From Acidobacteriota bacterium (GTDB taxonomy: Bacteria > Acidobacteriota > Thermoanaerobaculia > Multivoradales > JBCCEF01): a stretch of 48,661 nucleotides of DNA. The position numbers and the translations under genes were made by a program. Of this stretch, positions 1 through 48,661 are shown piece by piece; the stretch's first letter is position 1, and every line of letters begins with the position of its first letter. The DNA is taken from NCBI GenBank assembly GCA_039028635.1, contig JBCCHV010000052.1, positions 1 through 48,661 of the forward strand. The letters run 5' to 3'. Below the pieces are notes generated by a model, which saw nothing but the letters and a program-made list of their open reading frames with translations, was not told the DNA's origin and did not search any database.

Positions 1-48
1 CAGGCTGCTGTAAAAAAGGCCGCTTTGCGGCTTTTCCAGCGCTGCTAG
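1..48. repeat. Terminal palindromic repeat, left copy
   Basis: The first 48 bases form a palindromic unit that starts CAGGCTGCTG and ends CAGCGCTGCTAG, with an inner hairpin (GCCGC / GCGGC around TTT) flanked by an A-run and a T-run. The same organisation, in the same orientation, recurs at the right end (48485-48530). The inner hairpin with flanking A and T runs could also act as a bidirectional intrinsic terminator. A GGGGGGCTA motif follows both copies at a short distance. Probably a dispersed intergenic repeat of this genome. Confidence 0.6.
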
Positions 49-180
49 CTGGCTGTTTCAGGAGTGCGCGGCGAGGGGGGCTAGAGGCGCGGAGTGACAC
101 AAATGCGGTCGAGTCTCGTAAAGACAGTGAAGAGCTTGCTCTTAGCGTATGGATTTACATGTGGTCCAAAATGACCCGCA

Positions 181-329
181 CGCGACATTTTGTCCCTTTC
201 GATTGAAACGAGCCCCAATTTGGGTCCTTGGGGCATTGCCACGGGACACTTGTCCGACAGGCGCGACAATTTGTCCCGGAAGATGTGGGTCAGTAGTTCT
301 CCTTGACATTGCGGTGAACCCTTTAAGCT
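181..329. promoter_or_regulatory. Array of GACA/TGTC inverted repeats with downstream TTGACA box
   Basis: Two 16-base near-identical elements, CGCGACATTTTGTCCC (181-196) and CGCGACAATTTGTCCC (262-277), each contain the inverted repeat GACA-N3-TGTC. A third inverted site with a 2-base spacer (GGACA-CT-TGTCC) lies at 244-255. A perfect TTGACA hexamer follows at 303-308, with only a weak possible -10 (TAAGCT, 324-329, short 15-base spacer). Position upstream of the small ORF and the anti-sigma module suggests operator sites for a dimeric repressor or activator. The regulator is not identifiable from the sequence. I see no gene in 49-421. Confidence 0.4.
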
Positions 330-421
330 TCTGAAAACAGGGATCTTAGATCCAAAGTTCGTGGATTCTCGACGAAGGTGGCAGAGCCTTTGCTTAGTAA
401 GAGGGCAAGGGAGCAGAGGAG

Positions 422-586
422 ATGACCACCATGCTAGAATCCGTCCGCAGGCACGTTGCAGTTCCGCGCGTATCGTCCAAGATCTTGTTCGCCATCGGAA
501 CGACGGCTAGTTTTGGCTGGCTTCTGATGAACGACATGATTCACCCGATCGTGATCTATGCTCTCGAGCTCTACCTGACTTTCTGA
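422..586 (+). CDS. Small hydrophobic ORF (54 aa), possible membrane peptide
   Basis: An ATG at 422 is preceded by a purine-rich AGAGGAG element about 2 to 8 bases upstream and opens a 54-codon frame ending TGA at 584-586. The first 20 residues are basic (VRRH, KI). The rest is hydrophobic and aromatic (ILFAIGTT ... FGWLLM ... IVIYALELYLTF), compatible with one or two short membrane segments. It ends 29 bases before the HATPase gene and could be its first operon member. I recognise no family. A coding role rests only on the ribosome-binding-like sequence, composition and position; the AGAGGAG spacing is closer than ideal. Confidence 0.4.
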   Translation: MTTMLESVRRHVAVPRVSSKILFAIGTTASFGWLLMNDMIHPIVIYALELYLTF

Positions 587-615
587 GTCCTCCTGTACGA
601 GCGCCCCGGAATAAG

Positions 616-1056
616 ATGGCTGATCAGGCCATACTGAGGGAGGTCAGTTTGACGCTCCCGCTGGCACCGGACGTCGAAGTTGCGGCGAGCAATGCCGCGA
701 CGGCGATGGCCGAGTTCATGAGCATGAGCACGGACAGGATCGACGAAGTGCGCATGGCGGTGATCGAAGCTTGCATCAACGCCATCGAGCACAGTCGAGC
801 GCCGGACCGCAAGGTGTTCCTGACCTATGAAGTCCTCGGCTCGGAAGAGCCCGAAACCCTCCGCATCACGGTGCGTGACGGCGGGATCGGCTTTCATCCG
901 GACGAGGTCGAAGAGCCCAAGCTACGCGAGAAGATCGGGACCGACAAAGACAAGCGCGGTTGGGGGCTGAGGATCATTCGAGGCCTGATGGACGACGTGC
1001 AGATCCACTCCGGTGGCGATGGCACGACGGTGGTCATGACGAAGGCGAGAGGATGA
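616..1056 (+). CDS. Anti-sigma factor kinase-type ATP-binding protein (RsbW-like HATPase)
   Basis: A 146-aa protein with the single GHKL/HATPase fold of RsbW/SpoIIAB-type serine kinases. Visible motifs are the N box EACINAIEHS (about residues 50-60), G1 RDGGIGF and the glycine lid GWGLRIIRGLMDD near the C terminus. Members phosphorylate a STAS antagonist and sequester a sigma factor or another target. The gene is followed 13 bases later by a STAS gene and then a PP2C phosphatase, so the three form a partner-switching module. No sigma factor gene lies beside it, so the output target is unknown. Confidence 0.85.
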   Translation: MADQAILREVSLTLPLAPDVEVAASNAATAMAEFMSMSTDRIDEVRMAVIEACINAIEHSRAPDRKVFLTYEVLGSEEPETLRITVRDGGIGFHPDEVEEPKLREKIGTDKDKRGWGLRIIRGLMDDVQIHSGGDGTTVVMTKARG

Positions 1057-1069
1057 TGGGGACGCGGAG

Positions 1070-1423
1070 ATGACTGAGAGTCTCAAGGTCACCGTCGATC
1101 AGCGGGGTGATGTCTCGGTGATCCACACCGAGGGCTACATCAACAACCAGGGCGGTGAAGAGATCGCCCGGGTGGCCTACCGGCTGATGGATGAAGAGGG
1201 GCGTAAGTGCCTTCTGCTCAACCTGGCCGGCACCAAAATCGTCAACTCGATCGGTATCTCGATCCTGATCGAGATCATCGAGCGCATACTCGAAGTCGAC
1301 GGCAAGATGGCGTTCTGCTGCCTGACCCCGACGATCGAGAAGACCTTTCAGATCATGGGGCTGGCTCAGTACGCCGGAATTTTCGCCAGCGAAGAAGCGG
1401 CCCTCGAAGCACTGGCCGCCTAG
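1070..1423 (+). CDS. STAS-domain anti-sigma factor antagonist
   Basis: A 117-aa single STAS domain protein of SpoIIAA/RsbV type. The segment KIVNSIGISILIEI (about residues 56-70) matches the loop and helix that carry the phosphorylatable serine, here Ser in NSIG. Family knowledge: the dephosphorylated form binds the HATPase kinase and releases its target. It lies between the kinase gene (616-1056) and the PP2C phosphatase (1544-3088), matching rsbV-rsbW-rsbU logic. A 120-base gap separates it from the phosphatase, so the latter may have its own translation signals but is probably co-transcribed. Confidence 0.88.
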   Translation: MTESLKVTVDQRGDVSVIHTEGYINNQGGEEIARVAYRLMDEEGRKCLLLNLAGTKIVNSIGISILIEIIERILEVDGKMAFCCLTPTIEKTFQIMGLAQYAGIFASEEAALEALAA

Positions 1424-1543
1424 CCGTCCGTGGAAGAGCGCTCTGAGCGGTTCCGGCTGTGTCGCGCCGCGGCCGGATGCCCCGCAGCTTCAACAACCCG
1501 CGCCCTCTCGCCGAGAAATCCGGTGAGAGGGGCCGGCTAGCGC

Positions 1544-3088
1544 GTGTCGACCCAGGACTACGCCAGCCTGCTGGCGGATCTCGGGAGGCGGGCCAATGGC
1601 CGCTCCCTGGCGCGCCATCTCCTCACCCTCTGGTATCAGAGCGTCGGCGCCACCGGTGCCGCCTTCTATCGCCGCAGCGACGACCAGCTCTGCCGTGAGC
1701 TGACCAGCGGCGAAGGCACCTTCCCGGCCGAGGCAGCATCGTCCGATGAGCATCTCGTCCTCGGAGACGGCGTGCTGGTCGTCGCGGGGGATGCGCAACC
1801 CCGGGTCAATGCCGAAGCCCTGGCCTTGGCGGCGGTGATGCGCGCCGATCGCCTCGAGCAGGAGCTCAAGCGGCAGCATTTTCAGGCCAACTTTCGAGGT
1901 GTCGAGCTCGAGGCTCTCTACGACGTCGGCCTCGCCATCGCCTCGACCTTGGACCTCGAGGATCTCTCCGACGAGGTGTTGCTGCGCGCCGTGTCGTTGC
2001 TCGATGCGCGCCGTGGAGCCCTCTTTCTCGCCGAGGGCGGGAGCTTCCAATGCCGCCAGACCTTCGGCGGCGAGGCGCGGCAGGCCTGCCCAATGGACCA
2101 TGCCGGCCTCGAGCGCCTGTTCGCGGCGGCGCCGGGGGCGGACGATCACCTCTTCGCCGATCTGCTGCCGGGGGTGAGCCATCTGCTGGCCGTGCCGGTG
2201 GGAGATCGGCGCGGGCTTCTGCTGCTCGGGGACAAGGAGAGTCGACGCGGCATCGGTCCATTTCCGGACGAAGATCGCCGCACCCTCTCGCTGTTCGCCA
2301 ATCAGGCGGCCATCGCCCTCGAGAACGCTCGCCTCCACCGCCAGGCCCTCGAGGCCGAGCGCCTGGGTCGTGAGATGGAGCTGGCGGCGGAGATTCAAGG
2401 ACAGATTCTTCCCGATCGTCTGCCCGAGGTGGCGGGTCTCGAAGTGGCGGGCTGGAATCGGCCGGCGCGCCAGGTCGGCGGCGACTACTACGACCTGGTG
2501 TTGACCGGCGAGGGGCGCCTCGGTCTGGCCCTGGGAGACGTCACCGGCAAGGGTATGCCGGCCTCGCTTCTGGTCTCGACCCTGCACTCGTCGCTCACCT
2601 TGCTGCGCGACCGCAGCGATCTCGGGCCGCGGCTGGTGGAGCGCCTCAACCACCACGTCTTCGAGAGCTCGGCGTCCAACAAGTTCATCACCTTGATCGT
2701 CGCCGAGCTCGATGCCACCAGTGGCAATTTGGTCTACGTCAACGCCGGACACAATCCCGGCCTGCTGGTGCGCGCCGATGGCGCGGTGGAAAAGCTCGTC
2801 GCCGGTGGTCTACCCCTGGGCCTGCTCGCCGACAGCCGCTATCAGGCGCGTTCGATCATGCTCGAGGCCGGCGATCTCCTCTGTCTCTACTCGGACGGCA
2901 TCACCGAGTGCGCCAATCCCGAGGACGACGAGCTCGGCGAAGAGCGCTTGGCTGAGATGTTGGTGGAGCGCCGCGAGGTGGCCCTCGGCGACATCATCGC
3001 CGACATCGACGCCGAGACCCAGGAGTTCGCTGCCGGCTTACCGCAGGGTGATGATCAGACGGTGGTGCTGGTGAGACGGTCGGGCTAG
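1544..3088 (+). CDS. GAF domain PP2C-type serine phosphatase (RsbU/SpoIIE family)
   Basis: A 514-aa protein. A GAF-type sensor lies at about residues 120-265, a short linker helix follows (AERLGREMELAAEIQ), then a SpoIIE-class PP2C domain at about 285-512. Catalytic metal motifs are GGDYYDL (312-318), GDVTGKG (331-337), NAGHNPG and YSDGITE. The first 110 residues resemble a degenerate second sensor and are not assigned. The start is GTG at 1544 with GTGAGAGG about 12 bases upstream. It should dephosphorylate the STAS protein encoded at 1070-1423 and so switch the module on. The signal sensed by the GAF domain is unknown. Confidence 0.9.
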   Translation: MSTQDYASLLADLGRRANGRSLARHLLTLWYQSVGATGAAFYRRSDDQLCRELTSGEGTFPAEAASSDEHLVLGDGVLVVAGDAQPRVNAEALALAAVMRADRLEQELKRQHFQANFRGVELEALYDVGLAIASTLDLEDLSDEVLLRAVSLLDARRGALFLAEGGSFQCRQTFGGEARQACPMDHAGLERLFAAAPGADDHLFADLLPGVSHLLAVPVGDRRGLLLLGDKESRRGIGPFPDEDRRTLSLFANQAAIALENARLHRQALEAERLGREMELAAEIQGQILPDRLPEVAGLEVAGWNRPARQVGGDYYDLVLTGEGRLGLALGDVTGKGMPASLLVSTLHSSLTLLRDRSDLGPRLVERLNHHVFESSASNKFITLIVAELDATSGNLVYVNAGHNPGLLVRADGAVEKLVAGGLPLGLLADSRYQARSIMLEAGDLLCLYSDGITECANPEDDELGEERLAEMLVERREVALGDIIADIDAETQEFAAGLPQGDDQTVVLVRRSG

Positions 3089-3114
3089 GTGCCCGCGGCT
3101 TCCCAGGTCATCGC

Positions 3115-4428
3115 TCAGGACAGGCCGACCGCCTCCGGGAAGGCCATCGGCGGCGTGACGATACCCCCCAGGACGGACTGACGCAGGTCGAGACAGAGGG
3201 CTTCCCGGCCGAGGCCGGCAATTCGCGAGAAGAGGCGCGAGAGGCGATCCTCCCAGAGCAATTCGCCGATCGACTCGGCGCGCACGCCGCCGCGGATGCG
3301 GCGCACTCCCCGTGCCCTTGCCCGGAAGGAGAGGGTCGCCGGGTCGTAGCATTCGAGGCCGTCGATCCAGCCGATCCACAAGCCCTCGCCGGTGAGCTCG
3401 ACGAGCTCTGTCTCGCGCAGCTTCCCGGCTCCGACGAACAGGTTGCCGGCCACCGATTCCTTGGCGGCGACGGCGAGCGGCGTCACCGGCCGGCCGAGGG
3501 TGGTCGAGAGGGCGTGATCCACCGCCGGGCTGCGCACCACACCCTCGACGATCAGCTCGATGTTGCGTTTGCGGGCGCCATAGAAGTCGAAAGGGAAGGG
3601 CAGGCCGGCGTCGTCTTCGCCGCGATCGCCGAGCGACAGGGCGGCGTCGAAGACCTGGTGCCCGAGGGAGCTTCGCAACCACGAGCTCTCGTCGTGGAAG
3701 GACTGCGCCGACAGGGCGTGGTGGTTGAGTAGGAAGATGAGCTGGGCGATCACTTCCGCCGACAGCACCAGACCGAAGGGCTCCGCCGGGAGCTCGCCAC
3801 CGGCCGCCGGACCACGCCGCTGACGAGCCCGTTCCAACGTCGCCGCGGCGTCGAGACGGCTCAACTGCCGGGCCGAGGCGGCGGCTCGACCGGCCCCCGC
3901 TCCCTGGCCGCAGGTGATCTCCAGGGTGGCGCTGGTGACTTCGGCCTGGCGCTCGAGTCCCTTGCTGTTGGCGACCACCACCCGGGCCTCCGCCCAGGAC
4001 AGTCGGCCCGCTTCCTGATCGTCGAGGCCACGCTGCAGGATCTCGTGCGCTGCGGCGCCGTCGAGGGCTGCCAGCTCGGGGTCGTAGGCACTGTCGAGGG
4101 CGGGGGCGCTGCGCCCCCGCTTCGAGATCGGCCGAACGTCTTCGTCGCTCGGGCCCAGTCGCGCCAGGCCGAGGGCCTCGCGCACCGCTCCCTGGAGCTC
4201 GCCGCGGGTTGGAAAGGGGGTGCGATAGGAGCCGTAGCGGCCGCGCTCGAGCACCCGTACGGCGATGGTGCGCTCGACCTTTTCGGGCGGGGCGTCGTCG
4301 GCGGTGTCGGCGGAGCGTCGGCGGACCTCGATCCAGGCGAGCTCCGTTTCGTCCGCTGGAGAGGTCTCGAGGGTGTCGGCGATCAGGGCTCGAATGTCGC
4401 TCACGGCGAGGAGCTGGGCGTGCGGCAC
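3115..4428 (-). CDS. TldD/PmbA family protein, TldE-like
   Basis: A 437-aa protein of the TldD/PmbA (TldE) metalloprotease family, which processes peptides such as microcin precursors and toxins. The C-terminal third shows the family pattern (KESVAGNLFVGAG, ELTGEGLWIGWIDG, IRGGVRAESIGELL). I see no HExxxH motif, so it corresponds to the non-catalytic TldE/PmbA partner. No TldD partner is in the window. It is convergent with the phosphatase gene (26-base gap) and divergent from the amidohydrolase gene. N-terminal residues 1-130 are less conserved. Confidence 0.75.
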   Translation of the reverse strand: MPHAQLLAVSDIRALIADTLETSPADETELAWIEVRRRSADTADDAPPEKVERTIAVRVLERGRYGSYRTPFPTRGELQGAVREALGLARLGPSDEDVRPISKRGRSAPALDSAYDPELAALDGAAAHEILQRGLDDQEAGRLSWAEARVVVANSKGLERQAEVTSATLEITCGQGAGAGRAAASARQLSRLDAAATLERARQRRGPAAGGELPAEPFGLVLSAEVIAQLIFLLNHHALSAQSFHDESSWLRSSLGHQVFDAALSLGDRGEDDAGLPFPFDFYGARKRNIELIVEGVVRSPAVDHALSTTLGRPVTPLAVAAKESVAGNLFVGAGKLRETELVELTGEGLWIGWIDGLECYDPATLSFRARARGVRRIRGGVRAESIGELLWEDRLSRLFSRIAGLGREALCLDLRQSVLGGIVTPPMAFPEAVGLS

Positions 4429-4491
4429 GGCAAAGATCTTAGCAGCCGCTCCCGACCATCGATCGCCGGTGACCTTGCCTCGGCGGATGGC

Positions 4492-4520
4492 TTGTCCTTT
4501 GCATTCTCAAGCGGCAGAAT
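4492..4520 (+). promoter_or_regulatory. Candidate sigma-70 type promoter for the amidohydrolase-pcm pair
   Basis: TTGTCC (4492-4497) and CAGAAT (4515-4520) are separated by exactly 17 bases and lie 34 bases upstream of the chosen ATG at 4555, in the divergent intergenic region. Each hexamer matches the consensus at four of six positions, so this is only a candidate. Confidence 0.3.
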
Positions 4521-4554
4521 GCGGGACGAGACCAGACTTGAGAGAGCCCAGATC

Positions 4555-6225
4555 ATGATCAGAATGCTCCTTTGCTCCGTCCTCGTCCTCCTTTCGCCTC
4601 TCAGCGCGGCCGCTCGAGAGGACGCTGCCGACCTCTTGCTGAGGCAGGGGGTGTTCTATCCGGTGGAGCCGCCGGAGCCGGTGGCGGGTACCTTGGCGGT
4701 GCGCGATGGGCGCATCGTCTATCTCGGTCCCGACGACGGTGCCGATTCCTTGGTGGGGCCGGATACGGAGGTCATCGACCTCGCCGGCCGCGCCGTGATT
4801 CCCGGGTTGATCGATGCCCACTCCCACCTCGCGGGCCTCGGCGATGCGTTGGTCCAGGTCGACCTGGCCGGGGTCGACACCTACGAGGAGGTGATCGAGC
4901 GCATCGCCCGGGCCGCCGCCCAGAGCACTCCGGGGAGCTGGATCCAGGGCCGCGGTTGGGATCAGAACCGCTGGCCGGGCAAGCAATTCCCGCACCACGC
5001 GGCGCTCAGCGCGGCGGTGCCCGACCATCCGGTGTGGATGCGTCGCATCGATGGGCACGCGGCGTTGATCAACCAGCGCGCCATCGAGGTGCTCGAGATC
5101 CCGGCGGACATCGCCGATCCCTCCGGTGGGCTCTTTCTACGCGATGCCGAGGGGGGCCTGACGGGGGTCTTGATCGACAACGCCATGGCGCCCTTCCGCA
5201 ACCGCCTGGACCGCGCCACCGGTGCCGAGCTCGAGCGTCGCATCCAGCTCGCCGCCGAGACCTGCGTCGCCCTCGGGCTGACCACCGTGACGGATCTCGG
5301 AGTCGGCGACGAGGTGATCGCCGCCTATCGGGCGCTGGCGCGACGTTCCGAGCTGCCGCTGCGGGCGTCGCTGTTCCTGGGCGACGATGCGGCGCTGCTC
5401 GATCGCTGGTTCGAGGCCGGGCCGCTGATCGACCCCGAGGCGCGTGTTTCGGTGCGGGCGATCAAGCTCTATGCCGATGGTGCCCTCGGTAGCCGTGGCG
5501 CCGCCCTCATCGAGCCCTATTCGGACGATGCCGCCAATCTCGGTCTTCTGACCTCGACCAGTGCCCACCTCGAGACCGTCTCGCGCCGCGCCCTCGAGCG
5601 CGGCTTCCAGGTCGGCGTGCACGCCATCGGTGACCGCGCCAACCTGGTGGTGCTCGACGCCTTCGAGCGCGCCTTCGGGGGACCGCGGCCGGCAGCCCGC
5701 TTCCGCATCGAGCACGTCCAGGTGGCGCGGCCGGCGGACCTCGAGCGCATGGCCCGCCTCGGCGTGATCGCTTCGATGCAGCCGACCCACGCCACCTCCG
5801 ATATGCCGTGGGCCGGCGACCGGGTCGGCGACCAGCGCTTGGTCGGGGCCTATGCCTGGCGCAAGGTGCTGGACGCCGGAGGCCGGTTGGCTTTCGGCAG
5901 CGACTTCCCGGTCGAGAAGCCCGATCCCCGCCACGGGCTCTATGCCGCCGTCACCCGCATGGATCTCACCGGCAAGCCCGTCGGGGGTTGGCTGCCGGGA
6001 GAGCGCCTGACGCGTCAGGAGGCGCTGCGCGCCTTCACCCTCGACGCCGCCTACTCGATTTTCCTCGACCACGAGGTGGGATCTCTGGCCGTCGGCAAGC
6101 GGGCCGACCTGGTGGTCTTCGCCGGCGACCCGATGAGCGTTGCCGAGGCCGAGCTCGCTCGTTTGCCCATCGATTTGACCCTGGTCGACGGAGCCGTCGT
6201 CTACCGACGGGGAGGTGAACCATGA
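4555..6225 (+). CDS. Secreted amidohydrolase (amidohydrolase_3 / YtcJ-like)
   Basis: A 556-aa metal-dependent hydrolase of the amidohydrolase 3 group, acting on C-N bonds; the substrate cannot be told. The start ATG (4555) gives a clear signal peptide (MIRMLLCSVLVLLSPLSAAA), so the enzyme is predicted periplasmic. The open frame extends further upstream but that part overlaps the tldE-like gene antisense and lacks family similarity. Motifs: IDAHSHL metal-binding HxH, VGVHAIGDRAN, RIEHVQ and FGSDFPVE with the catalytic Asp. It overlaps pcm by ATGA, so the two are translationally coupled. Confidence 0.87.
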   Translation: MIRMLLCSVLVLLSPLSAAAREDAADLLLRQGVFYPVEPPEPVAGTLAVRDGRIVYLGPDDGADSLVGPDTEVIDLAGRAVIPGLIDAHSHLAGLGDALVQVDLAGVDTYEEVIERIARAAAQSTPGSWIQGRGWDQNRWPGKQFPHHAALSAAVPDHPVWMRRIDGHAALINQRAIEVLEIPADIADPSGGLFLRDAEGGLTGVLIDNAMAPFRNRLDRATGAELERRIQLAAETCVALGLTTVTDLGVGDEVIAAYRALARRSELPLRASLFLGDDAALLDRWFEAGPLIDPEARVSVRAIKLYADGALGSRGAALIEPYSDDAANLGLLTSTSAHLETVSRRALERGFQVGVHAIGDRANLVVLDAFERAFGGPRPAARFRIEHVQVARPADLERMARLGVIASMQPTHATSDMPWAGDRVGDQRLVGAYAWRKVLDAGGRLAFGSDFPVEKPDPRHGLYAAVTRMDLTGKPVGGWLPGERLTRQEALRAFTLDAAYSIFLDHEVGSLAVGKRADLVVFAGDPMSVAEAELARLPIDLTLVDGAVVYRRGGEP

Positions 6226-6962
6226 CAGCACTTCGTTGGCGCTCGGCGTCGATCCTGGTCGGCTGGGCCCTGATCGCCCTCGCCGGCGCCGCCTCGGTAT
6301 CGGCCCAGAGCGCGCCGCTGGCGGGACCGCTGAGCGTCGAGCGCAACGCCATGCTCGATCAGCTCCGCGGCCGCGGGGTGACCGATGAACGGGTTCTGGC
6401 GGCGATGGCCGAAGTGCCACGCCATGACTTCGTGCCCGAGTCGCTGCGCTTGCGGGCCTACGAAGACAGCGCCCTTTCCCTCGGTCACGGCCAGACCGTC
6501 TACCAGCCCTACATCGTCGCCTTGATGACCCAGCTCCTCGACCTCGGGTCCGGGGACAAGGTGCTCGAGATCGGCACCGGCTCCGGCTACCACACGGCGG
6601 TGCTGTCGCGGGTCGCCGGCGAGGTCTACTCGATGGAGATCATCGAGCAGTTCGCCGCCGACGCTCGGCGGCGCCTCGACCGCCTGGGATACGACAACGT
6701 CCAGGTACGCGCCGGCGATGGCTACAAGGGCTGGCCCGAGGCCGGCCCCTTCGATGCTGTGATCCTGACGGCGGCGCCGCCGGAGCTGCCCCAGCCCCTG
6801 GTCGACCAGCTCAAGGTCGGCGGCAAGATGGTGGTGCCGGTGGGGGAGTTCTTCCAGGACCTGCGGGTGATCACCAACGGCCCCGACGGCCTCGAAACGG
6901 AGAGCATCATTCCGGTGCGCCTGCAGCGCATGGAGGGTGCGATCCAGGGCGGACGCGAGTAG
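6222..6962 (+). CDS. pcm: Exported protein-L-isoaspartate O-methyltransferase
   Basis: A 246-aa PCMT-family methyltransferase that transfers methyl from SAM to isoaspartyl residues to start their repair. Motif I is VLEIGTGSGYHTA (about 114-126), preceded by the LGHGQTVYQPYIVA substrate region, with AVILTAAPP as the later motif. The first about 29 residues are a signal peptide (hydrophobic WALIALAGAA then VSAQS), so the enzyme is predicted exported. That is unusual because the cofactor is cytoplasmic; signal-peptide Pcm proteins do exist in some Gram-negative genomes. The start overlaps the amidohydrolase stop (ATGA). Confidence 0.9.
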   Translation: MTALRWRSASILVGWALIALAGAASVSAQSAPLAGPLSVERNAMLDQLRGRGVTDERVLAAMAEVPRHDFVPESLRLRAYEDSALSLGHGQTVYQPYIVALMTQLLDLGSGDKVLEIGTGSGYHTAVLSRVAGEVYSMEIIEQFAADARRRLDRLGYDNVQVRAGDGYKGWPEAGPFDAVILTAAPPELPQPLVDQLKVGGKMVVPVGEFFQDLRVITNGPDGLETESIIPVRLQRMEGAIQGGRE

Positions 6963-6996
6963 GGGACGCCAGCGGCGGGAAGGCGGGCGGGCGGCC

Positions 6997-8967
6997 TCAG
7001 GCGGAGTGGATGTGGCCCTCTTCGATGCGGTAGATGCCGACCGGCACTTGTGCCCAACGCGGCTCGTCGCGCAGATCCGCGACCAGATCGCAGACCTCCG
7101 GTTGACAGGAGAAGAAGATCACCTGGCCGTGACGGGCGAGCTCGAGGGCGACGGACATTACGGCCCGCCGACGCTGGGGATCGAAGCGCACGTGGATGTC
7201 GTCCAGGATGATCGGAAGGGGGTCGCTCTTGCGCGCCAGCTCGCGGGCCAGGCCGAGGCGCAGGGCGAGATAGACCTGGTCCGCCAGGCCGCTACTCCAG
7301 GTGCCTTCGCCCTTGCGGCGTAGGCCCACTTCTTCGAGCTCGAGGGCGCCGGAACCGTCGTCCGTCGACACCAGGCGATAGCGCCCGCCGGTCATCAGCG
7401 CGAGCAGGTCCGCCGCGCGCTGTAGCACCCGCGGCCGGCGCTCCCGTTCCCAGGCCGAGGCGGCGTCGCCGAGGAGCGATTGGGTGAGGGCCAAGCGCGC
7501 CCAGTCCCGGACGCCGCGGTGGCGCCGCTCGACCAGCGCCTGGTGGGCCATCCGGAGCCGTCCCGGCCCGTCGTCGCCGGCCAGCTTCTCGAGCCTCTCG
7601 CGCAGTGCGCCGATGCGGCGTTCGCCCTGTTGAATCTCCTCCTCGAGGCCGTGGAGCTCGACCACCAGGGCGTCCTCCGACTCGAGGGGATCCCCCTGAT
7701 CGAGGGCGCGTTCGAAGCTCGGCTGCTGGGCCTCGTCGCCGACCAGGGCGGCGAGCTCGAGGCGAGCGCTGTGCTCTTCGTCCCGGGCCCGCTTCCAGAG
7801 CTCGTGCTGCCGGGACCGTTCGAGCAGCAGTTGGCGGTTTCCGCCGGCTTCCTCGAGCAGGGCGGTGAGCTCGGCGCGGCGGGCCTCGAGGCGGTAGTCG
7901 AGGAAGTGGTCGAGGGACTCGTCCCCGGCGGGTCTTCGCGGTCGCGCCAGGATCCACACCAGCAAGGCGCCGAGAACGGCGACGGCGAGGGCGCCGGTGG
8001 GCTCGCCCTGGGAGACCAGGAAGGCGGCTCCGGCACCGACGGCGAGCAGTCCGAAGATCAGGCTCGGCACCGACAGGGCGGTGCCGCGCTGGCTGGAGGC
8101 CTGCTCGGCGGTGGCCTCGAGGGAAGCGATCTCCTCCTCGAGATCGGCCAGGCGGCGCTCGCCATCGGCCGGGAAGTCGGCGGCGACGGCGTTCTCTTGC
8201 AGCGCCTGGCGGGCTTGCTGCAAGCGCTTCCAGGGGCTGCGAGCCCGCACCATGCGCTCCACCCGCTCGCGCTTGCTCTGGCAGCGGTGACGGGCCTTCT
8301 GCAGCTCCGTGAGGTTTTCTTCGAGCTGGCGCAGCTCGCCCTGGCAGCGGCGATACTCGGCGGCCCGCTGGCGACCTTCGGCGAGCGGTTCCTCGAGGTG
8401 CTCGAGGCGCTCTTCGAGACGGTCCAGAAGCCGGTTGCCAGGGCGCTGGCCGACGATTTCCGCCATCCGCCGGTCGAGCTCTTCGAGGGCTCCGGGCAAG
8501 GCGTCGGCGCCGGCCCCCATGCCGCGTGCGAAGAGCCGGTCGCGGGTCGCCCGATCGGTCAGGATGTCGAGCCCTTGGAGGTCTTCGAGGCCGACCGCGA
8601 AGAGGCGTTCGTAGCTCCGTCGGTCCATCCCCCAAAGCCCTTCCGGGGTCAGGGACTCGTCGCGCGCGGCGGTCGGCAGGGCTTCATCGACGATGCGGTG
8701 GGTGCGGCCTTCGAGATGCAGGGTGAGGACCCGTCCGGCGTCGGTCACCACCCGCAGCCGACCGCCGTGATTGCCCCCGGCCAGCGGCGGATAGCTGTTG
8801 CCCCGGCGCCGGCCGACTCCGAAGAGGGTCGAGCGCAGGAACTCCATCAGGGTCGTCTTGCCGGACTCGTTGGGTCCGTAGAACAGCGCCAGCCCTTTCG
8901 GCACGGCGCGCAATCCCTGGTCGTGAAAGACCCCGAAGCCGTCGATGTGAAAGCTGTCGATATGCAC
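6997..8967 (-). CDS. AAA ATPase with coiled coil, YhaN/SbcC-like
   Basis: A 656-aa SMC/Rad50-class ATPase. Walker A GPNESGKT lies at residues 31-38. Long charged coiled-coil segments follow, then a pair of hydrophobic helices (about 280-330), then a C-terminal ABC signature (SSGLADQVYLALRLGLA) and Walker B IILDDIHVRFD. The two membrane-like helices inside the coiled coil are a YhaN hallmark. I chose GTG at 8967 because the protein then begins HIDSFHIDGFG, as family members do. GAGG lies 9 bases upstream, overlapping the stop of the nuclease gene. An upstream ATG (9000) overlapping that gene is the alternative. Partner of the nuclease at 8978-10285. Confidence 0.85.
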   Translation of the reverse strand: MHIDSFHIDGFGVFHDQGLRAVPKGLALFYGPNESGKTTLMEFLRSTLFGVGRRRGNSYPPLAGGNHGGRLRVVTDAGRVLTLHLEGRTHRIVDEALPTAARDESLTPEGLWGMDRRSYERLFAVGLEDLQGLDILTDRATRDRLFARGMGAGADALPGALEELDRRMAEIVGQRPGNRLLDRLEERLEHLEEPLAEGRQRAAEYRRCQGELRQLEENLTELQKARHRCQSKRERVERMVRARSPWKRLQQARQALQENAVAADFPADGERRLADLEEEIASLEATAEQASSQRGTALSVPSLIFGLLAVGAGAAFLVSQGEPTGALAVAVLGALLVWILARPRRPAGDESLDHFLDYRLEARRAELTALLEEAGGNRQLLLERSRQHELWKRARDEEHSARLELAALVGDEAQQPSFERALDQGDPLESEDALVVELHGLEEEIQQGERRIGALRERLEKLAGDDGPGRLRMAHQALVERRHRGVRDWARLALTQSLLGDAASAWERERRPRVLQRAADLLALMTGGRYRLVSTDDGSGALELEEVGLRRKGEGTWSSGLADQVYLALRLGLARELARKSDPLPIILDDIHVRFDPQRRRAVMSVALELARHGQVIFFSCQPEVCDLVADLRDEPRWAQVPVGIYRIEEGHIHSA

Positions 8968-8977
8968 CGGCGGGGCC

Positions 8978-10285
8978 TCAGGTGGGAGTTTCGCCGCCAT
9001 CGGCGAGCAGGTCGAGGCCGAGGGCTTCGGCTTCGTCGATGAGGGCGAGGAGCTCATGGTCCTCCATCGTCCGCACGATCGCCGCCAGGCGAGCGAACTC
9101 GCCGCGTCGGCCAAGGCGCTGCCGAATCTCTTCGGCTGGCGCCGTCTGCTCGCGCAGGCGGTCGGTGGCGCGGAGGAAATCACCCAGGGAGGACTCTTGC
9201 CGTCGCAGTTCGGCGGCGTCGAGGGCCGGCCGCGAGGCGATGCGCACGGATTCGATCCACACCTGGTCGTCGCGGTCCTTCTCACCGCGGCGCAGCGGTT
9301 GGGCCAGGTCGCGCTCGGCATCGATCTGCTGCAGAAGCTTGTGCAGGGGACCGCGACCGATCAGCTCGAGCCGGAGGACCGTCGGCCGCGGCCGCCCGTC
9401 CGGCTCGCGGGAACGCTCCCGTTCGCCGGCGATGACCTGATGGATCTTGTCGAGTAGCCGTTCGAGGTCGGGCACCTCGGCGATGTCGAGCAGAGCCCGG
9501 GACCAGCGGACGACGTCCGTGGCGACGAAGCGCGGGTGGGTCCGGTAGCCACCCTCTTCGAGGGCTTCGACATCGACCAGGAAGCAGCCGTGGGGTCCGA
9601 TCTCGCGCGGGTGCCGGCCTTGGGGTGTGCCGGCGTAGACCACCGTCGGATGTTCGTCGCCGAGCACCCGTGGGGCGTGGGAGTGGCCGAGGGCCCAGTA
9701 GTCGACGCCGGAGCGCTCGAGGTCGGTGAAGGAGCACGGTGCGTAGGGTGACGCCGTCTGCCCTTCGACCACCTCGCAGTGGAGCACGCCGATGGAGAAG
9801 GTGTCACCGCTGGCGGCGAAGCGCTGCGCCAGGTTCTCCTCGACCACCCGTTGGGCGTAGCTGATGCCGTAGACCGCGGCGAGGTCTTCGCCGCGTCGCC
9901 GCACCAGCACGCGCTCGATGCGATCACCGCCAAAGCGGTGGGCTCCCGGTGGCAGGGCGAGGCCGGCGTCCCAGCCGGACAGGGGGTCGTGGTTGCCGTG
10001 CGCCACGAAGCAGCGGATGCCCTCGTCGGTCACCCGCTCGAGGCCGGCGCGAAATCGCAGCTGCGCCGCCAGGCTGCTGCTCGCCGAGTCGTAGACGTCG
10101 CCGGCGACGATCAAGAAGTCGGCTTCTTCCCGAATCGCCAGGTCGACCACCCGCTCGAAGGCCTGGAAGGTCGAGGCGCGCAGGGTCTCGGCGATCTCCG
10201 GATCGACCGTGGCGAGCCCTTCGAAGGGGCTGTCGAGATGCAGATCCGCACAGTGGACGAAGCGCAGGATTCGGCGGGAAGACAT
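8978..10285 (-). CDS. Metallophosphoesterase DNA repair exonuclease, YhaO/SbcD-like
   Basis: A 435-aa calcineurin-like nuclease of the SbcD/Mre11 family. All metal-binding motifs are visible: ADLHLDSP (near the N terminus), VAGDVYD, AHGNHDP, LHCEV and GHSHAP. The C-terminal part is the capping region. The start ATG at 10285 gives MSSRRILRFVHCADLHLDSP; further upstream codons are in frame but without family similarity. It precedes the ATPase gene with a 10-base gap, and the pair should form a DNA end-processing complex, possibly membrane-attached through the ATPase. Confidence 0.9.
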   Translation of the reverse strand: MSSRRILRFVHCADLHLDSPFEGLATVDPEIAETLRASTFQAFERVVDLAIREEADFLIVAGDVYDSASSSLAAQLRFRAGLERVTDEGIRCFVAHGNHDPLSGWDAGLALPPGAHRFGGDRIERVLVRRRGEDLAAVYGISYAQRVVEENLAQRFAASGDTFSIGVLHCEVVEGQTASPYAPCSFTDLERSGVDYWALGHSHAPRVLGDEHPTVVYAGTPQGRHPREIGPHGCFLVDVEALEEGGYRTHPRFVATDVVRWSRALLDIAEVPDLERLLDKIHQVIAGERERSREPDGRPRPTVLRLELIGRGPLHKLLQQIDAERDLAQPLRRGEKDRDDQVWIESVRIASRPALDAAELRRQESSLGDFLRATDRLREQTAPAEEIRQRLGRRGEFARLAAIVRTMEDHELLALIDEAEALGLDLLADGGETPT

Positions 10286-10516
10286 GCCAGTCGGGCTCTT
10301 TTTTCGATGGATGGATCGATCGATGCGCATGGTAAGGGTTGAGAGGGGGGATTGACAAGCGATGCCCGGCCGACGACTCGACCGAAGACGAGGAAAACGG
10401 CCTTTCCGCGCGTTCAATTCTCGGCGGGTCCTCGCCGGTGCTGGGGTACGATGGGCGCCATCGAATCCACCCTCGAAATCGCCGCGCCGGCGTGGTCGTA
10501 GACGCCCTGCTCAGAG

Positions 10517-11200
10517 ATGAAAGACGAAACCGTTCTCGGCATCGACAACATTGCCCTCGAGCTGCCCATCGCGGGCCTCGGCAGTCGGTCCCTCGCCGTC
10601 ACCATCGACTACTTCCTGATGACGGTGATCAATGTGGCGCTGATCTTCTTGCTGATCTTCGTCGGCGACGAGCTCTTCGATGGTGGTTGGATCGTGGCGC
10701 TGATGGCGCTGGTCGGATTCTTGGTCCATTGGGGCTACTTTGCGGTCAGCGAGATCGTCTTCGGCGGTCAGACCCTCGGCAAGAAGGCCTTGCGCCTGCG
10801 GGTGGTGACCCGCCAGGGTGGGCGACCCGGAATCTGGGCACTGTTGATTCGCAACTTCATCCGGGTCGTCGACCTGATCGTCGGAGTGCCTCTGATCGCC
10901 TTCGATCCCTTGGCCCGGCGCCTCGGCGACCGCCTCGGTGGAACCTTGGTGGTGCACGGCCGGGAGCCCGGCCACGAGGTCGTCCTCGGCCGCACGCCGG
11001 CGACCTGGGGTAGCCGTGAGGTGGCCCTCGCCGAGTCCTTTCTGCGGCGCAGCGACGAGCTCGACCGGGCGCAGTCGATTCTCCTCGCTCGGCGCCTGCT
11101 ACGGCTGGTCGAGCGGGACGAGCCGGAGCTGCTCGCCGGCGCCAACCTCGAGGATCCCTTGGAGGCCTTGCGGCAGGCCCTCGACGTCCGCGAGCGATGA
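10517..11200 (+). CDS. RDD family membrane protein
   Basis: A 227-aa protein with the RDD domain in residues 15-155: membrane helices VALIFLLIFVGD and WIVALMALVGFLVHWGYF, the LGKKALRLRVV segment and the late DPLARRLGDRLGGT motif. The C-terminal 70 residues are charged and probably cytoplasmic. It opens a seven-gene plus-strand operon in which nearly every junction overlaps by 4 bases. RDD proteins are of uncertain function, some proposed as ion transporters. In this setting it recurs beside SpoIIM-like and MoxR genes. Confidence 0.85.
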   Translation: MKDETVLGIDNIALELPIAGLGSRSLAVTIDYFLMTVINVALIFLLIFVGDELFDGGWIVALMALVGFLVHWGYFAVSEIVFGGQTLGKKALRLRVVTRQGGRPGIWALLIRNFIRVVDLIVGVPLIAFDPLARRLGDRLGGTLVVHGREPGHEVVLGRTPATWGSREVALAESFLRRSDELDRAQSILLARRLLRLVERDEPELLAGANLEDPLEALRQALDVRER

Positions 11201-12165
11201 ACGGCTATCAGCGCTTCGTCGCCGGCCGAGAGCCGGTTTGGGATGCCTTCGAGCAGTCCCTCGAGAAGGCCGGGCCGAAGCTGCGCCGTGTCGGCTACGA
11301 GGACCTCGAGCAACTGTCCTTTCGCTACCGGCAGATTCTTCACGATCATGCCTTGGCGGCGCAGCGCTTTCCCGAAACCGGCGCCGCTCGCCGCCTGCGC
11401 CGCCTAGCCCTCGAGGGAACGCGCCGTCTCGCCGGCGAGAACCGGGGGCGGCGGCGGGGCCTCGGGCATTTCTTCGCGCAGCGCTTCCCGCGCGCCTTCC
11501 GCGCCCAGGCCGGGACGACGGCGGTGGCGGTGATCATCTTCCTCGGGGCGGTCGCCCTCGGGCTGATCGCGGCGGCGGCGCGGCCGGAGCTGGGGGTCGC
11601 CTTCGTCGGCGAAGAGGCGCGCCAGGGGCTGGCCGAGGGCGAGCTCTGGACCGAAGCCCTCGGCACCACCGTGCCGTCGTCGACGGCGTCATCGGAGATC
11701 GCCACCAACAACATGTCGGTCGCGATGACGGCCTGGGCCGGCGGTGCCCTGGCAGGCCTCCTCAGCCTCTACATCCTGCTCCTCAACGGCGTCATGCTCG
11801 GCGCTGTGCTGAGCCTCACGATGCACTACGCCATGGCGGGGCAGCTGTTCGAGTTCATCGCCGCCCACGGTCCCCTGGAGCTGACCCTGATCGTGGTCTC
11901 GGCGGCGGCCGGTCTGACCCTCGGGAAGGCTCTGGTGGCGGCCGATGATCGTCCGCGCGGCGTGGCTCTGGCCGATGCCGCTCGCAGCTCGCTGACGGTC
12001 ATGCTCGGCTGTCTGCCCTGGTTGCTGGTGCTGGGGGTGGTCGAAGGCTACATCTCGCCCGCTCCGGGAGTGCCGGCGGTGGTCAAGACGGCCGTCGGCC
12101 TTTCCCTGCAAGGAATCTTTCTGATACTCGCCTGGAACCCCTGGCTGAAGGAGGCTGACTCTTGA
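11197..12165 (+). CDS. Stage II sporulation protein M-like membrane protein
   Basis: A 322-aa integral membrane protein of the SpoIIM/DUF95 family. It has a basic cytoplasmic N terminus of about 105 residues and about five membrane segments, including VIIFLGAVALGLIAAAA and LAGLLSLYILLLNGVMLGAVL, with the family NNMSVA motif around residue 170. It overlaps the RDD gene by ATGA. In non-sporulating bacteria this family is found in MoxR/DUF58 clusters and its role is not established. Confidence 0.85.
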   Translation: MNGYQRFVAGREPVWDAFEQSLEKAGPKLRRVGYEDLEQLSFRYRQILHDHALAAQRFPETGAARRLRRLALEGTRRLAGENRGRRRGLGHFFAQRFPRAFRAQAGTTAVAVIIFLGAVALGLIAAAARPELGVAFVGEEARQGLAEGELWTEALGTTVPSSTASSEIATNNMSVAMTAWAGGALAGLLSLYILLLNGVMLGAVLSLTMHYAMAGQLFEFIAAHGPLELTLIVVSAAAGLTLGKALVAADDRPRGVALADAARSSLTVMLGCLPWLLVLGVVEGYISPAPGVPAVVKTAVGLSLQGIFLILAWNPWLKEADS

Positions 12166-13211
12166 CGACGGCTCGCATTCTTCCGTTCCGCATGCTCCTC
12201 GATGAGGGCATGAAGCTCACCCGCAGCCGCCTCCGGCAGCTCTACCTGCCCTTTGCGTTGCCGATGGTGGGGATTTCGGTGCTCACCGTCCTGGCCCAGC
12301 TCGGCATGATGCAGCGCTTCTCGGTCGGTGACATGGCCGGCGGCGCCGTCATCATCTTCGCCATGCTGCTGGTGGCGATGTTGAGCTACCTGGTCTATGT
12401 GGCGGTGGCGGTCACGGCTCTCGATGTGGTTGCGGACCGGGCGGTCGACTTCCGACGAGCCTATCTCTTCGCCCTCAGGCCGAGAGCCTTCGGGACTCTG
12501 CTGCTGATCGGCATCCTGGTCTTCTTCGCCTTCTTGGCCTGTCTGGTTCCGGCTTTCTACGTGATTCCTCTGCTCAGCTTCTGCCTCCCGGCGATGGTCG
12601 AGGAAGGGCGCTATGGGAGCCGCGCCATCGAGCGCAGCGTCGAGCTCGCCGGTCTGAATCCGCTGGACAACTTCCCCCACAACCCCCTGATGCGGGCCTT
12701 CGCCCTGGTGGTGGTCGGCATGGTGCTGTCGTGGGCGATCTCGTTTCTCATCCAGTTGCCGTTCGAGATCTTGCGCCAGGTACTGATCTTGCGCGATATC
12801 GGCGTTGGTGAAGATCCCTTCGCGATCCAGGCGTCGCCGGTGTCGCTCTCGCTGCAGCTCGCCGGCTCGGTGCTCGGAGTCCTGGCCTCGACGGTGCTCT
12901 CCCTCTACATCAGCCATTGCTCGGCGCTGCTCTACCACGACACCGTGCGGCGTCGCGAAGGGGGAGACCTCGAAGCCGCCCTCGGTGAGCTCGACCGCAT
13001 GGCACCGGGCAGCGGCGACGTCGCCACGGCGCCCGCGGCGGTGAATCCCGGCGTGGTAGCCGGCGGTGGCGGTGCTCCGGCCGCGCCACCGGCGCTGGAT
13101 GCCGAGACGGCGGTGGAAGGAAGCGCTGCCGGCCCGGCAGAGGGGGGCGCCGCGGAGGAGGATGGCGCGGCCCAGGATCCCTTGCCGCGGGATGAGGATC
13201 CCATCCGTTGA
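12162..13211 (+). CDS. Multi-pass membrane protein of unknown function
   Basis: A 349-aa protein with about six membrane helices in residues 20-265 and a cytoplasmic low-complexity tail rich in Ala, Gly, Pro and acidic residues. The start is TTG at 12162: an AAGGAGG element at 12148-12154 with optimal spacing decides it, and the codon overlaps the SpoIIM-like stop. It resembles membrane proteins seen between spoIIM and DUF4129 genes in similar clusters, but I cannot name a family. Confidence 0.75.
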   Translation: MTTARILPFRMLLDEGMKLTRSRLRQLYLPFALPMVGISVLTVLAQLGMMQRFSVGDMAGGAVIIFAMLLVAMLSYLVYVAVAVTALDVVADRAVDFRRAYLFALRPRAFGTLLLIGILVFFAFLACLVPAFYVIPLLSFCLPAMVEEGRYGSRAIERSVELAGLNPLDNFPHNPLMRAFALVVVGMVLSWAISFLIQLPFEILRQVLILRDIGVGEDPFAIQASPVSLSLQLAGSVLGVLASTVLSLYISHCSALLYHDTVRRREGGDLEAALGELDRMAPGSGDVATAPAAVNPGVVAGGGGAPAAPPALDAETAVEGSAAGPAEGGAAEEDGAAQDPLPRDEDPIR

Positions 13212-13993
13212 GGCGCCGTTGGCTCGTTCTCGCGCTGGTCGCGGGCCTGGTCGGTGGTGAAGGCTTCGCCAGCGCGGCCGGCGAGCCGGCCGCTGCGCCC
13301 CGCAGTGCCGACGGTGGTGCCGACCAGACGGAGCAGGAGCCTCCAGAGTCCGAAGCCCCGGCCGGAGACGAAGCGGAGCTCTCGGAGTACGAGCCGGTCG
13401 ATCTCGCCGCGGTAGCGGCCGATCGTGAGGGTCTCGAGGGCATCTATCGCCAACAGAAGATCGTCGCCCGAGCCGAGGAGCCCGGTGCCGCCGATTACCT
13501 GTCCTACGCCATCAAGACCTGGTTCGAGACCCTGACCCGACGGGTGGTCTTGCCCAGCCTGGCTCCGAAGACGGTCCTGGTGTTGATCGCCTCGGTGGTG
13601 ATCGCCTCGGCGCTGACCGTTTTCGCCTGGTTCCTCCTGGCGCTGGTCGGCCAGCGCCGCCCGCGGCGGCGCGCGACCTTGGCCGGCCCGCTGGTCGGCG
13701 AGCCGGCCGACGGGCCCCTCGATGCCACCGCCTGGTGGCGGATTTTCGGTCAGCGGCTGCGGTCTGGCGATGCCGACGCTGCCCTCGAAGCGCTGTGGTG
13801 GTGGCTAGCCCGCTCGCTGGCGGGCTCCGAGGCCGATCCGAGCTGGACCGGGCGTGAGCTCCTGAGGCGTGCCGAGCGCCTCGATCTCAGGGATTCCGTG
13901 GGGCGCCTCGATCGCCTGCGCTACGGTCCGGAGGGCGCCGCCCTCGGCGAGGTCGAGCGCCTCGCCAGCCGCCTGGAGGCAAGCCTCTCGTGA
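13208..13993 (+). CDS. DUF4129 domain protein
   Basis: A 261-aa protein. A signal-peptide-like N terminus (WLVLALVAGLVGGEGFASAA) leads into an acidic extracytoplasmic segment (residues 25-100). One membrane helix follows at about 115-145 (VLVLIASVVIASALTVFAWF), then a C-terminal cytoplasmic DUF4129 domain (SGDADAALEALWWWLARSL, SWTGRELLRRA). The start TTG at 13208 overlaps the previous stop. DUF4129 proteins co-occur with MoxR and DUF58 proteins; biochemical role unknown. Confidence 0.8.
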   Translation: MRRRWLVLALVAGLVGGEGFASAAGEPAAAPRSADGGADQTEQEPPESEAPAGDEAELSEYEPVDLAAVAADREGLEGIYRQQKIVARAEEPGAADYLSYAIKTWFETLTRRVVLPSLAPKTVLVLIASVVIASALTVFAWFLLALVGQRRPRRRATLAGPLVGEPADGPLDATAWWRIFGQRLRSGDADAALEALWWWLARSLAGSEADPSWTGRELLRRAERLDLRDSVGRLDRLRYGPEGAALGEVERLASRLEASLS

Positions 13994-15061
13994 AACGGCT
14001 GCTGATCGTCGGCTCGGTGCTGCTGGTGGTGATGGTGCTGGCGGTGCTGCTGGCCGACCACAGTCCGCCGGCGAGCTCCCTGTCGAAACGCGCCGGTGGG
14101 TTGCTGGCGGCGCGGCAGCTGGTGGAGCTTCAGGGGGTGGCGACGGAAACCCTCGATCGCGATCCCGAAACCCTCGAAGAGGAGCTTTCCGGGACCTTGG
14201 TTTCGATTTTCCCGTGGCGCCTTTTTTCGCTGCGCTCGGAGGAGCGCGGGGAGTTCCTGCGGCGCTGGCGCGGCACCGCGATCCTGCTCTATTCGGGCAA
14301 TCTGAACGACGACGAGGACACCACCTTCGGGTCCTTCGACATGCCCCTCGCCGCGGTGCGCGACGATCCCCCGGTGGCGCCGGCGGAGTGGTTTCGCTAT
14401 ACCCGCGAAATCTGGACCGTCGAGGCCGAGGCCGAGGGCTTCGAGCCGCTGGTCATGCCGGCCGTCACCTGGGTTCCGCTGGCGCCGGCGGGGTCGCGGG
14501 TGCTCTACCGCGCTCCCGGCGGTGAGCCGCTGGTGTTTGCCGTCGATCGCGGCGTCTCGCGCTTTTGGGTGATGCCGTTGCGGGCGGTGGTCAACTCGTC
14601 TCTGCGCCAGGGAGGCAACGCCGATCTGTTGGCTTCGTTGGCCGCCGAGGTGCCGTCGCCGTGGATTTTCGACGAGCACGCTCTCGGCGTGCGGGGAGCC
14701 GACGTTGGCGAGGACAACCCCGTCGGGCGGAGGGTCTTTTCCTTGCTCGGCCTGCACCTGCTGGTGCTCTACGGGGTGAGCGCCTGGGCCCTTGGTCGGC
14801 GATTCGGAACGCCGTGGCGGGAAGCGCCGGTGCTGGTCGGTTCGACGGCGATCTTCTTGCGCGGCCTGGGAGCGCTGCATCGACGGGCCGGCCACCATCG
14901 CGAAGTCGCCGAAGCCCTGGTGGCGCGCTCCGAAGAGCTCGACAGCCGCCTGCGCCTGGCCTCGTCCTGGCGCCGCGAGGCCGCCCGGGTGACGGCGAAG
15001 GGTTTCCTGGAGTGGGCGAGAAAACTGGCGGTACGACGCCGCTTGGGAGGAGTCGATAGTG

Positions 15062-15069
<8 letters not shown>
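13990..15069 (+). CDS. DUF4350 domain membrane protein
   Basis: A 359-aa protein with an N-terminal membrane helix (LLIVGSVLLVVMVLAVLLA), an extracytoplasmic domain of the DUF4350 type (about 35-230), a second helix (VFSLLGLHLLVLYGVSAWAL) and a cytoplasmic helical tail. The start GTG at 13990 overlaps the DUF4129 stop by 4 bases. It fits the usual order DUF4129, DUF4350, MoxR, DUF58 in this type of cluster. Confidence 0.8.
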
Positions 15070-16006
<937 letters not shown>

Positions 16007-16059
16007 TGAGGGCGGGGTCGGCGCCGGCGCCGAGAATCCTGCTGAGAAGGCCGGGCTAG

Positions 16060-17358
16060 ATGCCTTCGACTCGCCTGTTGGCGGCCCTCGGGCTGGTCAC
16101 CTTGCTGCTGCCGGCGGGGCTGCTGCTGCCCTGGATGGTGCCGATGGCCTTCGCCGTCGATGCCCTTCTGCTGCTCGCCTTCGCGGTCGACTTGCGGCGC
16201 GCCGCGGGGGCCTCCCTGGAGGCGCGCCGGGAGTGGCCGCCGCTGCTGGTGCAGGACAGCCCGGCGGTGGTCGAAACGGCGGTCACCTCGCGGGCCAGCC
16301 GAGCCCTGCGGCTGCGCCTGCGGGAAGGCTTGTCGCCGGCCTTGGCGCCGGCGCCGCGGCGGCACGAGATGGAGCTACCGGCCGGTGGTCGTGGAGAGTG
16401 GTCGGTCGAGCTCTCGCCCAGCCGCCGCGGCGATCACGCGGTGGCGCCCTTGACGGTGCGTTGCCTCGGGCCGTGGGGGTTGGCCTGGTCGCAGCGCGAC
16501 CTGCTGCCGGTGGAGCGCCGGGCGGTCTTCCCGCAGGTTCGCTGGCAGGGCAAGGTCGGTCAGCTCCTGGTGCTCGCCCAGCGCCGCCAGCTCGGCACTC
16601 CCGATCGCCACCTACGGGGCGTCGGCAGCGAGCCCTACGGATTGCGCGAGTACCTCCCCGGGGATCCCCTCAACCGCATCCACTGGAAGGCGACGGCGCG
16701 TCATGGGCGGCTGGTGACGCGCGAGGAGACCTGGGAGCGCGGCGCGCGGCTGGTGGTCTTGATCGACGGTGCTCGGGCGATGGCTTCCCTCGACGGCGCG
16801 CGCAGCAAGCTCGATCATGCCCTGGCCGCGGCCCTCGCCCTGACGCGGGTGGCCGCCGCCCGCGGAGACCAGGTCACGGTGGTCGGGTTCTCCGATCGCG
16901 TCGAGCGTACGGTGCGCGTCGGGCGCAGCATGGCGGCGGCCTATCGCGCCCTCTACGACTTCGAGGCCCGGCTGGTGGAGCCGGCCTATGACCTGGCGGT
17001 GGAGGCGGCGATCGACGCTTCGCCGCGGCGGGCGACGGTTCTGTTGTTCACTTCGGTGGTCGACTTGGTAGCTGGCGAGGTCCTGCGGGATGCTCTTTTG
17101 AAGCTCGAGCGGCGCCATCGGCCGATGTTGATCAACCTTCAGGATGCCGAGCTCTCTCACCTCGCCCTCGACCCGCCGGTCGATGCCGACGCCGCCTATG
17201 CCCAGGCGTCGGCGCTCGAGATCCTGCTCGCCAACCGGCGCCTGACCCAGCGCATGCGCCGCGCCGGCGTGCGAGTGGTGCAACCGGTCGCCGATCGACT
17301 GGCTCTGGAGACTCTGGAGAGTTACCTCGAAATCTTCCGCGGTCGCGGTTCTCGCTGA
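16060..17358 (+). CDS. DUF58 domain protein, MoxR partner
   Basis: A 432-aa protein with two N-terminal membrane helices (about 5-45), a beta-rich segment, the DUF58 signature GVGSEPYGLREYLPGDPLNR followed by IHWKATAR (about 187-215), and a vWA-like C-terminal domain (VVLIDGARAM, VTVVGFSDRVERTVRVG). It ends the operon that begins at 10517. In the family DUF58 proteins are co-encoded with MoxR and proposed as its clients. Confidence 0.9.
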   Translation: MPSTRLLAALGLVTLLLPAGLLLPWMVPMAFAVDALLLLAFAVDLRRAAGASLEARREWPPLLVQDSPAVVETAVTSRASRALRLRLREGLSPALAPAPRRHEMELPAGGRGEWSVELSPSRRGDHAVAPLTVRCLGPWGLAWSQRDLLPVERRAVFPQVRWQGKVGQLLVLAQRRQLGTPDRHLRGVGSEPYGLREYLPGDPLNRIHWKATARHGRLVTREETWERGARLVVLIDGARAMASLDGARSKLDHALAAALALTRVAAARGDQVTVVGFSDRVERTVRVGRSMAAAYRALYDFEARLVEPAYDLAVEAAIDASPRRATVLLFTSVVDLVAGEVLRDALLKLERRHRPMLINLQDAELSHLALDPPVDADAAYAQASALEILLANRRLTQRMRRAGVRVVQPVADRLALETLESYLEIFRGRGSR

Positions 17359-17446
17359 CCGTTGGCTCCGAAGGTGATTCCGGGCTGCTCGCCGACGCTC
17401 TCGGCCCTTGGGGAGGATCAGGCGCCTGAGATCCCGTCAGCGCGCA

Positions 17447-17479
17447 AAGAAAAACCCCCGCTCTCTTCAGAGAGGGGGG
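17447..17479 (-). terminator. Rho-independent terminator downstream of the RHH gene
   Basis: A stem CCCCC-G-CTCTC / GAGAG-GGGGG with one bulged base and a TTCA loop (17455-17479). On the minus strand it is followed by TTTTTCTTT, the complement of 17446-17454. It lies about 70 bases past the stop of the minus-strand gene at 17548 and about 100 bases past the DUF58 stop, so it may serve both directions, although the U-run exists only for the minus strand. Confidence 0.75.
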
Positions 17480-17547
17480 ATTCTCGAGTCGCCGCGGCGC
17501 CCCTGGCCTTTCCCCACGGCAAGCCACCGGAAAGGTGGCGATGAGGG

Positions 17548-17757
17548 TCAGTCGTCGAGTCCGAGGGTTCCGCGCAAGGCCTGACGGATGATGTCGGCCT
17601 CGGTCCGGCGCTCGTTGAAGGCCTTCAGGCGGAGAGCCTCGGCTTCGTCCACCGGCAGCCAGAAATTCTTCCGAACCATCCCACTCTTGGTGAGAGTCGT
17701 GGTGCCTCCCCGCGGTCCGACCCTTTCGTCGAGCTGGTTTGTTGCATCACTGATCAT
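17548..17757 (-). CDS. Small ribbon-helix-helix type protein
   Basis: A 69-aa protein whose C-terminal 40 residues (VRKNFWLPVDEAEALRLKAF, then NERRTEADIIRQALRGTLG) fit a ribbon-helix-helix DNA-binding domain of Arc/CopG type. The N-terminal part is polar and Gly/Thr rich. ATG at 17757 is chosen because AGGAGG lies 7 bases upstream; a longer frame starts at 17799 without such a signal. RHH proteins are often antitoxins or autoregulators, but no toxin gene adjoins it, so it stands alone between two terminators. Confidence 0.7.
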   Translation of the reverse strand: MISDATNQLDERVGPRGGTTTLTKSGMVRKNFWLPVDEAEALRLKAFNERRTEADIIRQALRGTLGLDD

Positions 17758-17763
17758 GGCAGT

Positions 17764-17850
17764 TTCCTCCTGAGAGTAGGGGGTGAAGGTCTTGGGCATC
17801 GCATCGCATTCGAAACCGGCCTTGGCCGGCGGTCTAATTGACCTACTCTC
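17764..17850 (-). promoter_or_regulatory. Structured 5' region of the RHH gene
   Basis: A perfect 9-base inverted repeat, GAGAGTAGG (17772-17780) and CCTACTCTC (17842-17850), encloses CCGGCC-TT-GGCCGG (17816-17829) and a smaller GGTC/GACC pair. In the minus-strand transcript the outer stem ends directly beside the AGGAGG ribosome-binding site (17764-17769). It could be an operator for autoregulation or an RNA structure that controls translation. Confidence 0.4.
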
Positions 17851-17973
17851 TTAAGTAAGTGGGGCTAGGGTACTTTTTTGGGACACCTCGCGGGAAAACT
17901 GTCACTCGAACCTGCGATCTGGCCTCTTGAGAGGCGGAAAAGTCCTGTCAATGATGACGATTTCGACGACCCA

Positions 17974-18010
17974 AAGAAACCCCCGTCGGACCGTTTTCCG
18001 GCCCGACGGG
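17974..18010 (-). terminator. Rho-independent terminator of metE
   Basis: Minus-strand stem CCCGTCGG / CCGACGGG (18003-18010 with 17982-17989) is followed by GGTTTCTTT. It lies about 40 bases past the metE stop codon at 18051. The loop contains a short CCGG/ACCG pairing. Confidence 0.75.
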
Positions 18011-18050
18011 CGGCTTTCCTGGGCTCGTCCTGGTGGTGTCGGCGAGACCT

Positions 18051-20324
18051 CTACCCGCTGGCGAGCTCCTGGCGCACGGCGCGCGCCGCGGCCACCAGAT
18101 TGCGCAACGAAGCTTCCGTTTCGGAGAAGCCGCGGGTCTTGAGGCCACAGTCCGGATTGACCCACAGGCGCTGCGGCGAGAGCACCTTCGCTGCGCGCCG
18201 CAGGAGGTCGGACATTTCCTCGACGGACGGCACCCGTTCGCTGTGGACGTCGTAGACGCCGGGGCCGATGCCGCGGTCGTAGTTGAAGTCGCGGAAGGCT
18301 TCGAGGAGCTCGCTCGCCGAGCGCGAGTTCTCGATCGAAATCACGTCGGCGCCGAGGGCGTAGATGGCGGGCATCAGCTCGTTGAACTCGCTGTAGCACA
18401 TGTGGGTGTGGATCTGGGTTTCGGCGCGCACGCCACAGGACGACAGCCGGAAGGCGCGCGTCGCCCACTCCTCGTAGGCGGCGCGATCGGCGCGCTGCAG
18501 CGGCAGCCCTTCGCGGAAGGCCGGTTCGTCGATCTGGATCACCGGAATCCCGGCGGCCTCGAGATCCCGCACCTCGTCACGAATGGCGAGTCCGAGCTGG
18601 TTGGCGATGTGATCCGGCGACACGTCGTTGCGCGGGAAGCTCCACATCAAAATGGTCACCGGCCCGGTGAGCATGCCCTTGAGGGGGCGGTCGGTCATCT
18701 TCTGAACCCGGCTCGAGACCTCGACGGTCATCGGCTCGGGGCGCGACACGTCGCCGTAGATCAGCGGCGGTCGCACGCAGCGGGTGCCGTAGGACTGCAC
18801 CCAGCCCTCGATGAAGGCGACACCGTCGAGCTGCTGGGCGAAGAAGTCCACCATGTCGCTGCGCTCGAATTCGCCGTGCACCAGGACGTCGAGGCCGAGC
18901 TCCTCCTGCAGCGCCACCACCTCGCGGAACTTCTCGTCGAGGAACTGGTCGTAGCCCGCCGCATCGAGCTTGCCGGAGCGGTACTTGGCGCGCGCCTGGC
19001 GGACCTCGGCGGTCTGCGGGAAGGAGCCGATGGTGGTGGTGGGGAAGAGCGGCAGGCCGAGCTTCTCGTTCTGCCGCCGCAGCCGCTCCTGATCCTCCGT
19101 GTCGCGCTGGAAGTCGTCTTCCGTCAGGGCCGCGAGGCGCGCCGCGACGGCGGCGTTCGAGAGGCGCGGGTCCTGGCGCCGCCGGGCGGCGATCTGGTCG
19201 CTTTCGGCGAGGGCATCGGCCACCGCTGAGGCGCCCTCGTCGTGGGCCCGCCGCAGGGCGGCGATCTCCGCCAGGCGCTCGTCGGCGTAGGCCATCCACT
19301 CACGGATGCTGGGGTCCATGGCGCCTTCGAGGCCGAGGTGGACCGGCAGGTGGAGAAGGCTACAGCTCGGTCCGAGGTGCGCCTGGGACAGGTCGCAGTG
19401 GCGGCCGACGCGCTCGAGGGTGCCGAGGGCGGCGCGCAGGTCCGTGCGCCAGACGTTGCGGCCGTCGATCGCGCCGATGCCGAGGGCTTTGTCCGACGGG
19501 AAGCCGTGGCGATCGAGCAGCTCGAGATTGTCGGCGCCGCGCACCAGATCGAGGCCTATGCCGGCGACCGGCAGATCGACCACCGTCGACCAGTTGTCGC
19601 CGAGATCCTCGAAGTAGGTCTGCACCATGAGCTTGGGGGTGCTGCCCTGGGAGAGGGTGCGGTAGCAGTGGGTGAGCAGCTCACGGTGCTCGTCGCCGAG
19701 GTCCATGACCGCGATCGGCTCGTCCATCTGCACCCACTCGACGCCGGCTTCGGCGAGCTCCGCCAGCACCTGGCCGTAGAGCGGCAACAGGCTGTCGAGG
19801 AGGCCCGAGAAGGCGAGATCGTTGGGGTTGTTGGCCAGCGCGAGGAAGGTCAAGGGGCCGATGATCACCGGCTTGGTCTCCAGGCCAAGCTCGTCCTTGG
19901 CTTCGCGCCAAGCGGTCAGCGGACGGTTCTCGGTCAGCGAGAAGCGGCCGTCGAGCTCCGCCGAGATGTAGTGGTAGTTGGTGTTGAACCACTTGGTCAT
20001 CTCCATGGCGGTGACCCCCTGGTGGCCGCGCGCCATGGCGAAGTAGGTCGCCAGGTCGACGTCGCCGCCCTGCCAGCCGTAGCGCTCCGGCACCGCTCCG
20101 AACATCGCGATGTGGTCGAGCACCTGGTCATAGAGGGAAAAGTCGTTCGACGGCACCAGGTCGATGCCCGCCTCGGCCTGCTTGCGCCAGCCAGCGAGAC
20201 GCAGCTCTTTGGCGCCGGCGAGGAGCTGCTCGGCGCTGACCTTGCCGCGCCAGTGCCCTTCCACCAGACGCTTGAGCTCGCGGTCGGGGCCAATCCGTGG
20301 ATATCCGAGGTTGGTCGTGATCAT
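18051..20324 (-). CDS. metE: Cobalamin-independent methionine synthase
   Basis: A 757-aa protein, close to the 753 residues of E. coli MetE. It transfers methyl from 5-methyltetrahydropteroyl-tri-glutamate to homocysteine. N-terminal domain starts TTNLGYPRIGPDRELKR. The C-terminal catalytic domain holds the zinc and substrate motifs FPTTTIGSFPQT, VLVHGEFERSDMV, QIDEPAFREGLP, QIHTHMCYSEF and NPDCGLKTR. The start ATG at 20324 has AAAGGGAG about 10 bases upstream. Upstream lie a coupled small ORF, a SAM-I riboswitch and a promoter, so expression should fall when SAM is plentiful. A terminator follows. No folate or homocysteine genes adjoin. Confidence 0.97.
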   Translation of the reverse strand: MITTNLGYPRIGPDRELKRLVEGHWRGKVSAEQLLAGAKELRLAGWRKQAEAGIDLVPSNDFSLYDQVLDHIAMFGAVPERYGWQGGDVDLATYFAMARGHQGVTAMEMTKWFNTNYHYISAELDGRFSLTENRPLTAWREAKDELGLETKPVIIGPLTFLALANNPNDLAFSGLLDSLLPLYGQVLAELAEAGVEWVQMDEPIAVMDLGDEHRELLTHCYRTLSQGSTPKLMVQTYFEDLGDNWSTVVDLPVAGIGLDLVRGADNLELLDRHGFPSDKALGIGAIDGRNVWRTDLRAALGTLERVGRHCDLSQAHLGPSCSLLHLPVHLGLEGAMDPSIREWMAYADERLAEIAALRRAHDEGASAVADALAESDQIAARRRQDPRLSNAAVAARLAALTEDDFQRDTEDQERLRRQNEKLGLPLFPTTTIGSFPQTAEVRQARAKYRSGKLDAAGYDQFLDEKFREVVALQEELGLDVLVHGEFERSDMVDFFAQQLDGVAFIEGWVQSYGTRCVRPPLIYGDVSRPEPMTVEVSSRVQKMTDRPLKGMLTGPVTILMWSFPRNDVSPDHIANQLGLAIRDEVRDLEAAGIPVIQIDEPAFREGLPLQRADRAAYEEWATRAFRLSSCGVRAETQIHTHMCYSEFNELMPAIYALGADVISIENSRSASELLEAFRDFNYDRGIGPGVYDVHSERVPSVEEMSDLLRRAAKVLSPQRLWVNPDCGLKTRGFSETEASLRNLVAAARAVRQELASG

Positions 20325-20449
20325 GAGTGAACGCTCCCTTTCTGAAAATGGCGGTCGGTGAAGCGGAAGATGCAGACACGGATCGCCATTGCGCCGCAGC
20401 GTCGCGGAGTCCGTGGAATCGACTGACTGGGGGTTGGATTTGAGGCCAT
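20321..20449 (-). CDS. 42-codon leader ORF overlapping the metE start
   Basis: ATG at 20449 has a full AAGGAGG (20458-20464) at ideal spacing of 8 bases, a better ribosome-binding site than that of metE itself. The frame ends TGA at 20321-20323, overlapping the metE ATG as ATGA. The predicted peptide is basic (MASNPTPSQS ... RVCIFRFTDRHFQKGSVHS) and matches no family I know. It is not Met-rich, so a ribosome-stalling leader sensing methionine is unlikely. Most likely it makes metE translation depend on ribosomes loading at the riboswitch-controlled site, or it encodes a small protein. Confidence 0.55.
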   Translation of the reverse strand: MASNPTPSQSIPRTPRRCGAMAIRVCIFRFTDRHFQKGSVHS

Positions 20450-20452
20450 CGG

Positions 20453-20548
20453 GCAATCCTCCTTGCGATGAGCTCGTCGTCGAGAACCCTGCGTGAGGAT
20501 CGCTGCCACTTCCTACCGCGCCGAGCGCTAGCTCCGTGGCAACTCATC
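20453..20548 (-). promoter_or_regulatory. Expression platform of the SAM riboswitch (translational switch)
   Basis: Minus-strand GATGAG (20543-20548), the 3' strand of aptamer helix P1, can instead pair with a second CTCATC at 20467-20472, only two bases before the AAGGAGG. Separately, GCGATCCTC (20495-20503) can pair with GAGGATTGC (20453-20461), hiding the ribosome-binding site of the leader ORF. The two helices are topologically exclusive. With SAM, P1 forms and the ribosome-binding site is sequestered; without SAM, P1 opens and the competing helix frees it. The helices are read from sequence; the switching is inference. Confidence 0.5.
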
Positions 20549-20655
20549 TCTCGGTAAGCCTTCGGCTCCCGTAGGATTTGGCACCGTTCCGAAGTGGTTT
20601 GCTTCGAAGGTTGCCCCGGCATCAAAGGGCCTCTCCCTCTGCCGGTCTCGATGAG
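20543..20655 (-). ncRNA. SAM-I (S-box) riboswitch aptamer
   Basis: Read on the minus strand, the sequence shows the S-box signature in order: P1 CTCATC at the 5' end, GAGA, the AGAGGGAGAGGCCC segment, GATGCCGGGGCAACC, a variable P3 region, GGTGCCAAATCC, then GAGAGATGAG closing P1. The conserved core GGCAACC and GGTGCCAAATCC elements are intact. It lies about 220 bases upstream of metE, a common target, and begins where the predicted transcript starts. Confidence 0.93.
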
Positions 20656-20662
20656 CGAGGAG

Positions 20663-20691
20663 AATTTACGGCAGAGTGCGGCGTGGGTCAA
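20663..20691 (-). promoter_or_regulatory. Promoter of the riboswitch-metE transcript
   Basis: On the minus strand TTGACC (20686-20691) and TAAATT (20663-20668) are separated by exactly 17 bases. Transcription would start near 20656, at the first base of the aptamer's P1 helix, which strongly supports the assignment. Confidence 0.65.
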
Positions 20692-21050
20692 GGGTGAACC
20701 CGGGCCCAGCCGGCCATGTGCTCGCGACAAGGCCGTGGGCCCGCTCTCTGTTTGGGCCGATCGGCCGCCGCCGTGGGCGCTGGCCGCGGTCGACCGTCGA
20801 CGGTGTGTTCGTTTTTCTGGACACCTTGCCGCTTCGGCCCGACGGGCGGCTCCAGGCGGTGTAGTCCGGGGGCCCGCGGAGCGCCCTTTCGGCGTTGGCA
20901 TCCGCGATGCAAAGAGTGGTTTCGAGCCGGTTCGAATCCCATTGCAGGGACGGATCGAATAACCTTTGAGACCCACCGGGTCGCCGTCGGGCCCGGTGCG
21001 GCCCGCGAACTCCCGAGATCACCCCCGCGGTGAGCGTTGAAAGGCAAGAC
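20692..21050. other. Intergenic stretch between metE promoter and barrel-protein gene
   Basis: About 360 bases, GC-rich, with frames open on both strands but no coherent protein similarity. It contains short self-complementary GGCCGATCGGCC-like sequence near 20756 and a GGTTCGAATCCC string near 20930 that resembles a tRNA T-loop but lacks a matching stem. I see no supported gene; part must be the promoter region of the gene at 21051. Confidence 0.4.
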
Positions 21051-23999
21051 ATGTCGGCAAGCAGAAAAGTGACTTTGTGGACGGTGGCCGTGATGTTGAC
21101 TGTGATGTCTGGTGAGCTGCGGGCTGCCCGCCTCGACTGCGCGCCCTGCGCCGGCGTGCGGGTCGAAGCCCCGATGGCCGCGTTGGCGGCGCTCGCCGGG
21201 GACCCCGCCCTGGGGTCCGACGATCGCCTGTTCGTGGCCTGGACCGTCGAGCTCGGCGGCGAGGTCGACCTGGCGGCGGCCGACGCCGTGCGGCGCGCCG
21301 GGGCCGAGCCCTGGGTGCGCACCGTCTTCCGCACGCCGGCGCCCTTGCGCCAAAACCTCGAGCGCTTCGAGGGCGAGATCCGCACCCTGACGGCGCTCGC
21401 CGGGGGAGCCGGTGGTGGCGGCACTATCCAGGCCGTCTGGGAGCCCGCTGGCGGTGCCATGACCGCCGACGACCTGGCCTACCTCATCAAGCGCGCGGCG
21501 GTGGCGGTGACCGGAGCCGCCGGTCGTTCCGGCACCGGCGAGGCGGCGTTCTTCGTCGGCCCGGTGAGCGGCGACGAGAGCTTTCTGCGGCAGCTCTACG
21601 GCGAAGAGGTGGCGGCCTATGTCGACGGCATCGCGGTCACTCCGGGCGCCGACCTGGAGGCCTTGACCATTCTGCTCGCGGAGCTCGATCCGGGGGTGCC
21701 GCTGGCGGTCGATGCGCTGGCCTGGCCGGACGCTCCGGCCGGCGCTCTGGCGCGGGCGGCGGAATCGGCCGTCGCTGGTGCCGCGGTGACCTTCTTCGAT
21801 TTGCCGCGACCGACAGCCGAGGCGCTGGCCCCCCTCAAGGTCCTGGCCCGGGAGTTCGCCGGTGACCTCTCTTACTCGCAGACCGCCTCTCCCACCGGTG
21901 CCGCCGGCGCCTGGGCCTTCGTGCGCGGCGAGGATCTCGATCTGCGGGTCGTCGTCGAGCCGGCGGCGGGTAGCGACAAGGTTTCCTTGTCCTTCGACGA
22001 TCCGCAGCTCGCCAGCCCGCGACAGGTCAGCCTGGAGAGCGGCGAGGACGACATCATCTTCGACCAGAGCCGTGGCGGCGGCCGTCTCTTCGTCACCCTC
22101 GACGACCCGACGGCGGCTCTTCTGCTGCGCGTCGACCGGCTGAGTGCCCAGGAGCTCCAGGGCCTCGACGAGCGCATCGAGGTGGCCGACGAGCGCCAGA
22201 TGCCGGTGGAGGAGATCCTGCGTCGCCTGCAGGCCTTCGAAGACGACCAGGCGCGGCGTCTCGACCACTACCAGTCGCGCAACATCCTCCATCTGCGCAT
22301 CCAGGCTGGTCCGGGCTCGATCGAAGCCTCCTATGCCGGCGACTTCTTCTACCGCCGGGGGCAGGGCTTCGACTGGGTGTGGCAGGACTTCTATGTCGAT
22401 GGCGTCAAGTGGAAGTCGAAGCAGCTACCGGAGCTGCCCCTCTTCCAGCCCGAGAAGGCGGCGGCGCTGCCGGTCGAGATTCGCTTCACCAAGGACTACC
22501 GCTACTCGCTGCGCGGCACGGATACCATCGATGGCCGTGACTGCTGGGTGGTGGACTTCGAGCCGGTCGATGGCGGCGCCGGCGGCAACCTCTTCCAGGG
22601 CACCGTCTGGGTGGATCGCGAGCTCTACGCGCGGGTGCGCACCCGAGCCTCCCAGATCGGCCTCGAAGGCGACGTCATCTCGAACGAGGAAACCACCTTC
22701 TTCGAGCCCGTCGACGACGTCGGCAACGCCAGCCAGTGGGGCCAGCAGGCCTTCGTCCTGCCGCTGCGCATCGTCAGCCAGCAGGTGCTGTCGCTGTTCA
22801 GCGCCACCGTGCCCCTCGAGCGTGAAACGGAAGTCACCGAGCTGCGCCTCAACGGTGCCGGCTTCGAGCAGGCGCGGGAAGCGGCCCTGGCTTCGGACTT
22901 CACGATGGTGCGCGATACCGAGAAAGGGCTGCGCTACCTGCGTAAGGACGAGAGCGGCGAGCGCTATGTCGAAGAAGAGCAGGACACCAGCCGACTGTTC
23001 TTGGTGGGCGGTGTCTTCTGGGACGAGACTGTCGACTTCCCGCTGCCGCTGGCCGGTCTCAACTACCTGGACTTCGATTTCCGCGACTCCGGCAACCAGC
23101 TCAACGTCTTTTTCGCCGGTCCCTTCATCAACGCCAACCTCGCCGAGCCGGAGCTGTTCGGCAGCCGCTGGAATGCCGGCGTCGCCCTCTCCGGCTTCTT
23201 CGTCGATTTCGGAGACGAGCTCTTCCGCGACGGTGAAGAAGTCGAGGCGGAAGAGGTCGAGAGTCGCAGCTCCTCGGTCTCTCTGTTCCTCGGCCGCCCC
23301 CTCGGTCGCTTCGCCAAGCTCGATCTGACCTACCGTTTGGGCACCACCTCCTACGGCCGCGCCGACGACACGGCGGAAGACTTCGTGCTACCTCAGGACA
23401 CCCTCACCCACACTGCCCAGGCGGAGCTCTTCTACGATCGCTCCGGCTACCGCCTGGGAATCTCCGGCAGCCTCAACCGGCGCGCCGACTGGGAGTTCTG
23501 GGGGCTGCCCGGCAACACCGAGTTCGACCCCGACCAGGAAGAGTACGTGCGCTGGCAGGTCAACCTGTCGAAGACCTTCTGGCTGCGCAACTTCCGCGCC
23601 TTCACGGTCAACCTCGAGCACCTCGACGGTGAAAACCTCGACCGCTTCTCGCGCTACGACTTCGGCCTTTTCGCCGACAGCAACGTCGCCGGCTATCCGA
23701 GCGGCCTGGTGCGCGCCGACGAGGTCCAGGGAGCCCACCTCGAGTACGGCATCAACGCCGCCGACAAGATTCGCTTCGAGGTCGAAGCCGACGCCGTCTG
23801 GGCCACCGCCGAGGACATCGGCCTCGACCGCGAGCTGCTCGCCGGCATCGGCGTCGGCGGCACCCTCACCCTGCCCTGGCAAATGCTCGTCGACTTCGAA
23901 ATCGGCACCGCCCTCGACGGCCCCGCCGAAGGCGACGTCGCGGCGCGCATCTTCTTCCTGAAGCTGTTCAAGGGAAAGAATAAGCGCAAGGCGCGGTAG
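21051..23999 (+). CDS. Large secreted protein with putative outer-membrane barrel C terminus
   Basis: A 982-aa protein not assigned to a named family. It has a signal peptide (VTLWTVAVMLTVMSGELRAA), a globular region (to about 390), and a middle region (about 415-610) resembling outer-membrane lipoprotein-sorting or RseB-like domains (WVDRELYARVRTRASQIGLE). The C-terminal region (about 640-980) has alternating aromatic/hydrophobic strands (LFYDRSGYRLGISGSL, VRWQVNLSKTFWLRNF) typical of a beta barrel, and the end (RIFFLKLFKG) has an aromatic strand followed by a short basic tail. ATG at 21051 has AAAGG 6 bases upstream; a GTG at 21030 is in frame but lacks such a signal. Probably an outer-membrane component; function unknown. 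Confidence 0.7.
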   Translation: MSASRKVTLWTVAVMLTVMSGELRAARLDCAPCAGVRVEAPMAALAALAGDPALGSDDRLFVAWTVELGGEVDLAAADAVRRAGAEPWVRTVFRTPAPLRQNLERFEGEIRTLTALAGGAGGGGTIQAVWEPAGGAMTADDLAYLIKRAAVAVTGAAGRSGTGEAAFFVGPVSGDESFLRQLYGEEVAAYVDGIAVTPGADLEALTILLAELDPGVPLAVDALAWPDAPAGALARAAESAVAGAAVTFFDLPRPTAEALAPLKVLAREFAGDLSYSQTASPTGAAGAWAFVRGEDLDLRVVVEPAAGSDKVSLSFDDPQLASPRQVSLESGEDDIIFDQSRGGGRLFVTLDDPTAALLLRVDRLSAQELQGLDERIEVADERQMPVEEILRRLQAFEDDQARRLDHYQSRNILHLRIQAGPGSIEASYAGDFFYRRGQGFDWVWQDFYVDGVKWKSKQLPELPLFQPEKAAALPVEIRFTKDYRYSLRGTDTIDGRDCWVVDFEPVDGGAGGNLFQGTVWVDRELYARVRTRASQIGLEGDVISNEETTFFEPVDDVGNASQWGQQAFVLPLRIVSQQVLSLFSATVPLERETEVTELRLNGAGFEQAREAALASDFTMVRDTEKGLRYLRKDESGERYVEEEQDTSRLFLVGGVFWDETVDFPLPLAGLNYLDFDFRDSGNQLNVFFAGPFINANLAEPELFGSRWNAGVALSGFFVDFGDELFRDGEEVEAEEVESRSSSVSLFLGRPLGRFAKLDLTYRLGTTSYGRADDTAEDFVLPQDTLTHTAQAELFYDRSGYRLGISGSLNRRADWEFWGLPGNTEFDPDQEEYVRWQVNLSKTFWLRNFRAFTVNLEHLDGENLDRFSRYDFGLFADSNVAGYPSGLVRADEVQGAHLEYGINAADKIRFEVEADAVWATAEDIGLDRELLAGIGVGGTLTLPWQMLVDFEIGTALDGPAEGDVAARIFFLKLFKGKNKRKAR

Positions 24000-24030
24000 G
24001 GCTAGCCATCTGCTGAAGAGCTCTCCGGTG

Positions 24031-24054
24031 GGGGCGCCTCTGGCCGGGCGCCCC
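24031..24054 (+). terminator. GC-rich hairpin after the barrel-protein gene
   Basis: Perfect stem GGGGCGCC / GGCGCCCC with an 8-base loop, 31 bases past the stop. No T-run follows, so termination is uncertain. Confidence 0.4.
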
Positions 24055-24097
24055 GGGCGGGGAGCCCCACAGCAGGCTTCCTGCTAGGCTTCAGAGG

Positions 24098-24598
24098 GTG
24101 AACGAAAACTCGATGGAGTCGGCAAAGACGCCCTCCGGAGCGCCGGTCACGGTCGGTCGCTACCTGTCCCTGGTCGAGGCGCAGCTCGCTCGCTCAGCCC
24201 TCGAAGGCTCGGGCGTACCCGCCTGGATCCCGGAAGAGCAGATGGGCGGTGTTCACTGGCAGCTCGGGGTGGCCCTGGGTGGGATTCGTCTCCAGGTGGC
24301 CGCGACCGATTCCGAGGCGGCGGAGAAGCTGCTCGCCTCTCACGGCGAGGAAGCCGGCGCGGCCGTTGACGAGGCCACCGATACCGCGTTCGAAGTCTGT
24401 CCTCGCTGCGGCTGCCAGGACTACTATTCCGTGCCCCAGAAACGCCGCGCTGCCGGTCTGACCATGCTGCCCTTGCCCGGCCTTCTCCTGCTCATCCCCG
24501 CGATCCTCGCCTACTTCAAGCTGCAGAGCCCGTTTCTGGTCTGCCGTCAGTGCGGACATCGCTGGGAGGAGAGAAAGCCGGTTCCGGTCCCGGACTAG
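24098..24598 (+). CDS. DUF2007-type protein with membrane helix and zinc ribbon
   Basis: A 166-aa protein. Residues 18-90 fit the DUF2007 putative signal-transducing domain (LVEAQLARSALEGSGVPAWI, GIRLQVAATDSEAAEKLLA). A split zinc ribbon follows: CPRCGC (about 104-109) and CRQCGHRW near the C terminus, separated by a hydrophobic helix (LTMLPLPGLLLLIPAILAYF). Start is GTG at 24098 or the in-frame ATG at 24113; neither has a well-placed ribosome-binding site. Function unknown. Confidence 0.7.
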   Translation: MNENSMESAKTPSGAPVTVGRYLSLVEAQLARSALEGSGVPAWIPEEQMGGVHWQLGVALGGIRLQVAATDSEAAEKLLASHGEEAGAAVDEATDTAFEVCPRCGCQDYYSVPQKRRAAGLTMLPLPGLLLLIPAILAYFKLQSPFLVCRQCGHRWEERKPVPVPD

Positions 24599-24840
24599 TC
24601 TGCGGTCGGAACTTCTGGCTCGGCATCCAGAGTGTCGTCGAGAAGGCTCTCGGATGTGGCTTCCTTGGTCTGTCCGAAGGCAGGTGCCAATGGACCGAGG
24701 ACGCCCCGCACGATCGCCTGGAATCGCTCGTCCGAGCGCAGCGGAGCATAGAGCGGATAGACCGCGAGGAACGGCAGCTCCCAGCCGTCGCGAGCTTCGT
24801 AGGCGTCTTGTAGCGCCAGCACCGCCTCCTCGAGCGGCTG
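24595..24840 (-). pseudogene. C-terminal fragment of a TPR-type regulator
   Basis: An 81-codon minus-strand segment, ending in a stop at 24595-24597, reads LEEAVLALQDAYEARDGWEL then YPLYAPLRSDERFQAIVRG. This is the typical last TPR unit and C terminus of winged-helix/TPR or adenylate-cyclase-like proteins, and matches the layout of the C termini of the three regulators at 42132-48203. Upstream codons in the same frame have no similarity and the frame's nominal start lies in unrelated sequence. It is probably the remnant of a deleted gene. Confidence 0.5.
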
Positions 24841-24962
24841 GCGCCTTGGGCGGCGGTGAGTCGAGCATCGCTCACCGCCATGGCAGCCGACCCGGACGAA
24901 GCTCCGCTGCTGCGCCAGCGAGCTCGAGGCCTGCTCACGCGGTTGCCCGAGTAGCAGGCGAT

Positions 24963-25000
24963 GGCAGGGGCAACCGCCGTCGATCGCGGTGGCCCCTGCC
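24963..25000. repeat. Strong 15-bp hairpin
   Basis: GGCAGGGGCAACCGC (24963-24977) pairs with GCGGTGGCCCCTGCC (24986-25000) at 14 of 15 positions around an 8-base loop. It lies in a 330-base gene-free gap between the TPR remnant and the PD40 lipoprotein. No T-run adjoins, so terminator function is unproven. I see nothing else in this gap apart from the ribosome-binding site of the next gene. Confidence 0.5.
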
Positions 25001-25173
25001 CAAGACCTGTTCCCGGTCCGGTACTCTTCCCACGGTGAGTCCCCTTCTTGACGACGGGTTGGGACGGGGTCGCGAGCCGGGTGGTTCAGGCGCAGCTTTC
25101 GCCGAGCTGTTGGATTCGAGCCGCAGCGCCCTCTCACCTCCCATCAACGCTTTCGACGAAAGGAGCCGGTCTC

Positions 25174-27000
25174 GTGAGGACGATTTCGGACGCTGCAACC
25201 ATGCTCGCCTTTTTGACCGCTGGCTTGCTGAGCCTGGCGTGTGGGGTGAGCTCCCCGTCGCTGCCGGATGCGCCGCCAGAGGCCGATGCCCGAGCCGTTC
25301 CGCGCGTGCTCCACTCGGTGACGCCTTCGGGCTGGTTCGAGCCCACCTTCTCGGAGTCGCACACCAGCCGCGATGGTCGCCTCCTGTTCTGGACGGTGGG
25401 CGGCAGGCCTTCGCTCCTCGACACGGAGTCTGGTGCGCTCTTGCCGGCGCCGGCGCAATTCGCCACTCAGCGCGGCGACCGCGATCTCGCCTTCTTCACC
25501 TTCTCGCCGTCGCGCACCTGGCTGGAGCTCGGAACGGGAACCGAACCACGGCCCATGGCCGATGCGCCGCCGCACCGAACCGCGGTGTGGAGCCGAGCCG
25601 GTGCCGAGGTGGCCTGGACGGAGCGCAGTCCCGAAGCAGGGGAACGCCTGGTGATCCGCCGGCAGGGCGCGACCGAGGAGCACGATCTCGAGGGCCCCGC
25701 GCGGGGCATGGTGTGGAGCGATGACGGCGATCAGCTCTTCGTGCTGGTCCAACAGCCCGATGGCTCCTGCACCTTGTTCGCCTACCGAGCGGGCGAAGGT
25801 TCCCACGCCATCCGCCGGGGACTCGATGCGCCGCTCTTTTGGAGTCCGATTGCTTATGCAGAGGATCCCGCGAGGGTGCTCGTGGCCCTGGCTTCTCCGG
25901 GCCCACCGGTCGCCGCCGAGCGTCACGCTCCCTTTTCCGATCGCGACCTCGATCTGTGGGCGGTGCGGATGGACGGATCGTTGCAGTACGTCGCCGGGGC
26001 TCCGAGCGCCGACGACTTCTCGCCGTCGATCGCTGATGGCCGCGTGACCTGGACCCGCAACGAAGTCGTCCAACAAGTCGTCCGCATGGCCGCTGGCGGT
26101 GGCCCGATGGAGGTGATCGCGCGCCACGGCCAGCTTCCCGTGTGGTCGCCGGACGGCGAGGCCATCGCATACACCGTCGGCCCCTGGCGCCTGGCCGACA
26201 TGGTGCTCAATCTCGATGCCTGGATCTCCACCATCGGTGTCGATGGCCGGGTTGGTCCGGGTCGGCCGCTCGTCGTGGGATGGCACGAGGACTTCACGCC
26301 GACATGGTCGCCGAACGGCCGGTGGATCGCCTACCACTCTCACCGCGCTCCGCAGCCGGTGTCGTCCTACTCGGAGCCAGGCAGCACGGACGACGTCTAC
26401 CTCAAGCGAGCGGACGTGCCGGAGGCTGCGGAGATTCGCCTCAGCGACTTCGGATTCGACGTCGGGATGGTCGATTGGTCGCCCGACTCCCGCAAGCTCG
26501 CCTTCTGCTCCCATCGCCACGACGAGGGCAATGCCTCCTCCGCCTGGGTGATCACCATCGACCCGACATCCGGAGAGCTCTTGGAGCAAATCCAGGTGAG
26601 GACGCCTGCGGGCGCCTTCGGTGTCGACAATGTCATCTTCGGACCCCAGGGCGAGCTCGCTCTGGTGACGAGCGAAGGAGACCAGCGCAAGGCCCTCTGG
26701 GTCCGGAGAAGCGAAGGAGGGCAGCCCGTCCGCATCGCCGAGTTCGAGAGCTCGACCATCGGCGACGTGGACTGGTCACCGGACGGAACGACCTTGTTGT
26801 TCTCGGGCCTGGCCGGCGAGCGCATGGGCCTGTGGGAGGTCGCCGCGACCGCCGCTATCGATGATGGCGCGAGCACCGCGCGACTCCTCGCCTTCGACCC
26901 TGGCGCCGACCTCGTGCATCCCCGCTTCTCGGACGACGGCCTGTGGCTGGCCGCCTCTCGGATTCAATGGCGCAAATCCCTGCTGAGCGCGCCGCTTTAG
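25174..27000 (+). CDS. Exported PD40 (TolB-like) beta-propeller protein
   Basis: A 608-aa protein. Start GTG at 25174 is fixed by AAAGGAG 8 bases upstream. The N terminus is a signal sequence ending LLSLACG, possibly a lipoprotein with Cys about residue 23, although the lipobox is imperfect. The body has repeated PD40/WD40-like motifs: SPDGEAIAYTV, SPNGRWIAYHS, SPDSRKLAFCS, SPDGTTLLFSG and SDDGLWLAA. Such propellers bind proteins or peptides in the periplasm. No tol-pal genes adjoin and no peptidase domain is fused. Its stop is 1 base from the stop of the convergent gene at 27002. Confidence 0.8.
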   Translation: MRTISDAATMLAFLTAGLLSLACGVSSPSLPDAPPEADARAVPRVLHSVTPSGWFEPTFSESHTSRDGRLLFWTVGGRPSLLDTESGALLPAPAQFATQRGDRDLAFFTFSPSRTWLELGTGTEPRPMADAPPHRTAVWSRAGAEVAWTERSPEAGERLVIRRQGATEEHDLEGPARGMVWSDDGDQLFVLVQQPDGSCTLFAYRAGEGSHAIRRGLDAPLFWSPIAYAEDPARVLVALASPGPPVAAERHAPFSDRDLDLWAVRMDGSLQYVAGAPSADDFSPSIADGRVTWTRNEVVQQVVRMAAGGGPMEVIARHGQLPVWSPDGEAIAYTVGPWRLADMVLNLDAWISTIGVDGRVGPGRPLVVGWHEDFTPTWSPNGRWIAYHSHRAPQPVSSYSEPGSTDDVYLKRADVPEAAEIRLSDFGFDVGMVDWSPDSRKLAFCSHRHDEGNASSAWVITIDPTSGELLEQIQVRTPAGAFGVDNVIFGPQGELALVTSEGDQRKALWVRRSEGGQPVRIAEFESSTIGDVDWSPDGTTLLFSGLAGERMGLWEVAATAAIDDGASTARLLAFDPGADLVHPRFSDDGLWLAASRIQWRKSLLSAPL

Positions 27001-27001
27001 C

Positions 27002-27574
27002 CTAGCGCCGCGGGGGAGAGGTGTCGCCGTAGAGGCGGCGGACGCTGATCTCGCCGTCGTAGGCCAGGTGCGGACAGGTGGCGGCAATGGCGCGGGCGGT
27101 CTCGAGGTCCGGCGCGATCAGGATGAAGTAGCCGGTGACCTGGGCGATCTCTTCGCCGGTCGGGCTTGCCGGCGGTTTGAGGTGCTCGCCGCCGGGCCTG
27201 AGTCGGGCGGCGGCGATGATCTTGCCCTCTTCGGCGAGCTCGGCGCCCCAGGCGGCGTACTCGGCGACCAGCTCGGGCATCGGCTTGTCCGTCGCCAGGG
27301 GGCGGGGCTCGGTGAGCAGCAGCAGGTAGTGGTCGCCGGCCGCCCGGGGCGGGGTCGACGTCTCGACCAGAGAGCGTCCCCACCAGCCGCCGAGGGCGGC
27401 GAGCAGACAGGCGGCGAGGAGCCAAGGGACCCTCGGTCGGCGGGGCGCGGGCCTGACCAGGCCGCGCTGGCGCAGCGCGCTGACGACGCGCTCTTCGAGG
27501 GCCGCCGGCGGCTCGAGGCGACTCGGAAGCTCGAGATCCGGGGGCAGGAGGTCGCGCTCGTCGGGGCGGCTCAT
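27002..27574 (-). CDS. Membrane-anchored YCII-domain protein, sigma factor partner
   Basis: A 190-aa protein. A charged cytoplasmic N terminus (1-48, LEERVVSALRQRGL) precedes one membrane helix (about 49-66, WLLAACLLAALGGWW). An extracytoplasmic YCII-like domain follows (about 80-185: HYLLLLTEPRP, LVAEYAAWGAELAEEGKIIA, VTGYFILIAPDLETARAIAA). The gene overlaps the ECF sigma gene by ATGA, the place usually held by an anti-sigma factor. No zinc HxxxCxxC motif is present. I infer a membrane anti-sigma-like protein whose sensor is a YCII domain; that function is not demonstrated. Confidence 0.7.
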   Translation of the reverse strand: MSRPDERDLLPPDLELPSRLEPPAALEERVVSALRQRGLVRPAPRRPRVPWLLAACLLAALGGWWGRSLVETSTPPRAAGDHYLLLLTEPRPLATDKPMPELVAEYAAWGAELAEEGKIIAAARLRPGGEHLKPPASPTGEEIAQVTGYFILIAPDLETARAIAATCPHLAYDGEISVRRLYGDTSPPRR

Positions 27575-28107
27575 GGGCTTTCTCCCGGGGATGCCTCGAG
27601 GTGTCGCCGAAGGGCACGGCGAGCTTCGAACAAGCGGCTCTTGGAAGTCCCCGGTGCGATGTCGAGGAGGGCCGCGATCTCGTCGTGGGTGAAGCCTTCG
27701 AGGTGGTAGAGGGCGAGGACCTCGCGCTGGCCCTGGGGCAGGGTGGCGACCAGCCGTTCGAGGTCGAGGCGCTGGTCCGGTGAGTTGCTGGCGGTTGCCG
27801 CTGGCGTTTCCGTGAGCTGGGGAGTCCGCCGCCTCAGCACCTCGCGGCAGCAGTTGAAGACGATGCCCGCCAGCCAGGTGCGCAGGGCTGACCGACCCTG
27901 AAACTCGGCGAGGCGCTCGGCGGCCCGGATCCAGGCTTCCTGAAGGGCGTCCTCGGCCTCGCTGCGTCGTCCACCGCAGGTACGCAGGGCGAGAGCCCAG
28001 AGGTAGGGCGTGTGCTGTCGATAGAGCCGCCGAAAGGCCTCTTCCGAGCCTTCCCTCAAGAACTGGTCGACGATGCGGGCCTCGCCCATGGCCCCATTCT
28101 CTTCCAT
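27571..28107 (-). CDS. ECF-family RNA polymerase sigma factor
   Basis: A 178-aa (172 if the second ATG at 28089 is used) sigma-70 family protein. Region 2: EEAFRRLYRQHTPYLWALAL and EAEDALQEAWIRAAERLAEF. Region 4: LPQGQREVLALYHLEGFTHD then EIAALLDIAPGTSKSRLFEA. The frame stays open upstream but without similarity. It overlaps the membrane YCII gene and is divergent from the secreted protein gene at 28229, which may be a target. Confidence 0.9.
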   Translation of the reverse strand: MEENGAMGEARIVDQFLREGSEEAFRRLYRQHTPYLWALALRTCGGRRSEAEDALQEAWIRAAERLAEFQGRSALRTWLAGIVFNCCREVLRRRTPQLTETPAATASNSPDQRLDLERLVATLPQGQREVLALYHLEGFTHDEIAALLDIAPGTSKSRLFEARRALRRHLEASPGESP

Positions 28108-28228
28108 GGCACTGGGTGACGGGGGCCGGCCAAAGGGTTCGATGGCCGCTGAGATCGAACCCATCCGGCGAGTCGGTCCACCCAGGAGAGACAACCATTC
28201 CGGTCGATCCGGAGGAAGGAGATCTCTC

Positions 28229-28846
28229 ATGACGCGGACGACGCGATTCTGGCTAGTGACCTTGATTTTCGCCCTGTTGGCGACCAGTACCTCGGCGCAG
28301 GCCTGGCGGCCGAAGGTTCCCGATCTCGAGAGTGAGATGGCCGGGGCCCTCGAGGCGGCTCCCGAGACCATCCGCGAACAGGCCGGGGTCTACGTCCTGA
28401 CGGCGACCGGCTACGAGCTGGCGCGGCCGAGCCGCAACGGCTTCCACTGCATCGTCGGGCGTAGCCAGAAGGATGCCTGGGAACCGCAGTGCCTCGATGC
28501 CGAGGGCTCGGCGACGCTGCTGCAGGAGATTCTGTTGCGCGGTGAGCTGATGATGGCCGGCAAGGAGGCCGCCGAGATCAAGGCCGAGCTGGCGGCGGCC
28601 TGGGCACGGGGAGATCTGCGCTCCCCCTCACGGCCGGGGATCAACTACATGCTGTCCCCCAACAACCGCGTGCCGGTGGCTCCGGACCGGGTGATCTCCT
28701 ACGGCGCCCACGTCATGTTCTACGCCCCCTACATGACGAATGAAGACATCGGCGGCGATCCGCGCGGCAAGAGCCCGGTGTTCATGGTCAACAGCGGTCG
28801 GCCGGGGGGTTACGTCATCGTGCCCGTGGGCGAGCACGGCGGCTGA
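28229..28846 (+). CDS. Secreted protein of unknown function
   Basis: A 205-aa protein starting at ATG 28229 with GGAGGAAGGAG 8 bases upstream. The signal peptide is FWLVTLIFALLATSTSAQA. The mature part has conserved-looking GFHCIVGRS, ISYGAHVMFYAPYMTNEDIG and GRPGGYVIVPVGE segments and two cysteines (in FHCIVG and PQCLD) that could form a disulfide. I do not recognise the family. It is divergent from the ECF sigma gene and may be regulated by it. A terminator follows. Confidence 0.75.
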   Translation: MTRTTRFWLVTLIFALLATSTSAQAWRPKVPDLESEMAGALEAAPETIREQAGVYVLTATGYELARPSRNGFHCIVGRSQKDAWEPQCLDAEGSATLLQEILLRGELMMAGKEAAEIKAELAAAWARGDLRSPSRPGINYMLSPNNRVPVAPDRVISYGAHVMFYAPYMTNEDIGGDPRGKSPVFMVNSGRPGGYVIVPVGEHGG

Positions 28847-28903
28847 CTTTTCGGCCGCCTGAGCGCGGACTCTTTTCCGACGCTGTTCTCGTGATGGGAT
28901 TCC

Positions 28904-28969
28904 CCGGGACTTTCGGGGCAACTCGCCGGGGCAACTCGCCGGGGCAGCTCTGGAGTCCCGGTGCTTTTT
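28904..28969 (+). terminator. Terminator with internal short direct repeats
   Basis: CCGGGACT (28904-28911) pairs with AGTCCCGG (28954-28961) and is followed by TGCTTTTTC. The loop carries a tandem GGGGCAACTCGCC repeat, two full units and a partial third. It ends the transcript of the secreted protein at 28229. Confidence 0.6.
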
Positions 28970-29002
28970 CTCACTCCGGCCGAGCCTTGGCCTTGCCGTC
29001 CC

Positions 29003-29668
29003 CTAACGTGGGACCTCGCCGAGGAGCTCGCCGTCGTCGTCGAGCTCGGGATAGGGCACGCCGAAGCGTTGGCAGCGCTCGGCGAGGATCGGGTAGGTCC
29101 ACTCGAAGAGGGTGCGGCGGTAGATCTCCGGGTCGAGGCGGCTCTGCTCATAGAGGCCGGCTTGTTGGCGCTGGCGCTGGGCTTCGAAGAGGATCAGCGC
29201 GTTGGCGACGGAGACGTTGAGGCTCGGCACCATGCCGAGCATCGGAATGACGATCCAGCCATCGGCGCGCATCGCCGCCTCCTGGGTGACGCCGTCCTTC
29301 TCTTGCCCGAGGAGCACCGCCGTGGGCCGCGTGAAGTCCGCCTGCCGGTAGTCGATGGCACCCTCCGCCGGGTGGGCAGCGAGGATCTGGAAGCCCTGCT
29401 CGCGGAGGGTGTCGTAGGCCGAGTGGATGTCGAGATAGGAGCGCACGCGCACCCATTTCCCGGTGCCGCTGGTGACCGCGTTGTGCAGTCTGGGCAGCTC
29501 ACCGGTCGGAGTCACGGCGTGGGCCTCGAAGACGCCGACGGCGTCACAGCTGCGCAAGATAGCCGAGAAGTTGTGAGCCTTGTGGACGTTCTCGAGCAGC
29601 ACCGTGAGGTCCGGTTGCCGGCGATCGAGGACGGAGCGGACGCGGTGAAAGCGTTGCGGGGTCGTCAT
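29003..29668 (-). CDS. trmH: tRNA (guanosine-18-2'-O)-methyltransferase
   Basis: A 221-aa SPOUT methyltransferase very like E. coli TrmH in length and sequence: RRQPDLTVLLENVHKAHN near the N terminus, then motif 2 PTAVLLGQEKDGVT and motif 3 IPMLGMVPSLNVSVANALIL followed by FEAQRQRQQAGLY. It methylates G18 in the tRNA D-loop using SAM. Start ATG at 29668. Convergent with the secreted-protein gene, divergent from the aldolase gene. Confidence 0.94.
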   Translation of the reverse strand: MTTPQRFHRVRSVLDRRQPDLTVLLENVHKAHNFSAILRSCDAVGVFEAHAVTPTGELPRLHNAVTSGTGKWVRVRSYLDIHSAYDTLREQGFQILAAHPAEGAIDYRQADFTRPTAVLLGQEKDGVTQEAAMRADGWIVIPMLGMVPSLNVSVANALILFEAQRQRQQAGLYEQSRLDPEIYRRTLFEWTYPILAERCQRFGVPYPELDDDGELLGEVPR

Positions 29669-29825
29669 GGTCTTCCGGGTTACAATGACGCCTTCCGGCG
29701 GGTGGGAGTTTCTCGCTTCTGCCGGCGACGCGGCACGACTCGTGTCTCTATCAGAACACGGCCCTTGATCGGAAATCGACGCCACCCGAAAGCGCCTCCG
29801 GTTGGGAGGAGACGAAGGGGAAACC

Positions 29826-30881
29826 ATGACCATCGAAAACATTCGCCAGCTTCTCGGAGCCGACGCCGACGATCTGCTCGGGCATTCGTGCGCCGTCTCG
29901 AAGGACGACCTCTACTTGCCGGGACCGGATCACATCGACCGCTCGTGGCGCGACTCGGACCGCAAGCCGCAGGTGTTGGTCAACCTGGCCCGGCTGCACG
30001 ACAGCGGTCGCCTGGCGGGCACCGGCTATCTCTCGATCCTGCCCGTCGATCAGGGCATCGAGCACTCCGGGGCGGCCTCCTTCGCCCCCAACCCGGCTTA
30101 CTTCGATCCCGCCAAGATCGTCGAGCTGGCGATCGAGGGCGGTTGCAACGCGGTGGCTTCGAGTCTTGGCGTGCTGGGAGCCGTGGCGCGTCGCTATGCC
30201 CACAAGATTCCCTTCCTGGTCAAGCTCAATCACAACCAGATGCTGACCCACCCGTCCTACTACAGCCAGGTGATCTACGCCCAGGTGGAGCAGGCCTGGG
30301 ACATGGGAGCCGCCGCCGTCGGCGCCACCGTCTACTTCGGCAGCGAAGACTGTGACCGCGAGCTGGTCGAGATCGCCGAGGCCTTCGCCCGCGCCCATGA
30401 ACTCGGCATGGTGACGGTGCTGTGGTGCTACCTGCGCAACAGTGCGTTCAAGAAGGACGGCACCGATTACCACGCGGCGGCGGACCTCACCGGCCAGGCG
30501 AACCACCTCGGCGTCACCATCGAGGCGGACATCGTCAAGCAGAAGATGGCGACCAACAACGGTGGTTATCCGGCGATCGGCTTCGGTCACACCCACGATC
30601 GGGTCTACGGCGATCTGGTTTCGGACCACCCGATCGACCTGGTGCGCTGGCAGGTGGTCAACTGCTACCAGGGGCGGGCCAGCCTGATCAACTCCGGGGG
30701 CGCTTCGAAGGGCGACAGCGACCTCGCCGACGCGGTGCGCACGGCGGTGATCAACAAGCGCGCCGGTGGTGCCGGCCTGATCTCCGGCCGCAAGGCCTTC
30801 CAGCGGCCGATGGCCGAAGGGGCGGCGCTGCTCCACGCCATCCAGGACGTCTACTTGGAGGACGGCGTCACCATCGCCTAG
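29826..30881 (+). CDS. fbaB: Class I fructose-bisphosphate aldolase (FbaB/DhnA type)
   Basis: A 351-aa protein matching E. coli FbaB (350 aa) in length and layout. Motifs: [51 protein letters not shown] and [11 protein letters not shown]. It cleaves fructose 1,6-bisphosphate to glyceraldehyde 3-phosphate and dihydroxyacetone phosphate through a lysine Schiff base. ATG at 29826 with AAGGGG upstream is chosen over TTG at 29802. Monocistronic, divergent from trmH. Confidence 0.93.
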
Positions 30882-30980
30882 GCGGCGGTCGCCGCCGGAC
30901 CTGGCTCGATCCCTGACCGGGAGCCTAGCGGTCTGTCGTTGGCCTCGGGACCCGTCCCTCTAGGGCCGGCTTACGGCGGA

Positions 30981-32297
30981 TCAAGGGCGGTTGGCGATTT
31001 GCCGTCGGTAGCGTGCGATTTGGCGAAGCAGGTCGCTGGATTCGAATGCCGTGGAGCGGATATCGCTGGCCGGCGAGGCGAACTCGCGGAAGGTGACCTT
31101 CCGATCGACGTTGGTCAGGCTCGAAAGATCTGCATAGGCAAGCAGGTTCTGGGTCTCGTGATGCTCGGCGGCGGTTTGTGCCCACACCTCGGCAGCATCG
31201 AGCAGGCGGTGGGCCTCGTCAAACTGCCACGAGCCCAGGAGTCGGTCGAGCTCGAGGTCGAGGGCGGGAAGTTCACGCACCACCTGCCAGAGGCGCCAAC
31301 CCTGCTCGCCTTCGTCGTGCGCCAGAGAGAGCACCCGCTGGGTCGAAAGGAGGCTCTGAAACTGGGCGTGCCAGCGGCACCAGTCGATCAGCCTGCGGCG
31401 CGCGGAATGGCGGTTGTGAAAGGCGGCTTCGGCGTCGGAACGATAGCGCCAGCTCGGTGAGGTGGCCAGCCAGGTTCCCGAGGGGTGCTGTTCGAGAACC
31501 GCCTCCTCCTGCTCCGCCTCCGCCATGAGGACTCGACCGGCGATCGGAGGCCAGAGGTGTCCCACGGGAATCGTCGAGTCGGGAAGACGGGGCGAGCTCC
31601 TGACACCGCTGCCGGGATCTCGCTTCAGAAGGCTCTCGCGGGCGTCCGAGAGGTCGAGCCCTTGCAGCTCGGCGAGGAGTTGATCGGGATCGTGGTCCTC
31701 AGGATTCAGCTCCGCCAAAGCGCCACTCTGGAGCATCACCTTGAGTCGTTCGAGAGCCAATCGAACCGCCAAAACATAGGTCGCGCGCACGCCGGATCCG
31801 GTCGTCGCGAGAGTCCCAGTGATGCCGATCAGCGGCTCGAGGCCGAGACGGGACCGGATCTCGGCAAGGGGTAGCGCCTCCGGAAGGTCGCGCTTGTTGG
31901 CTTGCAGCAAGAAGGCGGCCGGCGGGTCGAGATGCTCGATCTGCTGGCGCAGCTCGCGCAGCGGCTCGCGGGCTGCGTCGCAGCCCGCGGGCGACGAGTC
32001 GACGACGAAGACGACCGCATCGGCGGCTTCGAGAAGATGTCGACGCCGGGCCAGGAGGGTTCTCTGCCCGGGTACGGTGACCAGGCTGCACTGCAGGATT
32101 TTGCCCTGGAAATTGCCGCCGGAGTGCTCGAGCCAGTCGAAGAAGGTCGTCCGCCCTGCGACTTCTTTGGGGGTCTCGGTCTTGCCGCCCAACAGCTCGG
32201 CGAGGGAGCGGAGGGTCGTGGTCTTGCCCGCTTCGCTGGCGCCGTCATAGGCGATTCGCAGGGAGAAACTGTTGGTCTCTGGGTCGAATTTGGGCAT
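30981..32297 (-). CDS. MglA-like small GTPase with long C-terminal extension
   Basis: A 438-aa protein. The N-terminal about 195 residues are a Ras-like G domain closest to MglA: G1 YDGASEAGKTT (17-27), G3 TVPGQ (74-78, Gln context as in MglA), FVVDSS, and G4 NKRD (134-137). The remaining about 240 residues form a separate region I do not recognise: a linker, a PEP-like strand segment around PVGHLWPPIAGRVLM, then a helical tail with several Trp. The start faces a roadblock gene across a 233-base divergent region, so the pair probably form a GTPase and GAP/scaffold system for polarity or signalling. The extension may be an output domain. Confidence 0.8.
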   Translation of the reverse strand: MPKFDPETNSFSLRIAYDGASEAGKTTTLRSLAELLGGKTETPKEVAGRTTFFDWLEHSGGNFQGKILQCSLVTVPGQRTLLARRRHLLEAADAVVFVVDSSPAGCDAAREPLRELRQQIEHLDPPAAFLLQANKRDLPEALPLAEIRSRLGLEPLIGITGTLATTGSGVRATYVLAVRLALERLKVMLQSGALAELNPEDHDPDQLLAELQGLDLSDARESLLKRDPGSGVRSSPRLPDSTIPVGHLWPPIAGRVLMAEAEQEEAVLEQHPSGTWLATSPSWRYRSDAEAAFHNRHSARRRLIDWCRWHAQFQSLLSTQRVLSLAHDEGEQGWRLWQVVRELPALDLELDRLLGSWQFDEAHRLLDAAEVWAQTAAEHHETQNLLAYADLSSLTNVDRKVTFREFASPASDIRSTAFESSDLLRQIARYRRQIANRP

Positions 32298-32530
32298 ATT
32301 GGGCTTCAGAGCGAGGGATTGGGGCCGAACCCATCGGAATGCTAACTCAATCCTCTTTCGGGCCTAAAAAAACACCTCGACCGGATTTTCCCGAGATTTG
32401 CACTCATGAATTTTATGTAGAGTGATTTAAAATTTCCTAATCAGATGAGGTAGAGTGGCATCGTGAGCTTCGGCTTGCAAGTGTCGGTGAGCACTTACAT
32501 TCTGTTCGATTGGAGGCCTGACGATGACTT
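32298..32530. promoter_or_regulatory. AT-rich divergent promoter region of the GTPase/roadblock pair
   Basis: The stretch 32365-32445 is markedly AT-rich for this window (runs of A, ATTTTATG, TTTAAAATTT). An eight-base direct repeat GTAGAGTG occurs at 32417-32424 and 32450-32457, 33 bases apart, about three helical turns. TAAAAT at 32428-32433 is a good -10 match for the plus strand without a clear -35. Probably promoters for both genes and a shared operator. Confidence 0.4.
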
Positions 32531-33601
32531 ATGTCTCGCTACGCCTCGGCGGCTCCTGCGATGGCTCTTCTTGAGATCCAGCAGGAGCGCGAGGTTCTTC
32601 CCGTAGCTCCCGAGAATACCCCCAACACGCTGGTGGTTTCGCGATCCCGCGACCTGCAGGAACTCCTTGAGCAGGTCGTCTCGACGACCAGCGCACGAGT
32701 CTGGATCTGCGATTCCGCCAACGAGGCTCTAGACGTCGTAGGAGATCAGGCTCCGAAGAATTTGATCTTCGATTCCCGCGAGGGAATCGGGGACGCTCTG
32801 GACGTGCTTTCGGCGCTGCCGGGGTGGGAGTGGTCACATCTCGCCTGTTTGTGCCATAACGCTGAAGATCTGGTACCCTTCGGATCGGGAGTTTCTTTCA
32901 TTGCTCCCGACCGCCTCGCGGAATTCCTGACCTCGAACCTGGAGCCCGATGACGCCGATTTTCGGCTGTCGACGGCGGATCTGGCAGACCTCTGCCGCTC
33001 CGGCGAGGGTTCCTTGGTTCTGCGATTCGGTTTCCCCGGCTCCGATCATGAGATTGCGGAGCTGCAGATCGTCAGGGGGAAGGTCGTGCAGGCGGTAGCA
33101 GGCAGTTTGTTTGGACTTCCAGCTTTGCTGGCGGTTCTTTCTCAGCGCCCTGAGACGGTCTCGGTGCGCCCTTTGCAGCAGCTTCTTCCGGAGGCCGAAC
33201 TGAATGAGGAAGCTGCGTTCGATTTGATCGAAAGGAAAGTCCAAATGGCACAGGTCAATCTGGATAAGTTGACGGAAATCGATGGTTTCGTGGGAGCTTG
33301 CCTGGTCGATAGCGAGAGTGGGATGACCCTCGGAGCGGCGGGTGGCGGCATGCTGAACATGGAAGTTGCCGCGAGCGGCAACAGCGAGGTGGTCAAGGCC
33401 AAGAACAAGACGATGGATGCCCTGGGCCTCGACGACTCGATCGAGGACATCCTGATCACCCTCGGTGGCCAGTACCACCTGATCCGGCCGCTGGCGAAGG
33501 ACAAGACGATGTTCTTGTACCTGGCTCTCGACCGCAAGAAGTCCAATCTGGCTCTTGCCCGTCACTCCCTCAAGGCCTTCGAAGGTATCTTCAGCCTCTA
33601 G
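32531..33601 (+). CDS. Roadblock/LC7 (MglB-like) protein with receiver-like and DUF4388-like N terminus
   Basis: A 356-aa protein. Residues about 30-135 look like a degenerate receiver fold ([26 protein letters not shown]). Residues about 145-225 resemble a DUF4388/PATAN-type domain ([31 protein letters not shown]). Residues about 240-356 are a roadblock/LC7 domain ([20 protein letters not shown]). Divergent from the MglA-like GTPase, its likely partner. Start is uncertain: GGAGG (32512-32516) is ideally placed for ATG 32524, which opens only a 16-codon ORF ending at 32574; ATG 32531 or 32561 starts the protein. Confidence 0.75.
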
Positions 33602-33608
33602 GTCTCGC

Positions 33609-33635
33609 GGGCTCCGCGGTGGTTCCGCGGAGCCC
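33609..33635 (+). terminator. Hairpin terminator after the roadblock gene
   Basis: Perfect 11-bp stem GGGCTCCGCGG / CCGCGGAGCCC with a 5-base loop, 8 bases past the stop. No T-run follows. Confidence 0.5.
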
Positions 33636-33705
33636 CGGCAGTTCCCTACCCTCTCTCCGAGAACGCTCCCACCATCGGCCTCGCGGCCTCCCAGGCCGCC
33701 GGCGT

Positions 33706-34872
33706 CTACGCCTCCTGTTCTTCGGGTCCGTCGACCAGCCGTAGCAGGTCGTCGATGCGGGCCTCGGCATCGGCTTCGCCGATCTCCATCAGCTGCTGCA
33801 GGTAGTCGTGCTGGAACATCAGCAGCGACAGGAAGTCCGGGCTCTTGGTCTCGCGCGTACCGAGGCCGCGGGTGAGGAAGCGGAAGGCTCTGGGCAGCCG
33901 AACTTCGAACTGTCCGGCGAGCTTGCCGAGATCCACCGACGGACGGAGCACCTCGATGTCGATGGTGCGCAGGTTGCCACGCCGTTCCGGTGGCAGATCT
34001 GAGATCACCTGGTTCATCAGCTTCATGCGCAGCACGTCCTGATCCATCAGGTCGAGGAAAATGGCGTTCATCAGCAGGCCCAACACCTGCGCCGGCGGCG
34101 GATAGCCGGTGATCAACGGGACATCCGCCTCTTCTCGGCTGCGGTCGTAGCGCGTCGACACCGCCAGAATGCGGGAAGCCCCCAGGTGCAGGGCCGGGCT
34201 CAGCGGTGCCGCCAGGCGGACGCCGCCGTCACCGTGCCAGCTGTCGGTCAGCCGAACCGCCGGGAAGAGCAGCGGCAGCGCCGCCGAGGCCATGACGTGG
34301 TCGATGCTCATCCGGCAGCGGGCGCTCTTGCGGTGGGGACGCTCCCAGTCTGCGATGTCCCGGCCTTGGTACCAGGTGACGGTTTGGCCGGTGCCGTAGT
34401 CGAGGGTGGTCAAGGCCATGGCGTGGAGCTTCCCGGCCTCGATGTTGCGCTCCACGCCGACGACCTCCCGGTCGCGAGTCTGCAGGCAGCGGTGGAGGAG
34501 GGCATCGAGCGGGGCCGTGTCGACCAGAGAGCCGCGGCCGGTCGACTTGCGAACCCCGCCGGAGATCAGCCGTAGGCCCCAGCTCAACACCATACGGCTC
34601 AAGCTGGGAGCGTCGACGCGGAAGACCTGATCCGTTTCGAGGTCGCTCCAGATCTCTTGCAGGCCCTCGGTGGCCTGGTAGAGGTTGCCGCCGTGGGATG
34701 CCAGATAGATGGCGTTGATGGCGCCGGCGGAGACGCCGGTGATAATCGGAAACCGGATGTTGGGGCGATGCCGCGCCAAGGTGCGCAGGAGGCCGACCTG
34801 GTAGGCCGCACGGGCTCCGCCGCCACCGAGAACGATGGCGAGATCGGAGCGGCGCGATGGAGAGGGAGGCAC
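33706..34872 (-). CDS. Patatin-like phospholipase
   Basis: A 388-aa acyl hydrolase of the patatin family with the Ser-Asp dyad. Oxyanion motif GGGGARAAYQ (16-25), nucleophile GVSAGA (46-51, Ser48) and DGG in HGDGGVR (about residue 220). No signal peptide is evident. The C-terminal 100 residues are helical and charged, as in RssA/YjjU-like members. Substrate lipid unknown. A 28-base gap separates it from the YpdA-like gene upstream on the same strand, so they may be one operon. Confidence 0.9.
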   Translation of the reverse strand: MPPSPSRRSDLAIVLGGGGARAAYQVGLLRTLARHRPNIRFPIITGVSAGAINAIYLASHGGNLYQATEGLQEIWSDLETDQVFRVDAPSLSRMVLSWGLRLISGGVRKSTGRGSLVDTAPLDALLHRCLQTRDREVVGVERNIEAGKLHAMALTTLDYGTGQTVTWYQGRDIADWERPHRKSARCRMSIDHVMASAALPLLFPAVRLTDSWHGDGGVRLAAPLSPALHLGASRILAVSTRYDRSREEADVPLITGYPPPAQVLGLLMNAIFLDLMDQDVLRMKLMNQVISDLPPERRGNLRTIDIEVLRPSVDLGKLAGQFEVRLPRAFRFLTRGLGTRETKSPDFLSLLMFQHDYLQQLMEIGEADAEARIDDLLRLVDGPEEQEA

Positions 34873-34900
34873 GGGATCGCAAGCATACCGCTTGCGCGGT

Positions 34901-35938
34901 TCAGCTTTCGGGTAGCTCGTAGGTCGGAGTGGCGAGGTCCGCCGTCGGCTGGCCGGTGATCGTCGCCAGGATGCGGTCGACGTGAACGTGGCTGGTTTCG
35001 ATGAAGGCCTTGACGCCGGCGAGCTGGGTGCCGGCGGCGCCGGTGCCGGCGACGAACAGGCCCGGCACGTTGGTCTCCATGGTGGCCTCGTCGTGGCGCG
35101 GCTTCTTGCCCGGTCCCTCGAGGACGATGCCGGCCTGCTCGAAGAGCGTCGGGTCCTGGGTGTAGCCGGTCATCAAGAGGACATCGTCGGCGGCCACGGT
35201 TTGCTCGTCACCACCGGTGGTCGAAGCCAGCCTCACCCGATCCGGCAGGATCTCGCTGGGCACCGTCGACGGCAGGAAGGGCACCCGGCGGTCCCGGATC
35301 AGGGCCCGGATGTCGGGCATCAGCCAGAACTTGATGCGCTCTGGGTCGAGGTCTTCGCCGCGATAGCTGAGGATCGGCGAAGCGCCGACCCGCTGCAGGC
35401 GAATCACCGCTTCTACCGCCGAGTTCTTGCCCCCGACCACCAGCACTCGACGGCCGAAGTAGCGGTGCGGCTCGCCGAGATAGTGGCTGACGTGGGGCAG
35501 GTCTTCGCCGGCGATGCCGAGGCGCCGTGGCTGGTGCATGTCGCCGATCGCCAGCACCACCCGGTCGGCGCTCCAGTGGTGCTGTCGCCCCCGCCGAACG
35601 GTGGTGACGGCGAAACCGCCGCCCTCTCGCGGCGTGACTCGGGTCACCGGCTCGTAGGTGGCGATCTCGAGCCCGAACTGCAGCACGACGTTGCGCAGGT
35701 AGAGCAGATACTCCTCCCGGGTGGCCTTCGACTGATCCTGAGTCTGCAGGGGCACGCCGGCGATGGCGATGCGCTCCGGAGAGGAGAAGAAATGGGTCTG
35801 CGGGGCGTACCAGGCGATGGTCGCACCGATGGCGGCGGCCTCGAAATGACGATATGAAATGCCGGCACCTTTGAGGGCCACCGCCATCTCGATTCCGATC
35901 GGCCCGGCGCCGATCACGATGACATCGCTGTGCTGCAC
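34901..35938 (-). CDS. YpdA-like FAD-dependent oxidoreductase
   Basis: A 345-aa two-dinucleotide-binding-domain flavoprotein. FAD motif VIGAGPIGIEMA (8-19), NADPH motif RVLVVGGKNSAVEA (about 165-178), and the late motif FVAGTGAAGTQLAGV. The sequence pattern, including FFSSPERIAIAGVP, follows YpdA, the putative bacillithiol disulfide reductase. Bacillithiol use in this organism is not shown by the window. There is no CxxC redox pair, as expected for YpdA. Divergent from the formate dehydrogenase operon. Confidence 0.8.
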   Translation of the reverse strand: MQHSDVIVIGAGPIGIEMAVALKGAGISYRHFEAAAIGATIAWYAPQTHFFSSPERIAIAGVPLQTQDQSKATREEYLLYLRNVVLQFGLEIATYEPVTRVTPREGGGFAVTTVRRGRQHHWSADRVVLAIGDMHQPRRLGIAGEDLPHVSHYLGEPHRYFGRRVLVVGGKNSAVEAVIRLQRVGASPILSYRGEDLDPERIKFWLMPDIRALIRDRRVPFLPSTVPSEILPDRVRLASTTGGDEQTVAADDVLLMTGYTQDPTLFEQAGIVLEGPGKKPRHDEATMETNVPGLFVAGTGAAGTQLAGVKAFIETSHVHVDRILATITGQPTADLATPTYELPES

Positions 35939-36009
35939 CGCTCGTCGTCCCCTTCCTCGCGCTGCGGGAAGCGCCTGCGGTGCTCCCCGGGGGTAATTCG
36001 AGGAGCGAC

Positions 36010-36015
36010 TATAAT
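36010..36015 (+). promoter_or_regulatory. Perfect -10 box very close to the fdsB start
   Basis: TATAAT lies only 8 bases before the ATG at 36024. A start 6-7 bases downstream would put the mRNA 5' end at or within two bases of the ATG, that is, a leaderless transcript. No Shine-Dalgarno precedes the ATG. No good -35 is seen. Confidence 0.4.
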
Positions 36016-36023
36016 CGACACCT

Positions 36024-37550
36024 ATGCTGCCGAAGAAAGCAAGTCGCGAGGAAGTTCTCGAAAGGCTGGAAAAGGCCGGCGGCTTGCGTTCCGGCGCGGT
36101 GCGTCAGGTGCACCGCGAGACCGGGGTCCCGGAGGCCGACATCTACGGGGTCGCGACCTTTTATCACCTGATCGCGGAGCCCGAGGTCGCCGTGCGGGTC
36201 TGCCAGGGGCTGTCTTGCAAGATCGCCGACTGCGACAGCGTTAAGGCGGAGCTCGATGGCCTCGGCGAACCGGCGGCCTTTGCTTCCTGCCTCGGCCTGT
36301 GCGACCAGGCGCCGGCGGTTTGGCGCCCGGGAGCCAATGGTCCCGATCCGGCCTGCGGCCTCTCGCCGAGCCATTCCGAGCTCGCCATGGACCTGGCGGC
36401 CGCCGACACGGCCCCCTGGGAAGGATTGCCGCTGGCCCTCGAACGGGGCGGCGACTGGGTCTGCGGCGAGCTCGAGGCGGCGGGTCTGCAGGGGCGGGGT
36501 GGGGCTGGCTTTCCGGCCTACATCAAGTGGAATGCGGTGCGTGGCCAGGGCGAGACGGAACGCTACGTGGTGCTCAACGCCGATGAAGGCGAGCCCGGGA
36601 CCTTCAAGGATCGCGAGGTCATGCTGCGGCGCCCGCACCTAGTGCTCGAAGGTCTCGCCATTGCGGCCCATGTTCTCGGTGCGCGCGACATCTACCTCTA
36701 CATTCGCGGCGAGTTCGGGTTGCCGCGCCGCGCCCTCGAAGGCGCCCTCGCCGAAGCCCGCGATCGGGGTGATCTCGGCGATCGCCTCGCCTGGCACTTC
36801 GTCGATGGTCATGGCGCCTATATCTGTGGCGAGGAAACGGCCCTCCTCGAGGCCCTCGAGGGCAAGCGCGGCATGCCTCGCCTCAAGCCGCCGTTTCCCG
36901 TCGAGCAGGGCTTTCGCGGCAAGCCGACGTTGATCCAGAACGTCGAGACCATCGCCTGCGTGCCCGCGATCCTGCGCCGTGGTGGTGAGTGGTTCCATTC
37001 CCTCGGCCGCACCGGCGCCGGTTCGAAGCTGTACTGCCTGTCGGGCCATGTCGCCCGGCCCGGGGTCTACGAGGCCCCCCTCGGCATATCGATGGCCGAG
37101 CTCCTCGAGCTCGGTGGCGGGGTCCTCGGCGAGCTCAAGGCCTTCTCCCCCGGGGGAGCCTCGAGCGGCTTCTTGCCGGCGTCGCAGGTCGATATCGCGC
37201 TCGATTTCAAGACCCTCGGCCAGGTCGGCTCGATGCTCGGCTCGGCCGGCGCGGTGGTTCTCAACGACAGTGTCGACATGGTGGAGGCAGCGCTCACCCA
37301 GGCGGTCTTCTTCGAAGACGAGAGCTGTGGCCAGTGCGCCCCCTGTCGTATCGGCACCCAGATGATTCGCCAGACCTTGGCGCGCTATCTCGAGGAGCGC
37401 TCGCCGGCGGTTCTCGAACACCTGACGGAAGTGACCTGGGGGATGGGGGAGGCGAGCATCTGTGGCCTCGGCCAAGCGGCCTTCTATCCGTTGACTTCCG
37501 CGATGAAGTATTTCCCAGCAGAATTCGGCCTCCCCGGAGGAACGACGTGA
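36024..37550 (+). CDS. fdsB: NAD-dependent formate dehydrogenase diaphorase subunit (fused NuoE-NuoF type)
   Basis: A 508-aa protein. Residues 1-110 are a shortened NuoE/thioredoxin-like [2Fe-2S] domain with Cys60, Cys65, Cys89 and Cys93 (CQGLSC and CLGLC). Residues 140 onward are NuoF-like: NADH/FMN glycine motif GRGGAGFPAYIKW, NADEGEPGTFKDRE, then a [4Fe-4S] site CGQCAPC near 435-441 with a fourth Cys in SICGLG. It should pass electrons from the catalytic subunit to NAD+. The stop overlaps the start of the catalytic subunit gene (GTGA). The fusion replaces a separate small FdsG subunit. Confidence 0.88.
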   Translation: MLPKKASREEVLERLEKAGGLRSGAVRQVHRETGVPEADIYGVATFYHLIAEPEVAVRVCQGLSCKIADCDSVKAELDGLGEPAAFASCLGLCDQAPAVWRPGANGPDPACGLSPSHSELAMDLAAADTAPWEGLPLALERGGDWVCGELEAAGLQGRGGAGFPAYIKWNAVRGQGETERYVVLNADEGEPGTFKDREVMLRRPHLVLEGLAIAAHVLGARDIYLYIRGEFGLPRRALEGALAEARDRGDLGDRLAWHFVDGHGAYICGEETALLEALEGKRGMPRLKPPFPVEQGFRGKPTLIQNVETIACVPAILRRGGEWFHSLGRTGAGSKLYCLSGHVARPGVYEAPLGISMAELLELGGGVLGELKAFSPGGASSGFLPASQVDIALDFKTLGQVGSMLGSAGAVVLNDSVDMVEAALTQAVFFEDESCGQCAPCRIGTQMIRQTLARYLEERSPAVLEHLTEVTWGMGEASICGLGQAAFYPLTSAMKYFPAEFGLPGGTT

Positions 37551-40321
37551 GCAAATCGAACGGTCGACCGGTCCTCAATCTCGACGGCAGGGAAGTTTCC
37601 TTCAATGCCGGCGAAACCATCCTGCAAGCGGCGCAGCGGGCGGAAGTCACCATTCCGACCCTGTGCCATGATCCCCGGCTGACGCCGGCGGCGGCCTGCC
37701 GTATCTGCCTGGTGGAAGTCGAAGGCGCCCGGCTGATGCAGCCGGCTTGCGCCACCCGCGCCCAGGACGGCATGGTGATCAAGACCGAGGGCGAGCGGGT
37801 GGACCGCAATCGCCGCTTCATTCTTTCGCTCCACCTGGCCGACACGGTGGCCGATCGTGAGCGCGCCGAGGACAACAATCCGTCGCGCGTCTTTGCCCAC
37901 GTCGACACCTACGGCTGTGCCGGCGCCTGGCCGTCGGTGGAGTCCCCGCGCCAGGGGCGGCCGGAAGACGTCAATCCGTTCATCGAGTTCCGTGCCGACC
38001 GCTGCATCGCCTGCTCGCTGTGCACTCGCTACTGCGACCAGGTGGAGGCGGTGAGCGCCATCAGCCTGGCCGGCCGCGGCGCTCACACCACCATTTCGAC
38101 GGCCGATCGCAAGGGCCTCGTCGATTCGACCTGCGAGCTCTGCGGTGGCTGTGTCGACGTCTGTCCCACCGGCGCCATGACGGAAAAGCAGGCGGTGCTC
38201 TACGGCAAGCCCGAGTCGGAGCTCGAGAAGGTCCGCTCGACCTGCAACTTCTGTGGCGTCGGCTGCCAGATCGACCTCAACGTCGATCGTGCCGCCAACC
38301 GCGTGGTCAAGGTCACCAGCCCGCCGCCGGGGACCACCGTCAACGACGGCAACCTGTGCGTCAAGGGGCGCTTCGCCAACGACTTCATCCATCACGAAGA
38401 GCGCTTGACGGTGCCGCTGGTGCGGGGGGAGGACGGCGAGCTTCACGAGGCCACCTGGGACGAAGCCCTTGACCGCGTCGCTGAGGGGCTCGCCGGCGTG
38501 TCCGATCGCCACGGCGCCGATGCCCTGGCTTTCATCAGCTCCAGCCGCTGCACCATGGAGGAGAACTACCTGGTTCAAAAGATGGCGCGGGCGGCATTCC
38601 AAACCCACAATGTCCATCAGTGTGCCGCCACTTGACACGCTCCCACGGTCGCCGGTCTGGTGACCACGTTCGGGGCGGGGGCGATGACCAACTCGATCCC
38701 GGAGATCCGCGACGCCGAGTTCCTCTTCGTCATCGGCTCCAACACCACCGAGGCCCATCCCATCATCGCCATGGAGATGAAGCGCGCGGTGCATCGCGGC
38801 GCCAAGCTGGCAGTGGCGGATCCGCGGGCCATTTGGCTCACCCAGGTGGCGGACTGGCATCTGCAGCTCGCCCCGGGGAGCGATGTTTGGTTGCTCAACG
38901 CCATGGCCCACGTCATCGTCACCGAGGGTCTGGTGAAGGAAGACTGGGTCGCCGCCAACACGGAAGGCTTCGAGGCGGTCCGGGACACGGTGCTGCGTTA
39001 CTCGCCGGAAGAGGCGGAGAAGATGACCGGCGTGCCCGCGGCGACCATCCGCGAGGTCGCCCGCGCCTACGCGACGACCGAAAAGGCCGGGATCTACTAC
39101 ACCCTCGGGATCACCGAGCACACCCACGGGACGGACAACGTCTACGCCCTCTCCAACCTGGTGCTGATGACCGGCCACCTCGGAATCCGGTCGGCGGGCC
39201 TCAACCCGCTGCGCGGCCAGAACAACGTTCAGGGAGCGAACGACGCCGGCGCGACGCCGGTCTTCTATCCCGGCTATCAGCGGGTCGACGAGCCTGGCGT
39301 GGCGGAGAAGTTCGCCGAGGCCTGGGGCGTGCCGCAGAGCTGCGATCCGGGGCTCAACCTCAACGAGATGATGAAGGAGATGTCCAAGGGCAAGATCAAG
39401 GGCGTCTTTCTGATGGGCGAGGACATCGTCATCTCGGAGCCCAACGTCGGACGGGTGGAGGAGGCACTCAACGGCATCGAGTTCCTGGCCGTGCAGGACA
39501 TCTTCTTCAATGAGAGCTGCCGCTGGGCCGACGTCATCTTGCCAGCCGCCTGTTTCGCCGAAAAGGAAGGCACCTTCACCAACTCGGACCGCCGGGTGCA
39601 GCGGGTGCGCAAGGCGATCGAACCGCCAGGCCAGGCCCGCGCCGACTGGCGCATCCTGCTCGACATCATGGAGCGCTCCGGCTTCGAGCAGCCGGCCTAT
39701 GCCGGTCCGCACGAGATCTACGATGAGCTGGCGGCGCTGGCACCAAAGTTCTCCGGCATCTCCCACCAGCGCATCGAGGCCGAAGGTGGCTTGCAGTGGC
39801 CGGTGACCTCGGCGACGGACCAGTCCACCGAGTTTCTCCACGGTGGCGGCGTCCTGCGGGGCAAAGGGCTGTTCCAGGCGGTCGATTACCGGCCGCCCTT
39901 CGAGGTCGCCGATCCCGAGTACCCACTGGTGTTGTCGACCGGGCGCACCCTCTATCACTACAACGCCGCCACCCAGACGCGGCGTAACCAAGGCTTGGCC
40001 ACCAAGCAGCCCGAGGCCTTCGTCGAGATCCATCGCTCGAATGCCCGCAAGCTGGGTCTCGAAGATGGCCAGATGGTCGACGTGGTCAGCCGCCGGGGCC
40101 GGGTGCGCTGCCGCGCCATGATCAGTCGTCAGGTGCGTCCCAATGCCATCTGGATGCCCTTCCATTTCCCGGAGGCCCGCACCAATTACCTGACCACCGA
40201 CGCTGGCGACGCGGTGACCGGTACCGGCGAGTACAAGGTTTGCGCCGCCCGCATCGAGCCGGTGGTGGAAAGCCGGGCCGAGAAGGTCTTCCCGGGCGCC
40301 TTCGCCCTCGCCGAAGGTTGA
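37547..40321 (+). CDS. fdsA: Selenocysteine-containing formate dehydrogenase catalytic subunit
   Basis: One 924-residue protein read through an in-frame TGA (38633-38635) as Sec363. Start GTG 37547 with GGAGG 6 bases upstream. N-terminal [2Fe-2S] ferredoxin domain: Cys40, 51, 54, 68. Two ferredoxin-type [4Fe-4S] motifs: Cys153/156/159/163 and Cys196/199/202/206. Molybdopterin domain: proximal [4Fe-4S] Cys233/236/240/271, active-site QCAAT-Sec-HAPTVAGLVTTF, GSNTTEAHPI, GRTLYHYN. Family enzymes have Cys or Sec exactly here, followed by His. Downstream frame and homology are unbroken. The NuoG-type His-Cys3 cluster motif is not visible. Oxidises formate to CO2, or the reverse, with molybdenum or tungsten; function requires selA/B/C/D elsewhere. 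Confidence 0.9.
38633..38665 (+). promoter_or_regulatory. Bacterial SECIS element
   Basis: The recoded UGA is followed by an 11-base spacer and a 7-bp stem, GGUCGCC / GGUGACC (38647-38653 with 38659-38665, one G-U pair), closing a GGUCU loop. E. coli fdhF has the same spacer length and a GGUCU-containing loop. This should recruit SelB carrying Sec-tRNA. Confidence 0.85.
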
Positions 40322-40335
40322 GGGTTGTCGGAGCC

Positions 40336-41388
40336 ATGCGACTAGCCGACGGCGCTGAGGATCAGAGGGAACGATTCTTCGGTTCCCAGAAGACGCTTGA
40401 GGCAGGTGATTCTCGATCCCTTCGTGATCGGCTCGCGGCCGTGAATATTGCGGTTCCTGGTCGAACCAAAGGGCGAAAGACCGACGACGGCGAGCGGTAC
40501 TGCATCGTGCAGTACCTTCGTACCCTTGACCAGGTTGGTTGTTTGGATTTCCCCATCCGGGTAGAGAAGCGCGAGCGGCCTGACTTTGAGGTGCTATCGG
40601 GGGAAAAGGTGGTCGGCCTCGAGTGCACTGAGGCAGGAAGCACGTCGGCGCATCGTGCTGACGCCGAGCTCGAGAAGGCTCCCAGGGGATCGGTTCTCGA
40701 AGGCACCAAGCTTAGGAAGCCGGGCGAGAGTTTGAAGGACTCTCCGATGTTCGGAGACGAGCCAGAGCGCCTTTGGGTCGAGGACATCCTTGACACATTG
40801 CGGAGCAAGCAGGGGAAGCTCTCCGGTTATCAGGAGTTTCCCGAGCAGCACCTCCTTATCTATGACAATTCTCAGTATCGTACGTTGACGGCTTGGACGG
40901 TGACCGATCTCCCCAGGCGGCTAGCAGATGGGATCAACGAATTGCCTGGCTATGGTTCGGAGCCTGGGCAACGCTTTCAACGGGTTTCGGTTCTGCGCGA
41001 TCGAGTGCTGATGTACGACATCACCGGTTCTCCTCTCTTGCTGCCGGTTCCCGTGGGCTCCGCCTTGCCGCCCCTGATGCCCCTCGACCGGCTCGGAGTT
41101 TCGGAGCTTGCGTTGCGAGAATTCTGCCGCAAGTATCGGATCCGGAAGTTGGGATTCTTTGGCTCCGTGAGGGAAGACGATCGATTCGGACCCCAGAGCG
41201 ACGTGGATGTCTTGGTGGAGTTCGAACCGGAATTCGGGCTCGGACTCCTTCAGTTGGCGCTGATCGAATTTGAGCTAACCAATCTGCTGGAGCGCAAAGC
41301 CGACCTCAGAACGGTCCTCGACCTCAGCCGATACTTTCGGGAAGAGGTAGTGCGCGACAAGACCGAGCTCGCCTATGTCGCCGGCTGA
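40336..41388 (+). CDS. MNT-type nucleotidyltransferase with nuclease-like N-terminal domain
   Basis: A 350-aa protein. The C-terminal about 100 residues are a minimal nucleotidyltransferase (MntA-like antitoxin): GSVREDDRFG with Gly276-Ser277, SDVDVLVEF with Asp289 and Asp291, third acidic Asp323 in KADLRT. Residues 1-245 are an additional domain. RPDFEVLSGEKVVGLECTEA (Asp83, Glu96) and HLLIYDNS recall PD-(D/E)xK-like nuclease cores, but the third residue is not Lys, so that is inference. MntA antitoxins are usually near 100-150 aa. ATG 40336, 15 bases after fdsA, with CGGAG upstream. Overlaps hepT by 14 bases. Base composition looks less GC-rich than neighbours, suggesting transfer. Confidence 0.75.
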   Translation: MRLADGAEDQRERFFGSQKTLEAGDSRSLRDRLAAVNIAVPGRTKGRKTDDGERYCIVQYLRTLDQVGCLDFPIRVEKRERPDFEVLSGEKVVGLECTEAGSTSAHRADAELEKAPRGSVLEGTKLRKPGESLKDSPMFGDEPERLWVEDILDTLRSKQGKLSGYQEFPEQHLLIYDNSQYRTLTAWTVTDLPRRLADGINELPGYGSEPGQRFQRVSVLRDRVLMYDITGSPLLLPVPVGSALPPLMPLDRLGVSELALREFCRKYRIRKLGFFGSVREDDRFGPQSDVDVLVEFEPEFGLGLLQLALIEFELTNLLERKADLRTVLDLSRYFREEVVRDKTELAYVAG

Positions 41389-41722
41389 CGTCGTTCGAGT
41401 TCGTCACATGCTCGAGGCGGTTCGCAAGAGCCGGGAGTTCGCTCAAGGCCGCCGACGGGAAGATTTGGACAACGATGAGCAACTCTCGTTGGCACTACAG
41501 CGGCTTCTCGAGGTACTAGGTGAAGCAGCCTCCAAAGTCACTTTGGAGGGGCGGCAACTGGCTCCGGAAATTCCTTGGAGAGCGATATCGGGCATGAGGA
41601 ACCGTCTGATCCACGCTTACTTCGACGTCGATCTCGACATCGTCTGGAGGACGATTTCGGATGAGCTGCCTCCTCTCGAAGGTGTGCTCGAAGCGCTCCT
41701 CACGTCTGTCGATAAGGAGTGA
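41375..41722 (+). CDS. hepT: HepT-like toxin (DUF86)
   Basis: A 115-aa HEPN-fold protein of the HepT/DUF86 family. The RNase motif R-x4-H-x-Y is intact: Arg75, His80, Tyr82 in RNRLIHAYFDVD. In characterised MntA-HepT pairs the MNT protein adds AMP to the Tyr and silences the toxin. The gene overlaps the MNT gene by 14 bases, so the two are coupled, antitoxin first. Confidence 0.88.
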   Translation: MSPADVVRVRHMLEAVRKSREFAQGRRREDLDNDEQLSLALQRLLEVLGEAASKVTLEGRQLAPEIPWRAISGMRNRLIHAYFDVDLDIVWRTISDELPPLEGVLEALLTSVDKE

Positions 41723-41821
41723 CGCATGGTGCCGGTACCCGGTCGTTCTCGGCGCCCGACCGAACAGCTCTCTCCCCTAAACCGGGATGGGATAGCCAGG
41801 ACCTGGTAGCTTGCTGGGCCG

Positions 41822-42099
41822 ATGAACCAACAGGAACGGCAGGGAGTCCAGGCACCGGCGCGACGCCTGCCGCTCTTCTACCTCGCCGTGGCCCATCTCT
41901 CGCTGGCGCTTGTGGCTCTGGAGCTGGCCCTCGATCCCTTCGCCTTCGCGGGTTTTTTATGTGCATCCTAGGATGTTGGCGGTCACCCATTTGGTGACCC
42001 TTGGTTGGATCACCGGAAGCATTCTCGGAATGACCTAATTGCTGGCGCCCATGGCCTTGCGGATCCGTCTTCCTGCGGGCAAGGGCGATGGTTGGCGGC
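41822..42099 (+). pseudogene. Decayed multi-pass membrane protein fragment
   Basis: ATG 41822 opens LPLFYLAVAHLSLALVALEL, an N-terminal membrane helix, then breaks in a six-T run at 41953-41958. One fewer T restores the frame to YVHPRMLAVTHLVTLGWITG and SILGMT. A TAA at 42036-42038 stands where a Tyr codon is expected, after which LLAPMALRIRLPAGKGDGW continues in frame. The HPR-x(3)-VTHLVTLGW and LRIRLPAG patterns are typical of heme-copper-oxidase-like or NnrS-like membrane proteins. Two lesions plus loss of the rest mark it as a pseudogene. Confidence 0.65.
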
Positions 42100-42131
42100 C
42101 CGACGGCATCGCCGCTCGTGTTGGTGGGCCG

Positions 42132-43961
42132 TTACAGCGGCTGCAACCAAGGTCGATCGAGCTCGAGGGTCGAGCGGACTTCCCTCTGCAAGGCGATGAA
42201 CTCGGGTTGGTCGCGCAACGGGTCGAAAAGCTGAAACTGCAGCGCCGCCGGCAGCAGGGGAGTTCTTTGCTCCCAGCCCTGGCGTAAGTAGGCGAGGGCG
42301 CGCTGGTGCTCGCCGGCGCCGGCGGCGGTCAGGGCGCCGAGCTCGGGGAAGAGCGGCGTGGTGGCGTGAATCGCCTCGAAACGGTGGTGGAGAAGCTGCC
42401 AGAGGAGCCTCGCCTGTCCGCGGTCGCGAATCGCCTCGACGATGGTCGCGATGGTGTCTTGCGGAATGCCGCGCGGTTCCAGGAACAGGCGGGTTTCCTC
42501 GGCGAGCTCGCTCCAGCGACCCTGATTCTGGAAGATGACGATGCGCACCAGTCGGCCGGCGTCGTAGGGGTAGGCGAGGGTGAGCCCCTTTTCGGCGTGC
42601 TCGAGGGCGCACTCGAAGTCACCGGAGGCGTAGAGAAACCAGTCGATCTCGGAGGCCAGCCCCGGGTGGAAGGGGGTCAGCTCGGAGAGCTGGAGGGCGG
42701 CTTCTCGGGTGCCCTCGCGGTTGCCTCGCGCCAGCTCCAGGGCGGCGACTAGAGCCCAATAGCGGGGCTCGTGTTCGGCCCTTCCGGCGAGCTGGGCGAG
42801 ATGCTCATAGGCTTCCTCGGGGTTGTGTTCGCGATAGAGGGCCAGGCTGGCGAGGGCGACCCGAGCGGGGACTTGCTGCGGGGCGAGCTGGAGAGAGCGG
42901 CGGGCGGCGCGGGCGCTTTCCTCGGCGGCCTCAGGATTTGGAGCCGCGTGCCAGCGATCGAACTGGACCACCGCCAGAAGGCCGAGGGCCTGAGGGTCGT
43001 CGGGGTTGTCGGCGAGGGCACGCCGCACCAGGGCGAGGGCGATGTCGTGATTCGCCGGGCCGCCGCGGCTGAGCTGAAAGCCGACCTGGATCTCGAGACT
43101 GGCGGTCTCGTCCGGCGCCGGGATGTCGAGGGACGGAGAGATCAGCGGCCGGACCAGGGCGTCATTGAGCACGTAGGCCAGGGAAGCCAGTCGGTTGGGG
43201 ACGAACTGGAAGCTCGCCGTCTCCAGGATCCTGCCGCTCTCGACTTCGACGATCTCGGCGAGGGCTTCGACTCCGGTCACGGTCTCGGCGATGCGTCCCC
43301 GGATCAGGTGACTGGCCTGCATCTCTGAGTCGGGAGTCTCGGCCCGCAGAGCAGTGCTCACCGCAAGACGATTCGCCCATCGCTCCTTGAGATCCTGGGA
43401 GACGCTGAAGGCGATCAGCTCTCCCTGTTCGGAATCGCTCGATTCGAAGGGCAGCACCATGACGTTGGCGTCCGTCGGCACCTGGTTTTTCGCCATCACG
43501 AAGGCGACGGCGCTCGTCAGCACGAACGCCGCGGCGGCGATCACCGGCCAGCGTCGCCTCGCCCTGCGGGCCGGAGCGGGCGTCGAAGAGGCTTCCACCG
43601 GGGCGAGAAAACGATAGCCCTGACCGCGCACTGTCTGGATGTATTGCGGCTGGTGGGCCGAGTCGCCGAGGACCTCCCGGAGATTGCGAATGATCGGCGG
43701 CAGACTCTGGTCGTACTCGACCAGGGTCGGGCCCCAGAGCTCGGTGATGAAGTCCTCCCGACTCACCACTTCACCAGCTCGCGCAACCAGCAAGCACAGG
43801 GCACGAACGCGGAGTTGCTGGAGGGGCACCGGCTGGCCCTCGCGAGAGAGGGAGAGCCGGTGGAAGTCGAGCTCGAAGGGCCCGAAGGTGACGCGACCGC
43901 TGCCGAAACCCTCGCCGGGAAGGGAGCTCGGGCCGAGACTGGATTCCGTGGTGTGATTCAT
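42132..43961 (-). CDS. Winged-helix, single-TM, TPR regulator, paralog 1
   Basis: A 609-aa CadC/ToxR-like protein. OmpR-type winged helix at about 22-120 (FGPFELDFHRLSLSREGQPV, EYDQSLPPIIRNLREVLGD, YIQTVRGQGYRFLAPVE). Basic linker, then one membrane helix about 133-155 (VIAAAAFVLTSAVAFVMA). A TolB-N-like alpha/beta domain follows (VMVLPFESSD to about 290), then TPR-like helices to the C terminus (AYLRQGWEQRT, LFDPLRDQPEFIALQREV). Such proteins sense through the outer domain and bind DNA from the membrane. Nearly identical DNA-binding recognition region to paralog 2. Confidence 0.85.
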   Translation of the reverse strand: MNHTTESSLGPSSLPGEGFGSGRVTFGPFELDFHRLSLSREGQPVPLQQLRVRALCLLVARAGEVVSREDFITELWGPTLVEYDQSLPPIIRNLREVLGDSAHQPQYIQTVRGQGYRFLAPVEASSTPAPARRARRRWPVIAAAAFVLTSAVAFVMAKNQVPTDANVMVLPFESSDSEQGELIAFSVSQDLKERWANRLAVSTALRAETPDSEMQASHLIRGRIAETVTGVEALAEIVEVESGRILETASFQFVPNRLASLAYVLNDALVRPLISPSLDIPAPDETASLEIQVGFQLSRGGPANHDIALALVRRALADNPDDPQALGLLAVVQFDRWHAAPNPEAAEESARAARRSLQLAPQQVPARVALASLALYREHNPEEAYEHLAQLAGRAEHEPRYWALVAALELARGNREGTREAALQLSELTPFHPGLASEIDWFLYASGDFECALEHAEKGLTLAYPYDAGRLVRIVIFQNQGRWSELAEETRLFLEPRGIPQDTIATIVEAIRDRGQARLLWQLLHHRFEAIHATTPLFPELGALTAAGAGEHQRALAYLRQGWEQRTPLLPAALQFQLFDPLRDQPEFIALQREVRSTLELDRPWLQPL

Positions 43962-44153
43962 CGAAGTTCTCCAGGGTAGCGAGAGACCGAAGCGGGATCT
44001 TCCCGAGTTTCCGTACTTGGCCGTTTCGAACCGATCATGTGATTCTGCCATGGAAGGAGAGGATTCGCCTCTTCGGTCCGAGCCTTTGCGAAGGTGCGGT
44101 CGAGAGAACCCTTCCCTCGCGGTTCGAGCTCGGCGGCAGCGGCGCTTCCGGGC

Positions 44154-46001
44154 TCAGCTTCGAGGTCTCGACGGAAGCGGGCGATCGAGAGCGAGGGCCT
44201 CCGTGACCTCTGCTTGAAGGGCGACGAAGTCGGGGTGGTCCCGCATCTGGTCGAACAGTGGGTACTGCAGCGCGGCCGGCATCCAGCAGGTGCGCCGCTC
44301 CCAGGCCTGGCGCAGATAGTCGATGGTCTGTTGCTGCTCGCCGGCGCCGGCGGCCGCGATGGCGAGCAGCTCCGGATAGAGCGGTGCCTGGGCGTGGACC
44401 GCTTCGAACCGTCGTCGGATAAGGCGCCAGAACAGGTCCGGCCGGCCCTCGGTTCGGATGGCCTTGACGATCGCGTCTTGGGTCGCGGCAGGGATTCCCC
44501 GCGGCTTCAAGAACAGGTTGGCTTCCTCGGCGAGATCGTCCCAGCGCTCCTGGGACTGGAAGACCAAGGCTCGCACCAGCCGTGAGCCGTCGTATGGATG
44601 GGCCAAGGCCAGGCTCTGCTCGGACTGCTCGAGGGCGCCCGCGGGATCGGTGGAGGCATACAGGATCCAGTCGATATCGGCCGCCAGGCCAGGGTGAAAC
44701 GGCACCAGGTCGGCGAGCTCGAGGCCTGCCTGACGGGCCGCTGGGAGGTTCCGCCGGGCGAGCTCGAGGGCGCCGATCAGGGCCCAGTACCGGGGGCTGT
44801 CGTCGGCCTTTCCGGCGAGCGTCGCGAGGTGCGCCAGGGTCTCCTCGGGATTGCGTTCGCGATAGTAGGTGAGGCTGGCGAGGGCGACTCGGCTGGCGAT
44901 CTGATCCGGGTCTCTGCGCAGGGCTCGACGTGCCGCTCGAGCACTTTCGTCACCGGCCTCGTCATTCAGGCTCGCCAGCCAGCGATCGAACTGCACGACA
45001 GCCAGTAGGCCGAGAGTCTGAGCATTTTCCGGGTCGGTCTCCAGGGCTTGGCGGACAAGGTCGAGAGCGGTCGCGTGGTTCACCGGACTTCCCCGGCTGA
45101 GCTCGAAGTCCACCTGCAGTGCGAGATTGGCGCCGTCATCAAGACCGAGACGAGAGTGAGCCGGTGGAACCAGCGGTCGCACCAGATCGTCGTTGAGGAA
45201 AAACGCCACCGGTGCCATCTGGTTGGTCACGAACTGGTTGCTGCTGGTTGCGATGATGGTGCCGGTCTCGATTTCGAGGAGCTCGGCCTCGATGATCTGG
45301 CCGACGACGGAGGGAGTGATCCGACCTCGAATCGCATAGGTGGCTTGCGAAGTCGTCGGGATGCCCTTGTCGTCCTCGGTGAGCAGGACGGTGCTCACCA
45401 CCAGGGAATCCCGCCAGCGCTGCTTGAGGTCGTGAGAAAGGCTGAAGGCGACGAGCTCGCCATGCTCCGGATCGGCGGCAGTGAACGGCATGACCAAGAT
45501 GCTGGTGCTCGCCGGCCTGCTCGCCTTGGTCAGCACGAAGGCGAAGGTGCTGGCCAGCAGCAAGCTGGCCACGAGCAGCATCGGCCGGAAGCGGCTTGGC
45601 CGGGATTCGGGTATCTCGGTGGGGAGCTCTTCGACCGCGGCGAGAAAGCGATAGCCCTGACCTCGGACGGTCTGGATATATCTCGGTTGCTGGGCCGAAT
45701 CTCCAAGGACCTCGCGCAGGTTGCGGATGATCGGCGGCAGGCTCTGGTCGTACTCGACCAGCGTGGTTCCCCAGAGCTCCTCGATGAAATCCTCCCGGCT
45801 CACCACTTCGCCGGCGCGAGCCACCAGCAGACAGAGGGCGCGGACGCGCAGCTGCTGCAGCGGCACGGGCTGGCCGTCACGAAACAGATTCAGGCGATGG
45901 AAGTCGAGCTCGAAAGGGCCAAAGGCGGCGCGGCTGCGGCCTGGCGCGGGGGGAACTTTTGAGGACGGCGAAGGGAGAGGAGTCTCGGCGCTGCGATTCA
46001 T
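44154..46001 (-). CDS. Winged-helix, single-TM, TPR regulator, paralog 2
   Basis: A 615-aa paralog of the protein at 42132-43961 with the same order: winged helix (FGPFELDFHRLNLFRDGQPV, EYDQSLPPIIRNLREVLGD), membrane helix (MLLVASLLLASTFAFVLT), TolB-N-like domain (ILVMPFTAADPEHGE), TPR helices and C-terminal LFDQMRDHPDFVALQAEV. The DNA-binding domains differ at few positions while the sensor parts diverge more, suggesting shared or related target sites with different inputs. Start ATG 46001. A TTGACA hexamer on the minus strand at 46115-46120 may be part of its promoter, but no good -10 follows. Confidence 0.85.
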   Translation of the reverse strand: MNRSAETPLPSPSSKVPPAPGRSRAAFGPFELDFHRLNLFRDGQPVPLQQLRVRALCLLVARAGEVVSREDFIEELWGTTLVEYDQSLPPIIRNLREVLGDSAQQPRYIQTVRGQGYRFLAAVEELPTEIPESRPSRFRPMLLVASLLLASTFAFVLTKASRPASTSILVMPFTAADPEHGELVAFSLSHDLKQRWRDSLVVSTVLLTEDDKGIPTTSQATYAIRGRITPSVVGQIIEAELLEIETGTIIATSSNQFVTNQMAPVAFFLNDDLVRPLVPPAHSRLGLDDGANLALQVDFELSRGSPVNHATALDLVRQALETDPENAQTLGLLAVVQFDRWLASLNDEAGDESARAARRALRRDPDQIASRVALASLTYYRERNPEETLAHLATLAGKADDSPRYWALIGALELARRNLPAARQAGLELADLVPFHPGLAADIDWILYASTDPAGALEQSEQSLALAHPYDGSRLVRALVFQSQERWDDLAEEANLFLKPRGIPAATQDAIVKAIRTEGRPDLFWRLIRRRFEAVHAQAPLYPELLAIAAAGAGEQQQTIDYLRQAWERRTCWMPAALQYPLFDQMRDHPDFVALQAEVTEALALDRPLPSRPRS

Positions 46002-46251
46002 GAAGGGGCTCCCGAAGAGAGGACGGCATCGGCTCCGAGGAGATTTTCCCACGTTTGCCCGGGATTGCCCCCGCTGGCGCGGACTTGCGAATCTGGCGCT
46101 GTCTTGCGGAGCCTTGTCAATCAAACATTTACGCCTCGCGAGGTGCTGTACTCGGGCTCCGATCGGGGCCCGGGAATCTCACGCCTTCTCGCCGCATCAC
46201 CGATCGGAACCCTCTGGTTCGTCTTGACAGGTCCTCCCGTCTCGGCGGACC

Positions 46252-46292
46252 GCGGGACTCGTCGCTAGCGGTCGGCGAGTCCCGCCTTTTTA
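46252..46292 (+). terminator. Orphan plus-strand intrinsic terminator
   Basis: A perfect 10-bp stem GCGGGACTCG / CGAGTCCCGC (46252-46261 with 46276-46285) followed by CTTTTTAT. A second hairpin GGTCC/GGACC precedes it. All neighbouring genes are on the minus strand, so what transcript it ends is unknown. It lies in a 400-base gene-free gap (46002-46403) with no supported gene; an unannotated small plus-strand RNA is possible. Confidence 0.65.
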
Positions 46293-46403
46293 TCCCTCAC
46301 TCTCGAATCTTTGCTGGGCGGATCGGTCTCTGGCCTGGGCCGGCTGTGCTGGCGATCGATCGCGGATCGATCTGGTCGGACTGGGGCGTCGCCGGCGAGG
46401 GGC

Positions 46404-48203
46404 TCAGGGCAGTGGCAGTGGCTCGGCCAACGCCAGGGCCTCGTCGATCTGCTGCTGTAAGGCGGCGAAGGCAGGGTCTTCCCGGTACGAATCGAACAGT
46501 GGAAACTGCAGGGCGACGGGACTCCAGGCGGTGCGCCGTTGCCAGCCCCGTCGCAGATGCGCGACGGCGGCGGCACGATGGCCGGCGGCGGCGCTGGCGA
46601 TCGCCTGAATCTCGGGGTAGACCGCGTAGGACTGGGAGATGCGCTTCAAGCGCTGGCTCTGGAACCGCCAGAAGGGTCGCAGATCGCGTCGACCGGTGGC
46701 GGAGATCAAGCCGTCGAGGCTGGTGTCGTCGAGGCCCCGGGGAGCGAGAAAGAGCTCGAGCTCTCGGGTCGCCGCTGGCCAGCGCTCGAGATCCCCGAGA
46801 AGCAGCAAGCGGACCAGTCGGTCGGAATCCGTCGGATGATTGAGGGCGAGGCTGGTGCTCGAGTGGTCGAGGGCGCGCTGTGGTTTCCGGGCGCCGTAGA
46901 GCATCCAGGTGGCGTGGGATGAGATCAGGGGCGAAAGAGGTGCGAGGCGGGACGCTCTTTCGGCGGCTGCGATGGCCCGGTCGTGATCGCGACGGGCGAG
47001 GTGGAGGGTTGCCAGCGTGGCCCACAGGCGGGGTTCCTGGGGAACCTGCTCGGCGAGCGTTGCGAGGGCTTTCCGGGCCTCGTCGGGCCGACGGCGGTGG
47101 AAGAACTCGAGACCGACGCGAGTGACCAGGGCGCGGGGCTCGTGAGGATCGACCCCGAGGGCTCGCCGCGCCCAGCGGTCGGCTTCGCGGGCGTGGGCGG
47201 GTTCGAGGGTGCTGACCCAGCGGTCATGCTCAATCAGAGCGAGGAGACCGAGGGTGCGGGCATCGCGCGGATTGGTCAGGGCGGCTTGTTGTGCCAGCTC
47301 CGAGGCGCGGGCGAGCTCGGCGGGGCGGCCGCGGTCGAAATGATGCAGAGCGCGCAGCAGCAGATCCGGCGGATGACCGGAGGGTTGGCTCAGGATGGTC
47401 GAGGGAGGGAACTTGGGCAGCAGCAAGGCGTCGTTGAGCAGGAAGGCGAGATTGGATTCCTCGTGGTGCGGAAGAACCAGCCGATTCGAGGCCAGGAGGT
47501 CGCCGTCCCCGGTGCGGACCAGCTCGGCATGAACTTCCCGCCCGACCTCCGTGGCGAGGATCTTGCCGCGGATCTCGAGATCGGCGAGGGATGCGCGGTC
47601 TGGTGAATGCTGTTCGTCCAGAACCACCAGTTGAAAGTGGCCCTGCCAGCGCTCGATGAGGTCGCGCGAGACATCGAAGGCGAGGGCGCGCCCGGCGCCT
47701 GGGGGCTGTGACTCGAAGTCCCGGACCACCAGCTTCGGTCGCTGCGCCGACCGGTCCTGAAGCAGGACAGCGAGCAACGCCAGGGCGACGACGATGGCGG
47801 TGGCGAGGGCGATGTGGCGCCGGCGGGGTCGGCTCGAGTCGTCGACTGCCGACACCGGCGCGATGAAGCGGTAGCCCACGCCGCGGACGGTCTCGATGTA
47901 AGTCGGCCGCTGCGCCGAGTCGCCCAAGGTCTTGCGTAGATTGCGGACGATCGGCGGCATGTTGCGCTCGTAGTTCACCGGCGTCGAGGGCCACAGCTCG
48001 GCGATGAAGTCTTGGCGCCGGACCACCTCGCCGGCGCGCTCGATCAGCAGCCTCAGGGCTCGGGCGCGTAGCTTCTGGAGCGGCACCTCGTCACCACCGC
48101 GGCGCAGAACCAGGGTGTCGAGCTCGAGCTCGAAGGGACCGAAGCGGGCCCGCACGGCGCGCCCGCCGGTCGAGGTGCGGTGAAGCGGTTCAGAGATCGT
48201 CAT
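46404..48203 (-). CDS. Winged-helix, single-TM, TPR regulator, paralog 3
   Basis: A 599-aa member of the same family, more diverged. Winged helix at about 20-115 (FGPFELELDTLVLRRGGDEV, NYERNMPPIVRNLRKTLGD, YIETVRGVGYRFIAPV), membrane helix about 130-148 (IALATAIVVALALLAVLL), outer domain (KLVVRDFESQPPGAGRALAF), TPR helices and LFDSYREDPAFAALQQQI at the end. The recognition helix differs from paralogs 1 and 2. Tandem duplication within one locus is the likely origin of the three genes. Confidence 0.85.
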   Translation of the reverse strand: MTISEPLHRTSTGGRAVRARFGPFELELDTLVLRRGGDEVPLQKLRARALRLLIERAGEVVRRQDFIAELWPSTPVNYERNMPPIVRNLRKTLGDSAQRPTYIETVRGVGYRFIAPVSAVDDSSRPRRRHIALATAIVVALALLAVLLQDRSAQRPKLVVRDFESQPPGAGRALAFDVSRDLIERWQGHFQLVVLDEQHSPDRASLADLEIRGKILATEVGREVHAELVRTGDGDLLASNRLVLPHHEESNLAFLLNDALLLPKFPPSTILSQPSGHPPDLLLRALHHFDRGRPAELARASELAQQAALTNPRDARTLGLLALIEHDRWVSTLEPAHAREADRWARRALGVDPHEPRALVTRVGLEFFHRRRPDEARKALATLAEQVPQEPRLWATLATLHLARRDHDRAIAAAERASRLAPLSPLISSHATWMLYGARKPQRALDHSSTSLALNHPTDSDRLVRLLLLGDLERWPAATRELELFLAPRGLDDTSLDGLISATGRRDLRPFWRFQSQRLKRISQSYAVYPEIQAIASAAAGHRAAAVAHLRRGWQRRTAWSPVALQFPLFDSYREDPAFAALQQQIDEALALAEPLPLP

Positions 48204-48484
48204 CGAAGTGCGACGCCGATTGGAGACGGGGCTCCTGACGGCGTCGGCAGGAATGGCGAAATCCTCTCACGCCAATCCCCAGGGGACGGAAGCTCGAGCA
48301 TCCTGGTCTTCTCTGGTCTACGCCTTGCGAACCGCCTCGGTGGGCCTGGGAGTTGCTCTACTGCGGGCCGGACCTGCTGAGTGCGAGAAGGATCTCCGAA
48401 GGCCGGATCCGTCCACATTGCCGTTAGATTGGCATCCGGATGGCTGCGGCAAGGTTGGGGATTGTCCCGGGAGCGGTGTGTTCT

Positions 48485-48530
48485 AGCAGGCTGCTGAAAA
48501 AGCCGCGTGGCGGCTTCTTCAGCGCCTGCT
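48485..48530. repeat. Terminal palindromic repeat, right copy
   Basis: AGCAGGC ... GCCTGCT ends enclose CTGCTGAA / TTCAGCG and a central AAGCCGC-GTG-GCGGCTT hairpin. It matches the layout and orientation of the copy at 1-48. The A and T flanks would also make it a terminator-like structure for the minus-strand regulator locus or its neighbour. Confidence 0.65.
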
Positions 48531-48535
48531 GTTTA

Positions 48536-48661
48536 TTTTCAGGGGGGCTAAAAGGCGCCCCCCTCAGGCGCGCGCGCATTTCGCGCGCCGTAACCCCCGT
48601 CCTCGGCGCCCAAGGCGCCCCCACACCCCCAGGGCGAGGGGGTACACACCGGCCAGAAGCC
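48536..48661. repeat. Cluster of GC-rich hairpins at the right end
   Basis: Three consecutive inverted repeats follow the terminal repeat: GGGGGGC/GCCCCCC (48542-48563, loop TAAAAGGC), GGCGCGCG/CGCGCGCC (48567-48589) and GGCGCC/GGCGCC (48605-48619). The first resembles the GGGGGGCTA motif near base 75. No coding potential is apparent. It could be a composite repeat or part of a structured RNA cut by the window end. Confidence 0.45.

What the first reader, a model, noticed from the sequence alone, without database searches (positions are those of the whole stretch)
40336..41722. MNT-HepT module whose antitoxin carries a nuclease-like N-terminal domain
The MNT half and the HepT half keep all key residues (GS, DxD, third Asp; R-x4-H-x-Y), but the MNT protein has about 245 extra residues with a PDF...GLECTEA core and an LLIYDNS strand that recall PD-(D/E)xK folds. 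A fused effector would turn a two-part toxin-antitoxin into a three-function defence module. The DNA also looks less GC-rich than its surroundings and adjoins a pseudogene.
Basis: partly seen in the sequence, partly recalled or inferred. Interest (0 to 1): 0.75.

Follow-up and report, generated by a model that had tools for sequence, protein, structure and literature searches.

The report
RNase toxin-antitoxin pair with nuclease-like domain
This bacterium carries a known kind of RNA-cutting toxin and its antidote enzyme, but the antidote has a large extra front part that looks like a DNA-cutting enzyme and that also occurs alone, sometimes beside defence genes, in other bacteria.

Summary
Window 40336-41722 encodes a 350-residue protein (new N-terminal domain plus MNT nucleotidyltransferase) overlapping a HepT RNase gene by 14 nt; MNT and HepT motifs are present. 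The fusion is real: a same-genus genome has it (N-domain 49% identical), with a HepT gene, the same overlap and another chromosomal site. The N-terminal domain matched nothing in Pfam, NCBIfam, PADLOC or PHROGs, but relatives exist: one fused to a different (AbiEii-like) nucleotidyltransferase, eleven standing alone (a twelfth seen as a fragment), some near type I R-M, AbiD or other defence or mobile genes, and six on viral contigs. A model from eight sequences (pLDDT 70, pTM 0.70) has the order of a PD-(D/E)xK core. Its best solved match is PA4535 (Z 9.6), then acetyl-CoA carboxylase domains, then many nucleases. E53, D83, E96 and K158 are almost invariant, but the classical catalytic lysine is Thr/Ser/Val in all 20 aligned rows, so activity is open. 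Verdict: a type VII (HepT/MntA-like) module with a new PD-(D/E)xK-like domain on the antitoxin, a new variant of a known kind. The three-function defence module remains inference.

The parts
40336..41388 (+). Fusion gene: N-terminal PD-(D/E)xK-like domain + MNT nucleotidyltransferase (350 aa)
   Evidence: ORF and translation; same fusion in G001 (L004 1495-2517)
40336..41070 (+). N-terminal domain, residues 1-245; modelled part is residues 23-246
   Evidence: No family match; relatives; model
40492..40494 (+). Codon of Glu53, candidate alpha-A carboxylate (E in 17 of 18 ungapped rows)
40579..40635 (+). PD(F)-x9-G-h-E-x-T core: Asp83 (20 of 20), Glu96 (20 of 20), Thr98 at the usual Lys position (T 16, S 2, V 2)
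   Evidence: six of the 20 rows were selected with patterns that fix these residues
40807..40809 (+). Codon of Lys158 (19 of 19 ungapped rows), candidate relocated lysine
   Evidence: in helix 121-137 of the model
41110..41370 (+). MNT (minimal nucleotidyltransferase) domain, about residues 259-345; G276 S277, D289, D291, D323
   Evidence: Pfam, NCBIfam MntA 24.3 bits (under cut-off 60), PADLOC PDC-S09 3.4e-17, motif
41375..41722 (+). HepT-like RNase toxin gene, R75-x4-H80-x-Y82; overlaps the fusion gene by 14 nt
   Evidence: Pfam HepT-like 5.6e-26; same 14-nt overlap in G001 (2504 against 2517)
41822..42090 (+). Remnant of a membrane-protein-like gene (pseudogene) next to the module; not part of it

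Best explanation
A type VII-like (HepT/MntA) toxin-antitoxin operon whose antitoxin has gained an N-terminal PD-(D/E)xK-like domain. Inferred from the family: HepT is an RNase that stops growth, and the MNT domain silences it by adding AMP to Tyr82. Shown here: the extra domain is conserved, probably under purifying selection, with a PD-(D/E)xK-like predicted core and an almost invariant E53/D83/E96/K158 set; it occurs alone and is fused to two different nucleotidyltransferase types. Inferred: it binds, and probably cleaves, nucleic acid. It gives the antitoxin a second contact with DNA or RNA, so that engagement of foreign or damaged nucleic acid changes antitoxin action or adds a direct attack, coupling HepT release to that signal. 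Most likely role: an abortive-infection or stress module.
For: MNT and HepT family matches and motifs (mechanism in PMC7641770). Same three-part operon in a second species of the genus with the same overlap, at a non-orthologous site. dN/dS of the N-domain about 0.20, MNT about 0.17, HepT about 0.41; dS 1.7-2.5, so rough. Relatives: 6 of 148 genomes of the class, 4 of 396 of the phylum, both counts with the window's own genome; plasmids; 6 viral contigs. Model pLDDT 70.4, pTM 0.70, alpha-beta-beta-beta-alpha...alpha-beta order; best solved match PA4535 Z 9.6 (rmsd 3.6, 143 aligned), and 18 of the 50 rows shown are restriction, nicking, repair or junction nucleases or the Shedu nuclease domain by name. 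Defence genes near some stand-alone relatives.
Against: No Lys at the (D/E)xK position in any of 20 rows. Foldseek has no PDB match at E<=0.001 (best 0.03). Ranks 2-13 of the second look are acetyl-CoA carboxylase domains at Z 7.0-8.2, which are not nucleases. NCBI's MntA and HepT equivalog models match below their cut-offs. In the second species the third MNT Asp is Asn and HepT is only 35% identical. None of five scanned window neighbours matches PADLOC, nor does HepT. Viral relatives align only weakly to the profile by hhalign.
Confidence: 0.5

Rival explanations
1. The N-terminal domain is a PD-(D/E)xK fold that has lost catalysis and serves as a scaffold or sensor: it binds DNA or a protein partner and sets where or when the antitoxin works.
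For: The (D/E)xK lysine is replaced by T/S/V in 20 of 20 rows; fusion to two different nucleotidyltransferase types suits an adaptor role.
Against: D83 and E96 are invariant in all 20 rows and in the 14 not chosen by pattern; E53 and K158 nearly so. Dead nucleases usually lose such residues (general knowledge).
Confidence: 0.3
2. Ordinary HepT/MntA toxin-antitoxin pair; the extra domain only adds a DNA-binding autoregulator or stabilises the complex, and the pair is a selfish mobile element without defence function.
For: Only one HepT-like match in the genome, which is 95% complete; lower GC; different sites in two species of the genus; next to a gene remnant; no PADLOC match among five neighbours. 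MNT-HEPN modules are known to be mobile (PMC2701414, passages read).
Against: The domain has the pattern of an enzyme-like core rather than a small DNA-binding motif, and occurs alone near R-M or Abi genes in some loci.
Confidence: 0.15
3. The N-terminal domain is not PD-(D/E)xK but another alpha/beta fold that resembles it, such as that of the central domains of eukaryotic acetyl-CoA carboxylase.
For: Those domains take ranks 2-13 at Z 7.0-8.2 and ranks 2, 3, 9 and 10 of Foldseek's first ten; the Foldseek E-values are weak.
Against: Rank 1 is PA4535 at Z 9.6, recalled as a restriction-endonuclease-like fold; the spacing PD-x12-E with an upstream helix Glu fits PD-(D/E)xK; many nucleases follow at Z 3.6-5.5.
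Confidence: 0.05

Closest known systems
HepT/MntA (HEPN-MNT) type VII toxin-antitoxin
   Same: MNT gene first, HepT second, overlapping; MNT GS...DxD and HepT Rx4HxY motifs
   Different: The published MNT proteins are under 150 aa (PMC7641770); this one has about 245 more residues; GSx11DxD instead of GSx10DxD
HEPN-M (DUF86) proteins fused to MNT or to a Holliday-resolvase-like REase, and HEPN-T (PaREP1/8) genes in operons with 'genes encoding proteins with MNT and REase (DUF1626)', reported in PMC3710099 (table passage)
   Same: Coupling of HEPN/MNT with a restriction-endonuclease-like domain; the second wording may even mean MNT-REase fusions, which the passage does not settle
   Different: Here the REase-like domain sits on the MNT antitoxin and HepT (HEPN-M type) is a separate gene with an intact motif; the domain matches no Pfam family
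PA4535 (PDB 1y0k; recalled as DUF1780)
   Same: Best structural match, Z 9.6, 143 residues aligned
   Different: 15% identity over the aligned residues; titled protein of unknown function; no sequence relation shown
Stand-alone relatives of the domain (Massilia WP_259213762.1, Shewanella WP_014620922.1, Pseudomonas WP_024765043.1; viral L038, which matches phrog_35865 at 2e-13)
   Same: Same E...PD...E-x-T...K...L-h-h pattern
   Different: Not fused to a nucleotidyltransferase; the three named are annotated hypothetical and the PHROG is of unknown function
AbiEii-type nucleotidyltransferase
   Same: In L005/L027 the same N-terminal domain precedes an AbiEii-like half (Pfam AbiEii 23.8 bits, cut-off 22.5, no single stretch passing alone; 20.1 bits in the whole protein)
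   Different: The window has MNT and HepT; in L005 I recognised no HepT by eye among the ORFs of 80 aa or more within 1.4 kb upstream and 0.9 kb downstream (not scanned for it)

Membership tests
Type VII HepT/MntA toxin-antitoxin | MNT domain with GSx10DxD motif and third Asp | tested here: inconclusive
   Pfam NTP_transf_2 8.2e-10; motif has x11 and the third Asp; NCBIfam MntA 24.3 bits, below its cut-off 60
Type VII HepT/MntA toxin-antitoxin | HepT (PF01934) with Rx4HxY | tested here: met
   5.6e-26; RNRLIHAY at 75. The NCBIfam HepT equivalog model is below its cut-off: 37.9 of 60 bits
Type VII HepT/MntA toxin-antitoxin | MNT gene directly upstream of HepT | tested here: met
   14-nt overlap, conserved in G001; co-transcription itself not tested
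Type VII HepT/MntA toxin-antitoxin | HepT toxicity neutralised by AMPylation of the Tyr | not testable with these tools
   needs expression and mass spectrometry
PD-(D/E)xK nuclease superfamily | alpha-beta-beta-beta-alpha-beta core | tested here: inconclusive
   order present in the model, pLDDT 70, pTM 0.70; best Z 9.6 to PA4535, nucleases at Z 3.6-5.5, but acetyl-CoA carboxylase domains at 7.0-8.2
PD-(D/E)xK nuclease superfamily | PD and (D/E) carboxylates on strands 2 and 3 | tested here: met
   D83 and E96 in 20 of 20 rows; model residues 61 (one before strand 62-66) and 74 (in strand 69-78); distances not measured, no coordinates held
PD-(D/E)xK nuclease superfamily | Lys two residues after the E | tested here: not met
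   T/S/V in 20 of 20 rows; relocated Lys is known in the superfamily (recalled), K158 is a candidate. Hence called PD-(D/E)xK-like, not filed as an active member
PD-(D/E)xK nuclease superfamily | metal-dependent cleavage | not testable with these tools
   needs purified protein
DUF1780 / PA4535 | sequence match to the family | tested here: inconclusive
   no Pfam match at E<=1 other than the MNT domain; only a structural match

The most novel reading that the evidence does not exclude
An undescribed PD-(D/E)xK-like family with a relocated lysine is an active nuclease built into an AMPylating antitoxin. One operon would then hold a DNA-attacking arm, an AMP-transferring brake and an RNA-cutting toxin, a three-activity immune switch, and the domain would be a general partner of nucleotidyltransferase toxins and antitoxins.
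Probability: 0.25. Interest if true: 0.75.

Novelty: new variant of a known kind. Interest (0 to 1): 0.55.

Why it matters
What triggers adenylylation or de-adenylylation of HepT is named as an open question in PMC7641770 (discussion passage). An antitoxin with a built-in nucleic-acid-engaging domain would be a direct handle on that trigger. It also exposes an unnamed domain family, in several bacterial groups and viral contigs, that is fused to two kinds of nucleotidyltransferase and in some loci lies near defence genes.

Tried and rejected
Assembly error or chance fusion: rejected, because the same fusion is in G001 and the domain recurs. Homology of the N-terminal domain to a named family by sequence: Pfam, NCBIfam, PADLOC and PHROGs at E<=1 gave only the MNT half or nothing; PDB by profile gave one chance-level row (E 1.2) and by the single protein only an MNT structure (1wot, 0.0011). 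The first scan of genome contigs with the single protein, and viral-contig scans with single proteins or alignments, found no relatives. The second genome-contig scan found one locus, L027, with the contig length and protein of G021. The first structure job, two sequences, was poor and is not used for fold claims. Phage records gave one weak hit (0.3) and none with two other queries. A conserved partner of the stand-alone domain was sought among neighbours: one unnamed family recurs upstream in Shewanella and two Bradyrhizobium plasmids. It is widespread on its own (311 plasmid records), its PDB searches gave no credible hit, and a HEPN-like look is recalled only; left as a lead. Rows dropped: one search gave 18 stretches; 3 were already known, 3 new ones were kept (L045, L053, L054) and 12 dropped as unrelated on reading the frames; of 4, one (L037) was dropped. 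Cupriavidus L036 was left out of the 20-row alignment (only a fragment matched). Tests of the viral rows' link to the profile were weak: hhalign probability 87 over 34 columns for L038 and 75 over 143 for L040. The link rests on the shared motif order.

Full report
What is there. The ORF 40336-41388 (+) encodes 350 aa and the ORF 41375-41722 (+) encodes 115 aa; they overlap by 14 nt. The C-terminal third of the first is a minimal nucleotidyltransferase (Pfam NTP_transf_2, residues 260-338, 8.2e-10) with G276-S277-x11-D289-x-D291 and D323. The second is HepT-like (5.6e-26) with R75-x4-H80-x-Y82. These are the features that PMC7641770 (passages read) describes for HepT/MntA, except that its consensus is GSx10DxD. 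NCBI's strict MntA and HepT models match below their cut-offs (24.3 and 37.9 of 60 bits). PADLOC matches the MNT half to candidate PDC-S09 (3.4e-17) and gives nothing for HepT. It is the only HepT-like match in the genome assembly, 95% complete.

The extra domain is real. The same-genus genome G001 encodes the same fusion (340 aa) and a HepT gene (116 aa) with the same 14-nt overlap. Identity is 49% in the N-domain, 63% in MNT and 35% in HepT; dN/dS is about 0.20, 0.17 and 0.41, with dS of 1.7-2.5, so these are rough. In G001 the third MNT Asp is Asn and the GS...DxD spacing is x10. The two modules sit at different places. The window's upstream gene has an 84% ortholog on another contig of G001, with no module sequence in the 1,050 bases that remain beyond it on that contig, and G001's downstream neighbour has its 81% ortholog on another contig of the window's genome. 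Module GC is 0.58-0.59 against 0.66 for the upstream gene. The adjoining gene remnant is confirmed. Together these fit a mobile module.

The window's own neighbours. Of the ORFs around the module I scanned five: three upstream (Complex1_51K, molybdopterin oxidoreductase and related iron-sulphur domains; read as a formate dehydrogenase cluster) and two downstream winged-helix/TPR regulators. None has a PADLOC match at E<=0.001. The rest of the 48.7-kb window was not scanned for defence genes.

Distribution of the domain. With the single protein or a profile: 5 of 98 relatives, 6 of 72 genomes of the order, 6 of 148 of the class, 4 of 396 of the phylum and 3 of 396 in a second phylum search around G204. 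These sets overlap, and the window's own genome is counted. Plasmids: 4 of 72,556 records with the window's domain as query at E<=1, two of them weak (0.09 and 0.3), and 4 and 5 records with two relatives as queries, each count including records seen before. One relative, G021/L005 (also L027), is fused to a different nucleotidyltransferase, AbiEii-like (23.8 bits, cut-off 22.5, when that half is scanned alone, no single stretch passing; 20.1 bits in the whole protein); I recognised no HepT beside it by eye. Eleven others are stand-alone ORFs (G060, G045, G067, G204, G328, Massilia, Shewanella, Pseudomonas, Dyella and two Bradyrhizobium) and Cupriavidus was seen only as a fragment in an unannotated record.

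Neighbours of these twelve. G060: between a type I methyltransferase (6.6e-176) and a specificity subunit (6.5e-39). Shewanella: near AbiD (6.8e-57). Massilia: near PDC-S39 (4e-166) and integrases. G045: near a weak TIR-like match (7.4e-4) (annotations). Pseudomonas: near an integrase. G328: directly after a ParE-like gene (2.6e-7). Bradyrhizobium L009: two annotated caspase-domain genes upstream and a HipA-like gene further downstream. G067: near a PIN-like match under its cut-off (24 of 32 bits). G204: a DsrE-like gene, no defence match. Dyella, Bradyrhizobium L010 and Cupriavidus: no defence match seen. Only some neighbours of each locus were scanned (none for Cupriavidus), the choice was mine and no background rate was measured, so this is guilt by association only.

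Conserved residues. In a MAFFT alignment of 20 sequences, window included, P82, D83 and E96 are in 20 of 20, E53 in 17 of 18 ungapped rows and K158 in 19 of 19 ungapped rows. Position 98, where PD-(D/E)xK enzymes carry Lys, is T in 16, S in 2 and V in 2. Six viral rows were found with DNA patterns that demand PD, E and T, so they are not independent for those positions; in the other 14 rows D83 and E96 are 14 of 14, K158 14 of 14 and E53 11 of 12 ungapped. The viral rows relate to the profile only weakly by hhalign and more clearly by order of motifs.

Fold. A first AlphaFold2 job with two sequences gave pLDDT 40 and pTM 0.40. The order is helix 27-44, strands 52-56, 62-66, 69-78, helix 80-91, helix 121-137, strand 148-155, which is the order of a PD-(D/E)xK core, with E53 in the first helix, D83 just before the second strand, E96 on the third and K158 at the end of the later helix. 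Foldseek against the PDB has no match at E<=0.001; the top row is SfsA (0.03), and archaeal Holliday resolvases and acetyl-CoA carboxylase share the first ten. The second look by VIA-align ranks PA4535 first (Z 9.6, rmsd 3.6, 143 aligned), then 12 rows of acetyl-CoA carboxylase (Z 7.0-8.2), then mostly nucleases at Z 3.6-5.5: 18 of the 50 rows shown are restriction, nicking, repair or junction nucleases or the Shedu nuclease domain by name (BstEII counted from its enzyme name), and NucC, SduA, Hachiman, SfsA, XisH and LmuA rows are recalled as the same fold. The tool warns that Z under 8 may mean only a common arrangement. BFVD gave no match at E<=0.001.

How it probably works. From the family, HepT is an RNase and the MNT protein silences it by AMPylation of the Tyr in Rx4HxY (PMC7641770). 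That step is inferred here. The new domain most likely engages nucleic acid. Whether it cuts is open, because the usual lysine is absent, though the carboxylates and K158 are kept. I lean towards some catalytic role, and towards the domain tying the antitoxin to a nucleic-acid signal; both are inference.

Known or new. The HEPN survey PMC3710099 (table passages and section 14 read) reports HEPN-M proteins occasionally fused to MNT or to a resolvase-like REase, and HEPN-T genes in operons with genes encoding proteins with MNT and REase (DUF1626). Coupling of REase with HEPN/MNT is therefore not new in principle. My searches (listings, and passages of PMC2701414 and PMC10440598) did not show an MNT antitoxin of a HepT pair with such a domain; the library lacks most subscription papers and I read no supplement. 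I file it as a new variant of a known kind.

Noticed in passing
window 38633-38635: An in-frame TGA splits the molybdopterin oxidoreductase gene upstream; read as selenocysteine it gives ...CAATUHAPTVAGL..., which recalls the U-H-x-P-x-V site of formate dehydrogenases. The RNA just after it folds no better than shuffles (z -0.72).
   Followed up: partly
L034:5335-5937, L009:4733-5911, L010:3673-4716: A related unnamed gene lies upstream of the stand-alone domain in Shewanella and two Bradyrhizobium plasmids (E 6e-8 between L034 and L009); it has invariant R..E.LK...H and is found in 311 plasmid records. It may be HEPN-like (recalled look, not shown).
   Followed up: partly
L027:6268-7863: Upstream of the domain-AbiEii fusion lies an AAA ATPase with a weak PDDEXK_9 C-terminal match, under its cut-off.
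   Followed up: no
window 42132-44051 and 44154-46124, - strand: Two neighbouring winged-helix (Trans_reg_C) plus TPR regulators that look like relatives of each other.
   Followed up: no
window 41822-42090: Remnant of a membrane-protein-like gene with a frame change and a stop; 70% DNA match in G020.
   Followed up: partly
L026:2219-3290: The stand-alone domain gene in G328 directly follows a ParE-like toxin gene, overlapping it if the longest start is used.
   Followed up: no
L004:2431-2433: The third catalytic Asp of the MNT domain is Asn in the same-genus fusion, so that copy may be a weaker AMP transferase.
   Followed up: no
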